A DNA stretch of 59,030 bases, from positions 1 through 59,030 of IMG/VR virus record IMGVR_UViG_3300030406_002145. One strand, written 5' to 3'. The stretch comes from a virus. The first letter of the stretch is position 1; each line of letters begins with the position of its first letter. Below, in pieces: positions 1 through 59,030 of the stretch. Below the pieces are notes generated by a model. That model had not been told where the DNA came from. It saw nothing but the letters and a program-made list of their open reading frames with translations, and made no database searches. The position numbers and the translations under genes are program-made.

Positions 1-151
1 AAAGAAATACTTAATCTACTAAAAGATGATGAGCAATATTATAGTGGGGTAGGTAAAAACTATTTATCTAACTCTGACATAAGTGCATTGCTCAAAAACC
101 CAAAGATGTTTGGTAAAGAGCAACCTGATAATATAAACTTTATCAAAGGTA
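1..151. repeat. Terminal overlap, left copy (circular join)
   Basis: These 151 bases recur at 58880-59030 with two differences: base 78 (C here, T at 58957) and base 129 (T here, C at 59008). Both fall at third codon positions of aspartate codons and are silent. The overlap shows that the contig is circular or terminally redundant. The differences suggest strain mixture or real sequence variation rather than an exact assembly duplicate. Confidence 0.9.
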
Positions 152-723
152 GATTGTTTCATCAACTTATATTAGAGCCAAACAAGGCTAAGCATATCAA
201 CTGCATAGATGTCAACTCAAGAAACACAAAAGCATACAAAGAGTATAGCAATGGTAGTATAGTGCTACTACAAAAAGAAGTGGATGAGATGATTAACCTA
301 ACCTCTACCATGTTAGAAAATTTAGATTTCTTTGAGATGATAAGAGAGCAAGGTAACAAGTATGAAGTGCCTGCTATAAAAGAAATCAAGGGAGAGATGT
401 GGAAAGGGAAGGCAGACATTGTCAATGAGCATGTGCTTATAGATTTAAAAACCACAAGTGATATTAATAAATTTAAATGGTCGGCTAAAGAATACAACTA
501 CGATAGCCAAGCATATATATACCAACAACTATTTGGTAAGCCTTTAATCTTCCTCGTTATAGACAAGGGTACACAAGCATTGGGAATGTTTGAACCTACT
601 CAAGAGTTTATAGAGAGGGGAGAGAGAAAGGTAGAACTCGCAATAGAGGTTTATAGAACTTTCTTTGGAGACAGTCCAAGAGAAGATATAGACACCTATT
701 ACATTAATGAACAATTAACTTAA
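1..723 (+). CDS. PD-(D/E)XK exonuclease (RecE/DUF3799-like), 3' part of join-spanning gene
   Basis: The reading frame is open from base 1. The true start is the ATG at 58871 on the other side of the join, giving 243 residues; the ATG at 88 is internal. In full-length numbering, GRLFHQLILEP lies at 53-63, WKGKADIV at 137-144 (Asp142), LIDLKTT at 149-155 (Asp151, Lys153) and QAYIYQ at 173-178. This is the H...D...DxK...QxxxY pattern of Cas4/RecB/exonuclease VIII-like phage nucleases. The family resects duplex DNA ends to give a substrate for a single-strand annealing protein. The Sak3-type annealing gene at 57911 and the SSB-like gene just downstream make a coherent recombination/replication module. 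Family call good, substrate inferred. Confidence 0.85.
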   Translation, partial: KEILNLLKDDEQYYSGVGKNYLSNSDISALLKNPKMFGKEQPDNINFIKGRLFHQLILEPNKAKHINCIDVNSRNTKAYKEYSNGSIVLLQKEVDEMINLTSTMLENLDFFEMIREQGNKYEVPAIKEIKGEMWKGKADIVNEHVLIDLKTTSDINKFKWSAKEYNYDSQAYIYQQLFGKPLIFLVIDKGTQALGMFEPTQEFIERGERKVELAIEVYRTFFGDSPREDIDTYYINEQLT

Positions 724-743
724 TTACAATTAAAATAAATACT

Positions 744-1010
744 ATGGAAAAAGAAAAAGTATTTGCAGATGGATTCTCATTTAAAAGAAGAGAGAATGCA
801 CCTGAGTTTGTGGTAGGCAGACTGTCTATCAAAGTCGAGGATGCCTTAGCATTCTTAAAAGATAATGCATCCAACGGATGGGTTAACATCAACATCAATC
901 AAGCAAGGAGTGGTAATCACTACTGCGAGTTAGATACATGGAAACCTAATACGGATGCTCAATCAAAAACTGAATCAGTAAAAGAAGAAAAGGAAGAACT
1001 TCCTTTCTAA
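744..1010 (+). CDS. SSB-like small protein with acidic C-terminal tip
   Basis: This 88-residue protein follows the exonuclease by 20 bases. The body (about residues 1-66) is a short beta-rich stretch with aromatic and basic residues. The tail is charged and disordered and ends in KEEKEELPF. An acidic tail ending in hydrophobic-Pro-Phe is the hallmark by which bacterial SSBs recruit partner proteins (E. coli ends in DDDIPF). With the exonuclease and annealing genes as neighbours, a single-strand DNA-binding or partner-recruiting role is the best inference. The body is not recognised as a canonical OB fold, so homology to SSB is not proven. A strong terminator follows. Confidence 0.6.
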   Translation: MEKEKVFADGFSFKRRENAPEFVVGRLSIKVEDALAFLKDNASNGWVNININQARSGNHYCELDTWKPNTDAQSKTESVKEEKEELPF

Positions 1011-1027
1011 TACATTGATTCAGAATC

Positions 1028-1060
1028 AAGGGAGGTTTGTCATATGCCTCCCTTTTTTTT
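1028..1060 (+). terminator. Rho-independent terminator after SSB-like gene
   Basis: GGGAGG (1030-1035) and CCTCCC (1047-1052) form a six-pair GC-rich stem with an 11-nt loop, followed by eight T residues. It ends the annealing-exonuclease-SSB transcript. The same stem sequence recurs in the hairpin at 56587-56616. Confidence 0.92.
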
Positions 1061-1062
1061 GA

Positions 1063-1219
1063 TGTCGTCTGTGTCGATTTTAGTGTACACCTATACACTT
1101 TATATTATTTACTTGACCTATTTTATTTACTGTATATATTTTGACTTTAAAATTGACATTTTCGACACTACTACTGATAATCAGTAAGTTATAAAATTAA
1201 AAACGACATAAAAACGACA
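1063..1219. promoter_or_regulatory. CGACA repeat module upstream of primase-helicase
   Basis: The intergenic region holds CGACA at 1163, 1204 and 1215, TGACA at 1154 and 1226 (overlapping the start codon), and inverted TGTCG at 1063 and 1072. Repeats 1154/1163 are 9 bases apart and 1204/1215/1226 are 11 apart. The perfect dyad ACTGATAATCAGT sits at 1173-1185. The same spacing recurs at 49728-49793. It is probably a binding array for a phage regulator or replication initiator, perhaps one of the DnaA-like proteins. Function is inferred from repetition and position. Confidence 0.75.
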
Positions 1220-1224
1220 CACTA

Positions 1225-3642
1225 ATGACACAAGAAATAACAATATTTAAGAACATAATGGAAACATCTACACCATTTTACAGAGAGGTAGGTGTAGTGC
1301 TACATAGAATAAAAGAAGGAGCTTCTAAGGAGCTAGTAAAAAGAATTAGATTAGAGAAAGATAAATCTAAAAGAAACGAGATAAAAAAAGATTTACCCGC
1401 CGTCTGTTTCTCAGGTAAGTTTAATAAAAGAAATGACAACTCTCTTCAAGAGCATTCTGGTTTGATATGTTTAGACTTTGACGGCTACCCCAAAACCAAG
1501 TTACTACTTGAAGACAAAGAGACATTTACAAAAGATAAGTTTGTGTTCTCAGTATTTATTAGCCCATCGGGAAAGGGCTTGAAAGTGCTTGTGAAAATAC
1601 CACAAGATGCAGACAATCATTCTAACTATTTCAATTCTTTACAGAATCATTTTGATTCTCAATACTTTGACAAGACATGCAAAAACCTAAGCAGAGTGTG
1701 TTACGAAAGTTATGACCCATTAATATATATAAATGAAACATCATCAGTATGGGATGTCATTGAAGATGTGGAGTATACCGAAGTCAATGTACACCGAGAC
1801 CCACCTACCATACCTATCACGGATGAAAATAAAATTGTAGAGATACTTGTAAAGTGGTGGAACAAAAAGTATCCTATGGTCGAAGGACAAAGAAATCAAA
1901 ATGTGTATGTTCTTGCTATGGCATTTAATGACTATGGAATAAATAAAAGTTTAGCATCATATGTTATGAACAACTATGCTACTAATGATTTTAATATCAG
2001 TGAGATACAGAGAACCATAGAGAGTGCTTACTCACACACACAAAACTTTGGAACTAAATACTATGAGGATGAGGAAGTGGTAAACTCAATCAAAGCAAAG
2101 CTAAGGAGAGGGGTTACCAAGAAAGAGATAAAAAGAAACCTTGAAGAAACAAGTGTGGATGAGTCTACTATTGACGCAGTGCTAAGCAGAGCAGAGGAAG
2201 AAAACTCTATCACACAATTTTGGAGTAAGAACGAGAAGGGTGTGATAAAGATTGTACATATATTATTCAAGCATTTCTTAGAAGACAATGGATTCTACAA
2301 GTACTGTCCTGAGGGTAGTAAGAACTATGTCTTTGTTAGGGTTACTAACAACCTCATAGACCACACATCAGAGAAAGAGATAAAAGACTTTATACTCGAC
2401 CACCTAATACAACTTGATGACACCTCAGTATATAATTACTTTGCAGACCAAACAAGATTATTTAGAGAAGAGTTCTTGACTTTACTATCTACTATTGATA
2501 TTTATTTTATAGCAGATACAAGAGACAGTGCTTACCTGTATTATAAAAATTGTGCAGTTCAGATTACTAAGAACGAGATAAAACCTATTGACTACTTAGA
2601 TTTAGGTGGTTATGTTTGGAAAGACCACATCATTGATAGGAACTTTAAACTATGCACACATGATGATTGCGACTATAAAAAATTTATTAGAAACATTGCG
2701 GGCGAAGGAGACAAGAGGGTAAAGTCTATGGAGAGTACAATAGGATTTATGTTGCATGGACACAAGAATCTTTCTTATTGTCCGGCAGTAATTCTTAATG
2801 ATGAAGTTATATCTGACAATCCTGAGGGTGGTACGGGTAAAGGAATCTTTATGAATGCATTGTCACAGATGAAAAAGGTTGTTACGATAGACGGAAAGTC
2901 ATTTGCTTTTGAAAGGTCATTCGCCTATCAACTTGTGTCTGCCGACACACAGATACTTGTGTTTGATGATGTAAAAAAATACTTTGACTTTGAAAGATTG
3001 TTTAGTGTAGTCACTGAGGGACTTACACTAGAAAAGAAAAACAAGGATGCAATCAAGATACCATTTGCTAAGTCTCCTAAGATAGCTATCACTACTAACT
3101 ATGCTATCAAAGGAGCAGGCAATTCTTTTGAAAGAAGAAAGTGGGAACTTGAACTACACCAACACTACAACAAATCGTTTACTCCTCTCGATGAGTTTGG
3201 TAAGTTGATGTTTGGCGAGTGGGATGATGATGAGTGGTGCAAGTTTGACAACTACATGATTAATTGCTTACAAGAATATTTATCCAAAGGATTGCAAGCA
3301 AGTGAGTTTGTAAACCTAAAGGTAAGACAGTTATCGGCAGAGACCTCTCATGATTTTATTGAGTGGTGTGGATTGATAAAAGGCTCTCAACCAAACACAA
3401 GTCTGACAGTTGATGTCAAAAATTACAAGCATACTTTGTATCTAAATTTTATAGACGAGTATCCTGACTATGCCCCCAAGTCTAAGATGACAATATCCAG
3501 GACAAGATTTTATAAATGGTTAGTATCTTATGCTAAGTTTAAGACAGGTGTTCAACCTGAGGAGGGGAGAGATGCTCAAGGCAGATGGATTAGATTAAGA
3601 AGCAAACAAGAGTTAGAAGTGCAAACAAATTTAGATTTTTAA
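1225..3642 (+). CDS. Primase-helicase: AEP-type (VirE/BT4734-like) primase fused to SF3 helicase
   Basis: An 805-residue replication protein. The N-terminal part (about 1-180) carries LICLDFDG (80-87), SPSGKGLKV (113-121) and a later NLSRVCYES stretch, matching the archaeo-eukaryotic primase fold of the VirE N-terminal/BT4734 family. A PriCT-like helical segment lies near 200-300. The C-terminal third is a D5/SF3-type helicase: Walker A GGTGKG at 535-540, Walker B QILVFDD at 576-582, then ITTNYAIKGAG as a sensor-like motif. It should lay primers and unwind DNA. No phage DNA polymerase was found, so the host replisome probably extends the primers (inference). The CGACA module lies directly upstream. 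Confidence 0.88.
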   Translation: MTQEITIFKNIMETSTPFYREVGVVLHRIKEGASKELVKRIRLEKDKSKRNEIKKDLPAVCFSGKFNKRNDNSLQEHSGLICLDFDGYPKTKLLLEDKETFTKDKFVFSVFISPSGKGLKVLVKIPQDADNHSNYFNSLQNHFDSQYFDKTCKNLSRVCYESYDPLIYINETSSVWDVIEDVEYTEVNVHRDPPTIPITDENKIVEILVKWWNKKYPMVEGQRNQNVYVLAMAFNDYGINKSLASYVMNNYATNDFNISEIQRTIESAYSHTQNFGTKYYEDEEVVNSIKAKLRRGVTKKEIKRNLEETSVDESTIDAVLSRAEEENSITQFWSKNEKGVIKIVHILFKHFLEDNGFYKYCPEGSKNYVFVRVTNNLIDHTSEKEIKDFILDHLIQLDDTSVYNYFADQTRLFREEFLTLLSTIDIYFIADTRDSAYLYYKNCAVQITKNEIKPIDYLDLGGYVWKDHIIDRNFKLCTHDDCDYKKFIRNIAGEGDKRVKSMESTIGFMLHGHKNLSYCPAVILNDEVISDNPEGGTGKGIFMNALSQMKKVVTIDGKSFAFERSFAYQLVSADTQILVFDDVKKYFDFERLFSVVTEGLTLEKKNKDAIKIPFAKSPKIAITTNYAIKGAGNSFERRKWELELHQHYNKSFTPLDEFGKLMFGEWDDDEWCKFDNYMINCLQEYLSKGLQASEFVNLKVRQLSAETSHDFIEWCGLIKGSQPNTSLTVDVKNYKHTLYLNFIDEYPDYAPKSKMTISRTRFYKWLVSYAKFKTGVQPEEGRDAQGRWIRLRSKQELEVQTNLDF

Positions 3643-3643
3643 A

Positions 3644-3886
3644 ATGGCTCAGAGAAGAAAAGATATGGATGAGTGGGACTTAGACATAGCTATGATGAAC
3701 TCATATAATATTATAGTAAAAGGCTATGACCCATTTGTTATTATCAGTGGTGGAGATGGATGGTTTGCACATGACCCAACGAAAGAACTGAATCCCTTAG
3801 ATGTGGAGTACATACTTTATTACTTTGAGGACAACGAGGATTACGAGAAGTGTATAGAACTAAAAAAAATTATAGATGAACTTTAG
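3644..3886 (+). CDS. Hypothetical acidic protein in replication operon
   Basis: An 80-residue acidic protein that begins one base after the primase-helicase stop and overlaps the next helicase start by 11 bases, so it is translationally linked to both. It contains a GGDGWFAHDP segment (about 36-45) and an acidic C-terminal half. No family recognised. Position suggests an accessory role in replication, for example as a helicase cofactor. Confidence 0.75.
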   Translation: MAQRRKDMDEWDLDIAMMNSYNIIVKGYDPFVIISGGDGWFAHDPTKELNPLDVEYILYYFEDNEDYEKCIELKKIIDEL

Positions 3887-5105
3887 AGATTATCAGTTAG
3901 AGATTATAGACAAAGGCATGGGTTTGATAATGAAACATGGCTTTGTATACTTGGGCATGGAGGTGCGTACGGGAAAGACTCTAACGAGTTTAGGTATAGC
4001 ACAAAAGATGTTTATGAACAATGTTCTGTTCATAACTAAGAAGAAAGCTATCACCTCCATAGAGAAAGATTACAAACTGTTGTCGCCCAAGTTTAAGTTG
4101 ATAGTAATAAACTATGAATCTTTGCACAAGATACCAGACATAAAATGGGATATGATTATATGCGATGAAGCACATAGTTTAGGTGCGTTTCCCAAGCCTA
4201 ACAAAAGAGCAAAGGCAGTAAAAGATATTATATACAAAACTCGTGCCAAGGTCATTCTATTATCAGGTACTCCTACACCTGAATCGTATAGTCAGATATA
4301 CCATCAAGTGTATGGCATTCCCACAAATCCTTTCAAGGATTGTATTAACTTCTATAAGTTCGCACATAAGTATGTAAGGATTAGAGAAAGAAAAATAAAT
4401 GGTCTGTATATAAGAGACTACTCTCAGGGTACAGACAAGATAGTGGACATAATGAAATCCTATACTTTAAACTTCTCACAAAAAGAAGCAGGCTTTAAAA
4501 CCACAATAAAAGAAAAAGTTTTGCATGTAGACATGGATGGACTGACTTACGAGTTAACAAAGAAACTAAAATTAGATAGAGTTATAGAAGGAGAAGAGGA
4601 AGTTGTGTTAGCCGACACCCCCGTCAAACTGATGACAAAACTGCATCAACTATACTCAGGCACAGTAAAGTTCGAGAGCGGTAATTTTATGGTGTTAGAT
4701 TACAGTAAAGCCATATATATAAAAAATAATTTTGCTGATAAAAAGATTGCCATCTTCTATAAGTTTAAGGCTGAGTTAGATGCGTTGCAAATAATATTAC
4801 ATGACAATCTAACTACTGATATCGAAGAGTTTAAAAGCACAGATAAGAATATAGCTTTGCAAATAGTAAGCGGTAGAGAAGGCATATCATTGAAGGAGGC
4901 AGAGCATATAGTCTACTATAATATAGACTTTAGTGCAACAAGTTATTGGCAAAGCAGAGACAGAATGACAACTAAGAATAGACTAAAAAATAGTGTATAT
5001 TGGTTGTTTGCTAGAGGAGGTATTGAAGATGATATATACAAGGCGGTTACAAAGAAGAAAGACTATACTGTAAAACATTTTAAAAAGGATTTACTATCTT
5101 TGTAG
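3876..5105 (+). CDS. SNF2/SF2-type DNA helicase
   Basis: A 409-residue DEAH-box ATPase. Visible motifs are an N-terminal Q motif (RDYQ, 4-7), Walker A-like EVRTGKTLT (29-37), CDEAH (96-100), LSGTPTPE (129-136) and, in the second RecA lobe, SGREGISL (332-339) and QSRDRMTTKNR (359-369). The last replaces the usual QxxGRxxR arginine-finger motif with a Q-SRDRM variant, as in many compact phage SNF2-like helicases. It likely remodels or unwinds replication or recombination intermediates. The overlaps on both sides place it in the primase operon. Confidence 0.85.
   Translation: MNFRDYQLEIIDKGMGLIMKHGFVYLGMEVRTGKTLTSLGIAQKMFMNNVLFITKKKAITSIEKDYKLLSPKFKLIVINYESLHKIPDIKWDMIICDEAHSLGAFPKPNKRAKAVKDIIYKTRAKVILLSGTPTPESYSQIYHQVYGIPTNPFKDCINFYKFAHKYVRIRERKINGLYIRDYSQGTDKIVDIMKSYTLNFSQKEAGFKTTIKEKVLHVDMDGLTYELTKKLKLDRVIEGEEEVVLADTPVKLMTKLHQLYSGTVKFESGNFMVLDYSKAIYIKNNFADKKIAIFYKFKAELDALQIILHDNLTTDIEEFKSTDKNIALQIVSGREGISLKEAEHIVYYNIDFSATSYWQSRDRMTTKNRLKNSVYWLFARGGIEDDIYKAVTKKKDYTVKHFKKDLLSL
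5095..5102 (+). promoter_or_regulatory. Possible TATCTTTG promoter box before VRR-NUC gene
   Basis: An exact Bacteroidota -7 consensus (TAnnTTTG) lies five bases before the ATG at 5108 and overlaps the end of the helicase gene. The same five-base geometry is seen before other genes here and would give a leaderless mRNA. No clear -33 TTTG is visible, so this is only moderately supported. Confidence 0.5.
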
Positions 5106-5107
5106 TT

Positions 5108-5347
5108 ATGACTGAACAACAGATACAAGCTAAAAGAATCAAGCAGTTGGAGTCAGAGGGTTACTATGTTATCAAGTTAACAACCACAAATAAAAATGGG
5201 ATACCCGATTTAATAGCAATACCAAAAGATTGTAAAGTATTATTCGTAGAGGTTAAGAAACCTAACGGAAAGTTATCTAAACTACAAGAGTTTAGAATTA
5301 AAGAACTAGAAAAGCATGGAATTAAAACAGAAATATTCAGGGGTTAA
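5108..5347 (+). CDS. VRR-NUC domain nuclease
   Basis: A compact 79-residue nuclease made of a bare VRR-NUC domain. NGIPDLIAIP (30-39, Asp34), LFVEVKKPNG (45-54, Glu48 and Lys50) and the following LSKLQ (Gln60) give the D...ExK...Q arrangement of the PD-(D/E)XK superfamily. Stand-alone phage VRR-NUC proteins are structure-specific nucleases that probably act on branched DNA. It overlaps the next gene by 32 bases and closely follows the SF2 helicase, suggesting joint work on recombination or replication forks. Confidence 0.9.
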   Translation: MTEQQIQAKRIKQLESEGYYVIKLTTTNKNGIPDLIAIPKDCKVLFVEVKKPNGKLSKLQEFRIKELEKHGIKTEIFRG

Positions 5348-5627
5348 AAAGAGATGCCGATTCGATGAGTGGTTCATAGATTTGTTAATGGAGTTGCCAT
5401 ACGATATAGGTATAGATATTATGAAGCAGATAGAAAAAAAGGCAGGAGAACTACCTATAGGAGATTGGTCGCAGATGATAGGCGGTGTGTCGCACGGAGA
5501 GAAGCCATACTTTTTTCAAATAGAATATTTAAAAACAAAAGAAAACGGAGCTATATTTTTTCTGGACATAGAAGAAGTATCAAGCGACGATTATTTAGAT
5601 TATATCAACTTAAATCAAGCACTATGA
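5316..5627 (+). CDS. Hypothetical protein in replication operon
   Basis: A 103-residue protein overlapping the VRR-NUC gene by 32 bases; its stop overlaps the next ATG as ATGA, a typical coupled arrangement. It begins with a basic segment, then a helical region (WFIDLLMELP) and an acidic beta-rich C-terminus. No family recognised. A shorter start further in cannot be excluded. Confidence 0.65.
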   Translation: MELKQKYSGVKKRCRFDEWFIDLLMELPYDIGIDIMKQIEKKAGELPIGDWSQMIGGVSHGEKPYFFQIEYLKTKENGAIFFLDIEEVSSDDYLDYINLNQAL

Positions 5628-6067
5628 CAACATCAGACAAAACTGTAAATTATCTGCAAGAACTTGTAGAAAAAGCCTACAAGCTAGACCTATTAAAAAA
5701 ATGTAGAGAAACCAAATATATTTTAGCACGCATCACTTTTGCACAACTATTAAAGAGCAGAGGGTACGGCAGTTCAGCCATCGGAAGAATACTACATCTA
5801 AATCATGCTACTGTATTGAATTACTTCAATAGCTTTGATTGGTTCTACAAAACAAATGAAAACTTTAGTTCTTACTACCAAGCAATAGAGGAAGAGGCTA
5901 CAAAAACTTATTTAGAAAGAAGTGAATTGAACGAGATTGAGTTAAAAAAAGAACTAATTATGCTTCATAAAGAAAATAAATCATTATATTTGGCTAACAA
6001 AGAATTAAAAAAACAAATAGAAGAGCTTAAACAAAGCAAGGTAATGTACCTTGAAAGCAAGATGTAG
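5624..6067 (+). CDS. DnaA domain IV-like DNA-binding protein with coiled-coil tail
   Basis: A 147-residue protein whose start (MTTSDKT) is chosen because its ATG overlaps the upstream stop (ATGA); the frame is open further upstream but that stretch runs across the preceding gene. Residues about 30-68 resemble the DnaA C-terminal DNA-binding helix-turn-helix: an R-rich helix, then IGRIL (53-57) and NHATVLNYF (60-68), matching the IGR...HxTV signature that reads DnaA boxes. The remainder (about 85-147) is a Lys/Glu-rich coiled coil. The ATPase domains of DnaA are absent. It probably binds specific phage sites, possibly as an initiator or helicase recruiter. A second protein of this kind is at 57225. 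Confidence 0.7.
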   Translation: MTTSDKTVNYLQELVEKAYKLDLLKKCRETKYILARITFAQLLKSRGYGSSAIGRILHLNHATVLNYFNSFDWFYKTNENFSSYYQAIEEEATKTYLERSELNEIELKKELIMLHKENKSLYLANKELKKQIEELKQSKVMYLESKM

Positions 6068-6125
6068 GAACATCAAACAGTTAAGAATAAATATACCCCC
6101 ATGTAAATTTATTATATTCTTGACT

Positions 6126-6320
6126 ATGACTAAAAAAATAAATGCCTTAGAAAAAAATAGGCTATCTCACATAAATCATCTTATGGCAGAGGTTCATGCT
6201 GCCACCACAAATGTATACGAGAGCTTTGTAGATAAAGAGTATGATAAAGCAAAGCAACACACTCAAAGTTTAATCAAGCGTCTCAAAGATGTTATACAAT
6301 CCCTCGAAGATGAAATTTAA
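6126..6320 (+). CDS. Hypothetical small helical protein
   Basis: A 64-residue, mostly helical protein. The ATG at 6126 is preferred to an upstream in-frame ATG inside the previous gene because a TATTCTTG box (one mismatch to TAnnTTTG) lies at 6115-6122, three bases before it. It overlaps the next gene by 11 bases. No family recognised. Confidence 0.6.
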   Translation: MTKKINALEKNRLSHINHLMAEVHAATTNVYESFVDKEYDKAKQHTQSLIKRLKDVIQSLEDEI

Positions 6321-7029
6321 TAAAGACTTCAGACCGCGTTTGCAAGGCAACAAAAAAGCGGCATACGATTATTTTACAAAAAAAGAAAGAAGAATCCTTG
6401 TGATAGGAGACATCCATGCACCTTTTGTATTGGATGGATACCTAGAGTTTTGCCAGGATGTTTATGCCAAGCACAACTGCAATCAAGTAATTTTTATAGG
6501 AGACATTTTGGATAACCACTACTCCTCATTCCATCAGACCGACCCGAACGGTATGGGAGGGGGTCAGGAGCTTGAGCATGCTATCAGCATAGTGCAGGAT
6601 TGGTACAAAGCATTTCCGGTGGCAGATGTTCTAATCGGAAACCATGACCGCATCATAATGAGGAAGGCAATAGACTCAGATGTTCCTCAGCAATGGATAA
6701 AAAGTTACAACGAAGTATTAGGAGTAAATTGGAATTGGACAGAAAGAATAGTTTATGATGGTGTTCAGTTCGTCCACGGTGAGGGAGGTACGGCTCGTAC
6801 CAAAGCAAAGAACGATATGATGTCCACCGTGCAGGGTCATATACACACCCAATGTTACACGGAGTGGTTAGTGGGTAGAAACTTTAGAGTGTTTGGAATG
6901 CAGGTGGGATGTGGGATTGACGGCGGCTCATATGCTGCTGCCTATGCTAAACATTTCAAAAAGCAAGCCATTGGATGTGGTGTAATACTTGGCGGTCACA
7001 CCGCAATCAACTGTCTAATGGAGTTGTAG
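6310..7029 (+). CDS. Calcineurin-like metallophosphoesterase
   Basis: A 239-residue protein with the full metallophosphoesterase motif set: GDIHAPF (33-39), GDILDNH (64-70), GNHD (110-113), VHGE (155-158) and GHIHT (176-180). These residues bind a two-metal centre. Phage members act on nucleic acids, nucleotides or 2',3'-cyclic phosphates; the substrate here is unknown. The latter activity would be notable because hammerhead cleavage at 51-56 kb leaves 2',3'-cyclic phosphate ends, but no direct link is seen. The ATG at 6310 is chosen over one at 6289 to limit overlap with the preceding gene. Confidence 0.88.
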   Translation: MKFNKDFRPRLQGNKKAAYDYFTKKERRILVIGDIHAPFVLDGYLEFCQDVYAKHNCNQVIFIGDILDNHYSSFHQTDPNGMGGGQELEHAISIVQDWYKAFPVADVLIGNHDRIIMRKAIDSDVPQQWIKSYNEVLGVNWNWTERIVYDGVQFVHGEGGTARTKAKNDMMSTVQGHIHTQCYTEWLVGRNFRVFGMQVGCGIDGGSYAAAYAKHFKKQAIGCGVILGGHTAINCLMEL

Positions 7030-7044
7030 TGTACATGTGTACAC
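7029..7044. repeat. GTGTACA inverted repeat at gene end
   Basis: GTGTACATGTGTACAC begins on the last base of the phosphoesterase stop codon. It has seven-pair arms and a two-base centre. Related palindromes lie at 31482, 51482 and 55771, always just after a stop codon. It has no T-run and no hammerhead core here, so it may be an mRNA 3'-end hairpin or a protein-binding site. Confidence 0.7.
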
Positions 7045-7056
7045 CAAATAGTTATT

Positions 7057-7470
7057 ATGAGATACGAAACACAAGAAGATAGAGAAAGAGAAAACAAAGC
7101 TATCGAAAAGTTTGTTAGTTTATTCAAAGGCTCTTACAAGAAGCTAGGACATAGCGATATAGACTTTCGTGTATTTGACAAAGACAAAAAGATTATCGCT
7201 TACGCTGAGGTAAAAGGCAAAAGCAGTACACTCAAAGAAGCATTTCCTGTGTATGTAGCCGCCCGTAAACTTGTGAAGTTGTGTGATAAAAGACTAAACC
7301 CTGTTATAATATGGGCATGTGAAGATGGAATTGTTTATGCTAAAGTAACGGAGCTAGTGGGAGAAATAAGATGGGGTGGCAGGAACACTATAAGAGAAGA
7401 AGCGTTTTATGACCAAGAGCTGATGGCTTTCTTTGAGCATAGCAAAGCTTTTAAGTATTTAAAATATTAA
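7057..7470 (+). CDS. PD-(D/E)XK-type nuclease-like protein
   Basis: A 137-residue protein with a PD-(D/E)XK core: SDIDFRVFD (33-41) and IIAYAEVKGK (46-55), giving D...ExK, followed by a beta strand and basic helices. It resembles small phage resolvase- or restriction-type endonucleases. It is the last rightward gene of this module; its 3' end meets and overlaps by four bases a leftward gene ending at 7467, so the two transcription units converge here without an obvious terminator. Confidence 0.7.
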   Translation: MRYETQEDRERENKAIEKFVSLFKGSYKKLGHSDIDFRVFDKDKKIIAYAEVKGKSSTLKEAFPVYVAARKLVKLCDKRLNPVIIWACEDGIVYAKVTELVGEIRWGGRNTIREEAFYDQELMAFFEHSKAFKYLKY

Positions 7471-7604
7471 ACACCTAGCTTCTTACCTTTTCTTTTTCTT
7501 CTAGGCAATCTAGCATTCTTAGGAGTTTCTTTTTCAAATCTCTTTGCCATCTCAGGTTCATTAGCATACATCCATGCTCGTTGTGCTTTACTTACAAATG
7601 GCAT
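7467..7604 (-). CDS. Small phage protein (SKAQRAWMYANEPEMAKR family)
   Basis: A 45-residue basic protein starting MPFVSKAQRAWMYANE and ending in a Lys/Arg-rich tail. The pattern S-K-A-Q-R-x-W/Y-M-x-x-x-x-P-E-x-A-x-R-W/F is a very common tiny protein of tailed phages, usually near structural genes; its role is unknown. It lies two bases after the 2357-residue protein gene on the same strand, so it is the promoter-distal end of the late operon. Confidence 0.75.
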   Translation of the reverse strand: MPFVSKAQRAWMYANEPEMAKRFEKETPKNARLPRRKRKGKKLGV

Positions 7605-7605
7605 A

Positions 7606-10600
7606 CTATCTACTCTCTCTTAGTTGTCGTTCATACTCCCTTCTTTCAAAGGCTTTTCTTTTCTGCTCCTCTTGATATTCTGGAGTCCTTTTCATTAGTT
7701 CCTTTTCTCTTTGTATTTCATTGTAAGCTTCAGGGTCAAGGATTTTTAAATCTCTTAATGGTATCTTCTTTTTCTTCTTTGGTTTCTCAGGCTCTGCAAG
7801 TTGATACTGACTATAGTTAAGAACTCTTGCTATTGCTTCACCTGGCTCAATGTTGGGGTCATCAAGTGCTCCTATGTTATACCAATACTTTAATAGTACA
7901 GGTGCAGGTGATGGACCTAGTGTAGTTGTCTCAGCTAATGCTTCCATTAAAAGTTTCTGGACCTTCTCGTTTTGCTTCACTGCTTTTTTAAATTCCTTTT
8001 CTTCTCTGAGTTTGTCAAGCTGTGTCTTAGCCTTGTCATACTGCTTCCACTTTTTCATAATCCTAGATGATGTTTCTAGTGCACCTAAGGACTTTGGTTG
8101 GAAGTCCCAAGGCTTTCCTTGTATAGCGTCTGCTACACCACTAAACACCTCTCCAAATAAAAAGAATGCATTGAGGTTACCAAGAGCAGCAGCTCTCAGC
8201 AAATCCTCTTCATCACCATCTTTTTTAGGACGAAGTATTCCTGGCAATCCTATTGCTACATATTGGAATAATACAGGCATAGCAAAGTGATACATAAAGA
8301 ATGTTCTTATATTTTCCATTACTGTACCTTTACCTGCCTTTGGGTCTTGAGCCTTAACCTTTCTATATAGGTTTCTAACTGCTTGTATTTCCTTTCTAAG
8401 ATATTGCTTAGGTGTTGTTAGGAACATGTTCATAGCTCTGATGATGGGGTCTGCCGTTTGGAAGTAATCTTTATCCTGTATATCTCCTGACTGCTGTGTT
8501 CTCTTTGTGTCTCTCTCAAACTTCTTTATTGCATTGTCTATGACCTCTTGCTCCGAAGCATTGGGGTTTGCTTTACGATATTGGTCTTTATAGTACATAT
8601 AGTTAGGCATACCTCCAAGCATAATCGCTGACCTATCACCAAACTTAGTAGTAAACATTAAGAAGTCTAGGTAAAACTGTTTGTGTGAGCCTGGCACAAA
8701 GCTTAGCATACCCTCTTCAGTATAACTTTCAATTGTTTGTAATATAGAACTATACTTTCTGTCCTGCATATACACTGAGTTGTCAGTTATTTCTTTCCAA
8801 GTTTTTTTAATCTCACCCAAGTTCTTCATAGAATACTTTGCCCAATTACCTACACCTATGTCATTAGCATATGTAAACATTGATGTTAACTGCTTGAGTG
8901 CAATAACAGGACTAAGTGCTAGACGAGAAACAATAAACACATTATTCATAGCGTTTATAATTTTAGCTTGCATAGGGTTATTAGTTCCTCTGTTTGCTAT
9001 ACGGGTAATAATAGTGTTTATAAGTTTGTTTATATCATCGCCATGTATTGCCTTGATAGCATTCTTAATATCTGTATTAGTAAATATTTTGTTAACTAAT
9101 TTTATTGGCTCAGCATAAGCGGCAAAGTACTCCATATCATTTAGATATGTCATCATAGCATCTGTACCATCTATAATCTGTATAGGACTTGCATTATCTG
9201 TTCTTGTGTGAGTAGACTTTCCTGTAACACTACCACCACCTATAAACTCACCATTCTCTCCAAGCAAGTCTAATGGCTGTATGTCTGTGCCTTCTTTATA
9301 TAATCTACCTGCATAGTTTTGATTCCATGGCAGGTCTGTTCTATAAATCTTTTTATATACTTTGTTGTAGTGGTCATACAGCATAGGATACATTTCATTT
9401 ACCTGCCAATTAGAAAACTCCAGAAGGTCGGGGTAGTCTTTTTTAAGAAGTGCCTCCATTTCATTTATAACTCTTTTGAACTCAGGACCAAACTTAGCTT
9501 TAAAGCTAGGGTGATTCTTGGGGTCTTTAAATTGGTTGACTAAATAATACATCTCGTTAGGAGAAAGCAGCAGTTGAACTTGAGACTCCACAGCCTCCTG
9601 ATACAGTTGTTTGTTTTCAGGACTAGGGTCTTTCTCTACTGCTCTTTTAAATTGGTCAACTTTAGATGTGTATATGTCTGTATAAATTTTTTCTCTGTGC
9701 TTTCTTGATTTCTTTGCCCAATCCTTGCCATAGATTTGCTTCATCTTATTTTTAATCATAGCCTCCATCTTCATTCTTCTTCCCTTATATTCTATCGAAG
9801 CGTCATCTATCCTTTGTGTTACTAGAGTTTGAAGCTCACCACCAAACATTTCTCCTGGCACGGTAGATATTAAATCCATTAAACCATCTAGTGCTTCTGA
9901 CCTGTTAATAAAAGATTGTATTTTTTTACCAACTCTACGCATTGCTCTTGTAAGTGCATTACCCTGCCTCTTTTTTAACTCAGCCTTGTTGTCAAGTATT
10001 TGCTGAATACTACTAATTTTATCTCTAAAATCGGGAGACGATGGGTCTACTGTTTTTCCTGTAATACTTTTATATGCCTTTGCTAAATCTTTTTTGTATA
10101 GCTCATGTGCTGCTTTGACTTCAGCAGCTAGCTCGGTCCTACCAAACTCTATTATATCATTTAAGTTTTTACTAGCATCTGCTAATATCTCAGCTTTGCT
10201 AGGGTTATTGTTTTCTAAAAGCTGAGCCTCTATAAGGTTGATAGCTATCTGTAGGTCTACAAGCTTTGCTACATCTGTGTCTGATAGAGTGGGTTCTTTG
10301 CTGAGTGCATCAATGTCATTTAAAAGTTTTTGCTTAGTGCTGACCAAAGTATCTGCATCTAATTTTTTGCCAAAGCCAATAGCTTTTTTTATGGCATTTA
10401 TTCTTTTTCTTACCTCGTTACTAACCTTTACACCTTTTACTATACCACCCTCTGTTTTTGTAAACTTCTCACTTAGTATGGTGTCTATGTCGTTGTTCAA
10501 AATTTGAACATTCTTTTCTACTACTAGCTCAGCCACTTCGTCAATAACATTGTCAATATTTTTTTGTGTAGCTTTGGTAATCTTATTAACCAATCTTAAA

Positions 10601-13600
10601 GCCTCTGTTCTTGTGTACAGACCACGAGGCAAGTGTCTACGCATATAATTTTTTAGGTCACGCTTTACTTGCTGTAAATTTCTTTCACCTTTACTCATAG
10701 ATGCGGCAATCATTTTTATGTTACGCAATCTGTTTGCCATTTTAACTGTAGGTTTTCCTTCTAACAACACTTGAACATCTGCTAACATTTCAGCCTGTTG
10801 TTGAGAGTTTTGATTCTTGAACTCAGGCTGTGATTCCATATACTTTATAACTTCATCTGTGATGACAGAGTCAGGCTGTGGGTTGGTTTGTCGTGCGTTC
10901 TTCTTTGTAAGCTTTGTTTGAAATGTTTTTATTTTTTTAATTAGTTTCTTTGCAGCATTGACACCACCTGTCATATTACCAAAACTTGCAGGTACGCTAG
11001 AAGCAAGAGCTTTGTTAACTTCTCTTGCTGAAAATCTTTTTGTTACATTAACTAAAAAGTCTTTTATTCTTGCATCGGTAAAGCCTGCATCTCTAGCCTT
11101 ATCTATATATTCATCTAGTGATAAAAACTTTTTATCTTTAGGTTTTTTCTGCTGTCTTGGTTTAGGTGTCTTCTTATCAGTGTCTTCATCCACACCAAGT
11201 TTTTCTTGTACAAATTTTTTGAACTCATCAGACTCTAGTGTTCTTTGCTCCATAAGTCTTTCCATTGAGCTTCTATATTTTTTCATTCGTCTTTGCTGAC
11301 GAGGCTTTACATTTATCTTTGCACCGGTTGGTTGTGTTTTCTTAACACGAGTTATATACTGTCCACCCATTGCTGACTTAGCGGCAGCAGCCCTTTCTCT
11401 TTTACCCAATGGAGTTTGATTCATAGTTTTACTTTTAGGCTTTGCATCTGCGTAAACCTTTCTTACATCAACCGCTGTATCGAATACCATTATAGGCTTG
11501 CCTTCTATCACAAATGGATAGGAAGGATGAAAGTTAGGGTCACCTTCTCTTAATTCTGAAATGTCAGAGTTTTTATCAAACTGAATAGCTGAAACTATAT
11601 CTCCATATTGAGTGTCTACCAATGCCGGGTCATTAACATAATCTAAAACTCCTGTGTTAAAACTTTTATTAGGAACTAGTGGAGGTATACCAAACTTTTC
11701 TGCCGATTCACCCGTAAAAAATTTATCTGCAAAATTTGCTCTTTCTGCATATGAGAACTTATTTTTTCCTTCAAAAGGCATTAAAGTATTTAGTTGTTCT
11801 AAATTTTCTATCTGTAAAGGAGCACCTTTCTTTTTTAATGATGCTGCTACTGTAGGTGTTTGTAGTTTTTTATTAACATAATTTAATAAATCCTTAGGTG
11901 GCACTCCTTGATTTATAGAGTGAGCTATTTCAGCATTTAGATATTGCCAAAAGTTAAAGCTACCCGTGATTCCACCTGGACCTTGAACCATAACGAAACC
12001 AACCCCATCACTTTCTTTAGCTTTATTCAAAACCTTTTGAGCATTTAGTTTGTCAGTAAACGCCCATCCTTTACCACTACCATATGGATATAAAAATCCT
12101 CCACTAAAATTAAATTTTAATCCACTTGGACTTTGTATTTCACCATATACAGCTTTATCTGCTGCAAAAACAAACGCATTTGTTCCTTCTAAATCATTTA
12201 TACTACCCGTCTTAATATCATTCATGTTAATATTACGACGATTTAGTAATGTCTTTTGTTGTCTTTTTAAATTTATTTTGTTACCACCCTCAGTATCTAT
12301 ATTACTAGGTACTACACCCGACGCATTGTCTATTAAACTTCCATGTATTTCAGCGTCTAAATATGATAAATCTTCTACTGTTACCTGTTCACCTGTTGTA
12401 AACTTTCTTGAAAGAGTGTTTAACAAATCAATTGTAGCTTCTTCATCAGTAGTAAGTTGATTTATAAAATTCATTTCAAAGCCTAGCTTCACACCAATAT
12501 CTTTAATTAATTGTAGTACAGCATTTTTTTCAGGTTTAGAAAGTTTATCAAGGTTTTCTGCTAAAATCCCTGTAAGCTCAGCTAATTGTTCTTCATTACG
12601 AATATTTTCATTATCATACAGATTGACAAAATCATCAAGTTCTTTTTTTAATACACTGTCAGGAGCTATAACTTTATTTACGGCTTGAACCATTTTTTTT
12701 GTAACAGGAGCTATAACACTGTCATCTGCTAGTTTTTCTATTAGAACAGCGTGAAACAGTTCGTGAGGCACAGTTCTCATGTTTGCCCCTGATGCATCAA
12801 TATGAATTGTTTTGGTAGCAGGATTATATTCTGCTACACCATCCGATTTAATTGTTTTTCTATATTGTTCCGTGGTCTCATGCAGAACAACTTTTATGTC
12901 AGGTATAATCGATTTAGTAGCTGCTAGTCCTGTCTTAGCCATACTTAACAAACTATCGAATGCCACACTAGGTTTCTTTTGTTCTGCGGCAGGGTCAAGT
13001 TGAGACCTTTTGTTTATAACAATTGATTTATCCTCCACACTCAGATTTGAGTTTTCATCTACCTCTAAGCCAAAAAACTCAGATATTTCTTTCTGTTCTT
13101 CTGTTAATGGCTTATCAGTTTTTATTTCAGCATCTATTTTAACTTCTTGCTGTTCTGTTTTTGTGTCAGGTGTAGTTGGTTCAGCAGCAAGTGTTACCTT
13201 GGCTATCTCTTTATTTATTTCTTTTAATTTAGCTTTGCCTGCTTCTGTTTTGTTATTGGACAGCTTTCTTTTTTGCAATTCTAATTTAGTCAGCTCCTCT
13301 ATCTTTGACTCTTCAACACCCGCTTCCTTCAGCTCACCCCTAATCAAAGCCGACTGCATAGCATCGTCCTTTTTCTCTTGAGCTAAACTTAAAAGTGTGT
13401 CATCATTTTTTATGTTTATGGTTGCACCGGCTATCTCTTCGGGTGTGCCCTTTTCTATTAAGTCAATCATGGTTTTACCATCAACCCTTTCACCATTTAA
13501 TGTGTACTTAGGACTTTTATACAATCCTACACCTACCGACAACGGTGCTGTAGCTGTACCTGCTATACCCTCAAAACCTATCTCAGCTACATCCATTTCT

Positions 13601-14679
13601 TGACCTGCTACAAGTCTACCGCCCACCTCACCTAGTGAGCCACCAACCGCCTCTGTTCCTATACCGGCAACAGCTCCTCGTGTTTTGCTTAGTTTTTTAC
13701 CCTCTCTGAGAGCTTTGGTTGCTACCCCTTTGGTAACTTTACTAGCTATACCACCTGTAATAGCATCAATAGTCCCAATAGCAATACCCCTGCCGGCTGC
13801 TTTTCTTCTTATCCTGCCCAGGGCTTCTTCATCCTCTAAAACTTTTCGGATATTATCATCTGTGAGCTCTACTCCTTCACCTATTTCTTCTTGCAAGAAC
13901 TCTGCAAATGATAGTCCTGCTTCAAGGGTTAGCGTTGCACCACCCATAGCACCACCCATACCACCTACCAAAGTACCTATTGGTGTAGCTAGTGAGCCAA
14001 CTGCTGCTCCTGTTGCACCACCTGTTGCCGCACCACTCAAAACAGTTGGGTTTAGCATAGCTGAAACGGAAGAAACAAAAAGTTGAGGTACTACCGTTGG
14101 ATTTTTTAACACCCCCTTAGTAAATCCTAGCCAACCACCGCCATTATTTTGATAAATTTTATTGAAGCTTTTCATCTCGTCAGACTCACCGGCATTTCTC
14201 ATTACTTTCTGAGCCTCTATGAAATCAGCAACATCCTCTTCTGTTGCCTCATTACCTTTTAAGAATAGTTCTAAACCCTCGTCTACAGATGCACCTTGTG
14301 CCTGCCCTTGCCTGTAGGCTCTAACCATGTCACCCATAAGGTCGGTTACCATGTTTTTGCCAAACACTCTTTCTACAAGGGTATTTTCTTCAGTCGTTTG
14401 AGATTCTGTAAAATCCGAAGAACCAACCTCCAAGTCGGATACCATATCTTCCTGAACCATACCACTTTCTTGACTTGAGTCTTTTTTTTTTGACCACATG
14501 GAAGAAAAATCATCTAAAGTTATCTGGTCCGATATTAAACCATCTTGTTTAAATCCCTCATAAAAAGAATTTATTTGCTGCTCATTAATATTTGAAAAGT
14601 CATCAAAGCTTACATTTTCAGCAGACATGAGTCCATCACTAATAAGCATGTCATATACCTGTCTTAACCTTTCATCCAT
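7606..14679 (-). CDS. Giant internal virion/ejection protein with HExxH protease motif
   Basis: A 2357-residue multidomain protein. The N-terminus carries two DG-x-DDF-like repeats (within 1-65), then a Gly/Ala-rich hydrophobic stretch (about 190-265) that could cross a membrane. HELFH at 639-643 is a zincin metalloprotease signature. Long Lys/Glu-rich helical regions follow (about 1160-1700), and the C-terminal third contains hydrophobic segments (near MYHFAMPVLFQYVAIGLPGI). This architecture fits large polyvalent proteins that are packaged and injected with DNA. As the third of three consecutive genes with sizes rising 226, 834 and 2357 residues, it is the likely counterpart of T7 gp16. Protease activity and ejection are inferred. 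Confidence 0.75.
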   Translation of the reverse strand: MDERLRQVYDMLISDGLMSAENVSFDDFSNINEQQINSFYEGFKQDGLISDQITLDDFSSMWSKKKDSSQESGMVQEDMVSDLEVGSSDFTESQTTEENTLVERVFGKNMVTDLMGDMVRAYRQGQAQGASVDEGLELFLKGNEATEEDVADFIEAQKVMRNAGESDEMKSFNKIYQNNGGGWLGFTKGVLKNPTVVPQLFVSSVSAMLNPTVLSGAATGGATGAAVGSLATPIGTLVGGMGGAMGGATLTLEAGLSFAEFLQEEIGEGVELTDDNIRKVLEDEEALGRIRRKAAGRGIAIGTIDAITGGIASKVTKGVATKALREGKKLSKTRGAVAGIGTEAVGGSLGEVGGRLVAGQEMDVAEIGFEGIAGTATAPLSVGVGLYKSPKYTLNGERVDGKTMIDLIEKGTPEEIAGATINIKNDDTLLSLAQEKKDDAMQSALIRGELKEAGVEESKIEELTKLELQKRKLSNNKTEAGKAKLKEINKEIAKVTLAAEPTTPDTKTEQQEVKIDAEIKTDKPLTEEQKEISEFFGLEVDENSNLSVEDKSIVINKRSQLDPAAEQKKPSVAFDSLLSMAKTGLAATKSIIPDIKVVLHETTEQYRKTIKSDGVAEYNPATKTIHIDASGANMRTVPHELFHAVLIEKLADDSVIAPVTKKMVQAVNKVIAPDSVLKKELDDFVNLYDNENIRNEEQLAELTGILAENLDKLSKPEKNAVLQLIKDIGVKLGFEMNFINQLTTDEEATIDLLNTLSRKFTTGEQVTVEDLSYLDAEIHGSLIDNASGVVPSNIDTEGGNKINLKRQQKTLLNRRNINMNDIKTGSINDLEGTNAFVFAADKAVYGEIQSPSGLKFNFSGGFLYPYGSGKGWAFTDKLNAQKVLNKAKESDGVGFVMVQGPGGITGSFNFWQYLNAEIAHSINQGVPPKDLLNYVNKKLQTPTVAASLKKKGAPLQIENLEQLNTLMPFEGKNKFSYAERANFADKFFTGESAEKFGIPPLVPNKSFNTGVLDYVNDPALVDTQYGDIVSAIQFDKNSDISELREGDPNFHPSYPFVIEGKPIMVFDTAVDVRKVYADAKPKSKTMNQTPLGKRERAAAAKSAMGGQYITRVKKTQPTGAKINVKPRQQRRMKKYRSSMERLMEQRTLESDEFKKFVQEKLGVDEDTDKKTPKPRQQKKPKDKKFLSLDEYIDKARDAGFTDARIKDFLVNVTKRFSAREVNKALASSVPASFGNMTGGVNAAKKLIKKIKTFQTKLTKKNARQTNPQPDSVITDEVIKYMESQPEFKNQNSQQQAEMLADVQVLLEGKPTVKMANRLRNIKMIAASMSKGERNLQQVKRDLKNYMRRHLPRGLYTRTEALRLVNKITKATQKNIDNVIDEVAELVVEKNVQILNNDIDTILSEKFTKTEGGIVKGVKVSNEVRKRINAIKKAIGFGKKLDADTLVSTKQKLLNDIDALSKEPTLSDTDVAKLVDLQIAINLIEAQLLENNNPSKAEILADASKNLNDIIEFGRTELAAEVKAAHELYKKDLAKAYKSITGKTVDPSSPDFRDKISSIQQILDNKAELKKRQGNALTRAMRRVGKKIQSFINRSEALDGLMDLISTVPGEMFGGELQTLVTQRIDDASIEYKGRRMKMEAMIKNKMKQIYGKDWAKKSRKHREKIYTDIYTSKVDQFKRAVEKDPSPENKQLYQEAVESQVQLLLSPNEMYYLVNQFKDPKNHPSFKAKFGPEFKRVINEMEALLKKDYPDLLEFSNWQVNEMYPMLYDHYNKVYKKIYRTDLPWNQNYAGRLYKEGTDIQPLDLLGENGEFIGGGSVTGKSTHTRTDNASPIQIIDGTDAMMTYLNDMEYFAAYAEPIKLVNKIFTNTDIKNAIKAIHGDDINKLINTIITRIANRGTNNPMQAKIINAMNNVFIVSRLALSPVIALKQLTSMFTYANDIGVGNWAKYSMKNLGEIKKTWKEITDNSVYMQDRKYSSILQTIESYTEEGMLSFVPGSHKQFYLDFLMFTTKFGDRSAIMLGGMPNYMYYKDQYRKANPNASEQEVIDNAIKKFERDTKRTQQSGDIQDKDYFQTADPIIRAMNMFLTTPKQYLRKEIQAVRNLYRKVKAQDPKAGKGTVMENIRTFFMYHFAMPVLFQYVAIGLPGILRPKKDGDEEDLLRAAALGNLNAFFLFGEVFSGVADAIQGKPWDFQPKSLGALETSSRIMKKWKQYDKAKTQLDKLREEKEFKKAVKQNEKVQKLLMEALAETTTLGPSPAPVLLKYWYNIGALDDPNIEPGEAIARVLNYSQYQLAEPEKPKKKKKIPLRDLKILDPEAYNEIQREKELMKRTPEYQEEQKRKAFERREYERQLRESR

Positions 14680-14685
14680 AACTGA

Positions 14686-17190
14686 TTATTTTTTTTTGGA
14701 CTTATTAAAGTTTTTTATAGCCTTTTTAACTAACCTATCATTAGCTCGGAACTCTCTTAGTAAAGCTTCAATCGCATTGTCTTGCTCCTCACCTTCACCT
14801 TCAGGGAACAAGCTAGTTCCCTCTAATAATCTTTTAAACTTTCTAAAACCTGGTTCACCTACTCGTGGGTCTCCGTAAGTTTGCAATTCAAGTGCTTGCC
14901 CTGGAGATGATTTAATAATAACACGAGGTTTTTCTTTATATAGAGTTAATATGTTACTAGGAATATTCAGCTCTTCAAAAGCGACATCTATACTTTCATA
15001 AGTTTTAGGTTGTTTTTTGTTGAGTTTTATATCCTTTTGACCTAACTGTCTTTTGACCGAATTGAATGTCTCTTTATATTCAGCAAATGCGTTTTTACCC
15101 TCGTCCGTTCTTATATCTAGACCTGTAATCTCTTCAAAATCAGTAGCACCATAAAGGTCTTTTCTTAAAGATGCATCTCGTATTTCGGTTCTAGGTTCAT
15201 AATATAGTTCAGGATATTGTTTAATTATATTTTGTGCTGCTGAACCAACATCTACAATACTGTCTGCTAGACTAGATATTTGTTCACTTTCATTAATTTC
15301 AACCTCTTCCTGATTTTCGTCAACACTTGGTGTACTTGCAGGTGAAGATGTTTTAATTAAGCTATCGTACTTTAACCCTTGTGGGGCATCACCACCTTCT
15401 GCTCCTGATGTCGTTGGTCGCTTAGTTGGAATAAGCTGATTGTGTTTATCAGCTATATCTTTGTATGCCGCTCTTATTTGAGTTTTTATATCACTTGGGT
15501 TTCTTTTTTTACTAAAAAACCCACTCTTCCAATCAAATGAAGACACCTCTTCATTACCCGCAGAAACAGTGACTTTGTCACCATTCATTTCAACCTTTAG
15601 ATTTACTAAGTCTTTATCAGCACCATTTTTATCGAGCATATCATTAAATAAATCTAATAAATATCCTGGTTGTTGGTTTTGAACCTGCGATTCAGCTCTA
15701 TCAATTCGTTCTTCAAAAGTTTCATCAAGGCTAGATTTGGCATCTAGTCCTATTGGATTTATACGAGTTCTTAATACAGTACCCTCATAAGTGCCTAGTC
15801 CTCCCTCAGGAACTTCTACTATTTGTTGATTAGTAAACACATTAGAGAATGAATCTTCTTTGCTTTGACTTGGCTGTAAGAACTCATATAATGTGGCTAC
15901 TCTCTGCTGTTGAGAAGCGTTCTCATCTACCGGTACAAACTTATCAGTTAAACCATCTCTTGATTTAAATGTTATAGTATATCCCTCGGCACTTGTAGAG
16001 ATTTTTTGAATAGGTGCTCTAAATGATTTGTCAGTCTCTACACTCTGATTATAGTTTTCTCTAAGAGCACTCTCAGCTAGATTTGCCTGGTCTCCTCCTG
16101 CTGTCAACATGTTGATATTTTTAATTATATCATCACCCGACATACCTTTGCCGCCACCTTTTTGATTATTTTTTTTCTTAGTTCCGGGGCTTTTATCTGA
16201 ACCAACCGCCATTTCAAACTGAGTATCCAAATAAGTTCTAGCAGCTTCTTTCTGAGAATCTTGAAAAGTGAAGTTCAAAATACCTGAATTGTTAGGCTCA
16301 AACTCTCCTAATATTAAAAGACCTGTTTTATCATTTTCAAACTCCTCTCTGTCTTTTGTAATTCTATACTCTTTACCAGGCATAATAAGATTGTCTTCAT
16401 CTCGTAGACCTGCTACATCATCTATCAATAAACTAGCAAGCTTAGAATCATTACTAGTAACTTCATCTATAGCACTGTTTTTAAATGCCTTATATTTATC
16501 TCTAATCCTGGGGTCACTAACTATTGTTCCATCTTTGTAAAAAGTTCTAAATGTCCCTATGGCGTTTACATTTTCTTCTAAAAATACATTTTTATCAAAT
16601 CGACTATACCTTTGACGCATTCCATTATTTAGGGTTTCAATAGAATTTGTTTTACTTGTATCTATACTACCGTCTTCATTTCTCTGAGCTAAAAAAAGTT
16701 TGCCCGACTCAGGGTCTTCATAAAAACCATGATTGTTAAAGTCAATCATATTACCATAGTTTTCCCACTCGTCTACATTTATTTGAGATAAAGTTCCATC
16801 TCTATAGCCATCCATTATCTCACCATACTGCTCTTGTAATTGTGTTCCTATATCCTGAACCCGTTTAGTATCATCCATCCTGTTCTGCCTTCTATTAGTC
16901 CAATCTTTTACAGACATATCGCCGTTTCTAAGCAACTTTGCATCTGCTAGGCTCTGTGTGGTCATTAACTCTGAAAGGCTCGCTAATCCATCATTAATGC
17001 CCTTATGCTGCCCCTGAGGCATTTTTTGTATATCTTTTAAGTCTTGACGAATTTGTTTGTCAATAGCAGCTTTTTTATTTTCTCTTCGAGTAATTTCTTT
17101 ATTTATTATGTCAGAATAACTCTTACTTATAGCACCCCAATCAGTGCCTTTAGCTACATCTTCTTTTTTTATACCGTAATATGTTTTCAT
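14686..17190 (-). CDS. Putative internal virion protein (gp15-like position)
   Basis: An 834-residue hydrophilic, largely helical protein without a signal peptide or recognised domain. It lies between a 226-residue protein with an N-terminal hydrophobic helix and the giant HExxH protein, with gaps of 9 and 6 bases, so it belongs to the same transcript. Order and size match gp15 in the T7 14-15-16 ejectosome cassette. It has a low-complexity Lys/Gly stretch near residues 335-350 and a basic C-terminus (NFNKSKKK). Assignment rests on context only. Confidence 0.6.
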   Translation of the reverse strand: MKTYYGIKKEDVAKGTDWGAISKSYSDIINKEITRRENKKAAIDKQIRQDLKDIQKMPQGQHKGINDGLASLSELMTTQSLADAKLLRNGDMSVKDWTNRRQNRMDDTKRVQDIGTQLQEQYGEIMDGYRDGTLSQINVDEWENYGNMIDFNNHGFYEDPESGKLFLAQRNEDGSIDTSKTNSIETLNNGMRQRYSRFDKNVFLEENVNAIGTFRTFYKDGTIVSDPRIRDKYKAFKNSAIDEVTSNDSKLASLLIDDVAGLRDEDNLIMPGKEYRITKDREEFENDKTGLLILGEFEPNNSGILNFTFQDSQKEAARTYLDTQFEMAVGSDKSPGTKKKNNQKGGGKGMSGDDIIKNINMLTAGGDQANLAESALRENYNQSVETDKSFRAPIQKISTSAEGYTITFKSRDGLTDKFVPVDENASQQQRVATLYEFLQPSQSKEDSFSNVFTNQQIVEVPEGGLGTYEGTVLRTRINPIGLDAKSSLDETFEERIDRAESQVQNQQPGYLLDLFNDMLDKNGADKDLVNLKVEMNGDKVTVSAGNEEVSSFDWKSGFFSKKRNPSDIKTQIRAAYKDIADKHNQLIPTKRPTTSGAEGGDAPQGLKYDSLIKTSSPASTPSVDENQEEVEINESEQISSLADSIVDVGSAAQNIIKQYPELYYEPRTEIRDASLRKDLYGATDFEEITGLDIRTDEGKNAFAEYKETFNSVKRQLGQKDIKLNKKQPKTYESIDVAFEELNIPSNILTLYKEKPRVIIKSSPGQALELQTYGDPRVGEPGFRKFKRLLEGTSLFPEGEGEEQDNAIEALLREFRANDRLVKKAIKNFNKSKKK

Positions 17191-17199
17191 ATTTTTTGT

Positions 17200-17880
17200 T
17201 TAGCTAAACTCTATGTCCATAAATTCCTCATCAATACTATCCTGAATATCAATATCATCCTGAATATTAATAACATCATCACCCGCCACATCACCTTCTG
17301 CTACACCTGCTTTTTTAAATAAATCTCCATACAGTGGAGCTGCCTCCATAAGTTGCTGACCCGCTCTACTAAATGCATCCATTTGACTCTTTTTGGCTTC
17401 TGCACTTTCTTCAAGTTTTGCTTGAGCAAATTGTTGTGCACCACTTGCTTCAGCTAAATCTAAGTTAGCTAAGTTATCTCTAAGCCTGCTGTCTTCTTCA
17501 GCCACCAACATATCAATTTTTTGCATTTGTGCACCCATTCTTTTCGCCACATCTGCTTGTGCTTTTTGCTGTGCCGCCAACACCCTGCCTGATGCTCCCA
17601 CAGTTCCTCTGACACCTGCCTCTTGAGCAGCCTCTAGTGCTGTCGCCCCTTGAGCTAAAAGGGCATCTCTTTCTCTTTCGAAAGGCTCTTTTATAACGCT
17701 TAAACTTTCATAAAAATTTATATCTTGTTTTTTTCTTGCTTCATCGATAGCATCTTTTGCGGCTTGCTGAGCATTCTTAGCATCTCTACGAGCAGCTTTA
17801 GCTCGCTGACCTTCTTTTATACCACCATAAACACTTATGCCGATACTAACTCCTGTTGCTATTGCTGTAAATCCTGCCAT
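17200..17880 (-). CDS. Putative internal virion protein (gp14-like)
   Basis: A 226-residue protein with a hydrophobic glycine-containing N-terminus (MAGFTAIATGVSIGISVYGG), then an Ala/Gln/Arg-rich coiled coil (about 25-170) and an acidic tail. This layout is typical of T7 gp14-type internal virion proteins, which form the outer-membrane part of the DNA ejection channel. It begins one base overlapping the stop of the upstream acetyltransferase-like gene and precedes the two larger putative ejection proteins. Confidence 0.65.
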   Translation of the reverse strand: MAGFTAIATGVSIGISVYGGIKEGQRAKAARRDAKNAQQAAKDAIDEARKKQDINFYESLSVIKEPFERERDALLAQGATALEAAQEAGVRGTVGASGRVLAAQQKAQADVAKRMGAQMQKIDMLVAEEDSRLRDNLANLDLAEASGAQQFAQAKLEESAEAKKSQMDAFSRAGQQLMEAAPLYGDLFKKAGVAEGDVAGDDVINIQDDIDIQDSIDEEFMDIEFS

Positions 17881-18290
17881 TATAATGCTTTTATCATTTC
17901 TTTATTATATGAATCGCCTGCTGTAAAACCCAACTCCTCGTATGTTTCGATTAATTTAGAATGTTTTAACAATGCATAACCAAACATATAACCTTTGTTT
18001 TTAGCTATTGCAGAAAGAGTAGATATTAACATCTTAATAGCCTCTTTTCTACTTTCTTTTTCTTTATAATCTTTGTTTGATATAATCCAATCTATCCAAG
18101 CTACACTTGAATTAGTTGTATATATAAATCCTGCACAAACAGGAATGTCATCATCATATACCATTACACCCCCTGTTCCCTCTTGAGGTAAAAACTCTTT
18201 GACGGGAGGTGTCCAATCCCAATCTTTCCACCATTTTGTTAACACATTATCATAATCATCAGTTGATAATGCTTTTACATTTAATTTCAT
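17880..18290 (-). CDS. GNAT-like acetyltransferase
   Basis: A 136-residue protein with a GNAT-like layout: a GVMVYDDDIPVCAGFIY strand-turn-strand near 42-60, an IDWIISNKDYKEKESRKEAI segment corresponding to motif A (about 67-86), and a C-terminal YEELGFTAGD motif (about 118-127). The start is the ATG at 18290, five bases after a TATCTTTG box; a GTG two codons upstream is less likely. Small GNATs are common next to phage tail or ejection genes; the substrate is unknown. Confidence 0.7.
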   Translation of the reverse strand: MKLNVKALSTDDYDNVLTKWWKDWDWTPPVKEFLPQEGTGGVMVYDDDIPVCAGFIYTTNSSVAWIDWIISNKDYKEKESRKEAIKMLISTLSAIAKNKGYMFGYALLKHSKLIETYEELGFTAGDSYNKEMIKAL

Positions 18291-18295
18291 TAGCA

Positions 18296-18303
18296 CAAAG
18301 ATA
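18296..18303 (-). promoter_or_regulatory. TATCTTTG promoter box, leaderless geometry
   Basis: Exact Bacteroidota -7 element on the minus strand, ending five bases before the ATG of the acetyltransferase-like gene. Transcription would begin at or next to the start codon. It may drive the ejection-protein genes separately from the tail genes. Confidence 0.65.
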
Positions 18304-18309
18304 CTAATT

Positions 18310-19104
18310 TTAAGGATAACTTTTCATTATATCACTTGTAACTGCAAATAACTCAGTGTTAGGATATCCTCCTGACGGTGGCAATTGAATGGTAAATTCT
18401 AAGAATTGACCTATCACACCGTGTGACTCTATGCTTGAGCTCTTAACAAAAAATGTAAATGTATTGTCAGCGGGAGCAGATAAACCCGCCACAGAATTAT
18501 CTACTGTTATCTCATTTGTTTCATGATTTATGGCTGTTATCTGCCCAATGTTGTTAGTAGTAGGTTGGTATAAAAAGTCTCCAACACTAATCATACTACT
18601 TAAATCAACACTAAAAGGAACAACACATGCGTTAGTACCTGCCAAAGATACCGTGCCACACTCTCCAATACCCTTTACAGACCTCAGTCCTAATTGTGAC
18701 TGTGGTATAGGTGCATTGTCAGCAGTAGAGTCATTTCTAATATAAGAATAATACACTCCTTCTTTTTCTTCAAAATCAGTTGATGTTATGTTAGCACCAA
18801 CTTGAAAGTTGCCTCTTGGAGTGTTACCCAAAATATTAATAACTTCCCATGCTGAGTCTGAATGGAGCTCTAATGTTTTGAAAAGTTTTGCTTCTAATGG
18901 AGATTTGTTAAACACTGAAGAAATATTCACCAATCCCTTCTTGCCATAATAGTTAGCTCGTGGTCCGGTGTTGTGTCTATACAAATCACCACCACTAAAA
19001 CTATAAAAATAATTATTCATCCCAATCATTCTATCAGGACCAAAGCTATAGAAAGATGGAAATCCTTCTGAAGCTGCACTAAAACTAAGAGTATAAAAAT
19101 TCAT
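18310..19104 (-). CDS. Putative tail fibre/appendage protein
   Basis: A 264-residue beta-rich protein without a recognised family. The ATG at 19104 (MNFYTLSF) is preferred because it leaves a 10-base gap after the upstream tail gene instead of a 44-base overlap. It is rich in Gly, Ser, Tyr and Asn, as in virion appendages. It follows the 1018- and 1915-residue tail proteins on the same transcript, so an accessory tail-fibre or receptor-binding role is the best guess. Confidence 0.55.
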   Translation of the reverse strand: MNFYTLSFSAASEGFPSFYSFGPDRMIGMNNYFYSFSGGDLYRHNTGPRANYYGKKGLVNISSVFNKSPLEAKLFKTLELHSDSAWEVINILGNTPRGNFQVGANITSTDFEEKEGVYYSYIRNDSTADNAPIPQSQLGLRSVKGIGECGTVSLAGTNACVVPFSVDLSSMISVGDFLYQPTTNNIGQITAINHETNEITVDNSVAGLSAPADNTFTFFVKSSSIESHGVIGQFLEFTIQLPPSGGYPNTELFAVTSDIMKSYP

Positions 19105-19114
19105 ATCAATATTT

Positions 19115-22100
19115 TTAAGCGTAATTACAAGGTGTTTGGTCGTTACAATCTTTAACACATCTAACTATACCATGTCTAACTGTAAACCATAAATCATCAC
19201 CACCGGTAGGAGCAAAATATGTGCCATCTTCAAGTGGGGTTTGACCATTTGCATCAGTAAACACCATATCATTCATGTATGGTATATTAACTGCTAATCC
19301 TGCCGCTCCTCCACACGCACCTGTTCCTGCTACACCAGGGATACAAGGAGCTCCGGTAGTTGTAGTTGGGTCATCTGAGTTGCCACCATATGAGTTATGT
19401 GCTATAAAACATGTGTCACTAGGTGCTCCTGCGGGTACACCACCTGCACAATAAGTTGCAAGAGTAAAGGTGTTAGTAACTTTATGAACATTAGTAGTGC
19501 TTATCGCAGGCAAGGCTGCCGGACACTCTACCTTAACTGTCAATGCAGTGTTAGATGTTATAGATACACCCTCTACTCTTATAAGTCGGTCATCTGCTTC
19601 CGGTTTAGGAATAACAGCCATTATCCATCCTGGCGACTTATCCTCACCCTCATATAGCTGAACCTGTGGACCTGATATAACATGTAAATATGTACTTGTG
19701 CCAGAAATAAATTGATTAGTTTGTCCATCATAAATGTTTGTTTTTAACGCCCCTTCATCACATAAAGTAACTGCTTGAGGATAAAGATAAACATCTTGTT
19801 GAATAACTTCACCATTTAGATATTCTAGTTCAAGTGGATTGTTTGGTAGCAAACCAAAGTTACCATTATACTGATGACTACCACTATTAGGTAAATTTAT
19901 TTGACCACCAAAATTACTATCTTGTGCTCCCTGACCCCCTGGAGCAAATCCCATAGAACAGTCAACCTCATTATCTAGGTTAGTACATGGTATGTATGAT
20001 ATAGGAGCATTGCCTTGGTTAAGCTTACCAATGTACATAAACATATCATAAGTCGCTTGAAAACTGCTACCAACTTGTGCATTTTCTAGTGTTGAATTAC
20101 CATCTTGGTCAATATAGAGTTGTTGGCTATAAATATTAGTTATTCCACCTGCAATAATTTCAGAACCATTATTGTCATTATAAAAAATACTTCTTTGTGC
20201 TCTAGTTTCATTAAAAGCTCCATTAGAGTTTTGAATAAATATTTGTTCAGGCAACAATTCATCAGCACCACCCGTGTTTAATGTAAAAACACTACCACCC
20301 TCTATCGCCCCTGTTTGAGTAATGTCTATTTGTGGTACAGGAGTTGTATTTGGAGGTGTTGCTAAAGACATACTATTTGTAATATAACCATCCTCTGTGA
20401 GGTCTCCCGTAATATTTTGCGAACCTCGCACGGCAAAGCTATTTGTTCTTACTAATACTGTGTCTCCTGAGATATTTAATTTTTTAACAAAAAGACCTAC
20501 GGGGTTAGCTCCTACCTCTGTAGCTCCTGCAAAAATTCTTACTATTACAGCTCCTGTTGCAGCTCCCGTAGTGTAGTCCACTTGATACAAACCACCACCT
20601 ACTTTATTAGAATCATTCTGAATTATAGTGCCGCAAGCCACAGGACTTGGGCTAAAAGATATATTTGTACGGGTTATAACATTATTTGTAACTTCAAACA
20701 CCCTATCCTCTCCTTGAGAATTTTTATATTTTACATATTTAGGAATGTCAGAATTATTAATAGAGCCACTACCATCAGGACTTGAGCACACTATGTCCCA
20801 TCTATTTGGAACACCGCTTTCATTTACCACTATCGATTGTGTATCTTGAGTTGCATAAGTTCCAATAGCTCCTGGCACATTATATATTAAATTAGTTAAA
20901 TCGTTTTCTCCTACTGCAAAAGCAGCTATTTCAGTATCTTGTGGTTGACTGCAATAAAATGTTTGACTTTGACCATTAGGGTCAAAAGGATTTTCAAAAA
21001 GATATGAAATAGGCTCTAAAATTTCAGCACAGTTAATATTTACTTTAACACCATATGCAGCCATATCAGCATTTGTAGTAACACCATTGGTTATAGCATC
21101 ACACCCTAGCATAGCTATCCTTATTCTTGCTCCAAAACTATCTCCGGTAGTGTTGGCGGGTCTAGGAACTACTGCTGTAAACCAACCTTTATATCCTCCG
21201 GGGGCAAAGCTAAATCCTGAACCGCTAACACCCGGATTGTCAAATGATGATGGAGGACCAAATTGAACCTGATTACTATTTACGGTTATGGTTTCTGTAA
21301 CATTTGGAGCAAATGCACTTTGACCGCTCCCCGAATCAAATAAAAAGTTTCTGTTTTGTAAAGTAAAGGTAGTACTCGGAGCTCCCAGACCTAAAGTAAA
21401 GTTAGGACTATTATTAGGTACTTGCATAACATCGGGAGTTGTACATGGGGCTGTTCCACTTTGAAATATAACACCTCCATTAGCATTAGCACCGGGTGCT
21501 GCAGGTGAAGTTGCGGCATGACCAACAAATAAAAAGTCAGTATCATTGTCTAAGACATTCTGATTGATATTTTTTTGATAACCCCCGTCATCTCCCCCTA
21601 GTCTAGGCTCTCCTGGTGTTACAAGAAATTGTTGGTCTAAAGTTAAAGAACTACTAAAATCAAGAGTTCCTGATGCAGAAAAGTTATTAGATGAGTATTC
21701 AGCTACTCCACCAATGCTTAAACTTGTACCTGACTCTAATAGTAAACCTACGCCCGCTCCGTATTGATTACTAATCCAAACTCTTGCTATAACCGCACCT
21801 GCTGTAGTAGGTCCTGTACCCAAGCCTGTCGTAATATTATATATTCCTAACATAGGCGGTAGAGTTAATGCCCCGCTAGTAGCTGACCCTTTGTTGATAT
21901 TTATAGCATAAATATTATTACCACTAACACTTTGACTAATCTGACACTCATTAACACATGAGGGACATTCATCATTTGGGATTTCAGCATCAACACTATT
22001 TATAGCAGGTCCTAAAGAACCAACACCCGCTGTGACAGTTTGATATCTAACAAAAGCTCCATCACTATAATAGCCTGCAGGGGCTACTGTGGTTAATGAT

Positions 22101-22171
22101 AAATCTGTAAACACACATGTGGCAAATTTAAACTCTACGCTATCTATAAAAAACTCTGTTAATGTTGGCAT
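19115..22171 (-). CDS. Large tail fibre/adhesin-like protein with internal duplication
   Basis: A 1018-residue beta-rich, Gly/Asn/Thr/Ser-rich protein without a signal peptide. It appears to contain two copies of a long module. Matching landmarks are TAGAVIARVWISN versus ATGAVIVRIFAGA (with following VGLLLESG versus VGLFVKKL), and KGWFTAVVPRP versus PGWIMAVIPKP, each followed by a Cys-containing beta segment. Cysteines are scattered, unusual for a cytosolic virion protein. The position after the 1915-residue tail protein suggests a receptor-binding fibre or spike. Function is inferred. Confidence 0.6.
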   Translation of the reverse strand: MPTLTEFFIDSVEFKFATCVFTDLSLTTVAPAGYYSDGAFVRYQTVTAGVGSLGPAINSVDAEIPNDECPSCVNECQISQSVSGNNIYAININKGSATSGALTLPPMLGIYNITTGLGTGPTTAGAVIARVWISNQYGAGVGLLLESGTSLSIGGVAEYSSNNFSASGTLDFSSSLTLDQQFLVTPGEPRLGGDDGGYQKNINQNVLDNDTDFLFVGHAATSPAAPGANANGGVIFQSGTAPCTTPDVMQVPNNSPNFTLGLGAPSTTFTLQNRNFLFDSGSGQSAFAPNVTETITVNSNQVQFGPPSSFDNPGVSGSGFSFAPGGYKGWFTAVVPRPANTTGDSFGARIRIAMLGCDAITNGVTTNADMAAYGVKVNINCAEILEPISYLFENPFDPNGQSQTFYCSQPQDTEIAAFAVGENDLTNLIYNVPGAIGTYATQDTQSIVVNESGVPNRWDIVCSSPDGSGSINNSDIPKYVKYKNSQGEDRVFEVTNNVITRTNISFSPSPVACGTIIQNDSNKVGGGLYQVDYTTGAATGAVIVRIFAGATEVGANPVGLFVKKLNISGDTVLVRTNSFAVRGSQNITGDLTEDGYITNSMSLATPPNTTPVPQIDITQTGAIEGGSVFTLNTGGADELLPEQIFIQNSNGAFNETRAQRSIFYNDNNGSEIIAGGITNIYSQQLYIDQDGNSTLENAQVGSSFQATYDMFMYIGKLNQGNAPISYIPCTNLDNEVDCSMGFAPGGQGAQDSNFGGQINLPNSGSHQYNGNFGLLPNNPLELEYLNGEVIQQDVYLYPQAVTLCDEGALKTNIYDGQTNQFISGTSTYLHVISGPQVQLYEGEDKSPGWIMAVIPKPEADDRLIRVEGVSITSNTALTVKVECPAALPAISTTNVHKVTNTFTLATYCAGGVPAGAPSDTCFIAHNSYGGNSDDPTTTTGAPCIPGVAGTGACGGAAGLAVNIPYMNDMVFTDANGQTPLEDGTYFAPTGGDDLWFTVRHGIVRCVKDCNDQTPCNYA

Positions 22172-22184
22172 AATTTATTTTTAT

Positions 22185-25100
22185 TTAAGTACACGGAGTT
22201 CCTGATAAACAATCCGTACATCCCGCTCCCGTGCCACAAGATTGTACGCTTACAGTTATTGCATTTGTAGAGCAATTTTGCTCATATGTTTCAATTGGAG
22301 TGCCATTAATTTGCACAATAAATGGTATGGAGGTACTACACACCTGCCTGCATCCACTTTCTTCGACCACACCACTTTCACTTATTATTTTAGGAGGAAC
22401 AATAACATTGGTAATCGCTGCTGTTGTAAAATCTGTATATTGCAATGTGTATTGACAATTATTACTTGAGTTAACAATACTATAACAGGTCGGATTACCT
22501 GCTCCACAATCACAATCACAACATGTGTCAAATATATTAGCACTGCTATTGTTGGTAGCAGTAAGTGTCTGACACAATAATGTTTTCACTCTGCTTCTAA
22601 CATCTATAATAATATAAAATTCATTTTGTGTTCCTACAGGACTAGGCATAGAAGTGGTCGCTCTCCATTCAGTTGCTAACTTAGTAGCATCCCAACCCGT
22701 AGCAGGCTGCCAACCTTGAAGTTCATCATCCCAATACTCTATATTAGCTTTTGGTATAGCAATAGATGCAGCTAACAAAGCAACCGCATCAGCTTGACTG
22801 TTTTTATTAAAGTTAGTGGATGTTCTTAATATTCTAAAAGTATGAATTTCAGGATTAAACATAACTACCGCCTGTTCATTAGCAGTGACAAAAGGCTGAA
22901 ATTTTATTTCTATATTACTGCCGGGCGGCGGTGCTCCCTGACCCGGAGACTGATTCTGATAAGTTGTATCATTCCAACCTCCTAATCTAGGAACAAAAGG
23001 ATATTCTGTATTGTCACTTGTTGTATTGTATTCACTACCTACAGTATTGTTTGAAGATATACCACTTTGTATAAAGTTTCCAAAGGGCTGAACTGTTCCA
23101 ACCTCACCTCCTGGATTGCTCCATTGCCAGGTTGCAATGTAGCTTATTCCCTCATCCTGACCACTGTTTACATTAAAATAAGCTCCGTTTGCCCAACTGC
23201 CCGTATTGTCTATATCGATAGCTGAAGACACTCCTAAAGGATAATTAGAAGTGTATATTACTGTGTCTATGTTTAAAGGAGCAAGCAAAGGACAGTTAGC
23301 TGTAAAACTAACAGAAGTATTATTTGCTTGTGGTGTTACTTGAACAATACAGTTAGCAGGTGATACAGAAGTTTTTTCCCAAGTTATTATATTAGGACCT
23401 GAGCTGTATGTGCCTGTTGATACTACCGCTCCATCCCATAGCACTGAAACTTGTGCAGGACCGCCCACTATAACAACCTCCCAAACAAGTTGTCCTGTAG
23501 GTGCAGAAGTAGCTGTAGGTTCAAAATCTCCAATAGCTATCTCTACACTTTGAGTTGCAGTCGAACCATTTGGATTTTGAAATGTAACATCACTTCCACA
23601 ATCAAATATTGGTAAATCTAATTCATCATCTATTTCTGATGTTGTTTCACACTCATCAGTAGATGTAATAACGAGTGGTCGGTCATTTATAGATATTACA
23701 TACTCGTTCATGTATGGGTCATACCCTCCTAGCTTTTGTGTGAAAGGAGTAATAGAAGATGGTGTAGCAGCACCCAAACTACTGTTTTGTGGTGTTCCTA
23801 CAAGTTTTGCCGGTCCTTGACCATTAAAAACATCTCTAAAAAATGAACGAAGACCTAACTCAGATATTACAGTAAGCTTCTCAGCAGAAGTGTCTTGCCC
23901 TGTTAGTCTTAGCACTGCACCTCGTTTTTCATCTATAAAAAACTTATCTAAACCATACTGCACATAACTTTCAGGATTATTACTTATACCATATTGCTCG
24001 GTTCTTGCTATCTGAGTTCCTAGCACCTCAGGAACAGAAGCTATGTCACCACCACCCGCAGCATCACTCAGTAGATTTTTACCTTGCAACACATAAGAAA
24101 TTTTATCTTCTTGTAAAACTAAAACATCTGTTTCTCTGGAGTCCATAACTTGTATAGCTCCAAAAGAATCTTCTAAAGATTTAAAATTAACTAAACCAAG
24201 ATTAAACTCATTAAGATTATTAAGACCTGACTCGTCATTAAAAACACCACTGTATGTAATATCAGATGGTCTGTGATTTTGTCTATAATCCTCCTCGGTA
24301 GTGGTTACTGCTCTATTTCCTAAATTAAATGTTTTACCATTTAATTTATCTTCAATCTTGTAACTTTCCACACCATTACCAAATGTAAAACAATTAAAAA
24401 ACTGTAAGTTAATAACGCCTGTAGTTCCTGCTGAACTTGCGTTTGTCACCTGATTTATGTCTCCATGAGCAGCAATACCATTATGAGAGCCATTAGCTGT
24501 ATCTATAGTATATGAATCAGAACCCTCATACCACAGTTCGGGATTAGCATCTGCTGCTAAAGTTTCAAAAACAGTTCCAACCAATGGAAGCTCTATTTCA
24601 ATTCGTGCCTTTACTCTTTTTTGAATAGAGTTACCGCCGCTTCCTTTAATATAAAGAAGTATTTCATTTGTATTAGTGTTTTGAACAAATCTTAAAAGAT
24701 TCTGACAATCATCATTTAAATCAAATCCTGCAAAGATATCATTGATGTTTGTAGTGTTTGTTGCAGGAGTTTCTATGTATGTGTTGGTTACAAAGCCATT
24801 ACAGGGATTGCCAATAGTAACACCTGAGTTTAGTGTTGCACCTATATTCATGCCATTAAAAAACTCAATGAAATTTGAATAGGTAGCGTCAGCAACAAAT
24901 GTTTGTTCATATTTATATTTTAATTTGCCCTGACTACCATCAGAACTATCACCTTTTCTTTTGGTTGAATAAAATATTTTGACAGCAGTGCCTTCGGGTA
25001 TTACAAAAGGTGTAAAAACGGTATTGTTGTCATCATCTAAAGCGGGTGCTCCACTCAAACCTTTATAAGCTAAAACAGGAAAATCTTGAGTGCTAGTAGA

Positions 25101-27932
25101 ACCAGAGCTCTCAAATGCAAATTGTGTTAAATTATAATTATTAACAGGATACGGTACAAGTTGGTCTTGTGTTAAAGCAAAAGGAAAGTTTTTAAGCTGC
25201 ATATATACCCCTTGAGGAACATAGTCTTCTGCTCCCACATTAGGCGTTCCTGAAATCACCTCCTCTACTGTTCCAGGCTCTAAATCTACATCAATAAAGT
25301 TTTTTTCTTTAGCACCTTTTGACAATACCTGAACAACCTCACAAGAGTCCGTAGCACCCAATGCATCTTTTTTAACTATTAGTTGGTCTCCTGTTTCTAC
25401 TTTTAAAGCGTTCTCTCCTTCAAGTAAAAAGTAATAAGAACCATCTAAAGGGTCTTTGAACGACTTACTTGAATAAATAGTATTATATGTATCTTTTGTA
25501 GGTTTTAAAGCAAACTTATAATGAGTTGCCCACTTAGGAGCAAACTGTGTAGGAGGAATAGTTACTTTAATTTTATTTATCAATGATGAGGCTGAACATG
25601 GAAAATGAACCGTTGAAGCAGCCGTTGTTACACTACTATTTATATCTGTTGTTACAAAAGTATCTGTTAGTAGTGGCGGAGTTGCTCTATTAAATTTATC
25701 CATATAAATCATACCAACCTCATAACCTCTATTACTATGTAGACTTTTTTGACCATTAGGGTCAATCAAGGTTACTTTACTAGTATTAATAAATGGCATA
25801 ACCAATGCATTATTTGCTTGACCTGAGGTTGGTGACTGAATAATTGGAATATATATCATGGGATTTAACACCAACTTTATTTCATTCTCTGATGGGCTAG
25901 TATAAAGTATAGGCTCTGTTTGAACCGAAGATGCATTTACGGCAATATTTGAACTGTTACCACTTACATATTTTACCACATTAGATATGTTTCCTAATGG
26001 GGAAACAGGCAACCCTGCCGTTGAAACAGGAGTTATAGTTGGCTCAAACACTGCATTTATAGCATCTGTTAGTGTAGGATTTTCAACAGCACTTGCTGTC
26101 CCAGGAGTAGCAAATCCACCATCAGCAGCAATGCCTGCCCCTAAACGACTTTGAAAATCAGAGCTTAATAATAATTCTTGAGCACTTCCAAATGTCTGGG
26201 GGAGAGTGTAACTCCAATTAACAGACTGAAAATTTAACCCTGTTGTAGGGGCTGCTCCTCCTAGTCCTGTGAAAGTAGTAGTACCACCTAAGTCATATAA
26301 AATATTACCCTGTACAATATTAAATGAAAACTTAATGGTAGCACCCTCAATCAATTGCAATCCTGCAAAATTTATTGTTATTGCAGCTTCAGGAGCAGCA
26401 GGAAGTGTATATCCATATATAGGGTTTGTAAAAGTATGACTGCTCGTTGTTCTAGGCACTACTGTTTCTCCAACTTCTCTTGAGATGCCTGATGCAGTAT
26501 ATTGTATTCTAGTAGGCTCATTAGCATAGTTAATTAAATTATAATTTTCAATATAATTACCATACATTAACCTGTTACCCATGATGGTTTGAGCTTTAGC
26601 AACTCGTGGCACATTATCAAATGTTCTCAATATTTCTTGAACAGGCAATACTTGATATATCTTGCTATTATCAAAAATAATTTCAAATGTAGTATTACTA
26701 GCAACATTATTAGCTGCCTTATTAATTTTTTCTGCCACCTTTATTACAGAACTGTCCGCTTCTTTAAACAACACTTCTATCTCTTCAACCAACTCACTAC
26801 CCGTATCAAAGCTTACTCTAACTCTGTTTTGCTTGTTAAGCATACCCTGATTGTTAAACTCATCAGAAGATATAAAAAACTGTCCCGGCTCAAAAGCAGG
26901 GTCACTAAATTGTGATACAGCAGAATATTGATTATTAGCATATTTAAATCTAGTTGCAAAACATATGTATTTGTCCTCTAAATAATTTACTTCACTATTA
27001 TTGCTAACATCTAAATTTATATTAGGAGAGTTGTTTGGTGGTGCTTTTATTACCATTATCTCTTCAGCACTAAATTGGTCTACAGAGGTTGTACCTATAA
27101 CAGCAGGAGCAGCAGGGGGTGTTATTGTCGGCAAACCATAGGTTCGTGTTACATTAATCATTCTAGGGGGGTTGTAGTTGTCGGTAAAAAACAACATGCC
27201 ATCTATTAGATTAACACCATTAATTAATCTGTTAGGATTAAAATTTAATGTAGTAGAGTATCCTGTAGTGCATGGAACACCATTATATATACTTGCAACC
27301 AATGTTCTCCAAACATTTTCTTGAGTGTCATACGCTACTATTAAATCTATTTTTTGTGTGTTAGTTACTATCTGATAATTATTACCCGCAACAAAAAGGT
27401 CATTCTGTAATTCTACTTGGCTTTGTGATGTAATATTCGAAACAAATGTATGAGGGTTGCCGGCTAAAGAAGTGTTAATAACCTTATCGCCAACTTGAAC
27501 ACCATCAGTTAAAAAAGATGCTGTATTATCTACTAATAACCCCACAATTGTATTAGTGGTTGTACCTGAAGTTATTGTTGTAGAAGGAGAGCCACTTGAG
27601 TCATACACACCTGTCCATTTAGGGTCATGTATAAACCAATAAAGAGTTTCATTTGAAGAATCTCCATAAACACCTAAGCATCTAGCCTGTGAGCTTAATC
27701 CCTGAACAGGAACAGTAACATTTCCTAAAGCATCAAATTGAGGTTGCTGTGGGAATGTAACAGTGGTAAGTCTTGTATTACCTTTTGCAACTTCAACCGA
27801 ACCAATCTCTGTTTCTTCAGTAGAACCTAATCTAACATTTACCGCATCGACATATTCTCCATTAGGTAGGAGTCTTTCATCGATAGCTTTATTCATTCTA
27901 CCCTTAGCAAAATTTCTTTGTATTTTTGCCAT
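22185..27932 (-). CDS. Large tail hub/stabilisation-like protein with Cys-rich C-terminus
   Basis: A 1915-residue protein starting MAKIQRNFAKGRMNKAIDE and continuing RLLPNGEYVDAVNVRLGS. The N-D/A-ID-ERL-PNGEY-DA-NV pattern is typical of the large tail-tube or nozzle-like proteins (P22 gp10/T7 gp12-like position) in Bacteroidota podoviruses. Long beta-rich repeats with many VGTPQNS-, YNPP- and loop-type segments suggest a beta-propeller-like platform. The last 130 or so residues are unusually Cys-rich (CCDCDCG and several isolated Cys). It follows two adaptor-like proteins on the same transcript, as expected for tail assembly. Confidence 0.65.
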   Translation of the reverse strand: MAKIQRNFAKGRMNKAIDERLLPNGEYVDAVNVRLGSTEETEIGSVEVAKGNTRLTTVTFPQQPQFDALGNVTVPVQGLSSQARCLGVYGDSSNETLYWFIHDPKWTGVYDSSGSPSTTITSGTTTNTIVGLLVDNTASFLTDGVQVGDKVINTSLAGNPHTFVSNITSQSQVELQNDLFVAGNNYQIVTNTQKIDLIVAYDTQENVWRTLVASIYNGVPCTTGYSTTLNFNPNRLINGVNLIDGMLFFTDNYNPPRMINVTRTYGLPTITPPAAPAVIGTTSVDQFSAEEIMVIKAPPNNSPNINLDVSNNSEVNYLEDKYICFATRFKYANNQYSAVSQFSDPAFEPGQFFISSDEFNNQGMLNKQNRVRVSFDTGSELVEEIEVLFKEADSSVIKVAEKINKAANNVASNTTFEIIFDNSKIYQVLPVQEILRTFDNVPRVAKAQTIMGNRLMYGNYIENYNLINYANEPTRIQYTASGISREVGETVVPRTTSSHTFTNPIYGYTLPAAPEAAITINFAGLQLIEGATIKFSFNIVQGNILYDLGGTTTFTGLGGAAPTTGLNFQSVNWSYTLPQTFGSAQELLLSSDFQSRLGAGIAADGGFATPGTASAVENPTLTDAINAVFEPTITPVSTAGLPVSPLGNISNVVKYVSGNSSNIAVNASSVQTEPILYTSPSENEIKLVLNPMIYIPIIQSPTSGQANNALVMPFINTSKVTLIDPNGQKSLHSNRGYEVGMIYMDKFNRATPPLLTDTFVTTDINSSVTTAASTVHFPCSASSLINKIKVTIPPTQFAPKWATHYKFALKPTKDTYNTIYSSKSFKDPLDGSYYFLLEGENALKVETGDQLIVKKDALGATDSCEVVQVLSKGAKEKNFIDVDLEPGTVEEVISGTPNVGAEDYVPQGVYMQLKNFPFALTQDQLVPYPVNNYNLTQFAFESSGSTSTQDFPVLAYKGLSGAPALDDDNNTVFTPFVIPEGTAVKIFYSTKRKGDSSDGSQGKLKYKYEQTFVADATYSNFIEFFNGMNIGATLNSGVTIGNPCNGFVTNTYIETPATNTTNINDIFAGFDLNDDCQNLLRFVQNTNTNEILLYIKGSGGNSIQKRVKARIEIELPLVGTVFETLAADANPELWYEGSDSYTIDTANGSHNGIAAHGDINQVTNASSAGTTGVINLQFFNCFTFGNGVESYKIEDKLNGKTFNLGNRAVTTTEEDYRQNHRPSDITYSGVFNDESGLNNLNEFNLGLVNFKSLEDSFGAIQVMDSRETDVLVLQEDKISYVLQGKNLLSDAAGGGDIASVPEVLGTQIARTEQYGISNNPESYVQYGLDKFFIDEKRGAVLRLTGQDTSAEKLTVISELGLRSFFRDVFNGQGPAKLVGTPQNSSLGAATPSSITPFTQKLGGYDPYMNEYVISINDRPLVITSTDECETTSEIDDELDLPIFDCGSDVTFQNPNGSTATQSVEIAIGDFEPTATSAPTGQLVWEVVIVGGPAQVSVLWDGAVVSTGTYSSGPNIITWEKTSVSPANCIVQVTPQANNTSVSFTANCPLLAPLNIDTVIYTSNYPLGVSSAIDIDNTGSWANGAYFNVNSGQDEGISYIATWQWSNPGGEVGTVQPFGNFIQSGISSNNTVGSEYNTTSDNTEYPFVPRLGGWNDTTYQNQSPGQGAPPPGSNIEIKFQPFVTANEQAVVMFNPEIHTFRILRTSTNFNKNSQADAVALLAASIAIPKANIEYWDDELQGWQPATGWDATKLATEWRATTSMPSPVGTQNEFYIIIDVRSRVKTLLCQTLTATNNSSANIFDTCCDCDCGAGNPTCYSIVNSSNNCQYTLQYTDFTTAAITNVIVPPKIISESGVVEESGCRQVCSTSIPFIVQINGTPIETYEQNCSTNAITVSVQSCGTGAGCTDCLSGTPCT

Positions 27933-27933
27933 A

Positions 27934-28857
27934 CTATTTTATCCACTTATCTCTCCCACGCAGATTCATAAGTAGTCTGCCAGGATGTATATTACTTATT
28001 CTTAGTTTTGCGTTTCGTAAAAGAGCCGCCTTTTCTCTTTGAGTTCTTCTGACAATATATTCTTGTGTCCCCACCTTAGATGCTAGTATTGCATATTTAA
28101 TATATGCATACACATATTCTTCAAACATTTTATTTACAGCCACCTTAGAGTCATCACCACCCTCCATGCCATCTGACACATATTCAAGAATGCAAGATTC
28201 TCCCTCCATGGTAGAATCAAAATTTATAACTCCTGCTTTTTTGTCAATCCTAAATGTTGGGTTTGCATTAGCCGTTTCAGTATTCAGCCCAAATCTAGAA
28301 CCTACTCTATAATCAAAATACCACATACCATCACAACAATATCCTTCAAAGCCATGGAACATGCTGTTTTTATTTAAATAAATACTTTTTTGTCCTCCTC
28401 TAATTCTGTCAAAATCTAATTCTGAAAACTCGGGACTCAAAGCATTACCATAAATGTCAAACAAAATATTTTCATTGTTATCTTGTAAATATGCTAAAGC
28501 ACTATTAACTTGAATGTTTTCTGTTAGTGGTCTTATCAAACCATCTTTATACATTGAAATCCTAATCCAATTTACAAAGTCAGATGGTAATATAAATCTC
28601 AATAAAGAATCAACAGTTAATTGTAAAACTTTTACTTCTTTAAATGCATCGTAGTTAAGTTCTTGTATTGCTCTTTTAGCATGAAAGATGACCTTATATC
28701 TTTGCTCATTATTAATAATAGCATGATTATCATTATACATCATCATAAAATTATTTACAATGTCTTGTAATGATACATACTGATACGAACCCCAATTAGC
28801 ATTTGTGGGATTGTTACCATTATTTTCATAATACTGATATTGAGATATATAACTCAT
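27934..28857 (-). CDS. Putative head-tail adaptor/tail tube protein
   Basis: A 307-residue protein with an N-terminal tail, an IVNNFMMMYNDNHAIINNEQ helical segment (about 33-52), a beta-sheet middle and a C-terminal helix pair. Phage adaptors of the T7 gp11/P22 gp4 type have this helical-bundle-plus-beta organisation. It overlaps the next upstream gene by one base and is followed one base later by the large tail protein, matching an adaptor-tail order. Assignment by position and shape. Confidence 0.55.
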   Translation of the reverse strand: MSYISQYQYYENNGNNPTNANWGSYQYVSLQDIVNNFMMMYNDNHAIINNEQRYKVIFHAKRAIQELNYDAFKEVKVLQLTVDSLLRFILPSDFVNWIRISMYKDGLIRPLTENIQVNSALAYLQDNNENILFDIYGNALSPEFSELDFDRIRGGQKSIYLNKNSMFHGFEGYCCDGMWYFDYRVGSRFGLNTETANANPTFRIDKKAGVINFDSTMEGESCILEYVSDGMEGGDDSKVAVNKMFEEYVYAYIKYAILASKVGTQEYIVRRTQREKAALLRNAKLRISNIHPGRLLMNLRGRDKWIK

Positions 28858-29825
28858 TAAGCTTCTTGTTTATCATCGAGCTGCTCTTGCGTAGCTCCAA
28901 ATTTATATACTTCTAATTCTCTTATAGACATACCTGCATATTGTAATATTTTAACAGTTAAGTCTACTATTGCATCTCTAGGTACTTCAAAATCTTGATA
29001 GTCAACAGCAGATGCATTAAACTGTGCAGACCCACCAACCGTAACAAAGGTCCACCGAGGTGCTTTGGGGTATCTTATATATTGACACTGAACATCACCC
29101 TTTTGATTTATAGTACTAGGATAAACAGTTGCCTGATTACCACTTATAACATAAGCAGGAAACTGCTTTGTTGGTTTAGTAAGATTAGAACTTGTTAAAT
29201 TAAATATTTTATTTTGCTCCACCTTTTCAACCTTAGTGGTATTAGTTGCATCGTATATCTTGTAGTTTTGCCCTGTAGCCATTATGTCTTCACTTAGACT
29301 CAATGTGGTCGCACTGTCCACTGCAGTAACATAAGCCACTAACATGGGTGCAGCAGGAGCTCCCGCCGGACTTGTATTAACAACAATACTGCCCACCACC
29401 GGGCTTGGACTTATAGCTGATGCAGTAAATCCTTGAGCAACATCAATTAATTTATATCCTTGCTGTGCTGTTGTAGTGCCACTAAATAATGCATTAGGAT
29501 AAAAAAACAACTGATTTATAAAATAATAATCAGATGGTAGATTATAAATATTAGCAGTATTTAAAGTTGCTGTTGGTTGGTCTAAAACAACGGACTGTGA
29601 AAAAATAGCTATATCCTCTTCTATACCTTTTTTAATGTCAGCATATCCTGTGCCTTGTAGTCTTCTATTTTCTTTTGTAAGTTGATAGTTATATTCGTAA
29701 AAATAATCTTCAAACACATCTAGCTGTGCCTGCTCAGCAAATAGATTAAAGTCAGCAGGACTTAGATATCCATAATTATTTTTGTTCAATACTGACAGTA
29801 CTGTACTATACACTTCATTTATCAT
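28857..29825 (-). CDS. Putative neck/adaptor protein
   Basis: A 322-residue protein whose N-terminus (NEVYSTVLSVLNKNNYGYLS then PADFNLFAEQAQLDVFEDYF) is a strongly helical pattern seen in neck/head-completion proteins of Bacteroidota phages. A small beta domain (about 125-200) follows, and a helical C-terminus ends in acidic residues. An exact TATCTTTG box ends four bases before its ATG, so it likely heads a tail transcription unit running from here to 18310 or beyond. Confidence 0.55.
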   Translation of the reverse strand: MINEVYSTVLSVLNKNNYGYLSPADFNLFAEQAQLDVFEDYFYEYNYQLTKENRRLQGTGYADIKKGIEEDIAIFSQSVVLDQPTATLNTANIYNLPSDYYFINQLFFYPNALFSGTTTAQQGYKLIDVAQGFTASAISPSPVVGSIVVNTSPAGAPAAPMLVAYVTAVDSATTLSLSEDIMATGQNYKIYDATNTTKVEKVEQNKIFNLTSSNLTKPTKQFPAYVISGNQATVYPSTINQKGDVQCQYIRYPKAPRWTFVTVGGSAQFNASAVDYQDFEVPRDAIVDLTVKILQYAGMSIRELEVYKFGATQEQLDDKQEA

Positions 29826-29829
29826 ATGA

Positions 29830-29837
29830 CAAAGATA
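29830..29837 (-). promoter_or_regulatory. TATCTTTG promoter box, leaderless geometry
   Basis: Exact TAnnTTTG match on the minus strand, four bases before the ATG at 29825. Together with the box at 30214 and the terminator at 30221, it marks a new transcription unit for the tail genes. Confidence 0.7.
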
Positions 29838-29870
29838 CTAAAAAAAGAATATAGCCTTAAATTTATAGAG

Positions 29871-30209
29871 CTATTGTATGCTGCCAATACCTATTCTTTT
29901 ACCTGTGGTAGACAAAACATTAGGCGGAAAGGTTGAAGGGAAAGTAAAAGTATTTAACGAAGAAGCTGCTAAATTTATAATTTGTTTAGAAAAAAAATTT
30001 AATGCTGTGGCATCTCCTGCATTTAAAGCATCAGTAAAAAAAACTGACACTGTTACGCTGTTTGAATAAATTATGTCAATTCCATTATTTGCGGGAGACT
30101 TAGGTTTTATGGTTGCAATACCATCTATTCCTATTACCTGCTGTAATGATTGTGAGCCTGCACCTGAAGCTGTAGTTTTAGTAGTTGTGAATATTAAAAA
30201 TTTACTCAT
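29871..30209 (-). CDS. Hypothetical virion-associated protein
   Basis: A 112-residue beta-rich protein without Cys or charged clusters (MSKFLIFTTTKTTASGAG...). Small Ser/Thr/Asn-rich proteins between capsid and tail genes are often decoration proteins. It has its own TATCTTTG box four bases before ATG and follows a capsid-operon terminator. No family recognised. Confidence 0.65.
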   Translation of the reverse strand: MSKFLIFTTTKTTASGAGSQSLQQVIGIDGIATIKPKSPANNGIDIIYSNSVTVSVFFTDALNAGDATALNFFSKQIINLAASSLNTFTFPSTFPPNVLSTTGKRIGIGSIQ

Positions 30210-30213
30210 AGTG

Positions 30214-30221
30214 CAAAGATA
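30214..30221 (-). promoter_or_regulatory. TATCTTTG promoter box, leaderless geometry
   Basis: Exact -7 consensus on the minus strand ending four bases before the ATG at 30209. It touches the T-run of the upstream terminator, so termination and reinitiation are stacked within about 35 bases. Confidence 0.7.
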
Positions 30222-30246
30222 ATAAAAAAAGGGGACTAGTGTCCCC
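30221..30246 (-). terminator. Rho-independent terminator of capsid operon
   Basis: On the minus strand GGGGAC-ACTA-GTCCCC is followed by seven T residues and ATT. Stem bases are 30231-30236 with 30241-30246. It lies 30 bases after the stop of the 119-residue protein and ends leftward transcription of the capsid block. Confidence 0.92.
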
Positions 30247-30275
30247 TTCTTTATAAATATAATAATAATATATTA

Positions 30276-30635
30276 TTAAATAGCTACTTTACCAAACGTA
30301 CACCCATCTACATCTCTATTTGATGAGCCGATACTTACTTCAGTAATAACTTCTAAAGGGTTTGTCCAACTTTTTTGATATGAGTTAGCAATACTATTAA
30401 GAACATTTGCAACAACTGCATCTTTTTCCGTTCCGGTTAAATTAGCTCCTGTAAAAGTTAATGTGAAAACTGCTACTTCAGGAGCTGTTGCATCTGAGTG
30501 TGTAACCATATCCATTAGTATTTCTATGTTTGTATTAGCACCTGTTGCGGGTCTAACTGCAATAACTTTATCGATATCTATTGTTGCACCTCTATTAGGG
30601 TCAGCAGGTCTATTAAATCTTATATACTTTTTCAT
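30276..30635 (-). CDS. Hypothetical capsid-region protein
   Basis: A 119-residue beta-rich protein (MKKYIRFNRPADPN..., with ATIDIDKVIAVRP near 17-29). It is the last gene before the terminator and has a TATATTTG box upstream. Its place after the MCP suggests a minor capsid or decoration protein. No recognised family. Confidence 0.65.
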   Translation of the reverse strand: MKKYIRFNRPADPNRGATIDIDKVIAVRPATGANTNIEILMDMVTHSDATAPEVAVFTLTFTGANLTGTEKDAVVANVLNSIANSYQKSWTNPLEVITEVSIGSSNRDVDGCTFGKVAI

Positions 30636-30675
30636 AATTTAAAAAATAAAATATTATGTGAGACTATTCTCATAG

Positions 30676-30683
30676 CAAATATA
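30676..30683 (-). promoter_or_regulatory. TATATTTG promoter box
   Basis: A TAnnTTTG match on the minus strand, 40 bases upstream of the ATG at 30635 and in the intergenic gap. It would allow high-level independent expression of the 119-residue protein. Confidence 0.5.
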
Positions 30684-30690
30684 ATAAATA

Positions 30691-31440
30691 TTATTTAGAC
30701 TTTTCAAGCAACTTTTCAAGCATCTTCAATGACTCAATACCTTCATCACTCTGTAAATAATTAGCTATAATTAAATTAACATCTTCACCATGAGGAATTA
30801 CTATCATCCTTTTCTTATTAGCTTTTGTGTTAAAATAAATACCGCCTTTAGGTTTTTTAACTAGTAATCCTTCATCAAAAAACTGTTGTACTTTAGCCTG
30901 ATGTTTTAACATTGGGTCATCGATAATATTTATAAAATCTTTTGGATGATTTCTAGCAAACACTAATAAGTCTCTTTTCAACTCAGCAGTTGTAACTTTT
31001 GTTACATCATGACTAAACAATACTCTTGCAACATTTTCTAATTGAGAGATGTCTAATTGTTTTGCAGCAATAAGAGCATCTACTTCAACATTTAACCTTT
31101 CTACCTGTTCAGCAGCATCTTTTTCATAGTCCACCTCGCTAAATCTTTTACCATTCATAGGATGAATATGTAAAAACTCTTGTAAAACTTGATTGTTTTT
31201 AGGTACTTTTAAAAACCCGTCTTCAAATATGATAGGCTCTAAAATAGCATTTCCATCTTGTTCATCTATGTAGATGCTTTTTTGATTACGAGCATATCGA
31301 AGCTCTCTGTTTGCTCCTGTCTCCTCATCAAAATGTAATAATGGAAATCTTGCTGTATGTCTTGTTGGTAGCATGTAAGATAAAGGAGCTACCTCTCCTG
31401 TAAGTTTGTAGACCTTGTCTACGAATTTCGCTTTTTTCAT
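30691..31440 (-). CDS. Hypothetical capsid-region protein (crAss-like block)
   Basis: A 249-residue protein with an N-terminal beta region (LPTRHTARFPLLHFDEETG, about 24-42) and a long helical middle (about 100-215). It is encoded just downstream of the major capsid gene beyond a terminator-like hairpin. Proteins of this general shape follow the MCP in Bacteroidota podoviruses; the function is unknown, perhaps head completion. Confidence 0.6.
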   Translation of the reverse strand: MKKAKFVDKVYKLTGEVAPLSYMLPTRHTARFPLLHFDEETGANRELRYARNQKSIYIDEQDGNAILEPIIFEDGFLKVPKNNQVLQEFLHIHPMNGKRFSEVDYEKDAAEQVERLNVEVDALIAAKQLDISQLENVARVLFSHDVTKVTTAELKRDLLVFARNHPKDFINIIDDPMLKHQAKVQQFFDEGLLVKKPKGGIYFNTKANKKRMIVIPHGEDVNLIIANYLQSDEGIESLKMLEKLLEKSK

Positions 31441-31470
31441 TTTATTTAATTTAATATAATTTTAATTTAT

Positions 31471-31503
31471 AAATAAAGAAAGGAGTGTACATGTGTACAC
31501 TCC
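31471..31503 (-). terminator. Terminator-like hairpin after major capsid gene
   Basis: On the minus strand GGAGTGTACA-CA-TGTACACTCC (31503-31482) is followed by TTTCTTTATTT. This has the stem and U-rich tail of an intrinsic terminator and would limit readthrough from the capsid gene. The stem core is the GTGTACA palindrome found elsewhere in the genome. Confidence 0.8.
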
Positions 31504-31520
31504 CACTCTATTGTCAACTA

Positions 31521-33014
31521 CTACTCTTGGAATAAGAAGAAGTTGTTTGCACCCATTGTACAAACTGCTCTTTCAGACAAGAAGTTCACCTCCATCGCAT
31601 CTAAGCTAGATGTTCTCGCACCTCCTGCAGAACCTGTAATCCATGACTTGTATCGTCTGTCTTCAGTTTCTGAAGCACGATATCTTACATGTAAAAAAGG
31701 TCTCTTAGCATTCTTTCCAAGGATTTGGTCATAAACAGTTGTAGAACCCGCAGGTACTAATAAACCATTTACTCTACCCGAGCCTGCACCTGTTGGCAAA
31801 CCTCCTCTCATAGTTGGGTCATTTAAATACTTCCAATCTGACTTGTAGAAGTCGTATCCTCTTCGGAATCCTGTGAAACCTAGATTTAACGCCATCTCTT
31901 CATCATTGTCAAAAAGACCATAAGAAGTACCTCCTGCACCATATGAGTTTTGAGCTGCTAACATATCGTCAATATCAAAACCGAAGTTTCTGTCAACGAA
32001 TACTACATTCTCTTCAATAGCACCTTGATTATCTAATCTTCCGATTACTGCATCCCAATCAGCTAATACAGTAGGGTTTCCTCCACCCCATACATTACCT
32101 CTAGTGTTTACAGCATGGAAAATACCTTCAGAGCCCATAAAGCCTTGTGCTTTTGCTCCACCACCTGCACCCGCTACTGCCGGTACTGCTTCAATCATAG
32201 ATGTTTCTAGGTAGTCGTCAAAACGCAATCTTGTTTCATGCTCTGACTTTAAATACCATAAGTATCCTGTTGCACCATTTTCTGTAGTTACTTCTATCCA
32301 TCCGATTTGAGCCATGTCAGAACCATTAACTGAATATGTATCTTTTAAAATAATTGGATTATTTTCAAAGATGTAATCAGCAGCCTCTAAAGAACCAACC
32401 ATTCCTAGTGACCCCTTTTTAAACTCTGAACCATAAATGAATACCGTACACTGAGCTGCAGCTACACCTGCCGGTGCTACTGCCAAACCTGTATTTTCAT
32501 AAAACGCAACAGTGAATTGGTCATTTACTAAATCAACATTAGTAACAATTGCTTTGTTACTTCCTGCACCATTATTAAATGTAATCATAACTGTTTGTCC
32601 TACTCTTACAGAAATACCATTATTTGCATCATATGCCGTACCTGCTGCTGTACTACCAATTGTAGTTTGAGCACCCGATGCCGGATATGCACTGTCATTT
32701 ACTTGCAGAATTGCTGTTGGGTCTCCCGCAGCAGCACCACCACCACTATCTATACCTACTCGTGTATACTTAGTGTGTAGCCTTCCTTGCTCTGCCCATT
32801 TTATTTGGTCAGATATGCAAGGCATTTCTGCACCTACTAATCTTAAAAATGATGATATGGTACGATTACCATATCTTTCAAATTCTTTCTCATATGTATC
32901 AGGTAGATACTGAGTCAAGAAATTGAAGTCTGTTATATAATTTGTCGCCAATGGCACTTGACTACTACTAGGAGTTAAGTCAAACCCTGGCGTTGCTAAA
33001 ACTGAACCTGCCAT
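31521..33014 (-). CDS. Major capsid protein (HK97-like, crAss-like type)
   Basis: A 497-residue protein. An N-terminal TYEKEFERYGNRTISSFLRL segment (about 40-59) is a characteristic helical start of Bacteroidota podovirus and crAss-like capsid proteins. A Gly/Ala-rich insertion (about 90-190) precedes the main beta-rich body with RFDDYLETSMIEAVPAV (about 273-289), and the C-terminus returns to beta strands (FLHVRYRASETEDRRY). It lies between scaffold and head genes. It should be the shell-forming subunit. The call rests on size, position and motif similarity; the family-level link to crAss-like phages is likely but not proven. Confidence 0.85.
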   Translation of the reverse strand: MAGSVLATPGFDLTPSSSQVPLATNYITDFNFLTQYLPDTYEKEFERYGNRTISSFLRLVGAEMPCISDQIKWAEQGRLHTKYTRVGIDSGGGAAAGDPTAILQVNDSAYPASGAQTTIGSTAAGTAYDANNGISVRVGQTVMITFNNGAGSNKAIVTNVDLVNDQFTVAFYENTGLAVAPAGVAAAQCTVFIYGSEFKKGSLGMVGSLEAADYIFENNPIILKDTYSVNGSDMAQIGWIEVTTENGATGYLWYLKSEHETRLRFDDYLETSMIEAVPAVAGAGGGAKAQGFMGSEGIFHAVNTRGNVWGGGNPTVLADWDAVIGRLDNQGAIEENVVFVDRNFGFDIDDMLAAQNSYGAGGTSYGLFDNDEEMALNLGFTGFRRGYDFYKSDWKYLNDPTMRGGLPTGAGSGRVNGLLVPAGSTTVYDQILGKNAKRPFLHVRYRASETEDRRYKSWITGSAGGARTSSLDAMEVNFLSERAVCTMGANNFFLFQE

Positions 33015-33034
33015 TATTTCTAATTTTTAATTTT

Positions 33035-34153
33035 TTATTTTCTTTTAATACTCTTAATTTTTAACCCTCTCCCTGAGTCTTGACTCAAAGAACGAATTTG
33101 CATTCCTCCCTTATTAACTACTTCAGGTGTTTTACGCTCACTCATATTTATATTTTTAGTTTTACGCATCACATCTTCAGTCGCTTGAGATTTACCTTGC
33201 TCATAAAAGAACTTAGCAAACTTCTCAGGATTCATTGCTAGTGCCAAAGCTCGATGGTATCCTACAGCGTCACTTATCGCACCATCTTCACCTATGTACT
33301 TATTTACAAAGTTCATTGGTGTAGATTGAGCTTTTTTAAGCTCTTCTGCTGTTCCCGGAGAATAAGTAATATTGGTATCACCTAAAGAAAATTCAAAACC
33401 TTTGAACTCTGTGTTAAAAATAGAATTTGTTTTTTCTTCAAAAACTCTTCTTCTTCTAGCACTCTCCTCGTTTTCACTTCTAGCTTTCGCTATAGATTGC
33501 TCATAAGCTTTTATTTTTTCTAAATCAGCTTCAGGAATGGCAGCCGTACTTGACTCAAGGGGTTGCTTGAAATACTCCTTTTGCTTATTAAAATATTTTT
33601 TTGCCTCAGCAATCTTTCTTTTCTTTGCTAACTTAGTTTTTTTGATAGTAGCTTCATCATCGATATCATCATCAAAATGATAATCTGCCATCATGTCTTC
33701 TATATCTTCTCTATCTAAACCCTCTTCGGTTTCAGTTAGATACTCTCGTAGCAATTTGTCAGAATCATAATCTTCAAAGTTTCTGTTAAGCTTAACATAA
33801 TCTTCAAAGCCACGACCTGTGTCTTTTTTATACTTTAAATAGGCAGATACATCTTCGGGTAGAGGGTTTTCTTCTCTCTCTCTAAATAACTCATCTACTG
33901 AAGTTATCTCCTTATTATGCTTTTCTTTTAAGTATGAAACAATATCTTCATCACTTAATTTTCTTTCTTCTACTACAGGAACTTCTTGTTCCACTTTTTT
34001 CTCTTCTACCTGTGCAGTTTCTGCTACAGGCTCTGATGTTTTTTGTTCTTGAACAGCATTCTCTTGTTGTTCATGCTTATCCAAAAGCTCTTGTTCTTGT
34101 TGCGACTGTGATTTTTCTTGCCCATCGCCTAAGGCTCTTACTTTTATTTCCAT
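33035..34153 (-). CDS. Capsid scaffolding protein
   Basis: A 372-residue, very charged, Glu/Lys-rich helical protein with a Gln/Glu-rich N-terminal third, an acidic middle (DREDIEDMMADYHFDDDIDD) and a basic C-terminus (GLKIKSIKRK). This charge layout, with no Cys, and its position immediately upstream of the capsid gene and downstream of the portal are typical of scaffolds. It would template shell assembly and then leave. A TAACTTTG box lies 17 bases upstream of its ATG. Confidence 0.78.
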   Translation of the reverse strand: MEIKVRALGDGQEKSQSQQEQELLDKHEQQENAVQEQKTSEPVAETAQVEEKKVEQEVPVVEERKLSDEDIVSYLKEKHNKEITSVDELFREREENPLPEDVSAYLKYKKDTGRGFEDYVKLNRNFEDYDSDKLLREYLTETEEGLDREDIEDMMADYHFDDDIDDEATIKKTKLAKKRKIAEAKKYFNKQKEYFKQPLESSTAAIPEADLEKIKAYEQSIAKARSENEESARRRRVFEEKTNSIFNTEFKGFEFSLGDTNITYSPGTAEELKKAQSTPMNFVNKYIGEDGAISDAVGYHRALALAMNPEKFAKFFYEQGKSQATEDVMRKTKNINMSERKTPEVVNKGGMQIRSLSQDSGRGLKIKSIKRK

Positions 34154-34170
34154 TAGATTAAATTTTTATA

Positions 34171-34178
34171 CAAAGTTA
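34171..34178 (-). promoter_or_regulatory. TAACTTTG promoter box for scaffold-capsid genes
   Basis: Minus-strand TAnnTTTG match 17 bases upstream of the scaffold ATG, in the gap after the small DUF5872-like gene. It would give strong late expression of scaffold and MCP. Confidence 0.6.
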
Positions 34179-34198
34179 ATAATTTTTTTAATACAGAT

Positions 34199-34447
34199 TT
34201 AGACAAATCTTTTTGTTACTTTACCTGCTTTAGTATTAGACACAAACTGCTTGCCTGTTCTTCCTTCTCTTTTCTTTTTACGAGCTGTTTTTGCCCTTTC
34301 AGCTTTTGACATTGATATTGCTTTTTTATAAGGCAAGCACCGGTCAGGATTCTTTTTGTTTTTACTTGTACCACACGCACCCTTAATAGAACCATCTGTT
34401 CCTATTCTAACCCACTTTTGTTCTCTCCATTTTTTTAGCTCTCCCAT
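34199..34447 (-). CDS. Small basic DUF5872-like protein
   Basis: An 82-residue Lys/Arg-rich protein. WVRIGTDGSIKGACGTSKNK (12-31) and the later PDRCLPYKKA are typical of the DUF5872-type small proteins of phages and large DNA viruses. Two cysteines may bind metal. It sits between portal and scaffold with other tiny basic proteins; it could bind nucleic acid or be packaged, but the function is unknown. Confidence 0.75.
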   Translation of the reverse strand: MGELKKWREQKWVRIGTDGSIKGACGTSKNKKNPDRCLPYKKAISMSKAERAKTARKKKREGRTGKQFVSNTKAGKVTKRFV

Positions 34448-34750
34448 TTATTTACTTTTACTTTTTTTATGAATCTTTCTAATCATCTCTTTACCCTTTT
34501 TAAAAATACTTGCTATTCTTTTTTTGCCCATAACTTTAGCTCGTTGCTCAGCCACGGTTAATATTTGTATTTTTCTAGCAAAAGGCTTTGAAATATTTTT
34601 AACCTTTCTAACAGTTTGATTTGCATCACTAATAGTAGCAAACTTTATACCAACTGTATCTTTTGGATTTTCATCAGTATACAATCTTCTGCCAGAACCC
34701 TTAGGCTTCTTGCCTGTACCAACCTTAGGGTCTCTACTTTTTCTTGCCAT
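34448..34750 (-). CDS. Small basic DUF5824-like protein
   Basis: A 100-residue basic protein. Its opening DPKVGTGKKPKGSGRRLYTD, the NPKDTVGIKF that follows and the later KIQILTVAEQRAKVMGKKRI resemble the small DUF5824-type proteins of marine phages. It lies among tiny Lys-rich genes upstream of the portal. Role unknown; nucleic-acid binding is possible. Confidence 0.7.
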   Translation of the reverse strand: MARKSRDPKVGTGKKPKGSGRRLYTDENPKDTVGIKFATISDANQTVRKVKNISKPFARKIQILTVAEQRAKVMGKKRIASIFKKGKEMIRKIHKKSKSK

Positions 34751-34856
34751 TTATTTTTTTTAGCATTGCATCAATTCGCTTAGCTTGACCTTTGTGCATA
34801 GCTGAAGCTTTTTTCAATTCACTAGATATTTGTTTTAGTTGTTTCTTGTCCATCAT
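34734..34856 (-). CDS. Tiny Lys-rich phage protein (40 residues)
   Basis: Reads MMDKKQLKQISSELKKASAM followed by HKGQAKRIDAML and a Lys-rich end. A K-x-L-K-G/K-A-S-x-M-H-x-x-Q pattern is shared by tiny phage proteins in structural operons. It overlaps the next gene start by 17 bases. ATG may be at 34856 or 34853. Function unknown. Confidence 0.65.
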   Translation of the reverse strand: MMDKKQLKQISSELKKASAMHKGQAKRIDAMLKKINGKKK

Positions 34857-34858
34857 AA

Positions 34859-35014
34859 TTATTTTCTTTTATCTTTTTTAGCATAGTTAGGGTCTTTACA
34901 ATACTTACTTGCACCCATGGCTGCATAAGCAGACCATTTACCATATTTTTTCATAGCCCAAGCTTTTCCTGCAGGGCAAATTTTATTACCTGTTTTCTTT
35001 TTTGTTCTTGCCAT
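34859..35014 (-). CDS. Tiny Cys-containing phage protein (CPAGKAWA family)
   Basis: A 51-residue protein with NKICPAGKAWAMKKYGKWSA (10-29) and GASKYCKDPNYAK (34-46). C-P-x-G-x-A-W-A...A-S-K-Y-C-K-D-P-N-Y is a recurrent tiny protein of Bacteroidota and marine phages, usually next to the portal. It begins two bases after the portal stop. Function unknown; the two Cys may bind metal. Confidence 0.75.
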   Translation of the reverse strand: MARTKKKTGNKICPAGKAWAMKKYGKWSAYAAMGASKYCKDPNYAKKDKRK

Positions 35015-35015
35015 A

Positions 35016-37451
35016 TTATCTTGGGTCAAACTCAGCTAAATCAAAACCATCTAAACTATCCTCATTTGACTCAAAGTTTTTAGGAGGTAAGTTGTTTTTT
35101 CTTTGATTAATTAGTTGACTCTGCTGAGTATTTTGTTGATTAATTCTTTGGGACTTTGCATCTTCTCTCTGCAGCTCTCTTTGAGATAATGCAGCTTCAG
35201 ACATTCCCCTTAACTGTTGATTAAACTGAAACTCTTTATCCATCAACATAGATTTTAATTGAGCTTCTTGTTTCATTTTTTCTATTTCAAAAGCAATCTC
35301 TGATTGTTTTATTTGCATCTTTATCTGACCTTCCGCCTGTATTTTTTGCATAGCCGTTTGAGCTGCCATTTGTTGTGACTGCTGATTTATCTGTGCTTGC
35401 TGTTGAGCTTGAGCAGATTTCATTTGCATATCAGCCTTTTGCTTTTGCTTTCTTTTTAATTTTAAAAGTTGATTAGCTAATTTTAAATTTCTAATCTCTC
35501 TAATATCTATTGCATCCTCAAGATTTATATCTTGTTTATTTAAAGCCATTTGAATGTTTTGTTCTAGCTTAGCCTTTTCTTCTTCATCAGGTGCAACCTC
35601 AATAAATATACCGAAATCATATATATACAACTCTTTACTGTCTTCTAAAATAGAAACATTATACTTTCCTATTTGATTTATAAAGTTGTCTTTAAAATCA
35701 GAATATTCTATTATATCAGCAACTCGATATGATAATGCTTCTGCCAAACTTCTATATATAAACAAACTGCCATCTAAAATATGTCTTGTAGCTGTATTGG
35801 AATTTAAAGCTGCTAATTTTTGAACGCCTACTAATGCATTCGGGTCAGGAGTTGTTCCATCTCTAGCTTCATTTAATCCTGTCACACTTCTAATCATATT
35901 TAAATAATGATTATAGTTTCCTATAAGCATTTGAGTTTTGCTTGCACCCGAGTTAGAGTTTAGCTGAGTTATTGGAACACGAGCCTGATTAAAGTCGCCA
36001 TCTTGAGTGTAGCTTCTTCCTATGACACTACCTGTTTGAAAATACAATCTCAAAGCATCTTCAGGATTATAGGCATTACCCGTTCCTAAGTCAACTTCAT
36101 TTAATCCATCAGCATCTATAAAGACACCATCCGGAACAACTCTCGATATTACCTGTTGTAATTTAAGATGTGTTATTTGTATCAAATCAGCAAAAGGTAT
36201 CATTCTTCTAACCAAAGACTCTATAACACCCTTATACATTCTAGGAGCAACAGCCACATAATTTGGTATTGCATATTGATTAGCAGATTTTGGTCTAACC
36301 ATATTCTCAGCCATTTTCCATTTTAGAATAATATTAGTACCCATAACCATAACCCCCTCATACCACACATCAATCGTTTTCTCTATTTTTTCAAACTTAC
36401 CCTCTTTCATCATTTCTTCAGGTGGATTAAATTGGTCATCCTTTTCAATCATCCTAGAGTTACCGGCATCATCAGTTATTTTTTTCTTATATACTATTTT
36501 ATTAGTAGTCTTATAATTAAAATATAAAAGAGTACATGTGTCTCTATAAAACAAACTATTTTGATAATACTGTGCAGTATTAAAATAATCATACCAACTT
36601 TGACTATACTTAGATATCTCTTCTAAATCTTCATTTGTTAGAGTGGGGTCAATTTTCATTAACTCTGTAATAGGTAAAGTTTTTATTTCTCCCCAATAAA
36701 AACAATCCTTAAAGTGAGGGTCTTCAGTATAACTATACACCACATTAGCAGGGTCTACATAACTAATCTTAACACCTGAGCCTGGTAAAAACTCATGCTT
36801 TGCCATAGCCACCCCTAGAACTGTTAAATCATAATCAAACCTTTTTCTTAAATCAACATACTTATTATTTTCAAATAAAGTGTCAATAGCTTCTTCTTGT
36901 GCTAACTCAATAGCAGGTTTGTAATTCATTTGCATAAATAAAGCTAACTCTTCATCAGACTCGGGAAGTTGGTCGGGTTCAACAGTAAAAGGGTCGAATC
37001 CCATTTTTTTAATATCTTCAAGCATCGGTCTAGCAGCCATCTGACCTTCAATCATGCTTTGATATTTACTACGCTTAGATTGTGATAAAGCATCTTGTGC
37101 ATAAGCATTTACTTTAAACAACCTGTCAGCCATACCGTTTACAACAATATCAACAAACTTAGGAAGTATTGGAACAGGTGTCCAATCTAAATTTAAATAA
37201 GATAAATCTCCATCAACAGCTAATTCATTTTTATATTTAGCTATTGACTGTTCCCCTCTTGCATATAGTCTTAATCTATTATACTCACCCCACTGATTAT
37301 AGAATCTGCATCTATTACTATCTTTTCTAAACCACTCATACTGTATAGCTTGACCTATCTTTAAACCATATTCTTCGGTGGCTTTTTCTGCGTCTGAAAC
37401 AAATTGACTAGGAAACTCTTGAGAATTGATACTTATTTTAACATCTTTCAT
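35016..37451 (-). CDS. Portal protein (crAss-like type)
   Basis: An 811-residue protein matching the portal of Bacteroidota podoviruses in size and motif order. Landmarks are YARGEQSIAKYKNEL near 63-77, a long central clip/stem region, then TGLNEARDGTTPDPNALVG near 536-554, a motif I associate with crAss-like portals. The C-terminal 130 or so residues form a Gln/Lys-rich coiled coil with an acidic last ten. It forms the 12-fold portal ring at one capsid vertex and docks the terminase. The ATG overlaps the terminase stop by four bases. Confidence 0.85.
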   Translation of the reverse strand: MKDVKISINSQEFPSQFVSDAEKATEEYGLKIGQAIQYEWFRKDSNRCRFYNQWGEYNRLRLYARGEQSIAKYKNELAVDGDLSYLNLDWTPVPILPKFVDIVVNGMADRLFKVNAYAQDALSQSKRSKYQSMIEGQMAARPMLEDIKKMGFDPFTVEPDQLPESDEELALFMQMNYKPAIELAQEEAIDTLFENNKYVDLRKRFDYDLTVLGVAMAKHEFLPGSGVKISYVDPANVVYSYTEDPHFKDCFYWGEIKTLPITELMKIDPTLTNEDLEEISKYSQSWYDYFNTAQYYQNSLFYRDTCTLLYFNYKTTNKIVYKKKITDDAGNSRMIEKDDQFNPPEEMMKEGKFEKIEKTIDVWYEGVMVMGTNIILKWKMAENMVRPKSANQYAIPNYVAVAPRMYKGVIESLVRRMIPFADLIQITHLKLQQVISRVVPDGVFIDADGLNEVDLGTGNAYNPEDALRLYFQTGSVIGRSYTQDGDFNQARVPITQLNSNSGASKTQMLIGNYNHYLNMIRSVTGLNEARDGTTPDPNALVGVQKLAALNSNTATRHILDGSLFIYRSLAEALSYRVADIIEYSDFKDNFINQIGKYNVSILEDSKELYIYDFGIFIEVAPDEEEKAKLEQNIQMALNKQDINLEDAIDIREIRNLKLANQLLKLKRKQKQKADMQMKSAQAQQQAQINQQSQQMAAQTAMQKIQAEGQIKMQIKQSEIAFEIEKMKQEAQLKSMLMDKEFQFNQQLRGMSEAALSQRELQREDAKSQRINQQNTQQSQLINQRKNNLPPKNFESNEDSLDGFDLAEFDPR

Positions 37452-39694
37452 CTTTTTAATTCGCTTATTATTCCACGGTTATTATACCTTGCAAAGTTAA
37501 TACTTATTTTTGATTGTTTTTTTTCAGGGGTGTATAAATGCCTTTGTGTAGCCATTATAGCTAGTCCTGAACTAATTGTTGCGTCAAACTTTGTTCGATT
37601 GTTAATATCAAACTTTGCCCAATCCTCTAGTGTTCTGGTAAATATCATTGAGCCTATTATATCATCATCTCTATATGTTTGTGTCAAATCAAAGCCTACA
37701 TGTTTTTCTATATATGATTCAATAGCCGCAGCATGAGCTTGTTTTACATCTTCTGAACTGTTTGGTATACCACCTAACTCTTTTTCCGATTTTGAAAGTT
37801 TAATATAATTTTTATCAGGTCTATTCATTGAATATCCTCTATAGCCCCTGTTCTTAAAATGATACAATAATCGAGGCTTGTTATTCTCAACTAGAATGGG
37901 CATTCCATAAAAAACACATGCCATCAGAACTTCTTCAAAAAATATTTCTGCAGTTTGAGGTCTTGCAACATATTCTAAAAAAAACTCGTTAGATGGTGCT
38001 TTCTCCATATTAAATTTAGTCACCCCATGCAAAGCTCCATTAGAACCGCCACCTCCTACTGTTCCTGATATGTCATATGAGTCACATCCAAAAGCTCCTA
38101 AATGCTCATTGCCTGGATACTTTATTCCTCTCTTATCAATAGAATTGTTTTGCAAAGCAGCTTCAGGTATCCAAGATATTTTAAATCTGCCACTAGGATT
38201 AGGTGTCCATATAACTTTTGAGTCTTTTATTCCATCCTTCCAACTAAAGCTACCTCTAGTCACATGTTGTTCTATTATTAAAGAATCATTATAATCTATT
38301 TGTTGATATATTTTTGTTAAGTTAAAAATAGAAGCTTTACTCTCATCCCTAAAAGCATGTGATTCAGTTCTAGGAAACTGACGATAAAATTCATTCAAAG
38401 CATCTGCATCATTTTTTAAAGACTCTACTTCAGCCTCCCAATAATTTATTGCACCATTATATATCATTTCTTTATCAACTCCTAACACCTCTTGCTTTGG
38501 CTTATCTAAAACAGGTGCACCATATATATCAATAAAACCCTCCATGTTCCACTCCATAGGAATAAAGAGAGAATACATTCCGCTTTTTGTTTGACCATTA
38601 GCATTTCTGTTTTCTACATTTGAATCTTCAAATAATTTTTTAAAATTACTACCACCCTTATCTAGTGAATTAGAAGTAGAACCCATCAAGCATTTACCAA
38701 TAATCTTACTACCTAATCTTAGACATGTTTTTGTAACTCTCCAATTGTTTAAAATATTATTAGGCTTTGACCACTTGCCACTCTCATCATGTACTAACAG
38801 CAAAAGTTTTTCACCATCATATGAGTTGTCATCAGTGTTCTTCCAATCGATAGTGGTATCTAATCCATATAGCTCATCATTAGCAACATCATACATATTT
38901 TTTTTTGTAATTTTTGATGCAGGAACTCTAAAGGCTAACTCTGTTTTTGGTTTGTCCATACCATCTTGTATGGGTTTAAAAAAGAATGGCAACCGAGTAG
39001 ATATAGGAACTACTTTGTCTGTAAACATTTTTTTAGCATCAGAACCTGTCTTTGACAATATGCCTACTCGGGAATCTTTTGCTAAAGTACCCGTGTTTAC
39101 ACATTCAGAAGAGCCCATGTATGAAAAGCCTGACCTTCTAATTTTTAAATATATCATTCCAAAACAACGACTATCAGCTCTGCATGCTTCCCAAAAAATA
39201 AAAAATATTCTGTTAGCTTCTCTATAATCAGGATATCCCACATCAATACTTGTCCATTGTAAATACATATAGTGTGACCCTGTTATGTAAGTAGGCTTGC
39301 CATTGTTCATAAACCAAAAGCCATCTTCTCTTTTGTCAAACTCATTTTCAATATAGTCAACCCATCTGGACTTAAACTCTTTTGGAGCATCATTCCACTG
39401 AAAGATTGACTGTATCTTCGAAAGACTTTTAGGAAGCTCAGCTCTTTCCCAATATTGTTCTGTAGTCTTGGCACTACGGCTGAAGCATTTTTTTGGAGAT
39501 AGTGGCAGTCCTATATTTAATCCTGAAACATTTATAACCTCACCTACCTGTCCGGTTTTTGATATGTTAACAAAGTCATATTTTGTATTATATCCATACC
39601 GCCAAGTTCGTCCTCTATTTTTATTAGTAAGAACTCTTTTGGGGATATAGTTATCTAAAACTTTATATAGTTTACTTTGAGCGTCTTTCTGCAA
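37448..39694 (-). CDS. Terminase large subunit (crAss-like type)
   Basis: A 748-residue packaging motor. KIRRSGFS (184-191) is a divergent Walker A in which the usual GKT/S lysine is displaced. LLLLVHDESGKW (297-308) holds Walker B and the catalytic Glu, and GKCLMGSTSN (333-342) is the coupling motif. The C-terminal nuclease contains AFGCDSYDISG (534-544), whose Asp538/Asp541 region fits the metal-binding first strand of the RNase H-like nuclease. It pumps and cuts DNA at the portal encoded next. The Walker A variant and the sequence style resemble crAss-like TerL. Small-terminase candidate is the gene at 39672. Confidence 0.85.
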   Translation of the reverse strand: MQKDAQSKLYKVLDNYIPKRVLTNKNRGRTWRYGYNTKYDFVNISKTGQVGEVINVSGLNIGLPLSPKKCFSRSAKTTEQYWERAELPKSLSKIQSIFQWNDAPKEFKSRWVDYIENEFDKREDGFWFMNNGKPTYITGSHYMYLQWTSIDVGYPDYREANRIFFIFWEACRADSRCFGMIYLKIRRSGFSYMGSSECVNTGTLAKDSRVGILSKTGSDAKKMFTDKVVPISTRLPFFFKPIQDGMDKPKTELAFRVPASKITKKNMYDVANDELYGLDTTIDWKNTDDNSYDGEKLLLLVHDESGKWSKPNNILNNWRVTKTCLRLGSKIIGKCLMGSTSNSLDKGGSNFKKLFEDSNVENRNANGQTKSGMYSLFIPMEWNMEGFIDIYGAPVLDKPKQEVLGVDKEMIYNGAINYWEAEVESLKNDADALNEFYRQFPRTESHAFRDESKASIFNLTKIYQQIDYNDSLIIEQHVTRGSFSWKDGIKDSKVIWTPNPSGRFKISWIPEAALQNNSIDKRGIKYPGNEHLGAFGCDSYDISGTVGGGGSNGALHGVTKFNMEKAPSNEFFLEYVARPQTAEIFFEEVLMACVFYGMPILVENNKPRLLYHFKNRGYRGYSMNRPDKNYIKLSKSEKELGGIPNSSEDVKQAHAAAIESYIEKHVGFDLTQTYRDDDIIGSMIFTRTLEDWAKFDINNRTKFDATISSGLAIMATQRHLYTPEKKQSKISINFARYNNRGIISELKR

Positions 39695-39950
39695 AACCTT
39701 GTTTAGTATCTAAGTTAATATTTGAACCCAATGCTTTTAAACTCTCCTCCTCATTATCGATTCTATTTAATATTTCAAATGCATCAAATATGGCAAGTTT
39801 TTTTGTTGCGGCTGCATTTTTTAATCTATCAGCAGCCAACTCATCTTCGGGGTCAGGTTTAATTATTTCTTCTTTTGCAACTTTAATTAGTTGTCTCACC
39901 GCTTTTCTTCCTGCCTCAATAATCTGTTTCTTTAGTTCTTTTGAATCCAT
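39672..39950 (-). CDS. Candidate small terminase-like protein
   Basis: A 92-residue, helical, highly charged protein. An AAATKKLAIFDAFEILNRID stretch near 47-66 is a recurrent motif in short proteins immediately upstream of TerL in Bacteroidota phages. It overlaps TerL by 23 bases. Position suggests a small terminase, but no DNA-binding motif is obvious, so this is only a working label. Confidence 0.55.
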   Translation of the reverse strand: MDSKELKKQIIEAGRKAVRQLIKVAKEEIIKPDPEDELAADRLKNAAATKKLAIFDAFEILNRIDNEEESLKALGSNINLDTKQGFAERRSK

Positions 39951-40053
39951 CTTTTTTTCGATTATATTTTTTTTTGCTTTTATGAACCTTAGGCTTTGTG
40001 TGTTTCCAAAAATCCTTTACATCAATTTTTTTCCACTCAAACTTATCACTCAT
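39916..40053 (-). CDS. Tiny Lys-rich protein upstream of terminase
   Basis: A 45-residue protein (MSDKFEWKKIDVKDFWKHTK, then a long Lys-rich tail). Its ATG overlaps the upstream stop as ATGA and its end overlaps the TerS candidate by 35 bases, supporting a coupled gene. Function unknown. Confidence 0.6.
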   Translation of the reverse strand: MSDKFEWKKIDVKDFWKHTKPKVHKSKKKYNRKKDGFKRTKETDY

Positions 40054-40616
40054 AACTTTAACGTTATTTGATGGTCATATATACGATATAGTAATTCACC
40101 ATCTACATAGAACTCATATTCACTATCTGGATTAAAAGCCACTCTATCTCCATTTTTTATTCCTTGTGACTTTAAATATGTATTAGCATATTTCATTTTA
40201 CCTATTAGTGGCTCATATTTACAATTCTTTTGAATGTACATGTTTTGTTCTACAGGCAATGGCTTTACAAAACAATACCTATCATATGTTTTCCACTCTC
40301 CTTTATTTTTATACAAAAAAAACTGTTCACTGTCAATCAAAAAAATATCGTCTTTAAAAAAACTTCTACCACTCTTTTGTCTACCATACATGTCATTATA
40401 ATATTTAAAAACATTATGATGAACTAATAGTGTGTCTCCTTTTTCGATAGGACCTTCGTAGCCTAAAGGTGTTTCAATAACAATAGCTTCACGATTAGAA
40501 AACTTATGGTCTTCTTGTGAAGAGCTAACAACAAACTCTACTCCACCTATTTCTTTTGTATTAGAATATCTTTTATTGCCCTTTGGTTTGACTATAAAAT
40601 CTGTAGGCGACTTCAT
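40050..40616 (-). CDS. Possible GroES-fold phage protein
   Basis: A 188-residue protein with an N-terminal low-complexity Lys stretch, then IETPLGYEGPIEKGDTLLVH (47-66) followed by HNVFKYYND, which reads like the P-x-x-x-G-x-v-KkGD-x-VlvHHnv core of co-chaperonin/GroES folds. A KNGDRVAFNPDSEYEFYVDG segment (about 154-173) repeats the style. Such proteins upstream of terminase may help virion protein folding, which is interesting because a GroEL-GroES pair is also present. The fold is inferred from short motifs, so confidence is moderate. Confidence 0.5.
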   Translation of the reverse strand: MKSPTDFIVKPKGNKRYSNTKEIGGVEFVVSSSQEDHKFSNREAIVIETPLGYEGPIEKGDTLLVHHNVFKYYNDMYGRQKSGRSFFKDDIFLIDSEQFFLYKNKGEWKTYDRYCFVKPLPVEQNMYIQKNCKYEPLIGKMKYANTYLKSQGIKNGDRVAFNPDSEYEFYVDGELLYRIYDHQITLKL

Positions 40617-40834
40617 TCAAAAAAAATATTATACTCAATTGATATCGGCATTGTGTCTGTAAATGATTTCCACAAAACTACCTCATCTTCTTTTTGTATC
40701 CATATTTTTATTGCTCCATTGTCATTTTTAATTAGATGAATTTTGTAAGAGCCATTTAGGACTTCTTGTCCAACAATGTAATGCATAGCTCCCGACTTAT
40801 AGTCAGGACCTATAGATATTTTTCTTATATCCAT
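40613..40834 (-). CDS. Hypothetical protein
   Basis: A 73-residue beta-rich protein (MDIRKISIGPDYKSGAMHYI...) coupled by a four-base overlap to the following 188-residue gene. No recognised family. Confidence 0.6.
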   Translation of the reverse strand: MDIRKISIGPDYKSGAMHYIVGQEVLNGSYKIHLIKNDNGAIKIWIQKEDEVVLWKSFTDTMPISIEYNIFFE

Positions 40835-40856
40835 TTTATTATATTTAAGTAATTTA

Positions 40857-41099
40857 TTATTGTTTTACTTTTACTGTCCCACTAGTTTGATAAAGCTGAC
40901 CGGTTACTAAACCTGCTGCTCCCGCAGCAGTGTCGTCTGCATAATTAGGTAAAGTTAATTGTACTGAGGGCAATACTTTTAAAATATCTTGAATAGTAAA
41001 ATTTACCGTGCTGTCAATAGGAGTTCCTACAACATCAGTTCCAATAACTTTATCAGTTGAGCTTGGTGTAACAGTAGTGTATGTACTTATTTTTGCCAT
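40857..41099 (-). CDS. Tail-fibre-like N-terminal module, short paralogue
   Basis: An 80-residue protein beginning MAKISTYTTVTPSSTDKVIG, then TDVVGTP and VNFTIQDILKVLP. It matches the N-terminus of the neighbouring 190-residue protein at most landmarks (MAKIS, YT, P, TDK-IGT, GTP, NFTIQ), so the two are paralogues. It ends in a Gly/Ala/Thr-rich stretch like the tip of a trimeric fibre. It probably anchors to the virion, but the C-terminal receptor domain is missing. Confidence 0.65.
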   Translation of the reverse strand: MAKISTYTTVTPSSTDKVIGTDVVGTPIDSTVNFTIQDILKVLPSVQLTLPNYADDTAAGAAGLVTGQLYQTSGTVKVKQ

Positions 41100-41105
41100 A
41101 ATTAA

Positions 41106-41678
41106 TTAAAAAGTTGTAGATAAATTAATATCTTGATAAGTTAATTTAATATATATATCACTGTTTCCTTGGTTAGCAACAGTGCCTGCAAAACTTCTTA
41201 TTAAAATGCTAGCATCATTAAACAGTGTTAAAGTATCGTTAGCCATCGAAGCATAAATTTTATCAGTCTTCTTAGAAGATGAATTCAGGCTTGCAGGTAA
41301 TATTTTAAATGGTGATTGTGCACCTGCAGGACCTGTATTTCGTTTAACAACAATACCACATGCTCCATTTCCTAAATCAGTAAAATTATATGCAACACTA
41401 TTAAAATCAATATAAACAAGTAAGTCAATAGGATTATAAGTTTTATTTGCTCCTGCAGGAGGAAGAATTTCTACATCTGTAGTATCTAAACTTAACATTT
41501 CAGCAGGAGTAATTTTTTTTATTACCTGCTTATACTTAGTTACATCAATTAGATTTTGCAACTGTTGTATAGTAAAATTTTTAGTAACATTAGGAGGAGT
41601 TCCTCCTACCTCCGTTCCTATCAACTTATCAGTCAATAAAGGAGTTCCCACATTTGTATATGAACTTATTTTAGCCAT
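41106..41678 (-). CDS. Tail-fibre-like protein, long paralogue
   Basis: A 190-residue protein beginning MAKISSYTNVGTPLLTDKLI, then GTEVGGTP and NFTIQQLQNLID. The first 45 or so residues are homologous to the 80-residue neighbour; the rest is a beta-rich domain with Gly/Asn/Ser-rich strands, as in fibre tips. It is separated from the short paralogue by only six bases, suggesting tandem duplication of a virion-anchoring module with a swapped or lost tip. Confidence 0.65.
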   Translation of the reverse strand: MAKISSYTNVGTPLLTDKLIGTEVGGTPPNVTKNFTIQQLQNLIDVTKYKQVIKKITPAEMLSLDTTDVEILPPAGANKTYNPIDLLVYIDFNSVAYNFTDLGNGACGIVVKRNTGPAGAQSPFKILPASLNSSSKKTDKIYASMANDTLTLFNDASILIRSFAGTVANQGNSDIYIKLTYQDINLSTTF

Positions 41679-41919
41679 TTACCTTTTCTGTCTGCTTTTT
41701 AGTTATCTCACCGGTTTCTAAATTAATTTTAGTATCCTTACCGTACTTTTGTAGGAGCACTTTTTCTTTATTACCAAAATTATCTTTCATTTCTTTTATT
41801 ACAGTTAGAATCATTTGTTTCCTTAGCTCAGTATCAGCTAGTTCCATTTTTGCTCTATTGTAATCTTGTAAAGCTTGTCTTATTTCAGACAGCTCTTCTT
41901 TTTTTAATTTCTTTGCCAT
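41671..41919 (-). CDS. Hypothetical coiled-coil protein
   Basis: An 82-residue charged, helical protein (MAKKLKKEELSEIRQALQDY...) that overlaps the next gene by eight bases. A TATATTTG box lies 24 bases upstream of its ATG. No family recognised; possibly a chaperone for the adjacent fibre. Confidence 0.6.
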   Translation of the reverse strand: MAKKLKKEELSEIRQALQDYNRAKMELADTELRKQMILTVIKEMKDNFGNKEKVLLQKYGKDTKINLETGEITKKQTEKVNG

Positions 41920-41943
41920 TTTATTTAATTTAAATTTATTTTA

Positions 41944-41951
41944 CAAATATA
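41944..41951 (-). promoter_or_regulatory. TATATTTG promoter box
   Basis: Minus-strand TAnnTTTG match 24 bases before the ATG at 41919 and one base after the stop of the upstream Lys-rich gene. It likely starts a fibre-terminase-head transcript. Confidence 0.55.
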
Positions 41952-42245
41952 CTAATATTTTCCTTGTCTTGATTTTGGAGAGGATTTAGTTGAACCTCCT
42001 TTGCCTGCCCACAAATGTTTACATGCCCAATATCTAGCTGTTAGCTTAGACTTAGCCTGACTACATTTATGTCTTGCTCTAAAACTCTTACGAGCAGCAG
42101 GAGAATAGTTGTGTCCATAGCCTTTAGCACCAAAGTGAATCAACTTCTCTTTGCCGCCTTCACAAGCCTTGACCATCTTCTTTTTACCGGGTCTAGTACT
42201 AGGTCTTACCCTATTGCAGGGCATATTCTTTTTACTTACCGCCAT
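41952..42245 (-). CDS. Small Cys/Lys-rich phage protein (KSFRARHKC family)
   Basis: A 97-residue basic protein with AARKSFRARHKCSQAKSKLT (about 51-70), then ARYWACKHLWAG. K-S-F-R-A-R-H-x-C...L-T-A-R-Y-W-x-C is a widespread tiny phage and plastid-like motif (DUF6321-like) that may bind a metal through Cys and His. Several tiny Lys-rich genes flank it. Function unknown. Confidence 0.75.
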   Translation of the reverse strand: MAVSKKNMPCNRVRPSTRPGKKKMVKACEGGKEKLIHFGAKGYGHNYSPAARKSFRARHKCSQAKSKLTARYWACKHLWAGKGGSTKSSPKSRQGKY

Positions 42246-42354
42246 TCTTTTTTTTCTTTCTTTTTTTCAAAACCCTAAAATCACTGCCTGTGATTTTATC
42301 AAATGGTGGACTAGCCTGTGCTATTCTCCTTTGCTTTTTACTAAGTTTGCTCAT
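42232..42354 (-). CDS. Tiny Lys-rich phage protein (ASPPFDKITGSDF family)
   Basis: A 40-residue protein with RRIAQASPPFDKITGSDFRV (9-28), matching a common tiny phage protein pattern (A-P-P-x-D-x-I-T-G-x-D-F). It overlaps the next gene by 14 bases. Function unknown. Confidence 0.7.
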   Translation of the reverse strand: MSKLSKKQRRIAQASPPFDKITGSDFRVLKKRKKKKNGGK

Positions 42355-42358
42355 AGTT

Positions 42359-42502
42359 TTATCTCTTATTTTTTTTATTTAAATTTTTTAAATTTGCTGC
42401 ATTATCTAATGCCATTTGCATTCTTATTTTAAATTGGTCAGCATAAGGGGGAAATTTAGGTTTAGGTGTGTTTCCCCTATTATCTTTGTGCATTTTGCTC
42501 AT
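42359..42502 (-). CDS. Tiny Lys/Asn-rich phage protein
   Basis: A 47-residue protein (MSKMHKDNRGNTPKPKFPPY...). The internal start MSKMHK is preferred to an upstream one because the latter would run into the holin gene. It lies in the tiny-protein cluster. Function unknown. Confidence 0.6.
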   Translation of the reverse strand: MSKMHKDNRGNTPKPKFPPYADQFKIRMQMALDNAANLKNLNKKNKR

Positions 42503-42503
42503 C

Positions 42504-42899
42504 TTATTGTTTTTTATTATGAGAGCCTCCAAAAAAGAAATCAACAACTGTGTTTACTTTAGCACTCATAGCACCAAAGATTGTTGATATAAAACTTATT
42601 TCAAACTCTCCTAAGTTAATATCTCCTTTTACAAAATATCTGAACATTACAAAACTCAAAGCAAAATATGCAATGGTAAATACTGTTGCTAATATTTTTT
42701 GTATTGAGGAATCATCAGAGTACATTTTTCTTGCACTCTTTCTATCTTCTACCTCTAACTCAAACATCTGTTTCTCATGCTGTTGAAACAACTGCTCTAG
42801 TCTTTCCTGAGCAGCTAGTCTCTCTTCATCAGTAGTGATTACCTCATCTAATATCTGGGTAGCATTACCCATTAAATTTTTTATTATTTTTTTTATCAT
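42504..42899 (-). CDS. Holin (Holin_3TMs-like)
   Basis: A 131-residue protein with a basic N-terminus, a charged helix (about 24-65) and hydrophobic segments near 69-90 and 100-123 (KILATVFTIAYFALSFVMFR and ISFISTIFGAMSAKVNTVVD). This fits the 3TM/GTA-holin family, which permeabilises the inner membrane at the end of infection. It is coupled to the M15 endopeptidase gene by a four-base overlap, as expected for a lysis cassette. Confidence 0.85.
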   Translation of the reverse strand: MIKKIIKNLMGNATQILDEVITTDEERLAAQERLEQLFQQHEKQMFELEVEDRKSARKMYSDDSSIQKILATVFTIAYFALSFVMFRYFVKGDINLGEFEISFISTIFGAMSAKVNTVVDFFFGGSHNKKQ

Positions 42900-43384
42900 G
42901 TTAATTGAATTGGATTTCTATATTTAGTTTTATTATTTTTATCCTTATACGCTACCAACACTTGCTGTCTATTGTCAGATATCTTGTAACTAACATGTAT
43001 CCATGCAGGGTCTCCATCTATACTTTCAGTGCTTGTCCCAAACTCTAATATCAGTTGGTCAAAATCTAAATCTAACTTCTTTATAGCCTCATAGATTTTA
43101 ACATTATCCATTTTACCTTTTTTATAAAACTGACAATCCACCGCTTCATATCTGCAATGCTGTGAGTTTGAGCTTCCCCCTATAGCCATATTCAACTCAG
43201 GCGAACGATAGCCTGAAGTTATTCGTATAGGTCCTAGCTCCTTTCTTATGGGCTGTAACAAACCATTTGCCATCATAGTTAGCTTTTGTATTCCGTCTTG
43301 TGTCGGCTGATTTGAAATGCCTAGACGCATAGCCACATTACTTCTTGTTAATTCTTGTAGCGTAAAGTTTTTACTAATCTGCAT
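42896..43384 (-). CDS. M15-type peptidoglycan endopeptidase (endolysin)
   Basis: A 162-residue zinc peptidase of the M15_3 type. SGYRSPELN (57-65), SSNSQHCRYEAVD (71-83; His76 and Asp83 as metal ligands) and WIHVSY (128-133; third ligand His130) match the family, whose members cut peptide bonds in peptidoglycan stems. No signal peptide, so the adjacent holin probably exports it. Coupled to the holin gene. Confidence 0.92.
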   Translation of the reverse strand: MQISKNFTLQELTRSNVAMRLGISNQPTQDGIQKLTMMANGLLQPIRKELGPIRITSGYRSPELNMAIGGSSNSQHCRYEAVDCQFYKKGKMDNVKIYEAIKKLDLDFDQLILEFGTSTESIDGDPAWIHVSYKISDNRQQVLVAYKDKNNKTKYRNPIQLT

Positions 43385-43386
43385 AA

Positions 43387-43755
43387 CTACATAAATTTTT
43401 TCAACACCAACTCTTCCGTTTTTTTCACAGCTTGTTTTGTTGATAGTTGAAATGTTAAATCAGCTTCATACTTTTCAACAATCTCTTTATTGTTAAAAAT
43501 TATTAATGTAGGAACTGACAATATTTTATATTTTTTAGTTAGCCCTGGACAGTGTTCAATATTAACCAAATAGGTTTTTACATCTTTAAAATCCGATAGG
43601 TCAGTCATATTAGACTTATTCCACTCAGCATAAAACTCTACTACCACAATATCCTCACTAAGCTTTTCATTAAAATTACTTTCATTTATTTCTACCTGAG
43701 AAAAACTAAATAGACTAAGTAAAAGTAGTATTAATAATATTATTTTAGTATTCAT
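43387..43755 (-). CDS. Secreted thioredoxin-fold protein lacking the CXXC motif
   Basis: A 122-residue protein with a signal peptide (hydrophobic 5-18, ending SFSQ as in flavobacterial signals) followed by a thioredoxin fold: IVVVEFYAEW (36-45), then NKSN where WCxxC normally stands, and cis-proline VPTLIIF (81-87). With both active cysteines lost it cannot be a disulphide oxidoreductase; a binding or structural role in the periplasm is inferred. It lies between the lysis genes and a membrane protein. Confidence 0.78.
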   Translation of the reverse strand: MNTKIILLILLLLSLFSFSQVEINESNFNEKLSEDIVVVEFYAEWNKSNMTDLSDFKDVKTYLVNIEHCPGLTKKYKILSVPTLIIFNNKEIVEKYEADLTFQLSTKQAVKKTEELVLKKFM

Positions 43756-44042
43756 TTTTTTTGAATTACTTCATACAATCTCTCATCCATAACATCTATC
43801 TTTTTTTCGATTGCATCTAATGTTTCCTTATTTGACAAAACAGTTTGTCTAATAAGTTCATTTTTCATATTTATTTCATTGGCACTAGGATAGTTGTCAA
43901 ACTTGTTTACCTTTAATTCAATAGCACTAACTTGCCCTACTAAATTATAATAAGTTCCCACTAACCCCACAATCATAACTACAAAACTAATTATGAATTT
44001 TAAGTCAGTACTAACCTTAGTGTTTTCTCCTATTTGTGCCAT
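43752..44042 (-). CDS. Single-pass membrane protein, lysis-region
   Basis: A 96-residue protein with one hydrophobic helix (IISFVVMIVGLVGTYYNLVG, about 17-36) and a C-terminal coiled coil (about 60-95). It overlaps both neighbours by a few bases. Phage proteins of this kind next to holins are often accessory holins or spanin-like; the exact role is unknown. Confidence 0.65.
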   Translation of the reverse strand: MAQIGENTKVSTDLKFIISFVVMIVGLVGTYYNLVGQVSAIELKVNKFDNYPSANEINMKNELIRQTVLSNKETLDAIEKKIDVMDERLYEVIQKK

Positions 44043-44704
44043 TTAACTTTTCCATTTTCTATAAACAAACCTTTTGGATTCTCCATCGGCTGTCCATAAA
44101 TATTATACATTAAATCACTATTCTTTGATTTTTCTATAACTTCTAGTAATGAAGAGTTACAAGGCAACCCTGTTTCACAATCAATAAACTCTTCTATTAT
44201 AAACTCAACATACTCTGTCTCAACTATTGTGTCATATACTACTACTTCAACTTCTTCTATAACATCAACAAAAAGCGTGTCTAAAACTTCTGCGTATACT
44301 GTATCGGTAATATAAATATATTGTGGTACAGAAACTTCTACCTCAACAGTATCAACTACTATCTCATAAATATATTCAGTGTCAAAGATAGTATCAAACA
44401 AGGTTTCATATTCTGTAAGATACACAGTATCACACCCCACAGGTATTGGGGGCAAACAATTTATAGCTTCTGTTGGACCTTCAGTGTTTTCATCAGCAGC
44501 ATCCACACAGTCTTCCCAACCGTCATTTATCCAATCTGCTTGAACACAACCATCAGGTGAGTATTGAGTCCAATTAGAAGGGTCATCACCGCAAAAGAAT
44601 CCTCCTGACTCAGCACAAGTTATACACAAAAGCTGAAAGTCAAATCCTTGTCCTAACCCAATGTATGACATTAGGAATAAAAAATAAGTTATAAATTTTT
44701 TCAT
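44030..44704 (-). CDS. Secreted LDLa-like protein with T9SS-type C-terminal tail
   Basis: A 224-residue protein with a signal peptide (ends near IGLGQG, 15-20), then a cysteine-rich module (about 27-75) with CVQADWINDGWEDCVDAADE (53-72), reading like the calcium-binding C..W..DG..DC.D..DE core of an LDL-receptor class A domain. A long Asp/Thr/Val/Tyr-rich stalk (about 90-175) follows. The C-terminus, with YNIYGQPMENPKGLFIENGK then VKWHK, resembles the G-x-P-x-x-x-x-G-x-Y/F-I-x-x-G-K-x-x-x-K sorting domain of type IX secretion cargo. This is surprising in a phage and suggests a host-surface protein. Function is inferred. Confidence 0.75.
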   Translation of the reverse strand: MKKFITYFLFLMSYIGLGQGFDFQLLCITCAESGGFFCGDDPSNWTQYSPDGCVQADWINDGWEDCVDAADENTEGPTEAINCLPPIPVGCDTVYLTEYETLFDTIFDTEYIYEIVVDTVEVEVSVPQYIYITDTVYAEVLDTLFVDVIEEVEVVVYDTIVETEYVEFIIEEFIDCETGLPCNSSLLEVIEKSKNSDLMYNIYGQPMENPKGLFIENGKVKWHK

Positions 44705-44706
44705 AC

Positions 44707-45735
44707 TTAATAGATTAAATAGTTAAACCCAAACTTCAACTCATATACAGGTATCATCCAATATCTTTGATGTGTTCCTTCAATAAACAAACCTAAATGT
44801 TTTGTTATTCGTGAACCAATTACTACACCTGCATCCCACTCTGCCCAATCGTTTTCATCTTGACCATATTCAAATGAATAATCATCAAGTCCATAATGCA
44901 AAGGTAATAAATTATACCATATGTGAATCCATAGTTTAGGAGTCCATTTATAGTATGAAACGCCTAATACGGCACTGATTTCGTTTTGTGTGCCTAACTT
45001 TTCTAATTCTCGTTGATTAAATGATGCTACTGCATTACCAAAGTAATGTTTGTAAAACTCATCATTAGAAGTAGCTATTACTTCTCCTTCTCTTGACCAA
45101 TGCCAACTTCCATTTACAAACTCTCTGCTATATCCAAAGTCAGCAGCTAGCTCTACAAAAGTGCTTTCACCAGGTGTCCAAAAATCTTCTATAGGGGTAA
45201 TGCCATAAGCCGGATGATTCCTACCCACCACACCTAGTGTAAAGTCCCAAGGTCCTTTGTTTAGTCTTAGTCTAGTATCAAATGATTTATATTCTAATCC
45301 TACTCTTTGATTATCTTTGTATTGCAGCTTAGTAACATTATAGTCACTTAGGTATCGTAACCAAAAGTTAGCATTATTAAACTTCTCACCCCTATTGCGA
45401 ATAAAAGAATAATTAAAAAGATACTCCCAACCATTAGCATTACCAATGGTAACATCATCTGAAACAGTTCTTTCAGTACCATAGTACCATGTTTTAACTT
45501 TGTACTCATAATCAAATCTAGCTATTTTTCTAATACCTATTGTAAGGTTATAGTCATATGGGTTTACCTCCGTAACATCTTGGTAGCCTCTATCAACTGC
45601 AATATAATTTTCTCTCTCTACCATAGATGTACCCATGGTCATAGATGTGTAAATAGTAGAGTATTTAAAAAACTGACCGAAACTTATTAGTGGTATGCTA
45701 AGTAATAATATAAGTAGTCTCATCATTTTTATCAT
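44707..45735 (-). CDS. Secreted outer-membrane beta-barrel-like protein
   Basis: A 342-residue protein with a signal peptide (MMRLLILLLSIPLISFGQ) and alternating hydrophobic/aromatic strands throughout (DYNLTIGIRKIARFDYEYKV near 61-80; IHIWYNLLPLHYGLDDYSFE near 271-290), ending in an aromatic C-terminus (FGFNYLIY). This is the pattern of a transmembrane barrel. Phage-encoded barrels could alter the host surface, for example to block superinfection (inference). The start may be at 45735 or at MMRLL (45726). Confidence 0.7.
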   Translation of the reverse strand: MIKMMRLLILLLSIPLISFGQFFKYSTIYTSMTMGTSMVERENYIAVDRGYQDVTEVNPYDYNLTIGIRKIARFDYEYKVKTWYYGTERTVSDDVTIGNANGWEYLFNYSFIRNRGEKFNNANFWLRYLSDYNVTKLQYKDNQRVGLEYKSFDTRLRLNKGPWDFTLGVVGRNHPAYGITPIEDFWTPGESTFVELAADFGYSREFVNGSWHWSREGEVIATSNDEFYKHYFGNAVASFNQRELEKLGTQNEISAVLGVSYYKWTPKLWIHIWYNLLPLHYGLDDYSFEYGQDENDWAEWDAGVVIGSRITKHLGLFIEGTHQRYWMIPVYELKFGFNYLIY

Positions 45736-45802
45736 CTGTATCTTCAGTTAAAAAATATTTTAAATGATACTTGCCTTTTATTGTTACTGTTGCTGTCCAC
45801 AT
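45698..45802 (-). CDS. Hypothetical tiny protein bridging two genes
   Basis: A 34-residue frame (MWTATVTIKGKYHLKYFLTE...) starts two bases after the upstream structural gene stop and overlaps the barrel-like gene by 38 bases. Its tight placement makes expression plausible but not certain. No family recognised. Confidence 0.4.
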   Translation of the reverse strand: MWTATVTIKGKYHLKYFLTEDTDDKNDETTYIIT

Positions 45803-45803
45803 A

Positions 45804-46424
45804 TTAATTGTAAAATGCTAATAGGTAACCTCCATTTATTAAAGTCCTAGTATCCGTAGGGGTTGAAGCATTATCATCACGAAATAAAAGGTTTCTAGAT
45901 AAAGGCATTTGTCGTGGAAGGAATCCCCTTCCTATAAAAATAGTTTGTGTTGTGCCACCCATTGTTTTAACTGTTACTAATTCAGTAGGAAGTCTTGAAA
46001 ATCCATTAGGTATTTCAAATATAGCCCCACCTCTACATCCGGGCTTGAATAATAAGAAAGCCGATAAAATTCCTGGAGTATACCATGGGTCTTGTGCATT
46101 AAAACGGGTATTGTCTATTATTGATACTACAGATGTATAAGTACCATATCCTCCGGTTGCACCTGGAGTATCTGAATAATTTACATTAAGAATTATATCT
46201 CCAACCTCTATACCCAAAGGAGTAATACCTGCTCCTGCAGTTGCACCTGTCTCAAATCCTGTAGGCAATGTAATAACAGACCCTACTAATGCTGATGGTG
46301 TTATAGGTGTGGGATAAATTTTATTAGAAGGATGGGGTATATCATTTGTAGCTGAATATGCTGTATTATTTATCGGTGGTGCTATTGGTAATACATTAGT
46401 GTTTAAATAATTTCTATTAATCAT
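45804..46424 (-). CDS. Hypothetical beta-rich virion-like protein
   Basis: A 206-residue Pro/Thr/Gly/Asn-rich protein without a signal peptide, with style similar to phage appendage proteins (VGDIILNVNYSDTPGATGGY near 75-94). It begins the block of surface/lysis genes, leftward. No family recognised; tail decoration or fibre is possible. Confidence 0.55.
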   Translation of the reverse strand: MINRNYLNTNVLPIAPPINNTAYSATNDIPHPSNKIYPTPITPSALVGSVITLPTGFETGATAGAGITPLGIEVGDIILNVNYSDTPGATGGYGTYTSVVSIIDNTRFNAQDPWYTPGILSAFLLFKPGCRGGAIFEIPNGFSRLPTELVTVKTMGGTTQTIFIGRGFLPRQMPLSRNLLFRDDNASTPTDTRTLINGGYLLAFYN

Positions 46425-46432
46425 AATTCTTT

Positions 46433-46594
46433 TTATTTACTGTATGGAAAAATTCTGTTTAGTGTATCACGCCTCTGACCACAGCCACATGGTTTGCCTG
46501 TAGCTTTAGAAACAGCATCTACCGCAGCTTTAATTCCTGTTGCTCTAGTTATTTTTTCTATTGAATCTCCTAATCCTCTTGATGGTTTATTCAT
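46433..46594 (-). CDS. Tiny phage protein (GLGD...CGCxxR family)
   Basis: A 53-residue protein with MNKPSRGLGDSIEKITRATG, then GKPCGCGQRRD and an NRIFPYSK end. GLGD-x-I-x-K-I-T-x-A-T-G-I...C-G-C-x-x-R-x-x-x-L-N is a recurrent tiny protein of Bacteroidota phages; the CGC motif may bind metal. The internal ATG is chosen to fit the family start. Function unknown. Confidence 0.75.
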   Translation of the reverse strand: MNKPSRGLGDSIEKITRATGIKAAVDAVSKATGKPCGCGQRRDTLNRIFPYSK

Positions 46595-46675
46595 GTTACT
46601 TACATTTACAAATATCTTCTTTGCACTTTGTTTTAAACAAACATACAATCCAACATTTAATTTTTTTAATTAAAC

Positions 46676-46861
46676 TCATTTTCTTTTATTTTTACAGCCA
46701 AAATTATTGGCATAGTTTGCCATCTTGACTACTTTCTTTGAATATTTATTTTTATTCTTCATAACCGAAGAAGCGGCAGAGCATGTGTCCTTAAACCCAT
46801 TACTCTTCGCCCACTTCGTAAAAGCTCCTTGTCGGGAATCTTTTATATCAGGAAATGCCAT
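46676..46861 (-). CDS. Tiny phage protein (AFTKWAKS family)
   Basis: A 61-residue Lys-rich protein with RQGAFTKWAKSNGFKDTCSA (11-30). Similar AFTKWAKS proteins are common in phages near head genes. Its start is coupled to the stop of the next upstream gene. Function unknown. Confidence 0.7.
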   Translation of the reverse strand: MAFPDIKDSRQGAFTKWAKSNGFKDTCSAASSVMKNKNKYSKKVVKMANYANNFGCKNKRK

Positions 46862-47070
46862 TACTTTCTAATCAATGCTCCTAAGTGACCTTTTACATCA
46901 CTTGGGTAGTGCTTATCCATAGAGTGGTCTCCACTGTATGCGTGACCTGTCATTTTTTTAGCCATTCCTTTTGACTCATCTCTACGGTCTTTCATAGACT
47001 GTGAGTGACTTCCTTTATGCTTCATTCCTAAAGACTCATCGAGTCTATCATTATAACCTTGGTGTTTCAT
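46861..47070 (-). CDS. Small His/Lys-rich phage protein
   Basis: A 69-residue protein (MKHQGYNDRLDESLGMKHKG...) with repeated DR-x-DES-x-GM segments (8-15 and 28-36), a tiny-protein family found in phages of aquatic Bacteroidota. Rich in His and Met, so metal binding is possible. Function unknown. Confidence 0.7.
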   Translation of the reverse strand: MKHQGYNDRLDESLGMKHKGSHSQSMKDRRDESKGMAKKMTGHAYSGDHSMDKHYPSDVKGHLGALIRK

Positions 47071-47089
47071 CTTTTTATATATTTATTTA

Positions 47090-47263
47090 TTAGTAGCCTG
47101 TGCTTTTAGTTTTTTTCTCCATGCCGTATCCCGGATTGTTTTTCATTTTTCCATCCATCATATTTGCAAAAGCACCTGCTTGTGCTTTACCTACTGCATT
47201 ATATGGAAATACTTTCTTTTTCATTGTACCGCTATCAGGGCATTTGTATGTTACTGTTGGCAT
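47090..47263 (-). CDS. Tiny phage protein (MPTVTYKCP family)
   Basis: A 57-residue protein (MPTVTYKCPDSGTMKKKVFP...) with a YNAVGKAQAGAFANMMDG middle. M-P-x-V-x-Y-K-C-P-x-x-G is a common tiny protein of aquatic phages. A TAACTTTG box 30 bases upstream faces leftward; it is the first gene of the tiny-protein/surface-gene operon. Function unknown. Confidence 0.72.
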   Translation of the reverse strand: MPTVTYKCPDSGTMKKKVFPYNAVGKAQAGAFANMMDGKMKNNPGYGMEKKTKSTGY

Positions 47264-47282
47264 ATCTAAACTATTTATTAAT

Positions 47283-47290
47283 TATCTTTG
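47283..47290 (+). promoter_or_regulatory. TATCTTTG promoter box for wHTH regulator
   Basis: Exact TAnnTTTG match 25 bases before the ATG at 47316. It is paired with a leftward box four bases away, forming a compact divergent promoter. Confidence 0.7.
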
Positions 47291-47293
47291 TAG

Positions 47294-47301
47294 CAAAGTT
47301 A
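47294..47301 (-). promoter_or_regulatory. TAACTTTG promoter box, leftward
   Basis: Minus-strand TAnnTTTG match 30 bases upstream of the ATG at 47263, next to the rightward box at 47283. The wHTH regulator encoded to the right could bind here and control late leftward genes (inference). Confidence 0.62.
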
Positions 47302-47315
47302 AGAAAAAAAAATTA

Positions 47316-47750
47316 ATGAAATCAAATTACCTAAAGTATTGGAGAGTGATACGCTACTTCATAAAAGCAAAGTACAAACTATCGCAAGCCGAACTAGATG
47401 TTCTACTCTTTCTCCGTGATGAAAAATATTTCTCCAAAGATAAGTTTGAAGAGTTTAACAACCTGCTGTCATGGGATGTTAATAGATTTGATAAACTGCT
47501 AAGAGATAAATGGATTGAGGTATTTAGAAAGCGACAGGGTAAAAGCAAAACACTATACAGCCTATCCTATAAGTCACAAAGAGTATTAACCTCTATATAC
47601 AATAAGCTTAGCGGTGAAGAGATTCCCACAAGTCAATCTGCCAATCCTATGTTTGCTAAGAATGTGTCTTACTCAGACAAGGTATATAGAAATATGATAT
47701 TAGAGATGAATAAGTTTATAAAACAACAACGACATCTCTCTCCTGAATGA
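47316..47750 (+). CDS. MarR-like winged-helix regulator
   Basis: A 144-residue protein; the ATG after a TATCTTTG box is used, not the longer in-frame opening. It has KYKLSQAELDVLLFLRDEKY (20-39), a turn, NRFDKLLRDKWIEVFRKRQG (63-82) and a wing SKTLYSLSYKSQRVLTSIYN (84-103), the helix-turn-helix-wing order of MarR-type repressors. It is the only rightward gene inside leftward territory and lies at a divergent promoter, so it is a good candidate early/late switch or chaperonin-operon regulator. Its 3' end overlaps groES antisense by 35 bases. Confidence 0.75.
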   Translation: MKSNYLKYWRVIRYFIKAKYKLSQAELDVLLFLRDEKYFSKDKFEEFNNLLSWDVNRFDKLLRDKWIEVFRKRQGKSKTLYSLSYKSQRVLTSIYNKLSGEEIPTSQSANPMFAKNVSYSDKVYRNMILEMNKFIKQQRHLSPE

Positions 47751-47973
47751 TGCCGTACTTCTCATTCTTTATCATCATAGTATGTCCTGACCTGCGGTCA
47801 TAGTATACTGTATCGTCTTTGCTAATAGCTGTCACCTCTGTCCCTGGTGTAACAACCTTACCTTTCTTGTATCGTATATCTTGCATATCGCCTGACCCTA
47901 GAAGCAGTCCTGACTTAGTCTCTATCTGCTCCTCTATAGTTTTAATAATAATATATTTACCTATTGCTTTCAT
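47716..47973 (-). CDS. groES: Phage co-chaperonin GroES
   Basis: An 85-residue Cpn10. Landmarks are VVVVL at the end, SGLLLGSG (21-28) as the mobile loop in which LLL replaces the usual hydrophobic IVL tripeptide that docks on GroEL, and the KKGKVV strand (37-42). It follows groEL and its ATG overlaps the groEL stop, so the order is groEL-groES, reverse of the bacterial operon. It should cap the neighbouring GroEL ring or substitute for host GroES. Slightly shorter than the usual 95 or so residues. Confidence 0.9.
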   Translation of the reverse strand: MKAIGKYIIIKTIEEQIETKSGLLLGSGDMQDIRYKKGKVVTPGTEVTAISKDDTVYYDRRSGHTMMIKNEKYGIIQERDVVVVL

Positions 47974-49580
47974 TTAGTATCATATGTTCTTGCCATAGTT
48001 ACAATAGCATTAGTGCTTAGTATGGTTACCGCTACAGATACTGCGTTCTGTAATGCGTTCTTAGTAACTTTCATAGGGTCTATCACTCCAAGACTTATTA
48101 GATTACCATACTTCTCTTTCTTCACATCATAGCCATGACCCTTAGCCATGTCTTTACTATATATAGCAGAATGCTCTAGTCCTGCATTGTCTAGTATTTG
48201 TTCTAGTGGAGCACTAATCGCTTTAGTTAAAATTGCGTCAGCAATTTTTTGGGAAATATTTTTAGCATCTTTTAAACATTTGTCTGTTGATAACTGATGC
48301 AATGCTCTACCTGCCCCTGGCAGTATCCCTTCCTTCATCGCTGACCTAACGGCACAGACCGCATCATCAACTCTGTCGTATAGTTCTTTTTGCTCTAGGT
48401 CTGTTTTGCCTCCTACATATATCACACCGATGCCTCCCGTTAGTGATGCTATCCTTGACATGATAAACTCACGCTCTACTTTGTCTGATGACAACTTGTG
48501 TGCACCCCACAGCTCCTCTACTCTTTTATTTATCTCGTCATTGTCCTTCTCCTCTGACGAGAGAATAATCGTTGAGTCTCTTCCAACTATCACCTTGGAA
48601 GCTCTACCCAAATCAGGGAAGTCTATTATACTCAAATCATCTCCCGTCTTTTCAGAGAAGTATGTTGAGCCTGTAGATAAAGCAATGTCTTGCATTAGCT
48701 CATGTTGCTTGTAACCGAAGTTGGGAGGAGGTATCACACATATCTTCAATCCCCGCTTCATAACATTAGCCGCTAAAGTATTTAATACATTCTGCGAGCA
48801 TGGTGCTATAATTAGTAATGACTTATTCTCAGCAATCACAGGCTTTAGTATGTTCTCAATATTTAATATGTTAGTTATCTCTGCGTCCGACACAAAGACA
48901 TATGGGTTCTCAAGGATGCACTCATCCTTCTTGTGGTTGTTAACAAACAGTGGATTTGAGTATCCTCTATCTACCTTAACACCCTCCGTACTCTCAAAGT
49001 AGGTGTTGTGAGTCTTAGACTTCTCCACCGTCACAATACCGTTGTCACCAACACTATTATATACATCTGCAATGATTGAGCCTATCACATCGTCATTGTT
49101 AGCACTGATTGTCGCAACTTGTTTAACCTTTGAAGAGGTGACAGGCTTGCTCATCTTCTTTAACTTATCCACCACCTTGTTAGTAGAGTTTACTAGTTCT
49201 CTTAAAACTTCAGTCTTATTACAGTTAGGATACTTCTCCATAACCTCAAGTGCTGACTTTACTAGTGCCTCAGTCAGAACAATAGCTGTGGTAGTACCAT
49301 CACCGGCTGAGGTAGCTGTCCTATCAGCCGCCTCCTTCATCATACGCACCGCTATATTCTCAACAGGGTCTAGGAGTTGAATAGACTTAGCCACAGTCAC
49401 ACCATCCTTTGTTACCGTTAAACTATGGGTATGCTCTGGCGACTCAATGATAACTGTGTTACCACGAGGTCCTAAGGTTGACTTAACTGCTTTTGAGATT
49501 TTTTCTATACCGCTTATTAAGCGTGAGCGACCTTCAGGTCCGAAGTTCAACTCCTTGGGGGTGTATCCTGTTTGATTCAT
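47970..49580 (-). CDS. groEL: Phage chaperonin GroEL (Cpn60)
   Basis: A 536-residue group I chaperonin with all catalytic landmarks: TLGPRGN (35-41), TVTKDG (55-60), SAGDGTTTA (91-99), and RVDDA (403-407) containing the catalytic Asp that corresponds to E. coli Asp398. The apical domain contains VDRGYSNPLF (203-212) and an NTLAANVMKRG segment (267-277) comparable with substrate- and GroES-binding helices, but with substitutions. It lacks the Gly-Gly-Met C-terminal tail of bacterial GroEL. It probably folds virion proteins such as the capsid or the giant ejection protein. A CGACA-marked promoter region lies upstream. Confidence 0.95.
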   Translation of the reverse strand: MNQTGYTPKELNFGPEGRSRLISGIEKISKAVKSTLGPRGNTVIIESPEHTHSLTVTKDGVTVAKSIQLLDPVENIAVRMMKEAADRTATSAGDGTTTAIVLTEALVKSALEVMEKYPNCNKTEVLRELVNSTNKVVDKLKKMSKPVTSSKVKQVATISANNDDVIGSIIADVYNSVGDNGIVTVEKSKTHNTYFESTEGVKVDRGYSNPLFVNNHKKDECILENPYVFVSDAEITNILNIENILKPVIAENKSLLIIAPCSQNVLNTLAANVMKRGLKICVIPPPNFGYKQHELMQDIALSTGSTYFSEKTGDDLSIIDFPDLGRASKVIVGRDSTIILSSEEKDNDEINKRVEELWGAHKLSSDKVEREFIMSRIASLTGGIGVIYVGGKTDLEQKELYDRVDDAVCAVRSAMKEGILPGAGRALHQLSTDKCLKDAKNISQKIADAILTKAISAPLEQILDNAGLEHSAIYSKDMAKGHGYDVKKEKYGNLISLGVIDPMKVTKNALQNAVSVAVTILSTNAIVTMARTYDTK

Positions 49581-49603
49581 TTTAATTTGATTTAATTATT
49601 ATG

Positions 49604-49611
49604 CAAATATA
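49604..49611 (-). promoter_or_regulatory. TATATTTG promoter box for groEL-groES
   Basis: Minus-strand TAnnTTTG match 24 bases upstream of groEL. A CGACA repeat (inverted TGTCG at 49636-49640) lies 24 bases further upstream, at the usual -33 location, as it also does for the rightward promoter at 49817. Confidence 0.65.
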
Positions 49612-49635
49612 AAAATAATTTTTAAACCTACACTG

Positions 49636-49793
49636 TGTCGGTTATGTTATTTTATACACACCCTACTGTGTATATATATATTATATCTATATTAAAAAAA
49701 TTATCCTGTAAAATATCTAATCAAAATCGACATTTTCGACACTGTCCTTGATTATCAGTTAGTTAGCTATCTATTTTCGACACTAAATCGACA
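49636..49793. promoter_or_regulatory. CGACA repeat module in divergent control region
   Basis: CGACA occurs at 49728, 49737, 49778 and 49789, and inverted at 49636. Distances 9, 41 and 11 exactly equal those of the module at 1154-1219 (1154, 1163, 1204, 1215), and GACATTTTCGACACT is identical in both. The dyad TGATTATCA at 49749 lies 21 bases after the first repeat, as does TGATAATCA at 1175. A phage regulator or initiator probably binds both regions. It lies at the switch between leftward and rightward transcription. Confidence 0.8.
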
Positions 49794-49816
49794 CTAATAA
49801 TGTCAATAATTAACAC

Positions 49817-49824
49817 TAACTTTG
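49817..49824 (+). promoter_or_regulatory. TAACTTTG promoter box, leaderless geometry
   Basis: Exact TAnnTTTG match ending four bases before an ATG at 49829. A CGACA repeat ends 23 bases upstream, where a -33 box should be, so an activator may replace the usual -33 TTTG here. Confidence 0.68.
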
Positions 49825-49828
49825 TAAT

Positions 49829-49897
49829 ATGACTATTGAGATTTCAAATTACCTATATATACTTATAATGATTTTTATGTTTCTGTTGGGACTATAA
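49829..49897 (+). CDS. 22-residue hydrophobic microprotein
   Basis: MTIEISNYLYILIMIFMFLL then GL; one membrane-spanning helix after a short polar start. A TAACTTTG box lies four bases before the ATG, giving a leaderless mRNA, and an opposing terminator begins at its stop. Tiny membrane peptides can be holin regulators, toxins or signalling peptides; this one is not recognised. It is the only rightward coding potential between groEL and 50876. Confidence 0.55.
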   Translation: MTIEISNYLYILIMIFMFLLGL

Positions 49898-49921
49898 AAG
49901 AAAAGGGAGCATATAGCTCCC
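49896..49921 (-). terminator. Rho-independent terminator, leftward
   Basis: On the minus strand GGGAGC-TATAT-GCTCCC is followed by TTTTCTTTT. It ends leftward transcription of the two small genes at 49950-50389 before it enters the groEL control region. Confidence 0.88.
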
Positions 49922-49949
49922 TAATCCCACATCAAACAAAAGAATATAT

Positions 49950-50189
49950 TTATACCATAGAGTTAATCCCCTTAAAAGGGTCATCTAGTTTTTCGCTAGA
50001 GGCTAAATTAACTGCATTATTTTTCATATACTTTCTACCTAAAGCATTACGATTACTTACACTTGTATTGCCGTTAGCAATATTCATGCCTACATTATTC
50101 TTAATAGCCATGTTTTGTATATCCGGCTCTTCAATAGGATTCACACTCATCGCAGGTGAATTGCCATACATGTTCTTATCCATTGCCAT
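49950..50189 (-). CDS. Hypothetical Asn/Met-rich protein
   Basis: A 79-residue protein (MAMDKNMYGNSPAMSVNPIE...) rich in Asn and Met, probably disordered. Its ATG overlaps the stop of the preceding gene by one base. No family recognised. Confidence 0.65.
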   Translation of the reverse strand: MAMDKNMYGNSPAMSVNPIEEPDIQNMAIKNNVGMNIANGNTSVSNRNALGRKYMKNNAVNLASSEKLDDPFKGINSMV

Positions 50190-50389
50190 TAGTCAAATAA
50201 TTTATTTAGTTTGTTTGCAAGCTCAGCAGTCATCTTTCTTTGCTCTGCTAATTCAATACCACTTGCAATGTCTCTTACTTGCTTAGAAGACTTGAGTTCG
50301 TTTCTAAGTCTAGCTGCCATAGCAATACCCGACTCACCATCAGGTCTCATGTTTAACAGCCTACCATCTTTGATTTCTAATCCGTCCAT
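50189..50389 (-). CDS. Hypothetical small helical protein
   Basis: A 66-residue charged helical protein (MDGLEIKDGRLLNMRPDGES...). A TATCTTTG box lies 16 bases upstream. With the next gene it forms a two-gene leftward unit ended by the terminator at 49896. No family recognised. Confidence 0.65.
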   Translation of the reverse strand: MDGLEIKDGRLLNMRPDGESGIAMAARLRNELKSSKQVRDIASGIELAEQRKMTAELANKLNKLFD

Positions 50390-50405
50390 AGTTTATAGTT
50401 TTATA

Positions 50406-50413
50406 CAAAGATA
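50406..50413 (-). promoter_or_regulatory. TATCTTTG promoter box, leftward
   Basis: Exact minus-strand TAnnTTTG match 16 bases before the ATG at 50389, starting the short leftward unit. Confidence 0.68.
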
Positions 50414-50875
50414 CAAAAAATTATGAGATACACAGACTGTTTGGGTTATATGCTGTGTCACGCACATTGCCCCTCGCACAAAACTGTCTTTTTTTTTAGG
50501 GGGGGAGTGTCGTTTTTGTTGTGCTAGTGCAGATTTTTTTGACTTTTTGTGTGTGTACCGGTAGACATCTGTTAAATATGTGGTAGTGTGTACACCTATA
50601 CACCTTTATACACTCTTAAATCGCACTAAATAAGCCTTATTTAGCGTAAATATGTATGGAGAGAGAAAGAGAGAGAGCGTAACATCCCCATCCAACGAAA
50701 CCAACACAAACTTTTTTTGGGGACATTTGTAGGTTGTAATTGATTGATTTACAGAGTAAAACCTAAAAAAAGCTCTAAAATGACAAAAAAAATTAATATT
50801 GAGTTTGTAATATTGAGAATTAATCGTAATTTAGTCAAAGATTAAACAAATAGTAATAACTAAAATTTAAAAATT
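50414..50875. other. Divergent non-coding control region
   Basis: A 462-base region without a convincing gene, between leftward genes and the rightward island. It contains a T-tract next to a G-tract (about 50488-50505), an inverted TGTCG at 50508, GTGTACACCTATACAC at 50589-50604 (identical to 1084-1099), a near-perfect dyad CTAAATAAG-C-CTTATTTAG at 50626-50644, and a purine-rich GAGAGAGAAAGAGAGAGAG run near 50659. These features suit a replication origin or a regulator-binding region. Function unproven. Confidence 0.6.
50626..50644. repeat. 19-bp inverted repeat (operator-like dyad)
   Basis: Arms CTAAATAAG and CTTATTTAG are perfectly complementary around one C. It lies about 230 bases upstream of the first rightward gene and may be an operator or part of an origin. 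Confidence 0.65.
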
Positions 50876-51475
50876 ATGAGAAATTTATTAACAATTGAGA
50901 GCGATGCATTACTACATCCTGAGCTTATCAACGGATTACAAATCATTAAAATCAATACCATTCAAAGAGCCGTATCCAAGAACGAGATGTCCAAGATTAA
51001 CAATTCAAGAAAGCTATCCAAGATTATGCTCGAGTCATACGAGTATTTCAAAACAAGTGGTAAATCAATCTTAGCAGAACTAGGTGTGTTTTGGACGGCA
51101 GAAGACTTTGGTCAAAAGATATTTGGCTTCAAGAAGTCATACTTTATGAGGATGATTAAGTTTGGTAAGCTAACAGATGAACAAGTCATTGAGTTTACTG
51201 ACAAGTGTAAAGAACTGATTGCAGAGGGCGAGAAGCCATCCATATCTGTACCGAGCTGTTTAGACTACATCAAGCAACAAAACCAATCAGATGGTGGAGA
51301 AGCTACACCAAGACAAACTGAATCAGTTGTTCTTCAGTTGAAATTTATGGGTAAAAAACTCAAGGTAACGGGTGATGGAGATGCTCCCACAATCAAAACT
51401 GATTTTGACTCTGATGATATGGAGGAGTTTAACAGACTGATGGAGATTGTTCAGTCATATATCGGTGACAGATAA
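50876..51475 (+). CDS. Putative DNA-binding/regulatory protein of the ribozyme island
   Basis: A 199-residue protein with a helical centre: a GVFWTAEDFGQKIFGFKKSY stretch (about 65-84) followed by a second helix, resembling a helix-turn-helix segment, then a beta-rich acidic C-terminus. It begins MRNLL with nearly the same leader and first codons (ATGAGAAATTTA) as the amidoligase gene downstream, hinting that leader cassettes were copied. A hammerhead ribozyme follows its stop, so its mRNA is probably cut off from the amidoligase mRNA. Function unknown; a regulator is plausible. Confidence 0.6.
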   Translation: MRNLLTIESDALLHPELINGLQIIKINTIQRAVSKNEMSKINNSRKLSKIMLESYEYFKTSGKSILAELGVFWTAEDFGQKIFGFKKSYFMRMIKFGKLTDEQVIEFTDKCKELIAEGEKPSISVPSCLDYIKQQNQSDGGEATPRQTESVVLQLKFMGKKLKVTGDGDAPTIKTDFDSDDMEEFNRLMEIVQSYIGDR

Positions 51476-51481
51476 CCAAGC

Positions 51482-51503
51482 GAGGTGTACACATGTACAC
51501 CTC
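51482..51503. repeat. GTGTACA inverted repeat abutting hammerhead ribozyme A
   Basis: Arms GAGGTGTACA and TGTACACCTC around CA, seven bases after a stop codon. Its last base is the first base of ribozyme stem III. The core GTGTACACATGTACAC is identical to the stem III sequence of ribozyme C at 55771. Confidence 0.85.
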
Positions 51504-51555
51504 TCTGTCTCAAGGTGTGTGCCTTGACTGATGAGTACAAAAGTACGAAACAGAG
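51503..51555 (+). ncRNA. Hammerhead ribozyme A (type III)
   Basis: All catalytic elements are present. Cleavage triplet GUC is 51507-51509 with predicted cut between 51509 and 51510. Stem I is UCAAGG/CCUUGA (51510-51515 with 51522-51527), core CUGAUGA at 51528-51534, stem II GUAC-AAAA-GUAC (51535-51546), core GAAA at 51547-51550, and open stem III pairs 51503-51508 with 51550-51555. It lies between the 50876 gene and the amidoligase gene, leaving the core on the amidoligase side. Activity is predicted, not shown. Confidence 0.92.
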
Positions 51556-51577
51556 TAACTAAATAAAATTTAAAAAT

Positions 51578-52645
51578 ATGAGAAATTTAAACAACGGTAT
51601 TGATTACACACCAATACCCGATAACTATCCTAGAACTGAAATCCATGGATGGCATGGTACTAAAGGATGGGACAAAGACCTAGCCAAAGGGGGCAAAAGA
51701 TATGATTTAAGAGGGTTTACAAGAGCCACAATCAACAAGAATCTAATCACTTATGCAAATGACACCTATGAGTCAAAGTACAAGATAGGGTTTGAGGTTG
51801 AGAAGAATTACTTTCACACCTCTTTGGATTCAAGAAGCCAAGATGTAGGTAAATTATTAGAGTTATTCAGAGGGTACGAGACTGATGGCTCTTGTGGAGT
51901 TGAAGCCGTAACAAACATCTTACCACTATTACCGAATGGTATATGGAGAACTAAAGTGTATGATATGATGCATCAAGCAGAGACCATATTGGATGATAGA
52001 TGGAGTGGTTCAGATTCTCGTTGTGGTGGTCACATTAACCTATCGGTAGTTGGATGGAGTGGTGAAAGATTATTCAAAGCTATACGAGAGTTTAGTGGTT
52101 TGATACAATCTCTGTATCGATTGAGGTTATACAGAACAGAGTACCATATTCGTAATATTGGAGAAGATTTCTGTAATCAGAATATGAATATGATATGCCC
52201 AAGTTCAGAAGATTACTCGATATCATTAAAAGCATTAAATAGTGGTTTGCAGAGGTCAATACCAGGCTCAAGATATAACTTTTGTAGTCAGTATTCCAAT
52301 CGTATTGAGTTTAGAGTCCCTCCAAGAGTGACATCTGTAAAGTGTCTGATGCTCAGATACCAATTGTTCTATGAGTTGGTTGACTTTGCAGTAACCTACG
52401 AGGGCAGAGTTACACCACAGACTCGTAAGAAGTTCTACAACAAGGTTAGACCAATCATTCTTGATATGTCTGATGGTAATGTGGACAAGGCAAGAACAAT
52501 CATATCAGATGCAAGATACTTTCAACAGTTCATTGACACCAAGGGGGATTTCAGAAACAATGCAGTAATCAAAGCATTCATTAATCCTACAAGACAAGTG
52601 GACAGGGACAGAAGAAAGAGATGGTTGAATGGGGAGTGGAGATAG
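51578..52645 (+). CDS. Amidoligase (COOH-NH2 ligase, glutamine synthetase-like fold)
   Basis: A 355-residue protein with the motifs of the Amidoligase_2/COOH-NH2 ligase family: GFEVEKNYF (71-79; Glu73, Glu75), YETDGSCGVEAVT (100-112; Asp103, Glu109), CGGHINLS (149-156; His152) and NRIEFRVPP (241-249; Glu244, Arg246). Related enzymes couple ATP hydrolysis to forming an amide bond between a carboxylate and an amine, and are known in phages alongside glutamine amidotransferase and gamma-glutamylcyclotransferase genes. Here such a fusion protein is encoded at 54674. The substrate (a peptide, protein, nucleotide or cell-wall component) is unknown. The gene is flanked by two hammerhead ribozymes. 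Confidence 0.85.
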   Translation: MRNLNNGIDYTPIPDNYPRTEIHGWHGTKGWDKDLAKGGKRYDLRGFTRATINKNLITYANDTYESKYKIGFEVEKNYFHTSLDSRSQDVGKLLELFRGYETDGSCGVEAVTNILPLLPNGIWRTKVYDMMHQAETILDDRWSGSDSRCGGHINLSVVGWSGERLFKAIREFSGLIQSLYRLRLYRTEYHIRNIGEDFCNQNMNMICPSSEDYSISLKALNSGLQRSIPGSRYNFCSQYSNRIEFRVPPRVTSVKCLMLRYQLFYELVDFAVTYEGRVTPQTRKKFYNKVRPIILDMSDGNVDKARTIISDARYFQQFIDTKGDFRNNAVIKAFINPTRQVDRDRRKRWLNGEWR

Positions 52646-52657
52646 CACTCCCCCAAA

Positions 52658-52716
52658 GTTACTCTGATGAGGATTCAATATCCGAAAGTGGTCAGAATAC
52701 CTGACTACTAAGTAAC
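52658..52716 (+). ncRNA. Hammerhead ribozyme B (type I)
   Basis: Stem I GUUACU/AGUAAC (52658-52663 with 52711-52716), core CUGAUGA at 52664-52670, stem II GGAU-UCAAU-AUCC (52671-52683), core GAAA at 52684-52687, and stem III pairing 52687-52695 with 52701-52709 around a five-base loop, with one G-U pair. Cleavage triplet CUA ends at 52710; predicted cut between 52710 and 52711. It begins 13 bases after the amidoligase stop and leaves its core on the amidoligase RNA. Confidence 0.93.
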
Positions 52717-52743
52717 AATAATAACTTTTAAATAAATAAAATT

Positions 52744-52947
52744 ATGAGAATAAAAATAGAAGATTACTATGGGAATGATATAGTGGAATTAAATGTTAAA
52801 AAATTAGATAATAACAAATATGAGGATAATATATTTCACCGAAACAAGATTGATATTATAGAAACAGATGAATATAATATAGCAGATGTAGATGAAGATG
52901 AGAAAGGAGAGTATTTAAGAATACAACTAAGTAACAATAAAATTTAA
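52744..52947 (+). CDS. Hypothetical small acidic protein
   Basis: A 67-residue acidic, beta-rich protein (MRIKIEDYYGNDIVELNVKK...). It follows the leader AAATAAATAAAATT, which also precedes several other genes in this island. It is the first gene after ribozyme B. No family recognised. Confidence 0.62.
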   Translation: MRIKIEDYYGNDIVELNVKKLDNNKYEDNIFHRNKIDIIETDEYNIADVDEDEKGEYLRIQLSNNKI

Positions 52948-52965
52948 AATTAAAAATAATTAACT

Positions 52966-53178
52966 ATGAAAAATAAAATAACCTACGATGACACAAGAGA
53001 CATCGCAATAAGAATTATTGAATTTCTTTTAGATAAGCACTATCTAAGTGAAGATAAGCATATCCAAATGGAGTTGGACGACGAGTGGGATTTTTATCTC
53101 CAAGATGGAATACAAGATAAGATAAATGATGTACTAGGATTAGACATCGATGATAAATTTGAAATAACAATTAAATAA
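52966..53178 (+). CDS. Hypothetical small acidic protein
   Basis: A 70-residue acidic, mostly helical protein (MKNKITYDDTRDIAIRIIEF...) preceded by AAAAATAATTAACT, the same leader as the gene at 53259. The two also share the D-x-I-L/E-F-LLD-x-x-Y/H-L/I pattern and may be distant paralogues. No family recognised. Confidence 0.6.
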   Translation: MKNKITYDDTRDIAIRIIEFLLDKHYLSEDKHIQMELDDEWDFYLQDGIQDKINDVLGLDIDDKFEITIK

Positions 53179-53258
53179 ATAAAAATGATTATAATAATAA
53201 CAATTTTAAATATAATAACTAAAACAATATTAAATATAACTTTTAAAAATAATTAACT

Positions 53259-53414
53259 ATGAAAGCAATTTGGAATCAAAAAATTGATAATACTACTGAA
53301 AAAATAACAGATAACATTTTAGATTATTTGTTGGACAATGGGTATATAACAAAAAATATAGATGAGGGGGAGAATATATACTCAATAGTGAGTAAAGAAT
53401 TAAAAAAATTATAA
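53259..53414 (+). CDS. Hypothetical small protein, possible paralogue of previous gene
   Basis: A 51-residue helical protein (MKAIWNQKIDNTTEKITDNI...). Its ITDNILDYLLDNGYITKN (16-33) resembles the DIAIRIIEFLLDKHYLSED region of the upstream 70-residue protein, and both share the leader AAAAATAATTAACT. Function unknown. Confidence 0.55.
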   Translation: MKAIWNQKIDNTTEKITDNILDYLLDNGYITKNIDEGENIYSIVSKELKKL

Positions 53415-53443
53415 CTATAAATAACAATTAAATAAATAAAATT

Positions 53444-53563
53444 ATGGAAAAAGAAAAATGTAAATTTTGTGATAGCAAAGAATTAGTTTATCATCAGTAT
53501 ATAATATGCGACTATTATTGCGAAGAATGTGGAGAGTGGCAAAATGGAGAAACAATTAAATAA
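53444..53563 (+). CDS. Tiny zinc-ribbon protein
   Basis: A 39-residue protein with CKFC (6-9) and CEEC (26-29), an ideal two-CxxC zinc ribbon with little else. Preceded by AAATAAATAAAATT. Similar knuckles are in the amidotransferase fusion C-terminus and the 58510 protein. It may bind RNA, DNA or a protein partner. Confidence 0.68.
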   Translation: MEKEKCKFCDSKELVYHQYIICDYYCEECGEWQNGETIK

Positions 53564-53571
53564 TTAAAACT

Positions 53572-53751
53572 ATGAAAAATCAATTAAACATAAAAGAATT
53601 ACAATTAATACAAGATTTAATTGTTGATTGGAAATTTAACAGAGATGTTTTGAATCAATTACCCATATCAGATGACAAAAAAGATTTGTTAGATGAAATA
53701 GGCGAAAAATTATTAAATCAAATAAGACAACAAAAAAAATTAAAACTATGA
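53572..53751 (+). CDS. Hypothetical small helical protein
   Basis: A 59-residue charged helical protein (MKNQLNIKELQLIQDLIVDW...) whose stop overlaps the next start as ATGA. No family recognised. Confidence 0.58.
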   Translation: MKNQLNIKELQLIQDLIVDWKFNRDVLNQLPISDDKKDLLDEIGEKLLNQIRQQKKLKL

Positions 53752-53921
53752 AAATATACAGACAATATAAAGATGAAAATACAAGTGAACAAGTTAGTGT
53801 AGAAACATTCTTGCATTATACTGAGGGCAGTGGTTTTTGGGAAAAAGGCACTGCATTAGAAACATTAAAACAATCCGGTGTTATACACACAAGTTTTGCA
53901 ATATACAAACTAAATAAATAA
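53748..53921 (+). CDS. Hypothetical small protein
   Basis: A 57-residue protein (MKIYRQYKDENTSEQVSVET...) coupled to the previous gene by an ATGA overlap. No family recognised. Confidence 0.58.
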   Translation: MKIYRQYKDENTSEQVSVETFLHYTEGSGFWEKGTALETLKQSGVIHTSFAIYKLNK

Positions 53922-53925
53922 AATT

Positions 53926-54051
53926 ATGGACACAATTAAAGAATTAAAAGAATTAGTATCTCTTTTTAAATACAGAGAACGATGTACCAACGATAGTATA
54001 ATAATGGTGGGTGATTTAGAAAAATTAGAAGAATTGATAAATAAATTATAA
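53926..54051 (+). CDS. Hypothetical tiny protein
   Basis: A 41-residue helical protein (MDTIKELKELVSLFKYRERC...) preceded by AAATAAATAAAATT. Coding potential is supported only by spacing, leader and neighbours. Confidence 0.5.
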   Translation: MDTIKELKELVSLFKYRERCTNDSIIMVGDLEKLEELINKL

Positions 54052-54055
54052 AATT

Positions 54056-54211
54056 ATGGACAAGTTAACAAGACAGTTGTTTAAACTAAAATCTTTAGAG
54101 TTGAGGAATGGAACATCTCCGTTCCTCGCTCAACAAATGCAAAAGGTCAGAGACAAGATTGATGCACAAAAAGAGTGTACACGCGTACACCTTAACAAGG
54201 TTTGTAAGTGA
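54056..54211 (+). CDS. Hypothetical small basic protein
   Basis: A 51-residue basic protein (MDKLTRQLFKLKSLELRNGT...) starting four bases after the previous stop. Its 3' end contains GTGTACACGCGTACAC, an imperfect relative of the genome's GTGTACA palindromes. No family recognised. Confidence 0.52.
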   Translation: MDKLTRQLFKLKSLELRNGTSPFLAQQMQKVRDKIDAQKECTRVHLNKVCK

Positions 54212-54248
54212 CTGAGTATCAGTGAAGTGCAAACTTTTTTCAAAAAGA

Positions 54249-54280
54249 TTTGGTGGTTAAATTTATTTCACTTATCTTTA
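54249..54280 (+). promoter_or_regulatory. Strong Bacteroidota promoter: TTTG-N20-TATCTTTA
   Basis: TTTG at 54249-54252 and TATCTTTA at 54273-54280, exactly 20 bases apart. The same spacing is seen at 54584 and 56534. Transcription should start near 54286, producing an RNA without a substantial gene before the next promoter. Confidence 0.8.
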
Positions 54281-54285
54281 CAATG

Positions 54286-54600
54286 TTTTTAAATTTTTCA
54301 TGTGGTGTGGTGGTTGACAAATGAGATTGAGTTCTCGCCATCACACCATCTACTAAATAAAATTTTGCCTAACAATCCTTAGAGTGATAAATATAGTGTA
54401 CACCATTAGGAACTTAGAGTTTATGGAATGTTGCTTAGCTACCAACAGGAAGTAAATGCTCAATACAAAGTTAAAAGAAATTTTATACTAAAGACAAGGC
54501 ATAGTTCAAAGACATCATAGGGGTTGATGTTGAGGACTGTGCCTTTGTTCGTTTATAGAGGTCATAAAAAACTTTCTCTAAAATTTGGATATGTCTAAAT
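54286..54600 (+). ncRNA. Candidate structured non-coding RNA
   Basis: Between two promoters lies a region with only 10-13-codon frames but strong predicted folding. Hairpin one pairs 54302-54313 with 54338-54349 (GUGGUGUGGUGG against CCAUCACACCAU) around a loop with an inner GAGA/UCUC pairing. Hairpin two is 50 nt (54496-54545): AAGGCAUAGUUC with GGACUGUGCCUU, and a second inner stem GACAUCA/UGAUGUU. A structured small RNA or long 5' leader is likely. No known family was recognised. Confidence 0.65.
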
Positions 54601-54615
54601 TTTGTCTTATCTTTG
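54584..54615 (+). promoter_or_regulatory. Strong Bacteroidota promoter: TTTG-N20-TATCTTTG
   Basis: TTTG at 54584-54587 and TATCTTTG at 54608-54615 with 20 bases between them. It drives the amidotransferase-cyclotransferase gene through a leader of about 50 nt with an ACCTCT/AGAGGT hairpin. This position shows that the coding start must be downstream, at 54674. Confidence 0.88.
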
Positions 54616-54673
54616 TGTAATACTAACCGAGTTCTACCTCTCAGTTATAGAGGTTGCTCACAAAATTTATACT

Positions 54674-55738
54674 ATGTGTATTATAATAATCAAACAACAG
54701 AAGGACAAGAAAGTCCACAAGCAAACATTAAAAAATTCATCTCGTATCAATCCTCATGGGTTGGGGGTTGTGTGGTTAGATACCTTTGAGGTTACCTACC
54801 ACAAGTCAAATGAGTATGCCATCTTACATACTGAAAGACCATTCATTGCTCACTTTAGATATGCTACCATCGGCAAGGTAAACAGAGAAAACACACATCC
54901 CTTTGTGTGTGGTAATAATTCTGATGAGTTGCTTATGATGAACGGAACGATTCGTAATCTTGGTAATGACACTATGTGTGATAGTAAAGTTCTCGCACAC
55001 TCTCTCGGCAGAGTCAAGCGACAGAATTGGAAAAGCGAGTTGGCTAAGTATGATTGTAGGTTTACTACTATCAACACTCGTACTAGGACATTTCAAATCT
55101 ACAACAAAGAGTTGTGGACAAAAAAGAATGGTGTGTGGTACTCTAAGCCAAATGTACTTATGGACAATCTCGTTGCAGTGTATGGTACATTGAAGAAAGG
55201 TTACAATAATTACAATTCTTATCTAAGAAGAAGTGTATACCTTGGGGGCGGTGTTACTACGGACAAGTATCCTCTTATAATAAGGGGGTTGCCTTATATG
55301 GTAAATCAAAAAGGTATGGGACACAATGTTGAGGTTGATGTGTTCAAGGTGTCTGATGAAGTTCTTGAAAACCTTGATAGGTTAGAGGGGCATCCGGAGT
55401 GGTACAAGCGAGAAAAGGTTGAGATAAATGTAAAGGGCAAGGTGCTATCTTGTTGGGTTTATTTCAATCCCATAGACATCTCAGGTGCTATTGAGTTTCA
55501 CAAAACCTACACACAACAAACTTCTATACCATCATACACTCCTACTGATTATGATTGGAGTCAACACACCTTTGACTTTGATGATGATGATGATGACTCA
55601 TCTATGATTGTTGAGGATGGTAAGCCATACTGTGTGGAGTGCTTCAATGAATTAGAGAACGATGGATACGATAACTACTGTTGCAAGGGTTGTCATAGTT
55701 GGTATACTCAAAACCAAATAAATAACTTAAATTATTAA
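54674..55738 (+). CDS. Class II glutamine amidotransferase fused to gamma-glutamylcyclotransferase and zinc ribbon
   Basis: A 354-residue three-part protein. The start is the ATG giving Met-Cys, as class II amidotransferases need Cys2 as the N-terminal nucleophile. Amidotransferase motifs are NPHGLGVVW (26-34), HFRYATIGKVNRENTHPF (60-77), MMNGTIRN (88-95) and CDSKVLA (102-108). Residues about 165-275 are a GGCT/AIG2-type cyclotransferase: VAVYGTLKKGYN (167-178) and RLEGHPEWYKRE (236-247), with Glu238 as likely catalytic acid. A poly-Asp linker (about 302-308) leads to a zinc ribbon with CVEC and CCKGC. It should take ammonia from glutamine and handle gamma-glutamyl amides, complementing the amidoligase at 51578. 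Fusion is unusual. Confidence 0.88.
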   Translation: MCIIIIKQQKDKKVHKQTLKNSSRINPHGLGVVWLDTFEVTYHKSNEYAILHTERPFIAHFRYATIGKVNRENTHPFVCGNNSDELLMMNGTIRNLGNDTMCDSKVLAHSLGRVKRQNWKSELAKYDCRFTTINTRTRTFQIYNKELWTKKNGVWYSKPNVLMDNLVAVYGTLKKGYNNYNSYLRRSVYLGGGVTTDKYPLIIRGLPYMVNQKGMGHNVEVDVFKVSDEVLENLDRLEGHPEWYKREKVEINVKGKVLSCWVYFNPIDISGAIEFHKTYTQQTSIPSYTPTDYDWSQHTFDFDDDDDDSSMIVEDGKPYCVECFNELENDGYDNYCCKGCHSWYTQNQINNLNY

Positions 55739-55797
55739 TTACTCTGATGAGTCCTTTGTGGACGAAACAAGTGTACACATGTACACTTGTCAGTAAT
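55738..55797 (+). ncRNA. Hammerhead ribozyme C (type I)
   Basis: Stem I AUUACU/AGUAAU (55738-55743 with 55792-55797), core CUGAUGA at 55744-55750, stem II GUCC-UUUGU-GGAC (55751-55763), core GAAA at 55764-55767, stem III of ten pairs between 55767-55776 and 55781-55790 made from the GTGTACA palindrome, and cleavage triplet GUC ending at 55791. Predicted cut between 55791 and 55792. Its first base is the last base of the upstream stop codon, so a terminating ribosome would block folding. Confidence 0.95.
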
Positions 55798-55814
55798 AAA
55801 CAACAACAAACAAA

Positions 55815-56057
55815 ATGACTGAATTAAAAAAAGATGCTCGTGATATATTAAATAGAATGAGAAAAGCTACGGCAGAAAGATTTAAACTATTAGTGATGTT
55901 TATAGTCACATTAGCATCCCTTGGTGGGGGTGGTTATGGTTGCTATGTATCATTAGAGAGTGCCGGTGGACAGATAATGACCTTCCTACTGTGTGCAGTA
56001 TGGGTATGGTTTGGTGTGGCTATGTTAGATTTATTTAGAGACATGTATAAAAAATAA
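55815..56057 (+). CDS. Small two-TM membrane protein
   Basis: An 80-residue protein with a charged N-terminus and two hydrophobic helices (about 25-46 and 53-70: KLLVMFIVTLASLGGGGYGC and GQIMTFLLCAVWVWFGVAML). A short basic tail follows. It begins 18 bases after ribozyme C. It may be an early membrane modifier, a superinfection factor or a partner of the amide-chemistry proteins; nothing specific is shown. Confidence 0.7.
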   Translation: MTELKKDARDILNRMRKATAERFKLLVMFIVTLASLGGGGYGCYVSLESAGGQIMTFLLCAVWVWFGVAMLDLFRDMYKK

Positions 56058-56061
56058 AATT

Positions 56062-56250
56062 ATGGAAAAAGAAAACAAAAACTATTCAGTATCAGTATGG
56101 GATATTCAATTCTATATGGTAGATGAAGATGGAAACGAAAAATTAGATGATAATGGAAATATACAAAAATATATATTTGAGGGTAGATTAAAACCTTTAG
56201 AGTATTTATGTGAGGGTATGACAGAAGATGAATTAACTAAAATTAAATAA
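56062..56250 (+). CDS. Hypothetical small acidic protein
   Basis: A 62-residue acidic protein (MEKENKNYSVSVWDIQFYMV...) preceded by the recurring ATAAAATT leader. No family recognised. Confidence 0.6.
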   Translation: MEKENKNYSVSVWDIQFYMVDEDGNEKLDDNGNIQKYIFEGRLKPLEYLCEGMTEDELTKIK

Positions 56251-56258
56251 ATAAAATT

Positions 56259-56390
56259 ATGGAACAAGAATTAAAACTAACAGATGAAGTTAACGATATA
56301 CTACAATATATAATTGACTTTGAATATCAAAGAATGTCTTCAAGTGGACAACAGATGATAGATGAATTAATAGAAATTATAAATAGATAA
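56259..56390 (+). CDS. Hypothetical tiny acidic protein
   Basis: A 43-residue helical protein (MEQELKLTDEVNDILQYIID...) with the leader AAATAAATAAAATT identical to that of several island genes. No family recognised. Confidence 0.52.
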   Translation: MEQELKLTDEVNDILQYIIDFEYQRMSSSGQQMIDELIEIINR

Positions 56391-56394
56391 AATC

Positions 56395-56523
56395 ATGAAA
56401 CAAGAATTAAAAATATTAAAAGAAGAGTTAGAGTGGTGGAGAACTTATGGAGAGTATGTAAACGCAAATTACTCAGGTGTGTGTGCAGAGGCTTCTGCCT
56501 ATGCAGACGGAGATATAGATTAA
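56395..56523 (+). CDS. Hypothetical tiny acidic protein
   Basis: A 42-residue protein (MKQELKILKEELEWWRTYGE...) with an amphipathic, Trp-containing N-terminus, four bases after the previous gene. No family recognised. Confidence 0.52.
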   Translation: MKQELKILKEELEWWRTYGEYVNANYSGVCAEASAYADGDID

Positions 56524-56533
56524 TTAAAAATAA

Positions 56534-56565
56534 TTTGGAAATGTATAATAATTAAACTATCTTTA
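56534..56565 (+). promoter_or_regulatory. Bacteroidota promoter: TTTG-N20-TATCTTTA
   Basis: TTTG at 56534-56537 and TATCTTTA at 56558-56565, 20 bases apart. The expected start near 56571 places a terminator-like hairpin inside the 5' leader of the 56629 gene. Confidence 0.78.
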
Positions 56566-56586
56566 TACAAGTAATGCATAATTTTA

Positions 56587-56616
56587 GGGAGGATGCGAAA
56601 GCTACCTCCCTTTTTT
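56587..56616 (+). terminator. Terminator hairpin in 5' leader (possible attenuator)
   Basis: GGGAGG (56587-56592) pairs with CCTCCC (56605-56610), followed by six T. The loop contains GC-GAAA-GC, a GNRA tetraloop. It ends upstream transcription or attenuates the promoter at 56534. A GTG/ATG-like frame through it is unlikely to be coding. Confidence 0.82.
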
Positions 56617-56628
56617 AAACTTAATCAA

Positions 56629-56967
56629 ATGAAAGAAAAAATAAAACAAGACATAGAATATATATCTAAGGATAAAAACAATGTGTGCAACAATCCTGAT
56701 TACCTGAGATTGTTAAACCATCTATACGATAACTTCTCTGAGTTATCTAGAGGGGCATGGTTAATAACTGCACAACATCACAATGCTACAAGGTATGTTA
56801 AATCATTCCCTCATCTATCCGGCAAGATAGATAAATCACTTAACCAACTAATTAGATTAGCAGGTGGATACATTATAGAGGTACATGAAGACAAGTTCTC
56901 TTGGAACGATTGCGTGTATGATGACGCAAGTGATGTAGCAAATTGCATATGGGATAAAGAATCGTAG
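56629..56967 (+). CDS. Hypothetical protein
   Basis: A 112-residue protein (MKEKIKQDIEYISKDKNNVC...). The ATG after the terminator hairpin is chosen; an in-frame ATG at 56593 lies within the hairpin. Helical N-terminal half and an acidic end. It begins the operon leading to MazG-like, DnaA-like and annealing genes. No family recognised. Confidence 0.6.
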   Translation: MKEKIKQDIEYISKDKNNVCNNPDYLRLLNHLYDNFSELSRGAWLITAQHHNATRYVKSFPHLSGKIDKSLNQLIRLAGGYIIEVHEDKFSWNDCVYDDASDVANCIWDKES

Positions 56968-56968
56968 T

Positions 56969-57244
56969 ATGAGTAAAAAGAAAATACAAGAAGTGTCTCG
57001 TAAAGTTTATGAGATGTTAGCATCTAAGAATGATGCGTATGGAGATTCGGCATTGAATCCTATAAATATATTTAGTAAAGGAAACGCAAGTGAATCCTTG
57101 TGTGCAAGAATAGACGACAAGTTATCAAGAATAAAAAATCGTGGGTTGTCAGACGAAACAGAAGACACTTTGTTTGATTTGTGTGGCTACCTAATTCTAT
57201 TAATAATAGCTAAAGAAAAAGAAAATGAAAGAAAGAATATTTAA
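56969..57244 (+). CDS. MazG-like/DUF1599-type all-alpha NTP pyrophosphatase
   Basis: A 91-residue all-helical protein. AYGDSALNP (23-31), ARIDDKLSRI (46-55) and SDETEDTLFDLCGYL (61-75) match the order E/K-x-YGD...Rl-x-DK-x-Rl...ED-x-x-DL-x-GY in the MazG/DUF1599 group. Such enzymes hydrolyse NTPs to NMP and PPi and can adjust nucleotide pools or ppGpp in infected cells. Lies two bases after the previous gene and overlaps the next by 20. Confidence 0.68.
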   Translation: MSKKKIQEVSRKVYEMLASKNDAYGDSALNPINIFSKGNASESLCARIDDKLSRIKNRGLSDETEDTLFDLCGYLILLIIAKEKENERKNI

Positions 57245-57518
57245 TTTATATGCTAAGCGAGTGGGAGAATTGTATAACCTTTCGCCTGAAGAGTTATTCA
57301 AAAAAAGCAAGACAAGAGAGTGCGTGGATGCAAGACATCTCCTGTACTACCTGTGTAGCAAGAGACCAATGCGTATCACATACATTCAAAAGTATATGAA
57401 AGAAAATGGATACACCATCAATCACTCTTCTATCATACATGGAATAAATGTTATGAAAGAAAAGATTAGTGAGGATGCAGATTATATTGAAGTAATAAAT
57501 AGCTTTGAGAATGTATAG
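57225..57518 (+). CDS. DnaA domain IV-like DNA-binding protein (stand-alone)
   Basis: A 97-residue protein. Its order V-x-x-x-Y-N-L-S-x-E-E-L-F-x-K-x-R-T-R (13-31), VDARHLLYYL (34-43) and NHSSIIHGI (66-74) closely follows domain IV of DnaA, which reads DnaA boxes. ATPase domains are absent. It may recognise origin or promoter sites as phage initiator or regulator. A relative with a coiled-coil tail is at 5624. It overlaps its neighbours by 20 and 8 bases. Confidence 0.8.
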   Translation: MKERIFNLYAKRVGELYNLSPEELFKKSKTRECVDARHLLYYLCSKRPMRITYIQKYMKENGYTINHSSIIHGINVMKEKISEDADYIEVINSFENV

Positions 57519-57918
57519 CTTAGAGGATATATATAAAGAAGCAAGTACCGATGGAGATAGTGGTAATGTAAGTTCAACACAGTATGGGGCATACATATGC
57601 AGTGCTATCAAAATATCTAAGTGCTATGAAACTGATGAAATAAATATATATAACACCACATTGGGTGGAGACTACTACAAAGAGATAACCAAAGATGAGT
57701 ATAAAATTTTTCTAGCAAAGGGTTGGAGAATTGGAATATATGTATTATCTTTGTCTAATTATCGTAGAAAACTGACTAAAATAGAAAAGAAGATTAGGAT
57801 TCTACTAACAACAAATAAAAGCAATAAGGCTATACAAGATGCAAAGACCAGAAGGTTGAGCATCCTTAAAAATTTTAGCCGAGTGTCAAACAAATTAAAA
57901 GAATATCAATATGACTAA
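57511..57918 (+). CDS. Hypothetical protein in recombination operon
   Basis: A 135-residue protein (MYSLEDIYKEASTDGDSGNV...). ATG at 57511 is used; an upstream TTG is possible. The C-terminal half is basic and helical. It overlaps the annealing gene by eight bases. No family recognised. Confidence 0.58.
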   Translation: MYSLEDIYKEASTDGDSGNVSSTQYGAYICSAIKISKCYETDEINIYNTTLGGDYYKEITKDEYKIFLAKGWRIGIYVLSLSNYRRKLTKIEKKIRILLTTNKSNKAIQDAKTRRLSILKNFSRVSNKLKEYQYD

Positions 57919-58507
57919 ATTAAAAAACTACTACAAATCACTGTCTGAATTACCTATTAAAAGATTGGTAGAAAAGAAAGGTGGATTAGACTACTTATCA
58001 TGGTCTAATGCATGGGACATGTTAAAGAAAGAACACCCAACTGCACAAAGGATTGTGTATGAATCACAACAAAACGGACTTAATTATTTTACGGATGGTA
58101 AAAGTGCTTATGTTAAGGTGGGCATCATAGTAAAAGACATTGAGCATATAGATTACTTACCGGTTATGGATTTTAGAAACAAATCAATATCTCTTGATAA
58201 GATTACATCAATGGATGTAAACAAAGCTATACAGAGAGCAACTGCAAAAGCTATTGCTATGCACGGGTTAGGACTTTCACTGTGGACGGGGGAAGACATA
58301 CCATCAGAGCCAACACCTACTAAGGAACTTGAAGTGCTAGAAATAGGTAGTGAGAAGTGGGCAAGAGTGGTAACTTATATTACTGCAAATAAAACTATGA
58401 CTGTAGATAAAATAATTCTTATGCTATCTAAAAAATATAAAGTGACTACTGCTATCACAAATGAGATTACTAAGTTAGTTAAGATGATTAACATAAAAAA
58501 GAAGTAA
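57911..58507 (+). CDS. Single-strand annealing protein (DUF1071/Sak3-like)
   Basis: A 198-residue protein with the DUF1071/SSAP_Sak signatures GLDYLSWSNAW (25-35), YLPVMDFRN (82-90) and DVNKAIQRATAKAIAMHGLG (102-121), then SLWTGED. These are RAD52-related phage recombinases that anneal single strands exposed by a partner exonuclease. The PD-(D/E)XK exonuclease gene starts about 360 bases downstream and is transcribed with it. Also has a basic C-terminus. Confidence 0.9.
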   Translation: MTKLKNYYKSLSELPIKRLVEKKGGLDYLSWSNAWDMLKKEHPTAQRIVYESQQNGLNYFTDGKSAYVKVGIIVKDIEHIDYLPVMDFRNKSISLDKITSMDVNKAIQRATAKAIAMHGLGLSLWTGEDIPSEPTPTKELEVLEIGSEKWARVVTYITANKTMTVDKIILMLSKKYKVTTAITNEITKLVKMINIKKK

Positions 58508-58509
58508 AG

Positions 58510-58632
58510 ATGGATTGGTGGACAGAGCCATACCAAGAGTATGTAGATATAAAAGAGTGCTTACATTGTGGAGAAGAGACAACAAAAGATTTTTGTTGCA
58601 AGGGTTGTAGGAATGCTTACTTTACTGATTAA
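58510..58632 (+). CDS. Tiny zinc-ribbon protein (CCKGC)
   Basis: A 40-residue protein with CLHC (17-20) and CCKGC (29-33). The latter is identical to the knuckle in the C-terminal zinc ribbon of the amidotransferase fusion. It starts two bases after the annealing gene stop. It may be a dispensable regulator or nucleic-acid-binding knuckle. Confidence 0.65.
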   Translation: MDWWTEPYQEYVDIKECLHCGEETTKDFCCKGCRNAYFTD

Positions 58633-58634
58633 TA

Positions 58635-58698
58635 ATATGGGGTGTGCTTGTTGTTTAAAATGTCGTCCAACAACAAAAGTGTTCAACGCACCCCATAT
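58635..58698 (+). other. Long intergenic hairpin
   Basis: An RNA hairpin with outer stem AUAUGGGGUGUG/CGCACCCCAUAU (58635-58646 with 58687-58698; one G-U) and an inner eight-pair stem UUGUUGUU/AACAACAA (58648-58655 with 58669-58676). The loop contains TGTCG. No T-run follows, so it is more likely a structured RNA, an mRNA-stabilising element or a protein-binding site than a simple terminator. Confidence 0.75.
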
Positions 58699-58722
58699 AA
58701 ACTTTAACTTAATTTATATATT

Positions 58723-58881
58723 ATGAACAAATCAATTGACAAAACCAAACATACATACATAAAAGATATAAACTTAGAATTAGAGTATACTTACGATGAT
58801 AAAAGTAATATTGTATACGATTTAAAAAAACTAAGAAGACACTTTAGAAATATAGTAAACACATTAAAAGATGAAAGATAA
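58723..58881 (+). CDS. Hypothetical small protein coupled to exonuclease
   Basis: A 52-residue basic-acidic protein (MNKSIDKTKHTYIKDINLEL...). Its stop overlaps the exonuclease start (58871) by 11 bases, indicating translational coupling. No family recognised. Confidence 0.62.
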   Translation: MNKSIDKTKHTYIKDINLELEYTYDDKSNIVYDLKKLRRHFRNIVNTLKDER

Positions 58882-59030
58882 AGAAATACTTAATCTACTA
58901 AAAGATGATGAGCAATATTATAGTGGGGTAGGTAAAAACTATTTATCTAACTCTGATATAAGTGCATTGCTCAAAAACCCAAAGATGTTTGGTAAAGAGC
59001 AACCTGACAATATAAACTTTATCAAAGGTA
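58871..59030 (+). CDS. PD-(D/E)XK exonuclease, 5' part of join-spanning gene
   Basis: The real start of the gene that fills bases 1-723. It reads MKDKEILNLLKDDEQYYSGV and enters the copy of the left terminal sequence after three codons. Overlap with the preceding small gene by 11 bases supports this ATG. Confidence 0.9.
   Translation, partial: MKDKEILNLLKDDEQYYSGVGKNYLSNSDISALLKNPKMFGKEQPDNINFIKG
58880..59030. repeat. Terminal overlap, right copy
   Basis: The counterpart of bases 1-151, with two silent substitutions. Joining the two gives a circular map of about 58.9 kb. Confidence 0.9.

Follow-up and report, generated by a model that had tools for sequence, protein, structure and literature searches.

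To our knowledge, the purpose of hammerhead ribozymes in phage genomes is still open. The locus described here, in which three hammerheads lie beside early genes, raises the question directly: what becomes of a phage transcript that carries such motifs between its genes? The locus is part of an IMG/VR virus record of 59,030 bases and 35% GC that was analysed as a whole and is called the window hereafter. The window is a Flavobacteria-type phage: its terminase is closest to those of Flavobacteriia phages (77% identical in MW202828, with 47% identity in Flavobacterium elemo phages and about 38% in Cellulophaga phages). Early genes occupy its plus strand and structural genes its minus strand.

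Both strands of the window were scanned with a strict hammerhead descriptor (CUGANGA, stem II, GAA, A15.1-U16.1, NUH, stems I and III). Exactly three matches were obtained, each of them on the early strand and designated A, B and C in what follows, while dinucleotide-shuffled windows yielded 0.017 matches each. Hammerhead A (51503–51555) is of type III, with a predicted cut between 51509 and 51510; it consists of stem III CUCUGU/ACAGAG, the triplet GUC preceding the cut, a stem I of 7 bp, CUGAUGA, stem II GUAC/GUAC and GAA. Hammerheads B and C are of type I. B (52658–52716, predicted cut between 52710 and 52711) has stem I GUUACU/AGUAAC, stem II GGAU/AUCC, a stem III of 9 bp and a cut after CUA, and C (55738–55797, predicted cut between 55791 and 55792) has stem I AUUACU/AGUAAU, stem II GUCC/GGAC, a stem III of 10 bp and a cut after GUC. 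Stem III of C is the repeated palindrome of the window genome and appears as such in the palindrome list. The CUGANGA and GAA core, the NUH triplet and three helices in the proper order are present in all three. A preliminary description, made from the nucleotide sequence, had proposed these same ribozymes and cut sites, and the segment between the predicted cuts of A and B, 51510–52710, indeed measures 1201 nt.

At the gathering threshold Rfam reported nothing in the window. In E-value mode A matched Hammerhead_3 (RF00008; 41.1 bits, E 1.5e-6) and C matched RAGATH-1-hammerhead (RF03152; 29.9 bits), below the respective cut-offs of 48.5 and 56.3, a gathering score being a curated sensitivity threshold and not a mechanistic feature; B had no Rfam match. 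Both A and C align across the whole model with the expected core, but differ from these families in loops and stem lengths. Covariance models derived from relatives gave 75.3 bits for A (R1) and 59.1 and 54.0 bits for C and B (R2), the training sequences of these models having included all three window ribozymes. No further hammerhead above 15 bits was found in the window with them.

All features around the ribozymes are on the plus strand. The first gene of the array, a 199-aa ORF taken from the ORF list (50876–51475) and without a Pfam or PHROG match, ends just before A. The hairpin GAGGTGTACACATGTACACCTC (51482–51503), seen in the sequence and in its fold, directly precedes cut A, and the region 51470–51509 folds with −16.4 kcal/mol. 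Between ribozyme A and the next ATG is a leader whose sequence is A/T-rich (51556–51577), and the distance from cut A to that ATG, 68 nt, equals the family median for type III. The ORF that follows (51578–52645, 355 aa) had been labelled an amidoligase. Its product has no Pfam or PHROG match, so no sequence family stands behind the label; its structure, predicted from 44 aligned sequences including relatives (pLDDT 84.2, pTM 0.88), points to a fold of the glutamine synthetase type. The best PDB matches in Foldseek were glutamine synthetases, YbdK, glutamate-cysteine ligase (GCL) and PafA, with E from 1.7e-4 and probabilities of 0.96–1.0 at a TM of only about 0.3, and every match at E ≤ 0.001 had the glutamine-synthetase/YbdK ligase fold. 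At the level of this predicted fold only, the name is reasonable.

The stretch between the cuts of B and C, 52711–55791, had been put forward as a second released unit. It holds several small ORFs, a long non-coding stretch and a promoter-like sequence of the Bacteroidetes type (54584–54615), found by pattern match upstream of the last gene, so that a single released unit is doubtful here. The promoter pattern gave 7 matches where 4.5 were expected, which is not significant by count; a similar block precedes the corresponding gene in the related locus L001. This last gene (54674–55738) encodes a class II glutamine amidotransferase joined to a gamma-glutamyl cyclotransferase (GATase-GGCT), as identified by Pfam, PHROG 2520 and alignment. 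Its product starts Met-Cys, and the Pfam matches on the longer ORF were GGACT (5.9e-22) and GATase_6 (2e-4).

A protein search with the amidoligase-like product returned two close loci, and a search with a small alignment returned 80; the window and these 80 IMG/VR relatives make up 81 amidoligase loci. In L001, the nearest relative, whose amidoligase is 56–59% identical to that of the window, each of the three junctions again carries a hammerhead; the types match those of A, B and C, while the stems have changed. Across the 80 relatives the descriptor found 121 hammerheads, 121 of them on the gene strand and none on the opposite strand, and a single one in shuffled sequence. The covariance models raised the number in relatives to 137 of type III and 34 of type I, again every one on the gene strand, giving 174 hammerheads in the 81 loci, window included. 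Neither strand nor position formed any part of hit selection. An ORF stop lies at most 120 nt upstream in 170/174 hammerheads and an ATG-started ORF at most 135 nt downstream in 171/174, and the spacing from cut to ATG is tight, type I cuts having a median of 24 nt and type III cuts one of 68 nt. The upstream gene is the amidoligase in 67 cases, GATase-GGCT in 29 and a homologue of the 199-aa gene in 15, which mark the B, C and A junctions, respectively. Loci carry between 0 and 5 hammerheads, and 55/81 carry at least two; these loci, among them the window with its three, harbour clustered, gene-flanking phage hammerheads.

The stems covary among the relatives. Cores stay intact and stems differ between loci whose proteins share only some 40 percent identity. 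Of the cells in the stems of the relatives' hammerheads, 93.8 and 100 percent are paired, and for stem I of type III the figure across its seven positions reaches 99.5%. When the pairing was slid by one to three columns as a control, total pairing dropped to 20–43%. Part of this covariation is built in, because the models came from descriptor hits chosen by their stem pairing.

The arrangement of types is far less constant than the junctions. Downstream of the amidoligase there is a type III hammerhead in 64 loci and a type I in 2, and upstream of it a type III in 11 loci and a type I in 7. Around the gene the layout is III...I in 2 of the 81 loci, I...III in 7 and III...III in 8, and 49 have a downstream type III only. 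The two III...I pairs, which face inward, are those of the window and L001; among adjacent hammerhead pairs overall this order makes up 15/102, with about 20 expected under random mixing of types, and is not enriched. An amidoligase RNA with a ribozyme core at each end, as the preliminary description had it, is thus what the predicted 1201-nt product of the window would be, but a conserved two-core unit is rejected. Because types I and III interchange at the same junction, it is the cut between genes that the sequences indicate is kept, not the retention of a core at each end of the amidoligase RNA.

A further regularity concerns what lies upstream of the cut. A strong hairpin (below −6 kcal/mol) directly precedes 122 of 124 type III copies; the 41 nt ahead of these cuts have a mean minimum free energy (MFE) of −17.4 kcal/mol, while shuffled sequence averages −8.1 and in-gene sequence −5.3. 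For type I it is stem III that would form the 3' end of the upstream product. Since type III follows a hairpin and type I ends in stem III, the upstream mRNA would be hairpin-ended under either permutation. In the fold of the 51510–52710 product a hairpin starts at the first nucleotide, and a 9-bp hairpin ends one base before the last.

At the core of many of these hairpins is a palindrome particular to each genome: the window has GTGTACACATGTACAC, and many relatives have GTGTCTTCAAAGACAC. Such palindromes (GTGTACACATGTACAC, GTGTCGTTAACGACAC, GTGTCTTCAAAGACAC, GAGAGTTCAAACTCTC) occur several times per locus (in the window, L003, L002, L057 and others), mostly in intergenic positions and often beside or inside hammerheads; the window sites are at 7029, 31485, 51485, 54175 and 55771. 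The core also repeats where there are no hammerheads: MW202828 (L003) has 14 copies of the palindrome arm in one 20.9-kb stretch and zero hammerheads. The palindromes could be repressor operators or 3'-end hairpins. At 47100–47750 the window has a lone plus-strand ORF amid minus-strand genes (PHROG 17028, function not assigned), which is a candidate binder of the palindrome because in MW202828 a repressor is annotated at a similar position, next to the chaperonin genes. Chaperonin-like genes for a GroEL-like protein of 536 aa and a GroES-like protein of 85 aa are found at 47716–49580 of the window and are annotated in MW202828 as well.

Since relatives keep cut sites at the same gene junctions, the likely role of the hammerheads is to chop one long transcript. 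We consider it probable, on the strength of sequence comparison, that they cut a polycistronic early transcript between genes into short, linear, hairpin-ended mRNAs. A, B and C would act at gene junctions of the long early transcript while transcription is ongoing, and each cut would leave the gene ahead of it with a 3' end of its own, closed off by a stable hairpin: the separate upstream one at type III sites, stem III at type I sites. The hairpin GAGGTGTACACATGTACACCTC would in this way form the 3' end of the 199-aa mRNA. The downstream gene would receive a new 5'-OH end. In type III products the stem I hairpin would start right at this end, whereas type I products would open with an unstructured leader about 24 nt long. 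Among these products would be the amidoligase mRNA, which would start with A and finish with B, and the outcome would be short mRNAs whose stability and translation could be set gene by gene. What the sequences show is how the ribozymes are built, which strand and junctions they occupy, that they go with hairpins and that they are conserved; from this we infer cleavage in the cell and the persistence of the products as stabilised linear mRNAs. Some observations weigh against transcript segmentation. The gene order does not depend on cutting, since nine loci have no hammerhead at all and L003 has the repeated hairpins only; in a few relatives (L021, L016) the core looks damaged at or after A9; and the MFE structure of the uncut A–B precursor favours a long-range pairing, or panhandle, over both ribozymes, which co-transcriptional folding may avoid.

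That panhandle is the starting point of another account of the same RNA. The MFE structure of the 1201-nt product contains a perfect 10-bp pairing, worth 9.2 kcal/mol, between a possible 5' arm CAGAGUAACU (51551–51560) and a possible 3' arm AGUUACUCUG (52657–52666), the latter overlapping stem I and core of B; the arms are the strands of A and B that the two cuts set free. Flanking hammerheads might then excise whole phage mRNAs that persist as panhandle-locked or circular single-gene messages, the amidoligase message included, which we regard as highly improbable. For the amidoligase RNA itself, end-locked by the panhandle or joined at its ends by an RtcB-type ligase of the host, our estimate is equally low. 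The chemistry would suit it in principle, as hammerhead-class cleavage leaves 5'-OH and 2',3'-cyclic phosphate ends. RtcB was found in 57/118 sampled Bacteroidota genomes, so that a host might supply it, and no match to RtcB in 12 phage records or to the RNA_ligase family in 13 was obtained; a phage-encoded enzyme of either kind was therefore discarded for the records searched. The L001 unit has a panhandle too, of unrelated sequence, and leader shuffling gave P of about 0.03 for each of the two, both having been spotted post hoc. Over the 15 III...I units, however, true end pairs scored hardly better than mismatched ones (−7.4 vs −6.7 kcal/mol), and a conserved panhandle is unsupported. The pairing is partly explained by the AGUAAC leader element with which stem I of B pairs, as the leader of A also has it. 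The III...I layout around the amidoligase is moreover not conserved beyond L001, and both termini form hairpins of their own, leaving no exposed ligation stem. Perreault et al. 2011 (PMC3088659) searched their own systems for RNA circles and splice products and saw neither. Of the suggestion that the mRNA is end-protected or circular, the first half is plausible because both product ends are hairpins; a circular RNA is possible, and no finding here requires it. If true, it would mean that a DNA phage makes a ribozyme-born circular mRNA.

The layout had also been likened to retrozymes, non-coding retroelements which give circles able to re-form the ribozyme. Both are RNA segments bounded by two hammerheads, but the likeness goes no further: the permutations differ (A is of type III and B of type I), the window RNA codes for a conserved 355-aa protein of a phage operon, and the 52710-to-51510 junction, CUGACUACUA followed by UCAAGG, is by its sequence not a hammerhead substrate with either core. 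The joined ends rebuild no hammerhead, and on all these grounds a retrozyme identity was rejected.

Two other explanations take the ribozymes as something other than cutters of a transcript into genes. They may be regulated switches whose cleavage, and with it the expression of amidoligase and GATase-GGCT, depends on a bound protein or metabolite; the palindromic hairpins might be the place of binding. Hammerheads about 20 nt before start codons, next to metabolic genes, would fit this, as would palindromes that adjoin the hammerheads or form part of them; yet no extra conserved domain or aptamer-like insert is present, the type III model having only 53 positions, and types III and I swap at one junction, so we think regulation of this kind unlikely. 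They may alternatively be passenger motifs of little function, spread by recombination between repeated intergenic hairpins, which are commoner than hammerheads and also occur without them; the varying number per locus, from 0 to 5, agrees with such spread. The strict strand bias and recurrent junctions argue against it, as do cores that stay intact with changed stems while the proteins diverge, and we judge it very unlikely.

Segmentation of transcripts by prophage hammerheads is not a new idea: it was already proposed in 2011. According to Perreault et al. 2011 (PMC3088659), mixed-type hammerheads cluster in prophages around one gene or a short gene block, on the coding strand; they are proposed to process transcripts into operon- or gene-length mRNAs, and gave the expected fragments in vitro, the Agrobacterium tumefaciens cluster being cleaved in E. 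coli. The present arrays resemble those clusters, such as the A. tumefaciens ardA triple cluster, in having several gene-flanking hammerheads of mixed type. They differ in belonging to one phage group, in their defined junctions (after the 199-aa gene, the amidoligase and GATase-GGCT) and in the stable hairpin that nearly every type III copy follows, an association not mentioned in the passages of that paper that were consulted. No later account of phage hammerhead arrays was found in the literature outside subscription journals.

Similar ribozymes also occur outside the amidoligase loci. Hammerheads separate early genes in two cultured phages of the same wider group as the window: one of type III (44.7 bits) and one of type I (55.6 bits) in elemoA_7-9A, and one of type I (37.5 bits) in Cellulophaga phi18:3. 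Some 0.9 kb downstream of the phi18:3 hammerhead (L225, KC821620; 2905–2959, minus strand) is an annotated ardA, a gene that Perreault et al. 2011 (PMC3088659) also link to hammerheads. Closely similar type III hammerheads were seen in MAG contigs assigned to Patescibacteria (CPR) and to other bacteria (L206–L219), some with several on one strand within 2 kb, and four viral contigs (L122, L137, L188 and L106) have four to eight on one strand in about 10 kb. A Cytophagales MAG contig (L220), which may be a prophage or binned phage, has the same module of a hairpin, GGGGAGTGTCTTCAAAGACACTCCC, followed by a type III ribozyme.

The hairpin and ribozyme thus form a regular device, conserved at fixed gene junctions through large protein divergence. 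Because cultured elemoA_7-9A and phi18:3 carry such ribozymes, transcript segmentation is open to direct testing. The device points to a way in which these phages may form mRNA 3' ends gene by gene while the polymerase runs on: a terminator, in effect, that lets transcription continue.
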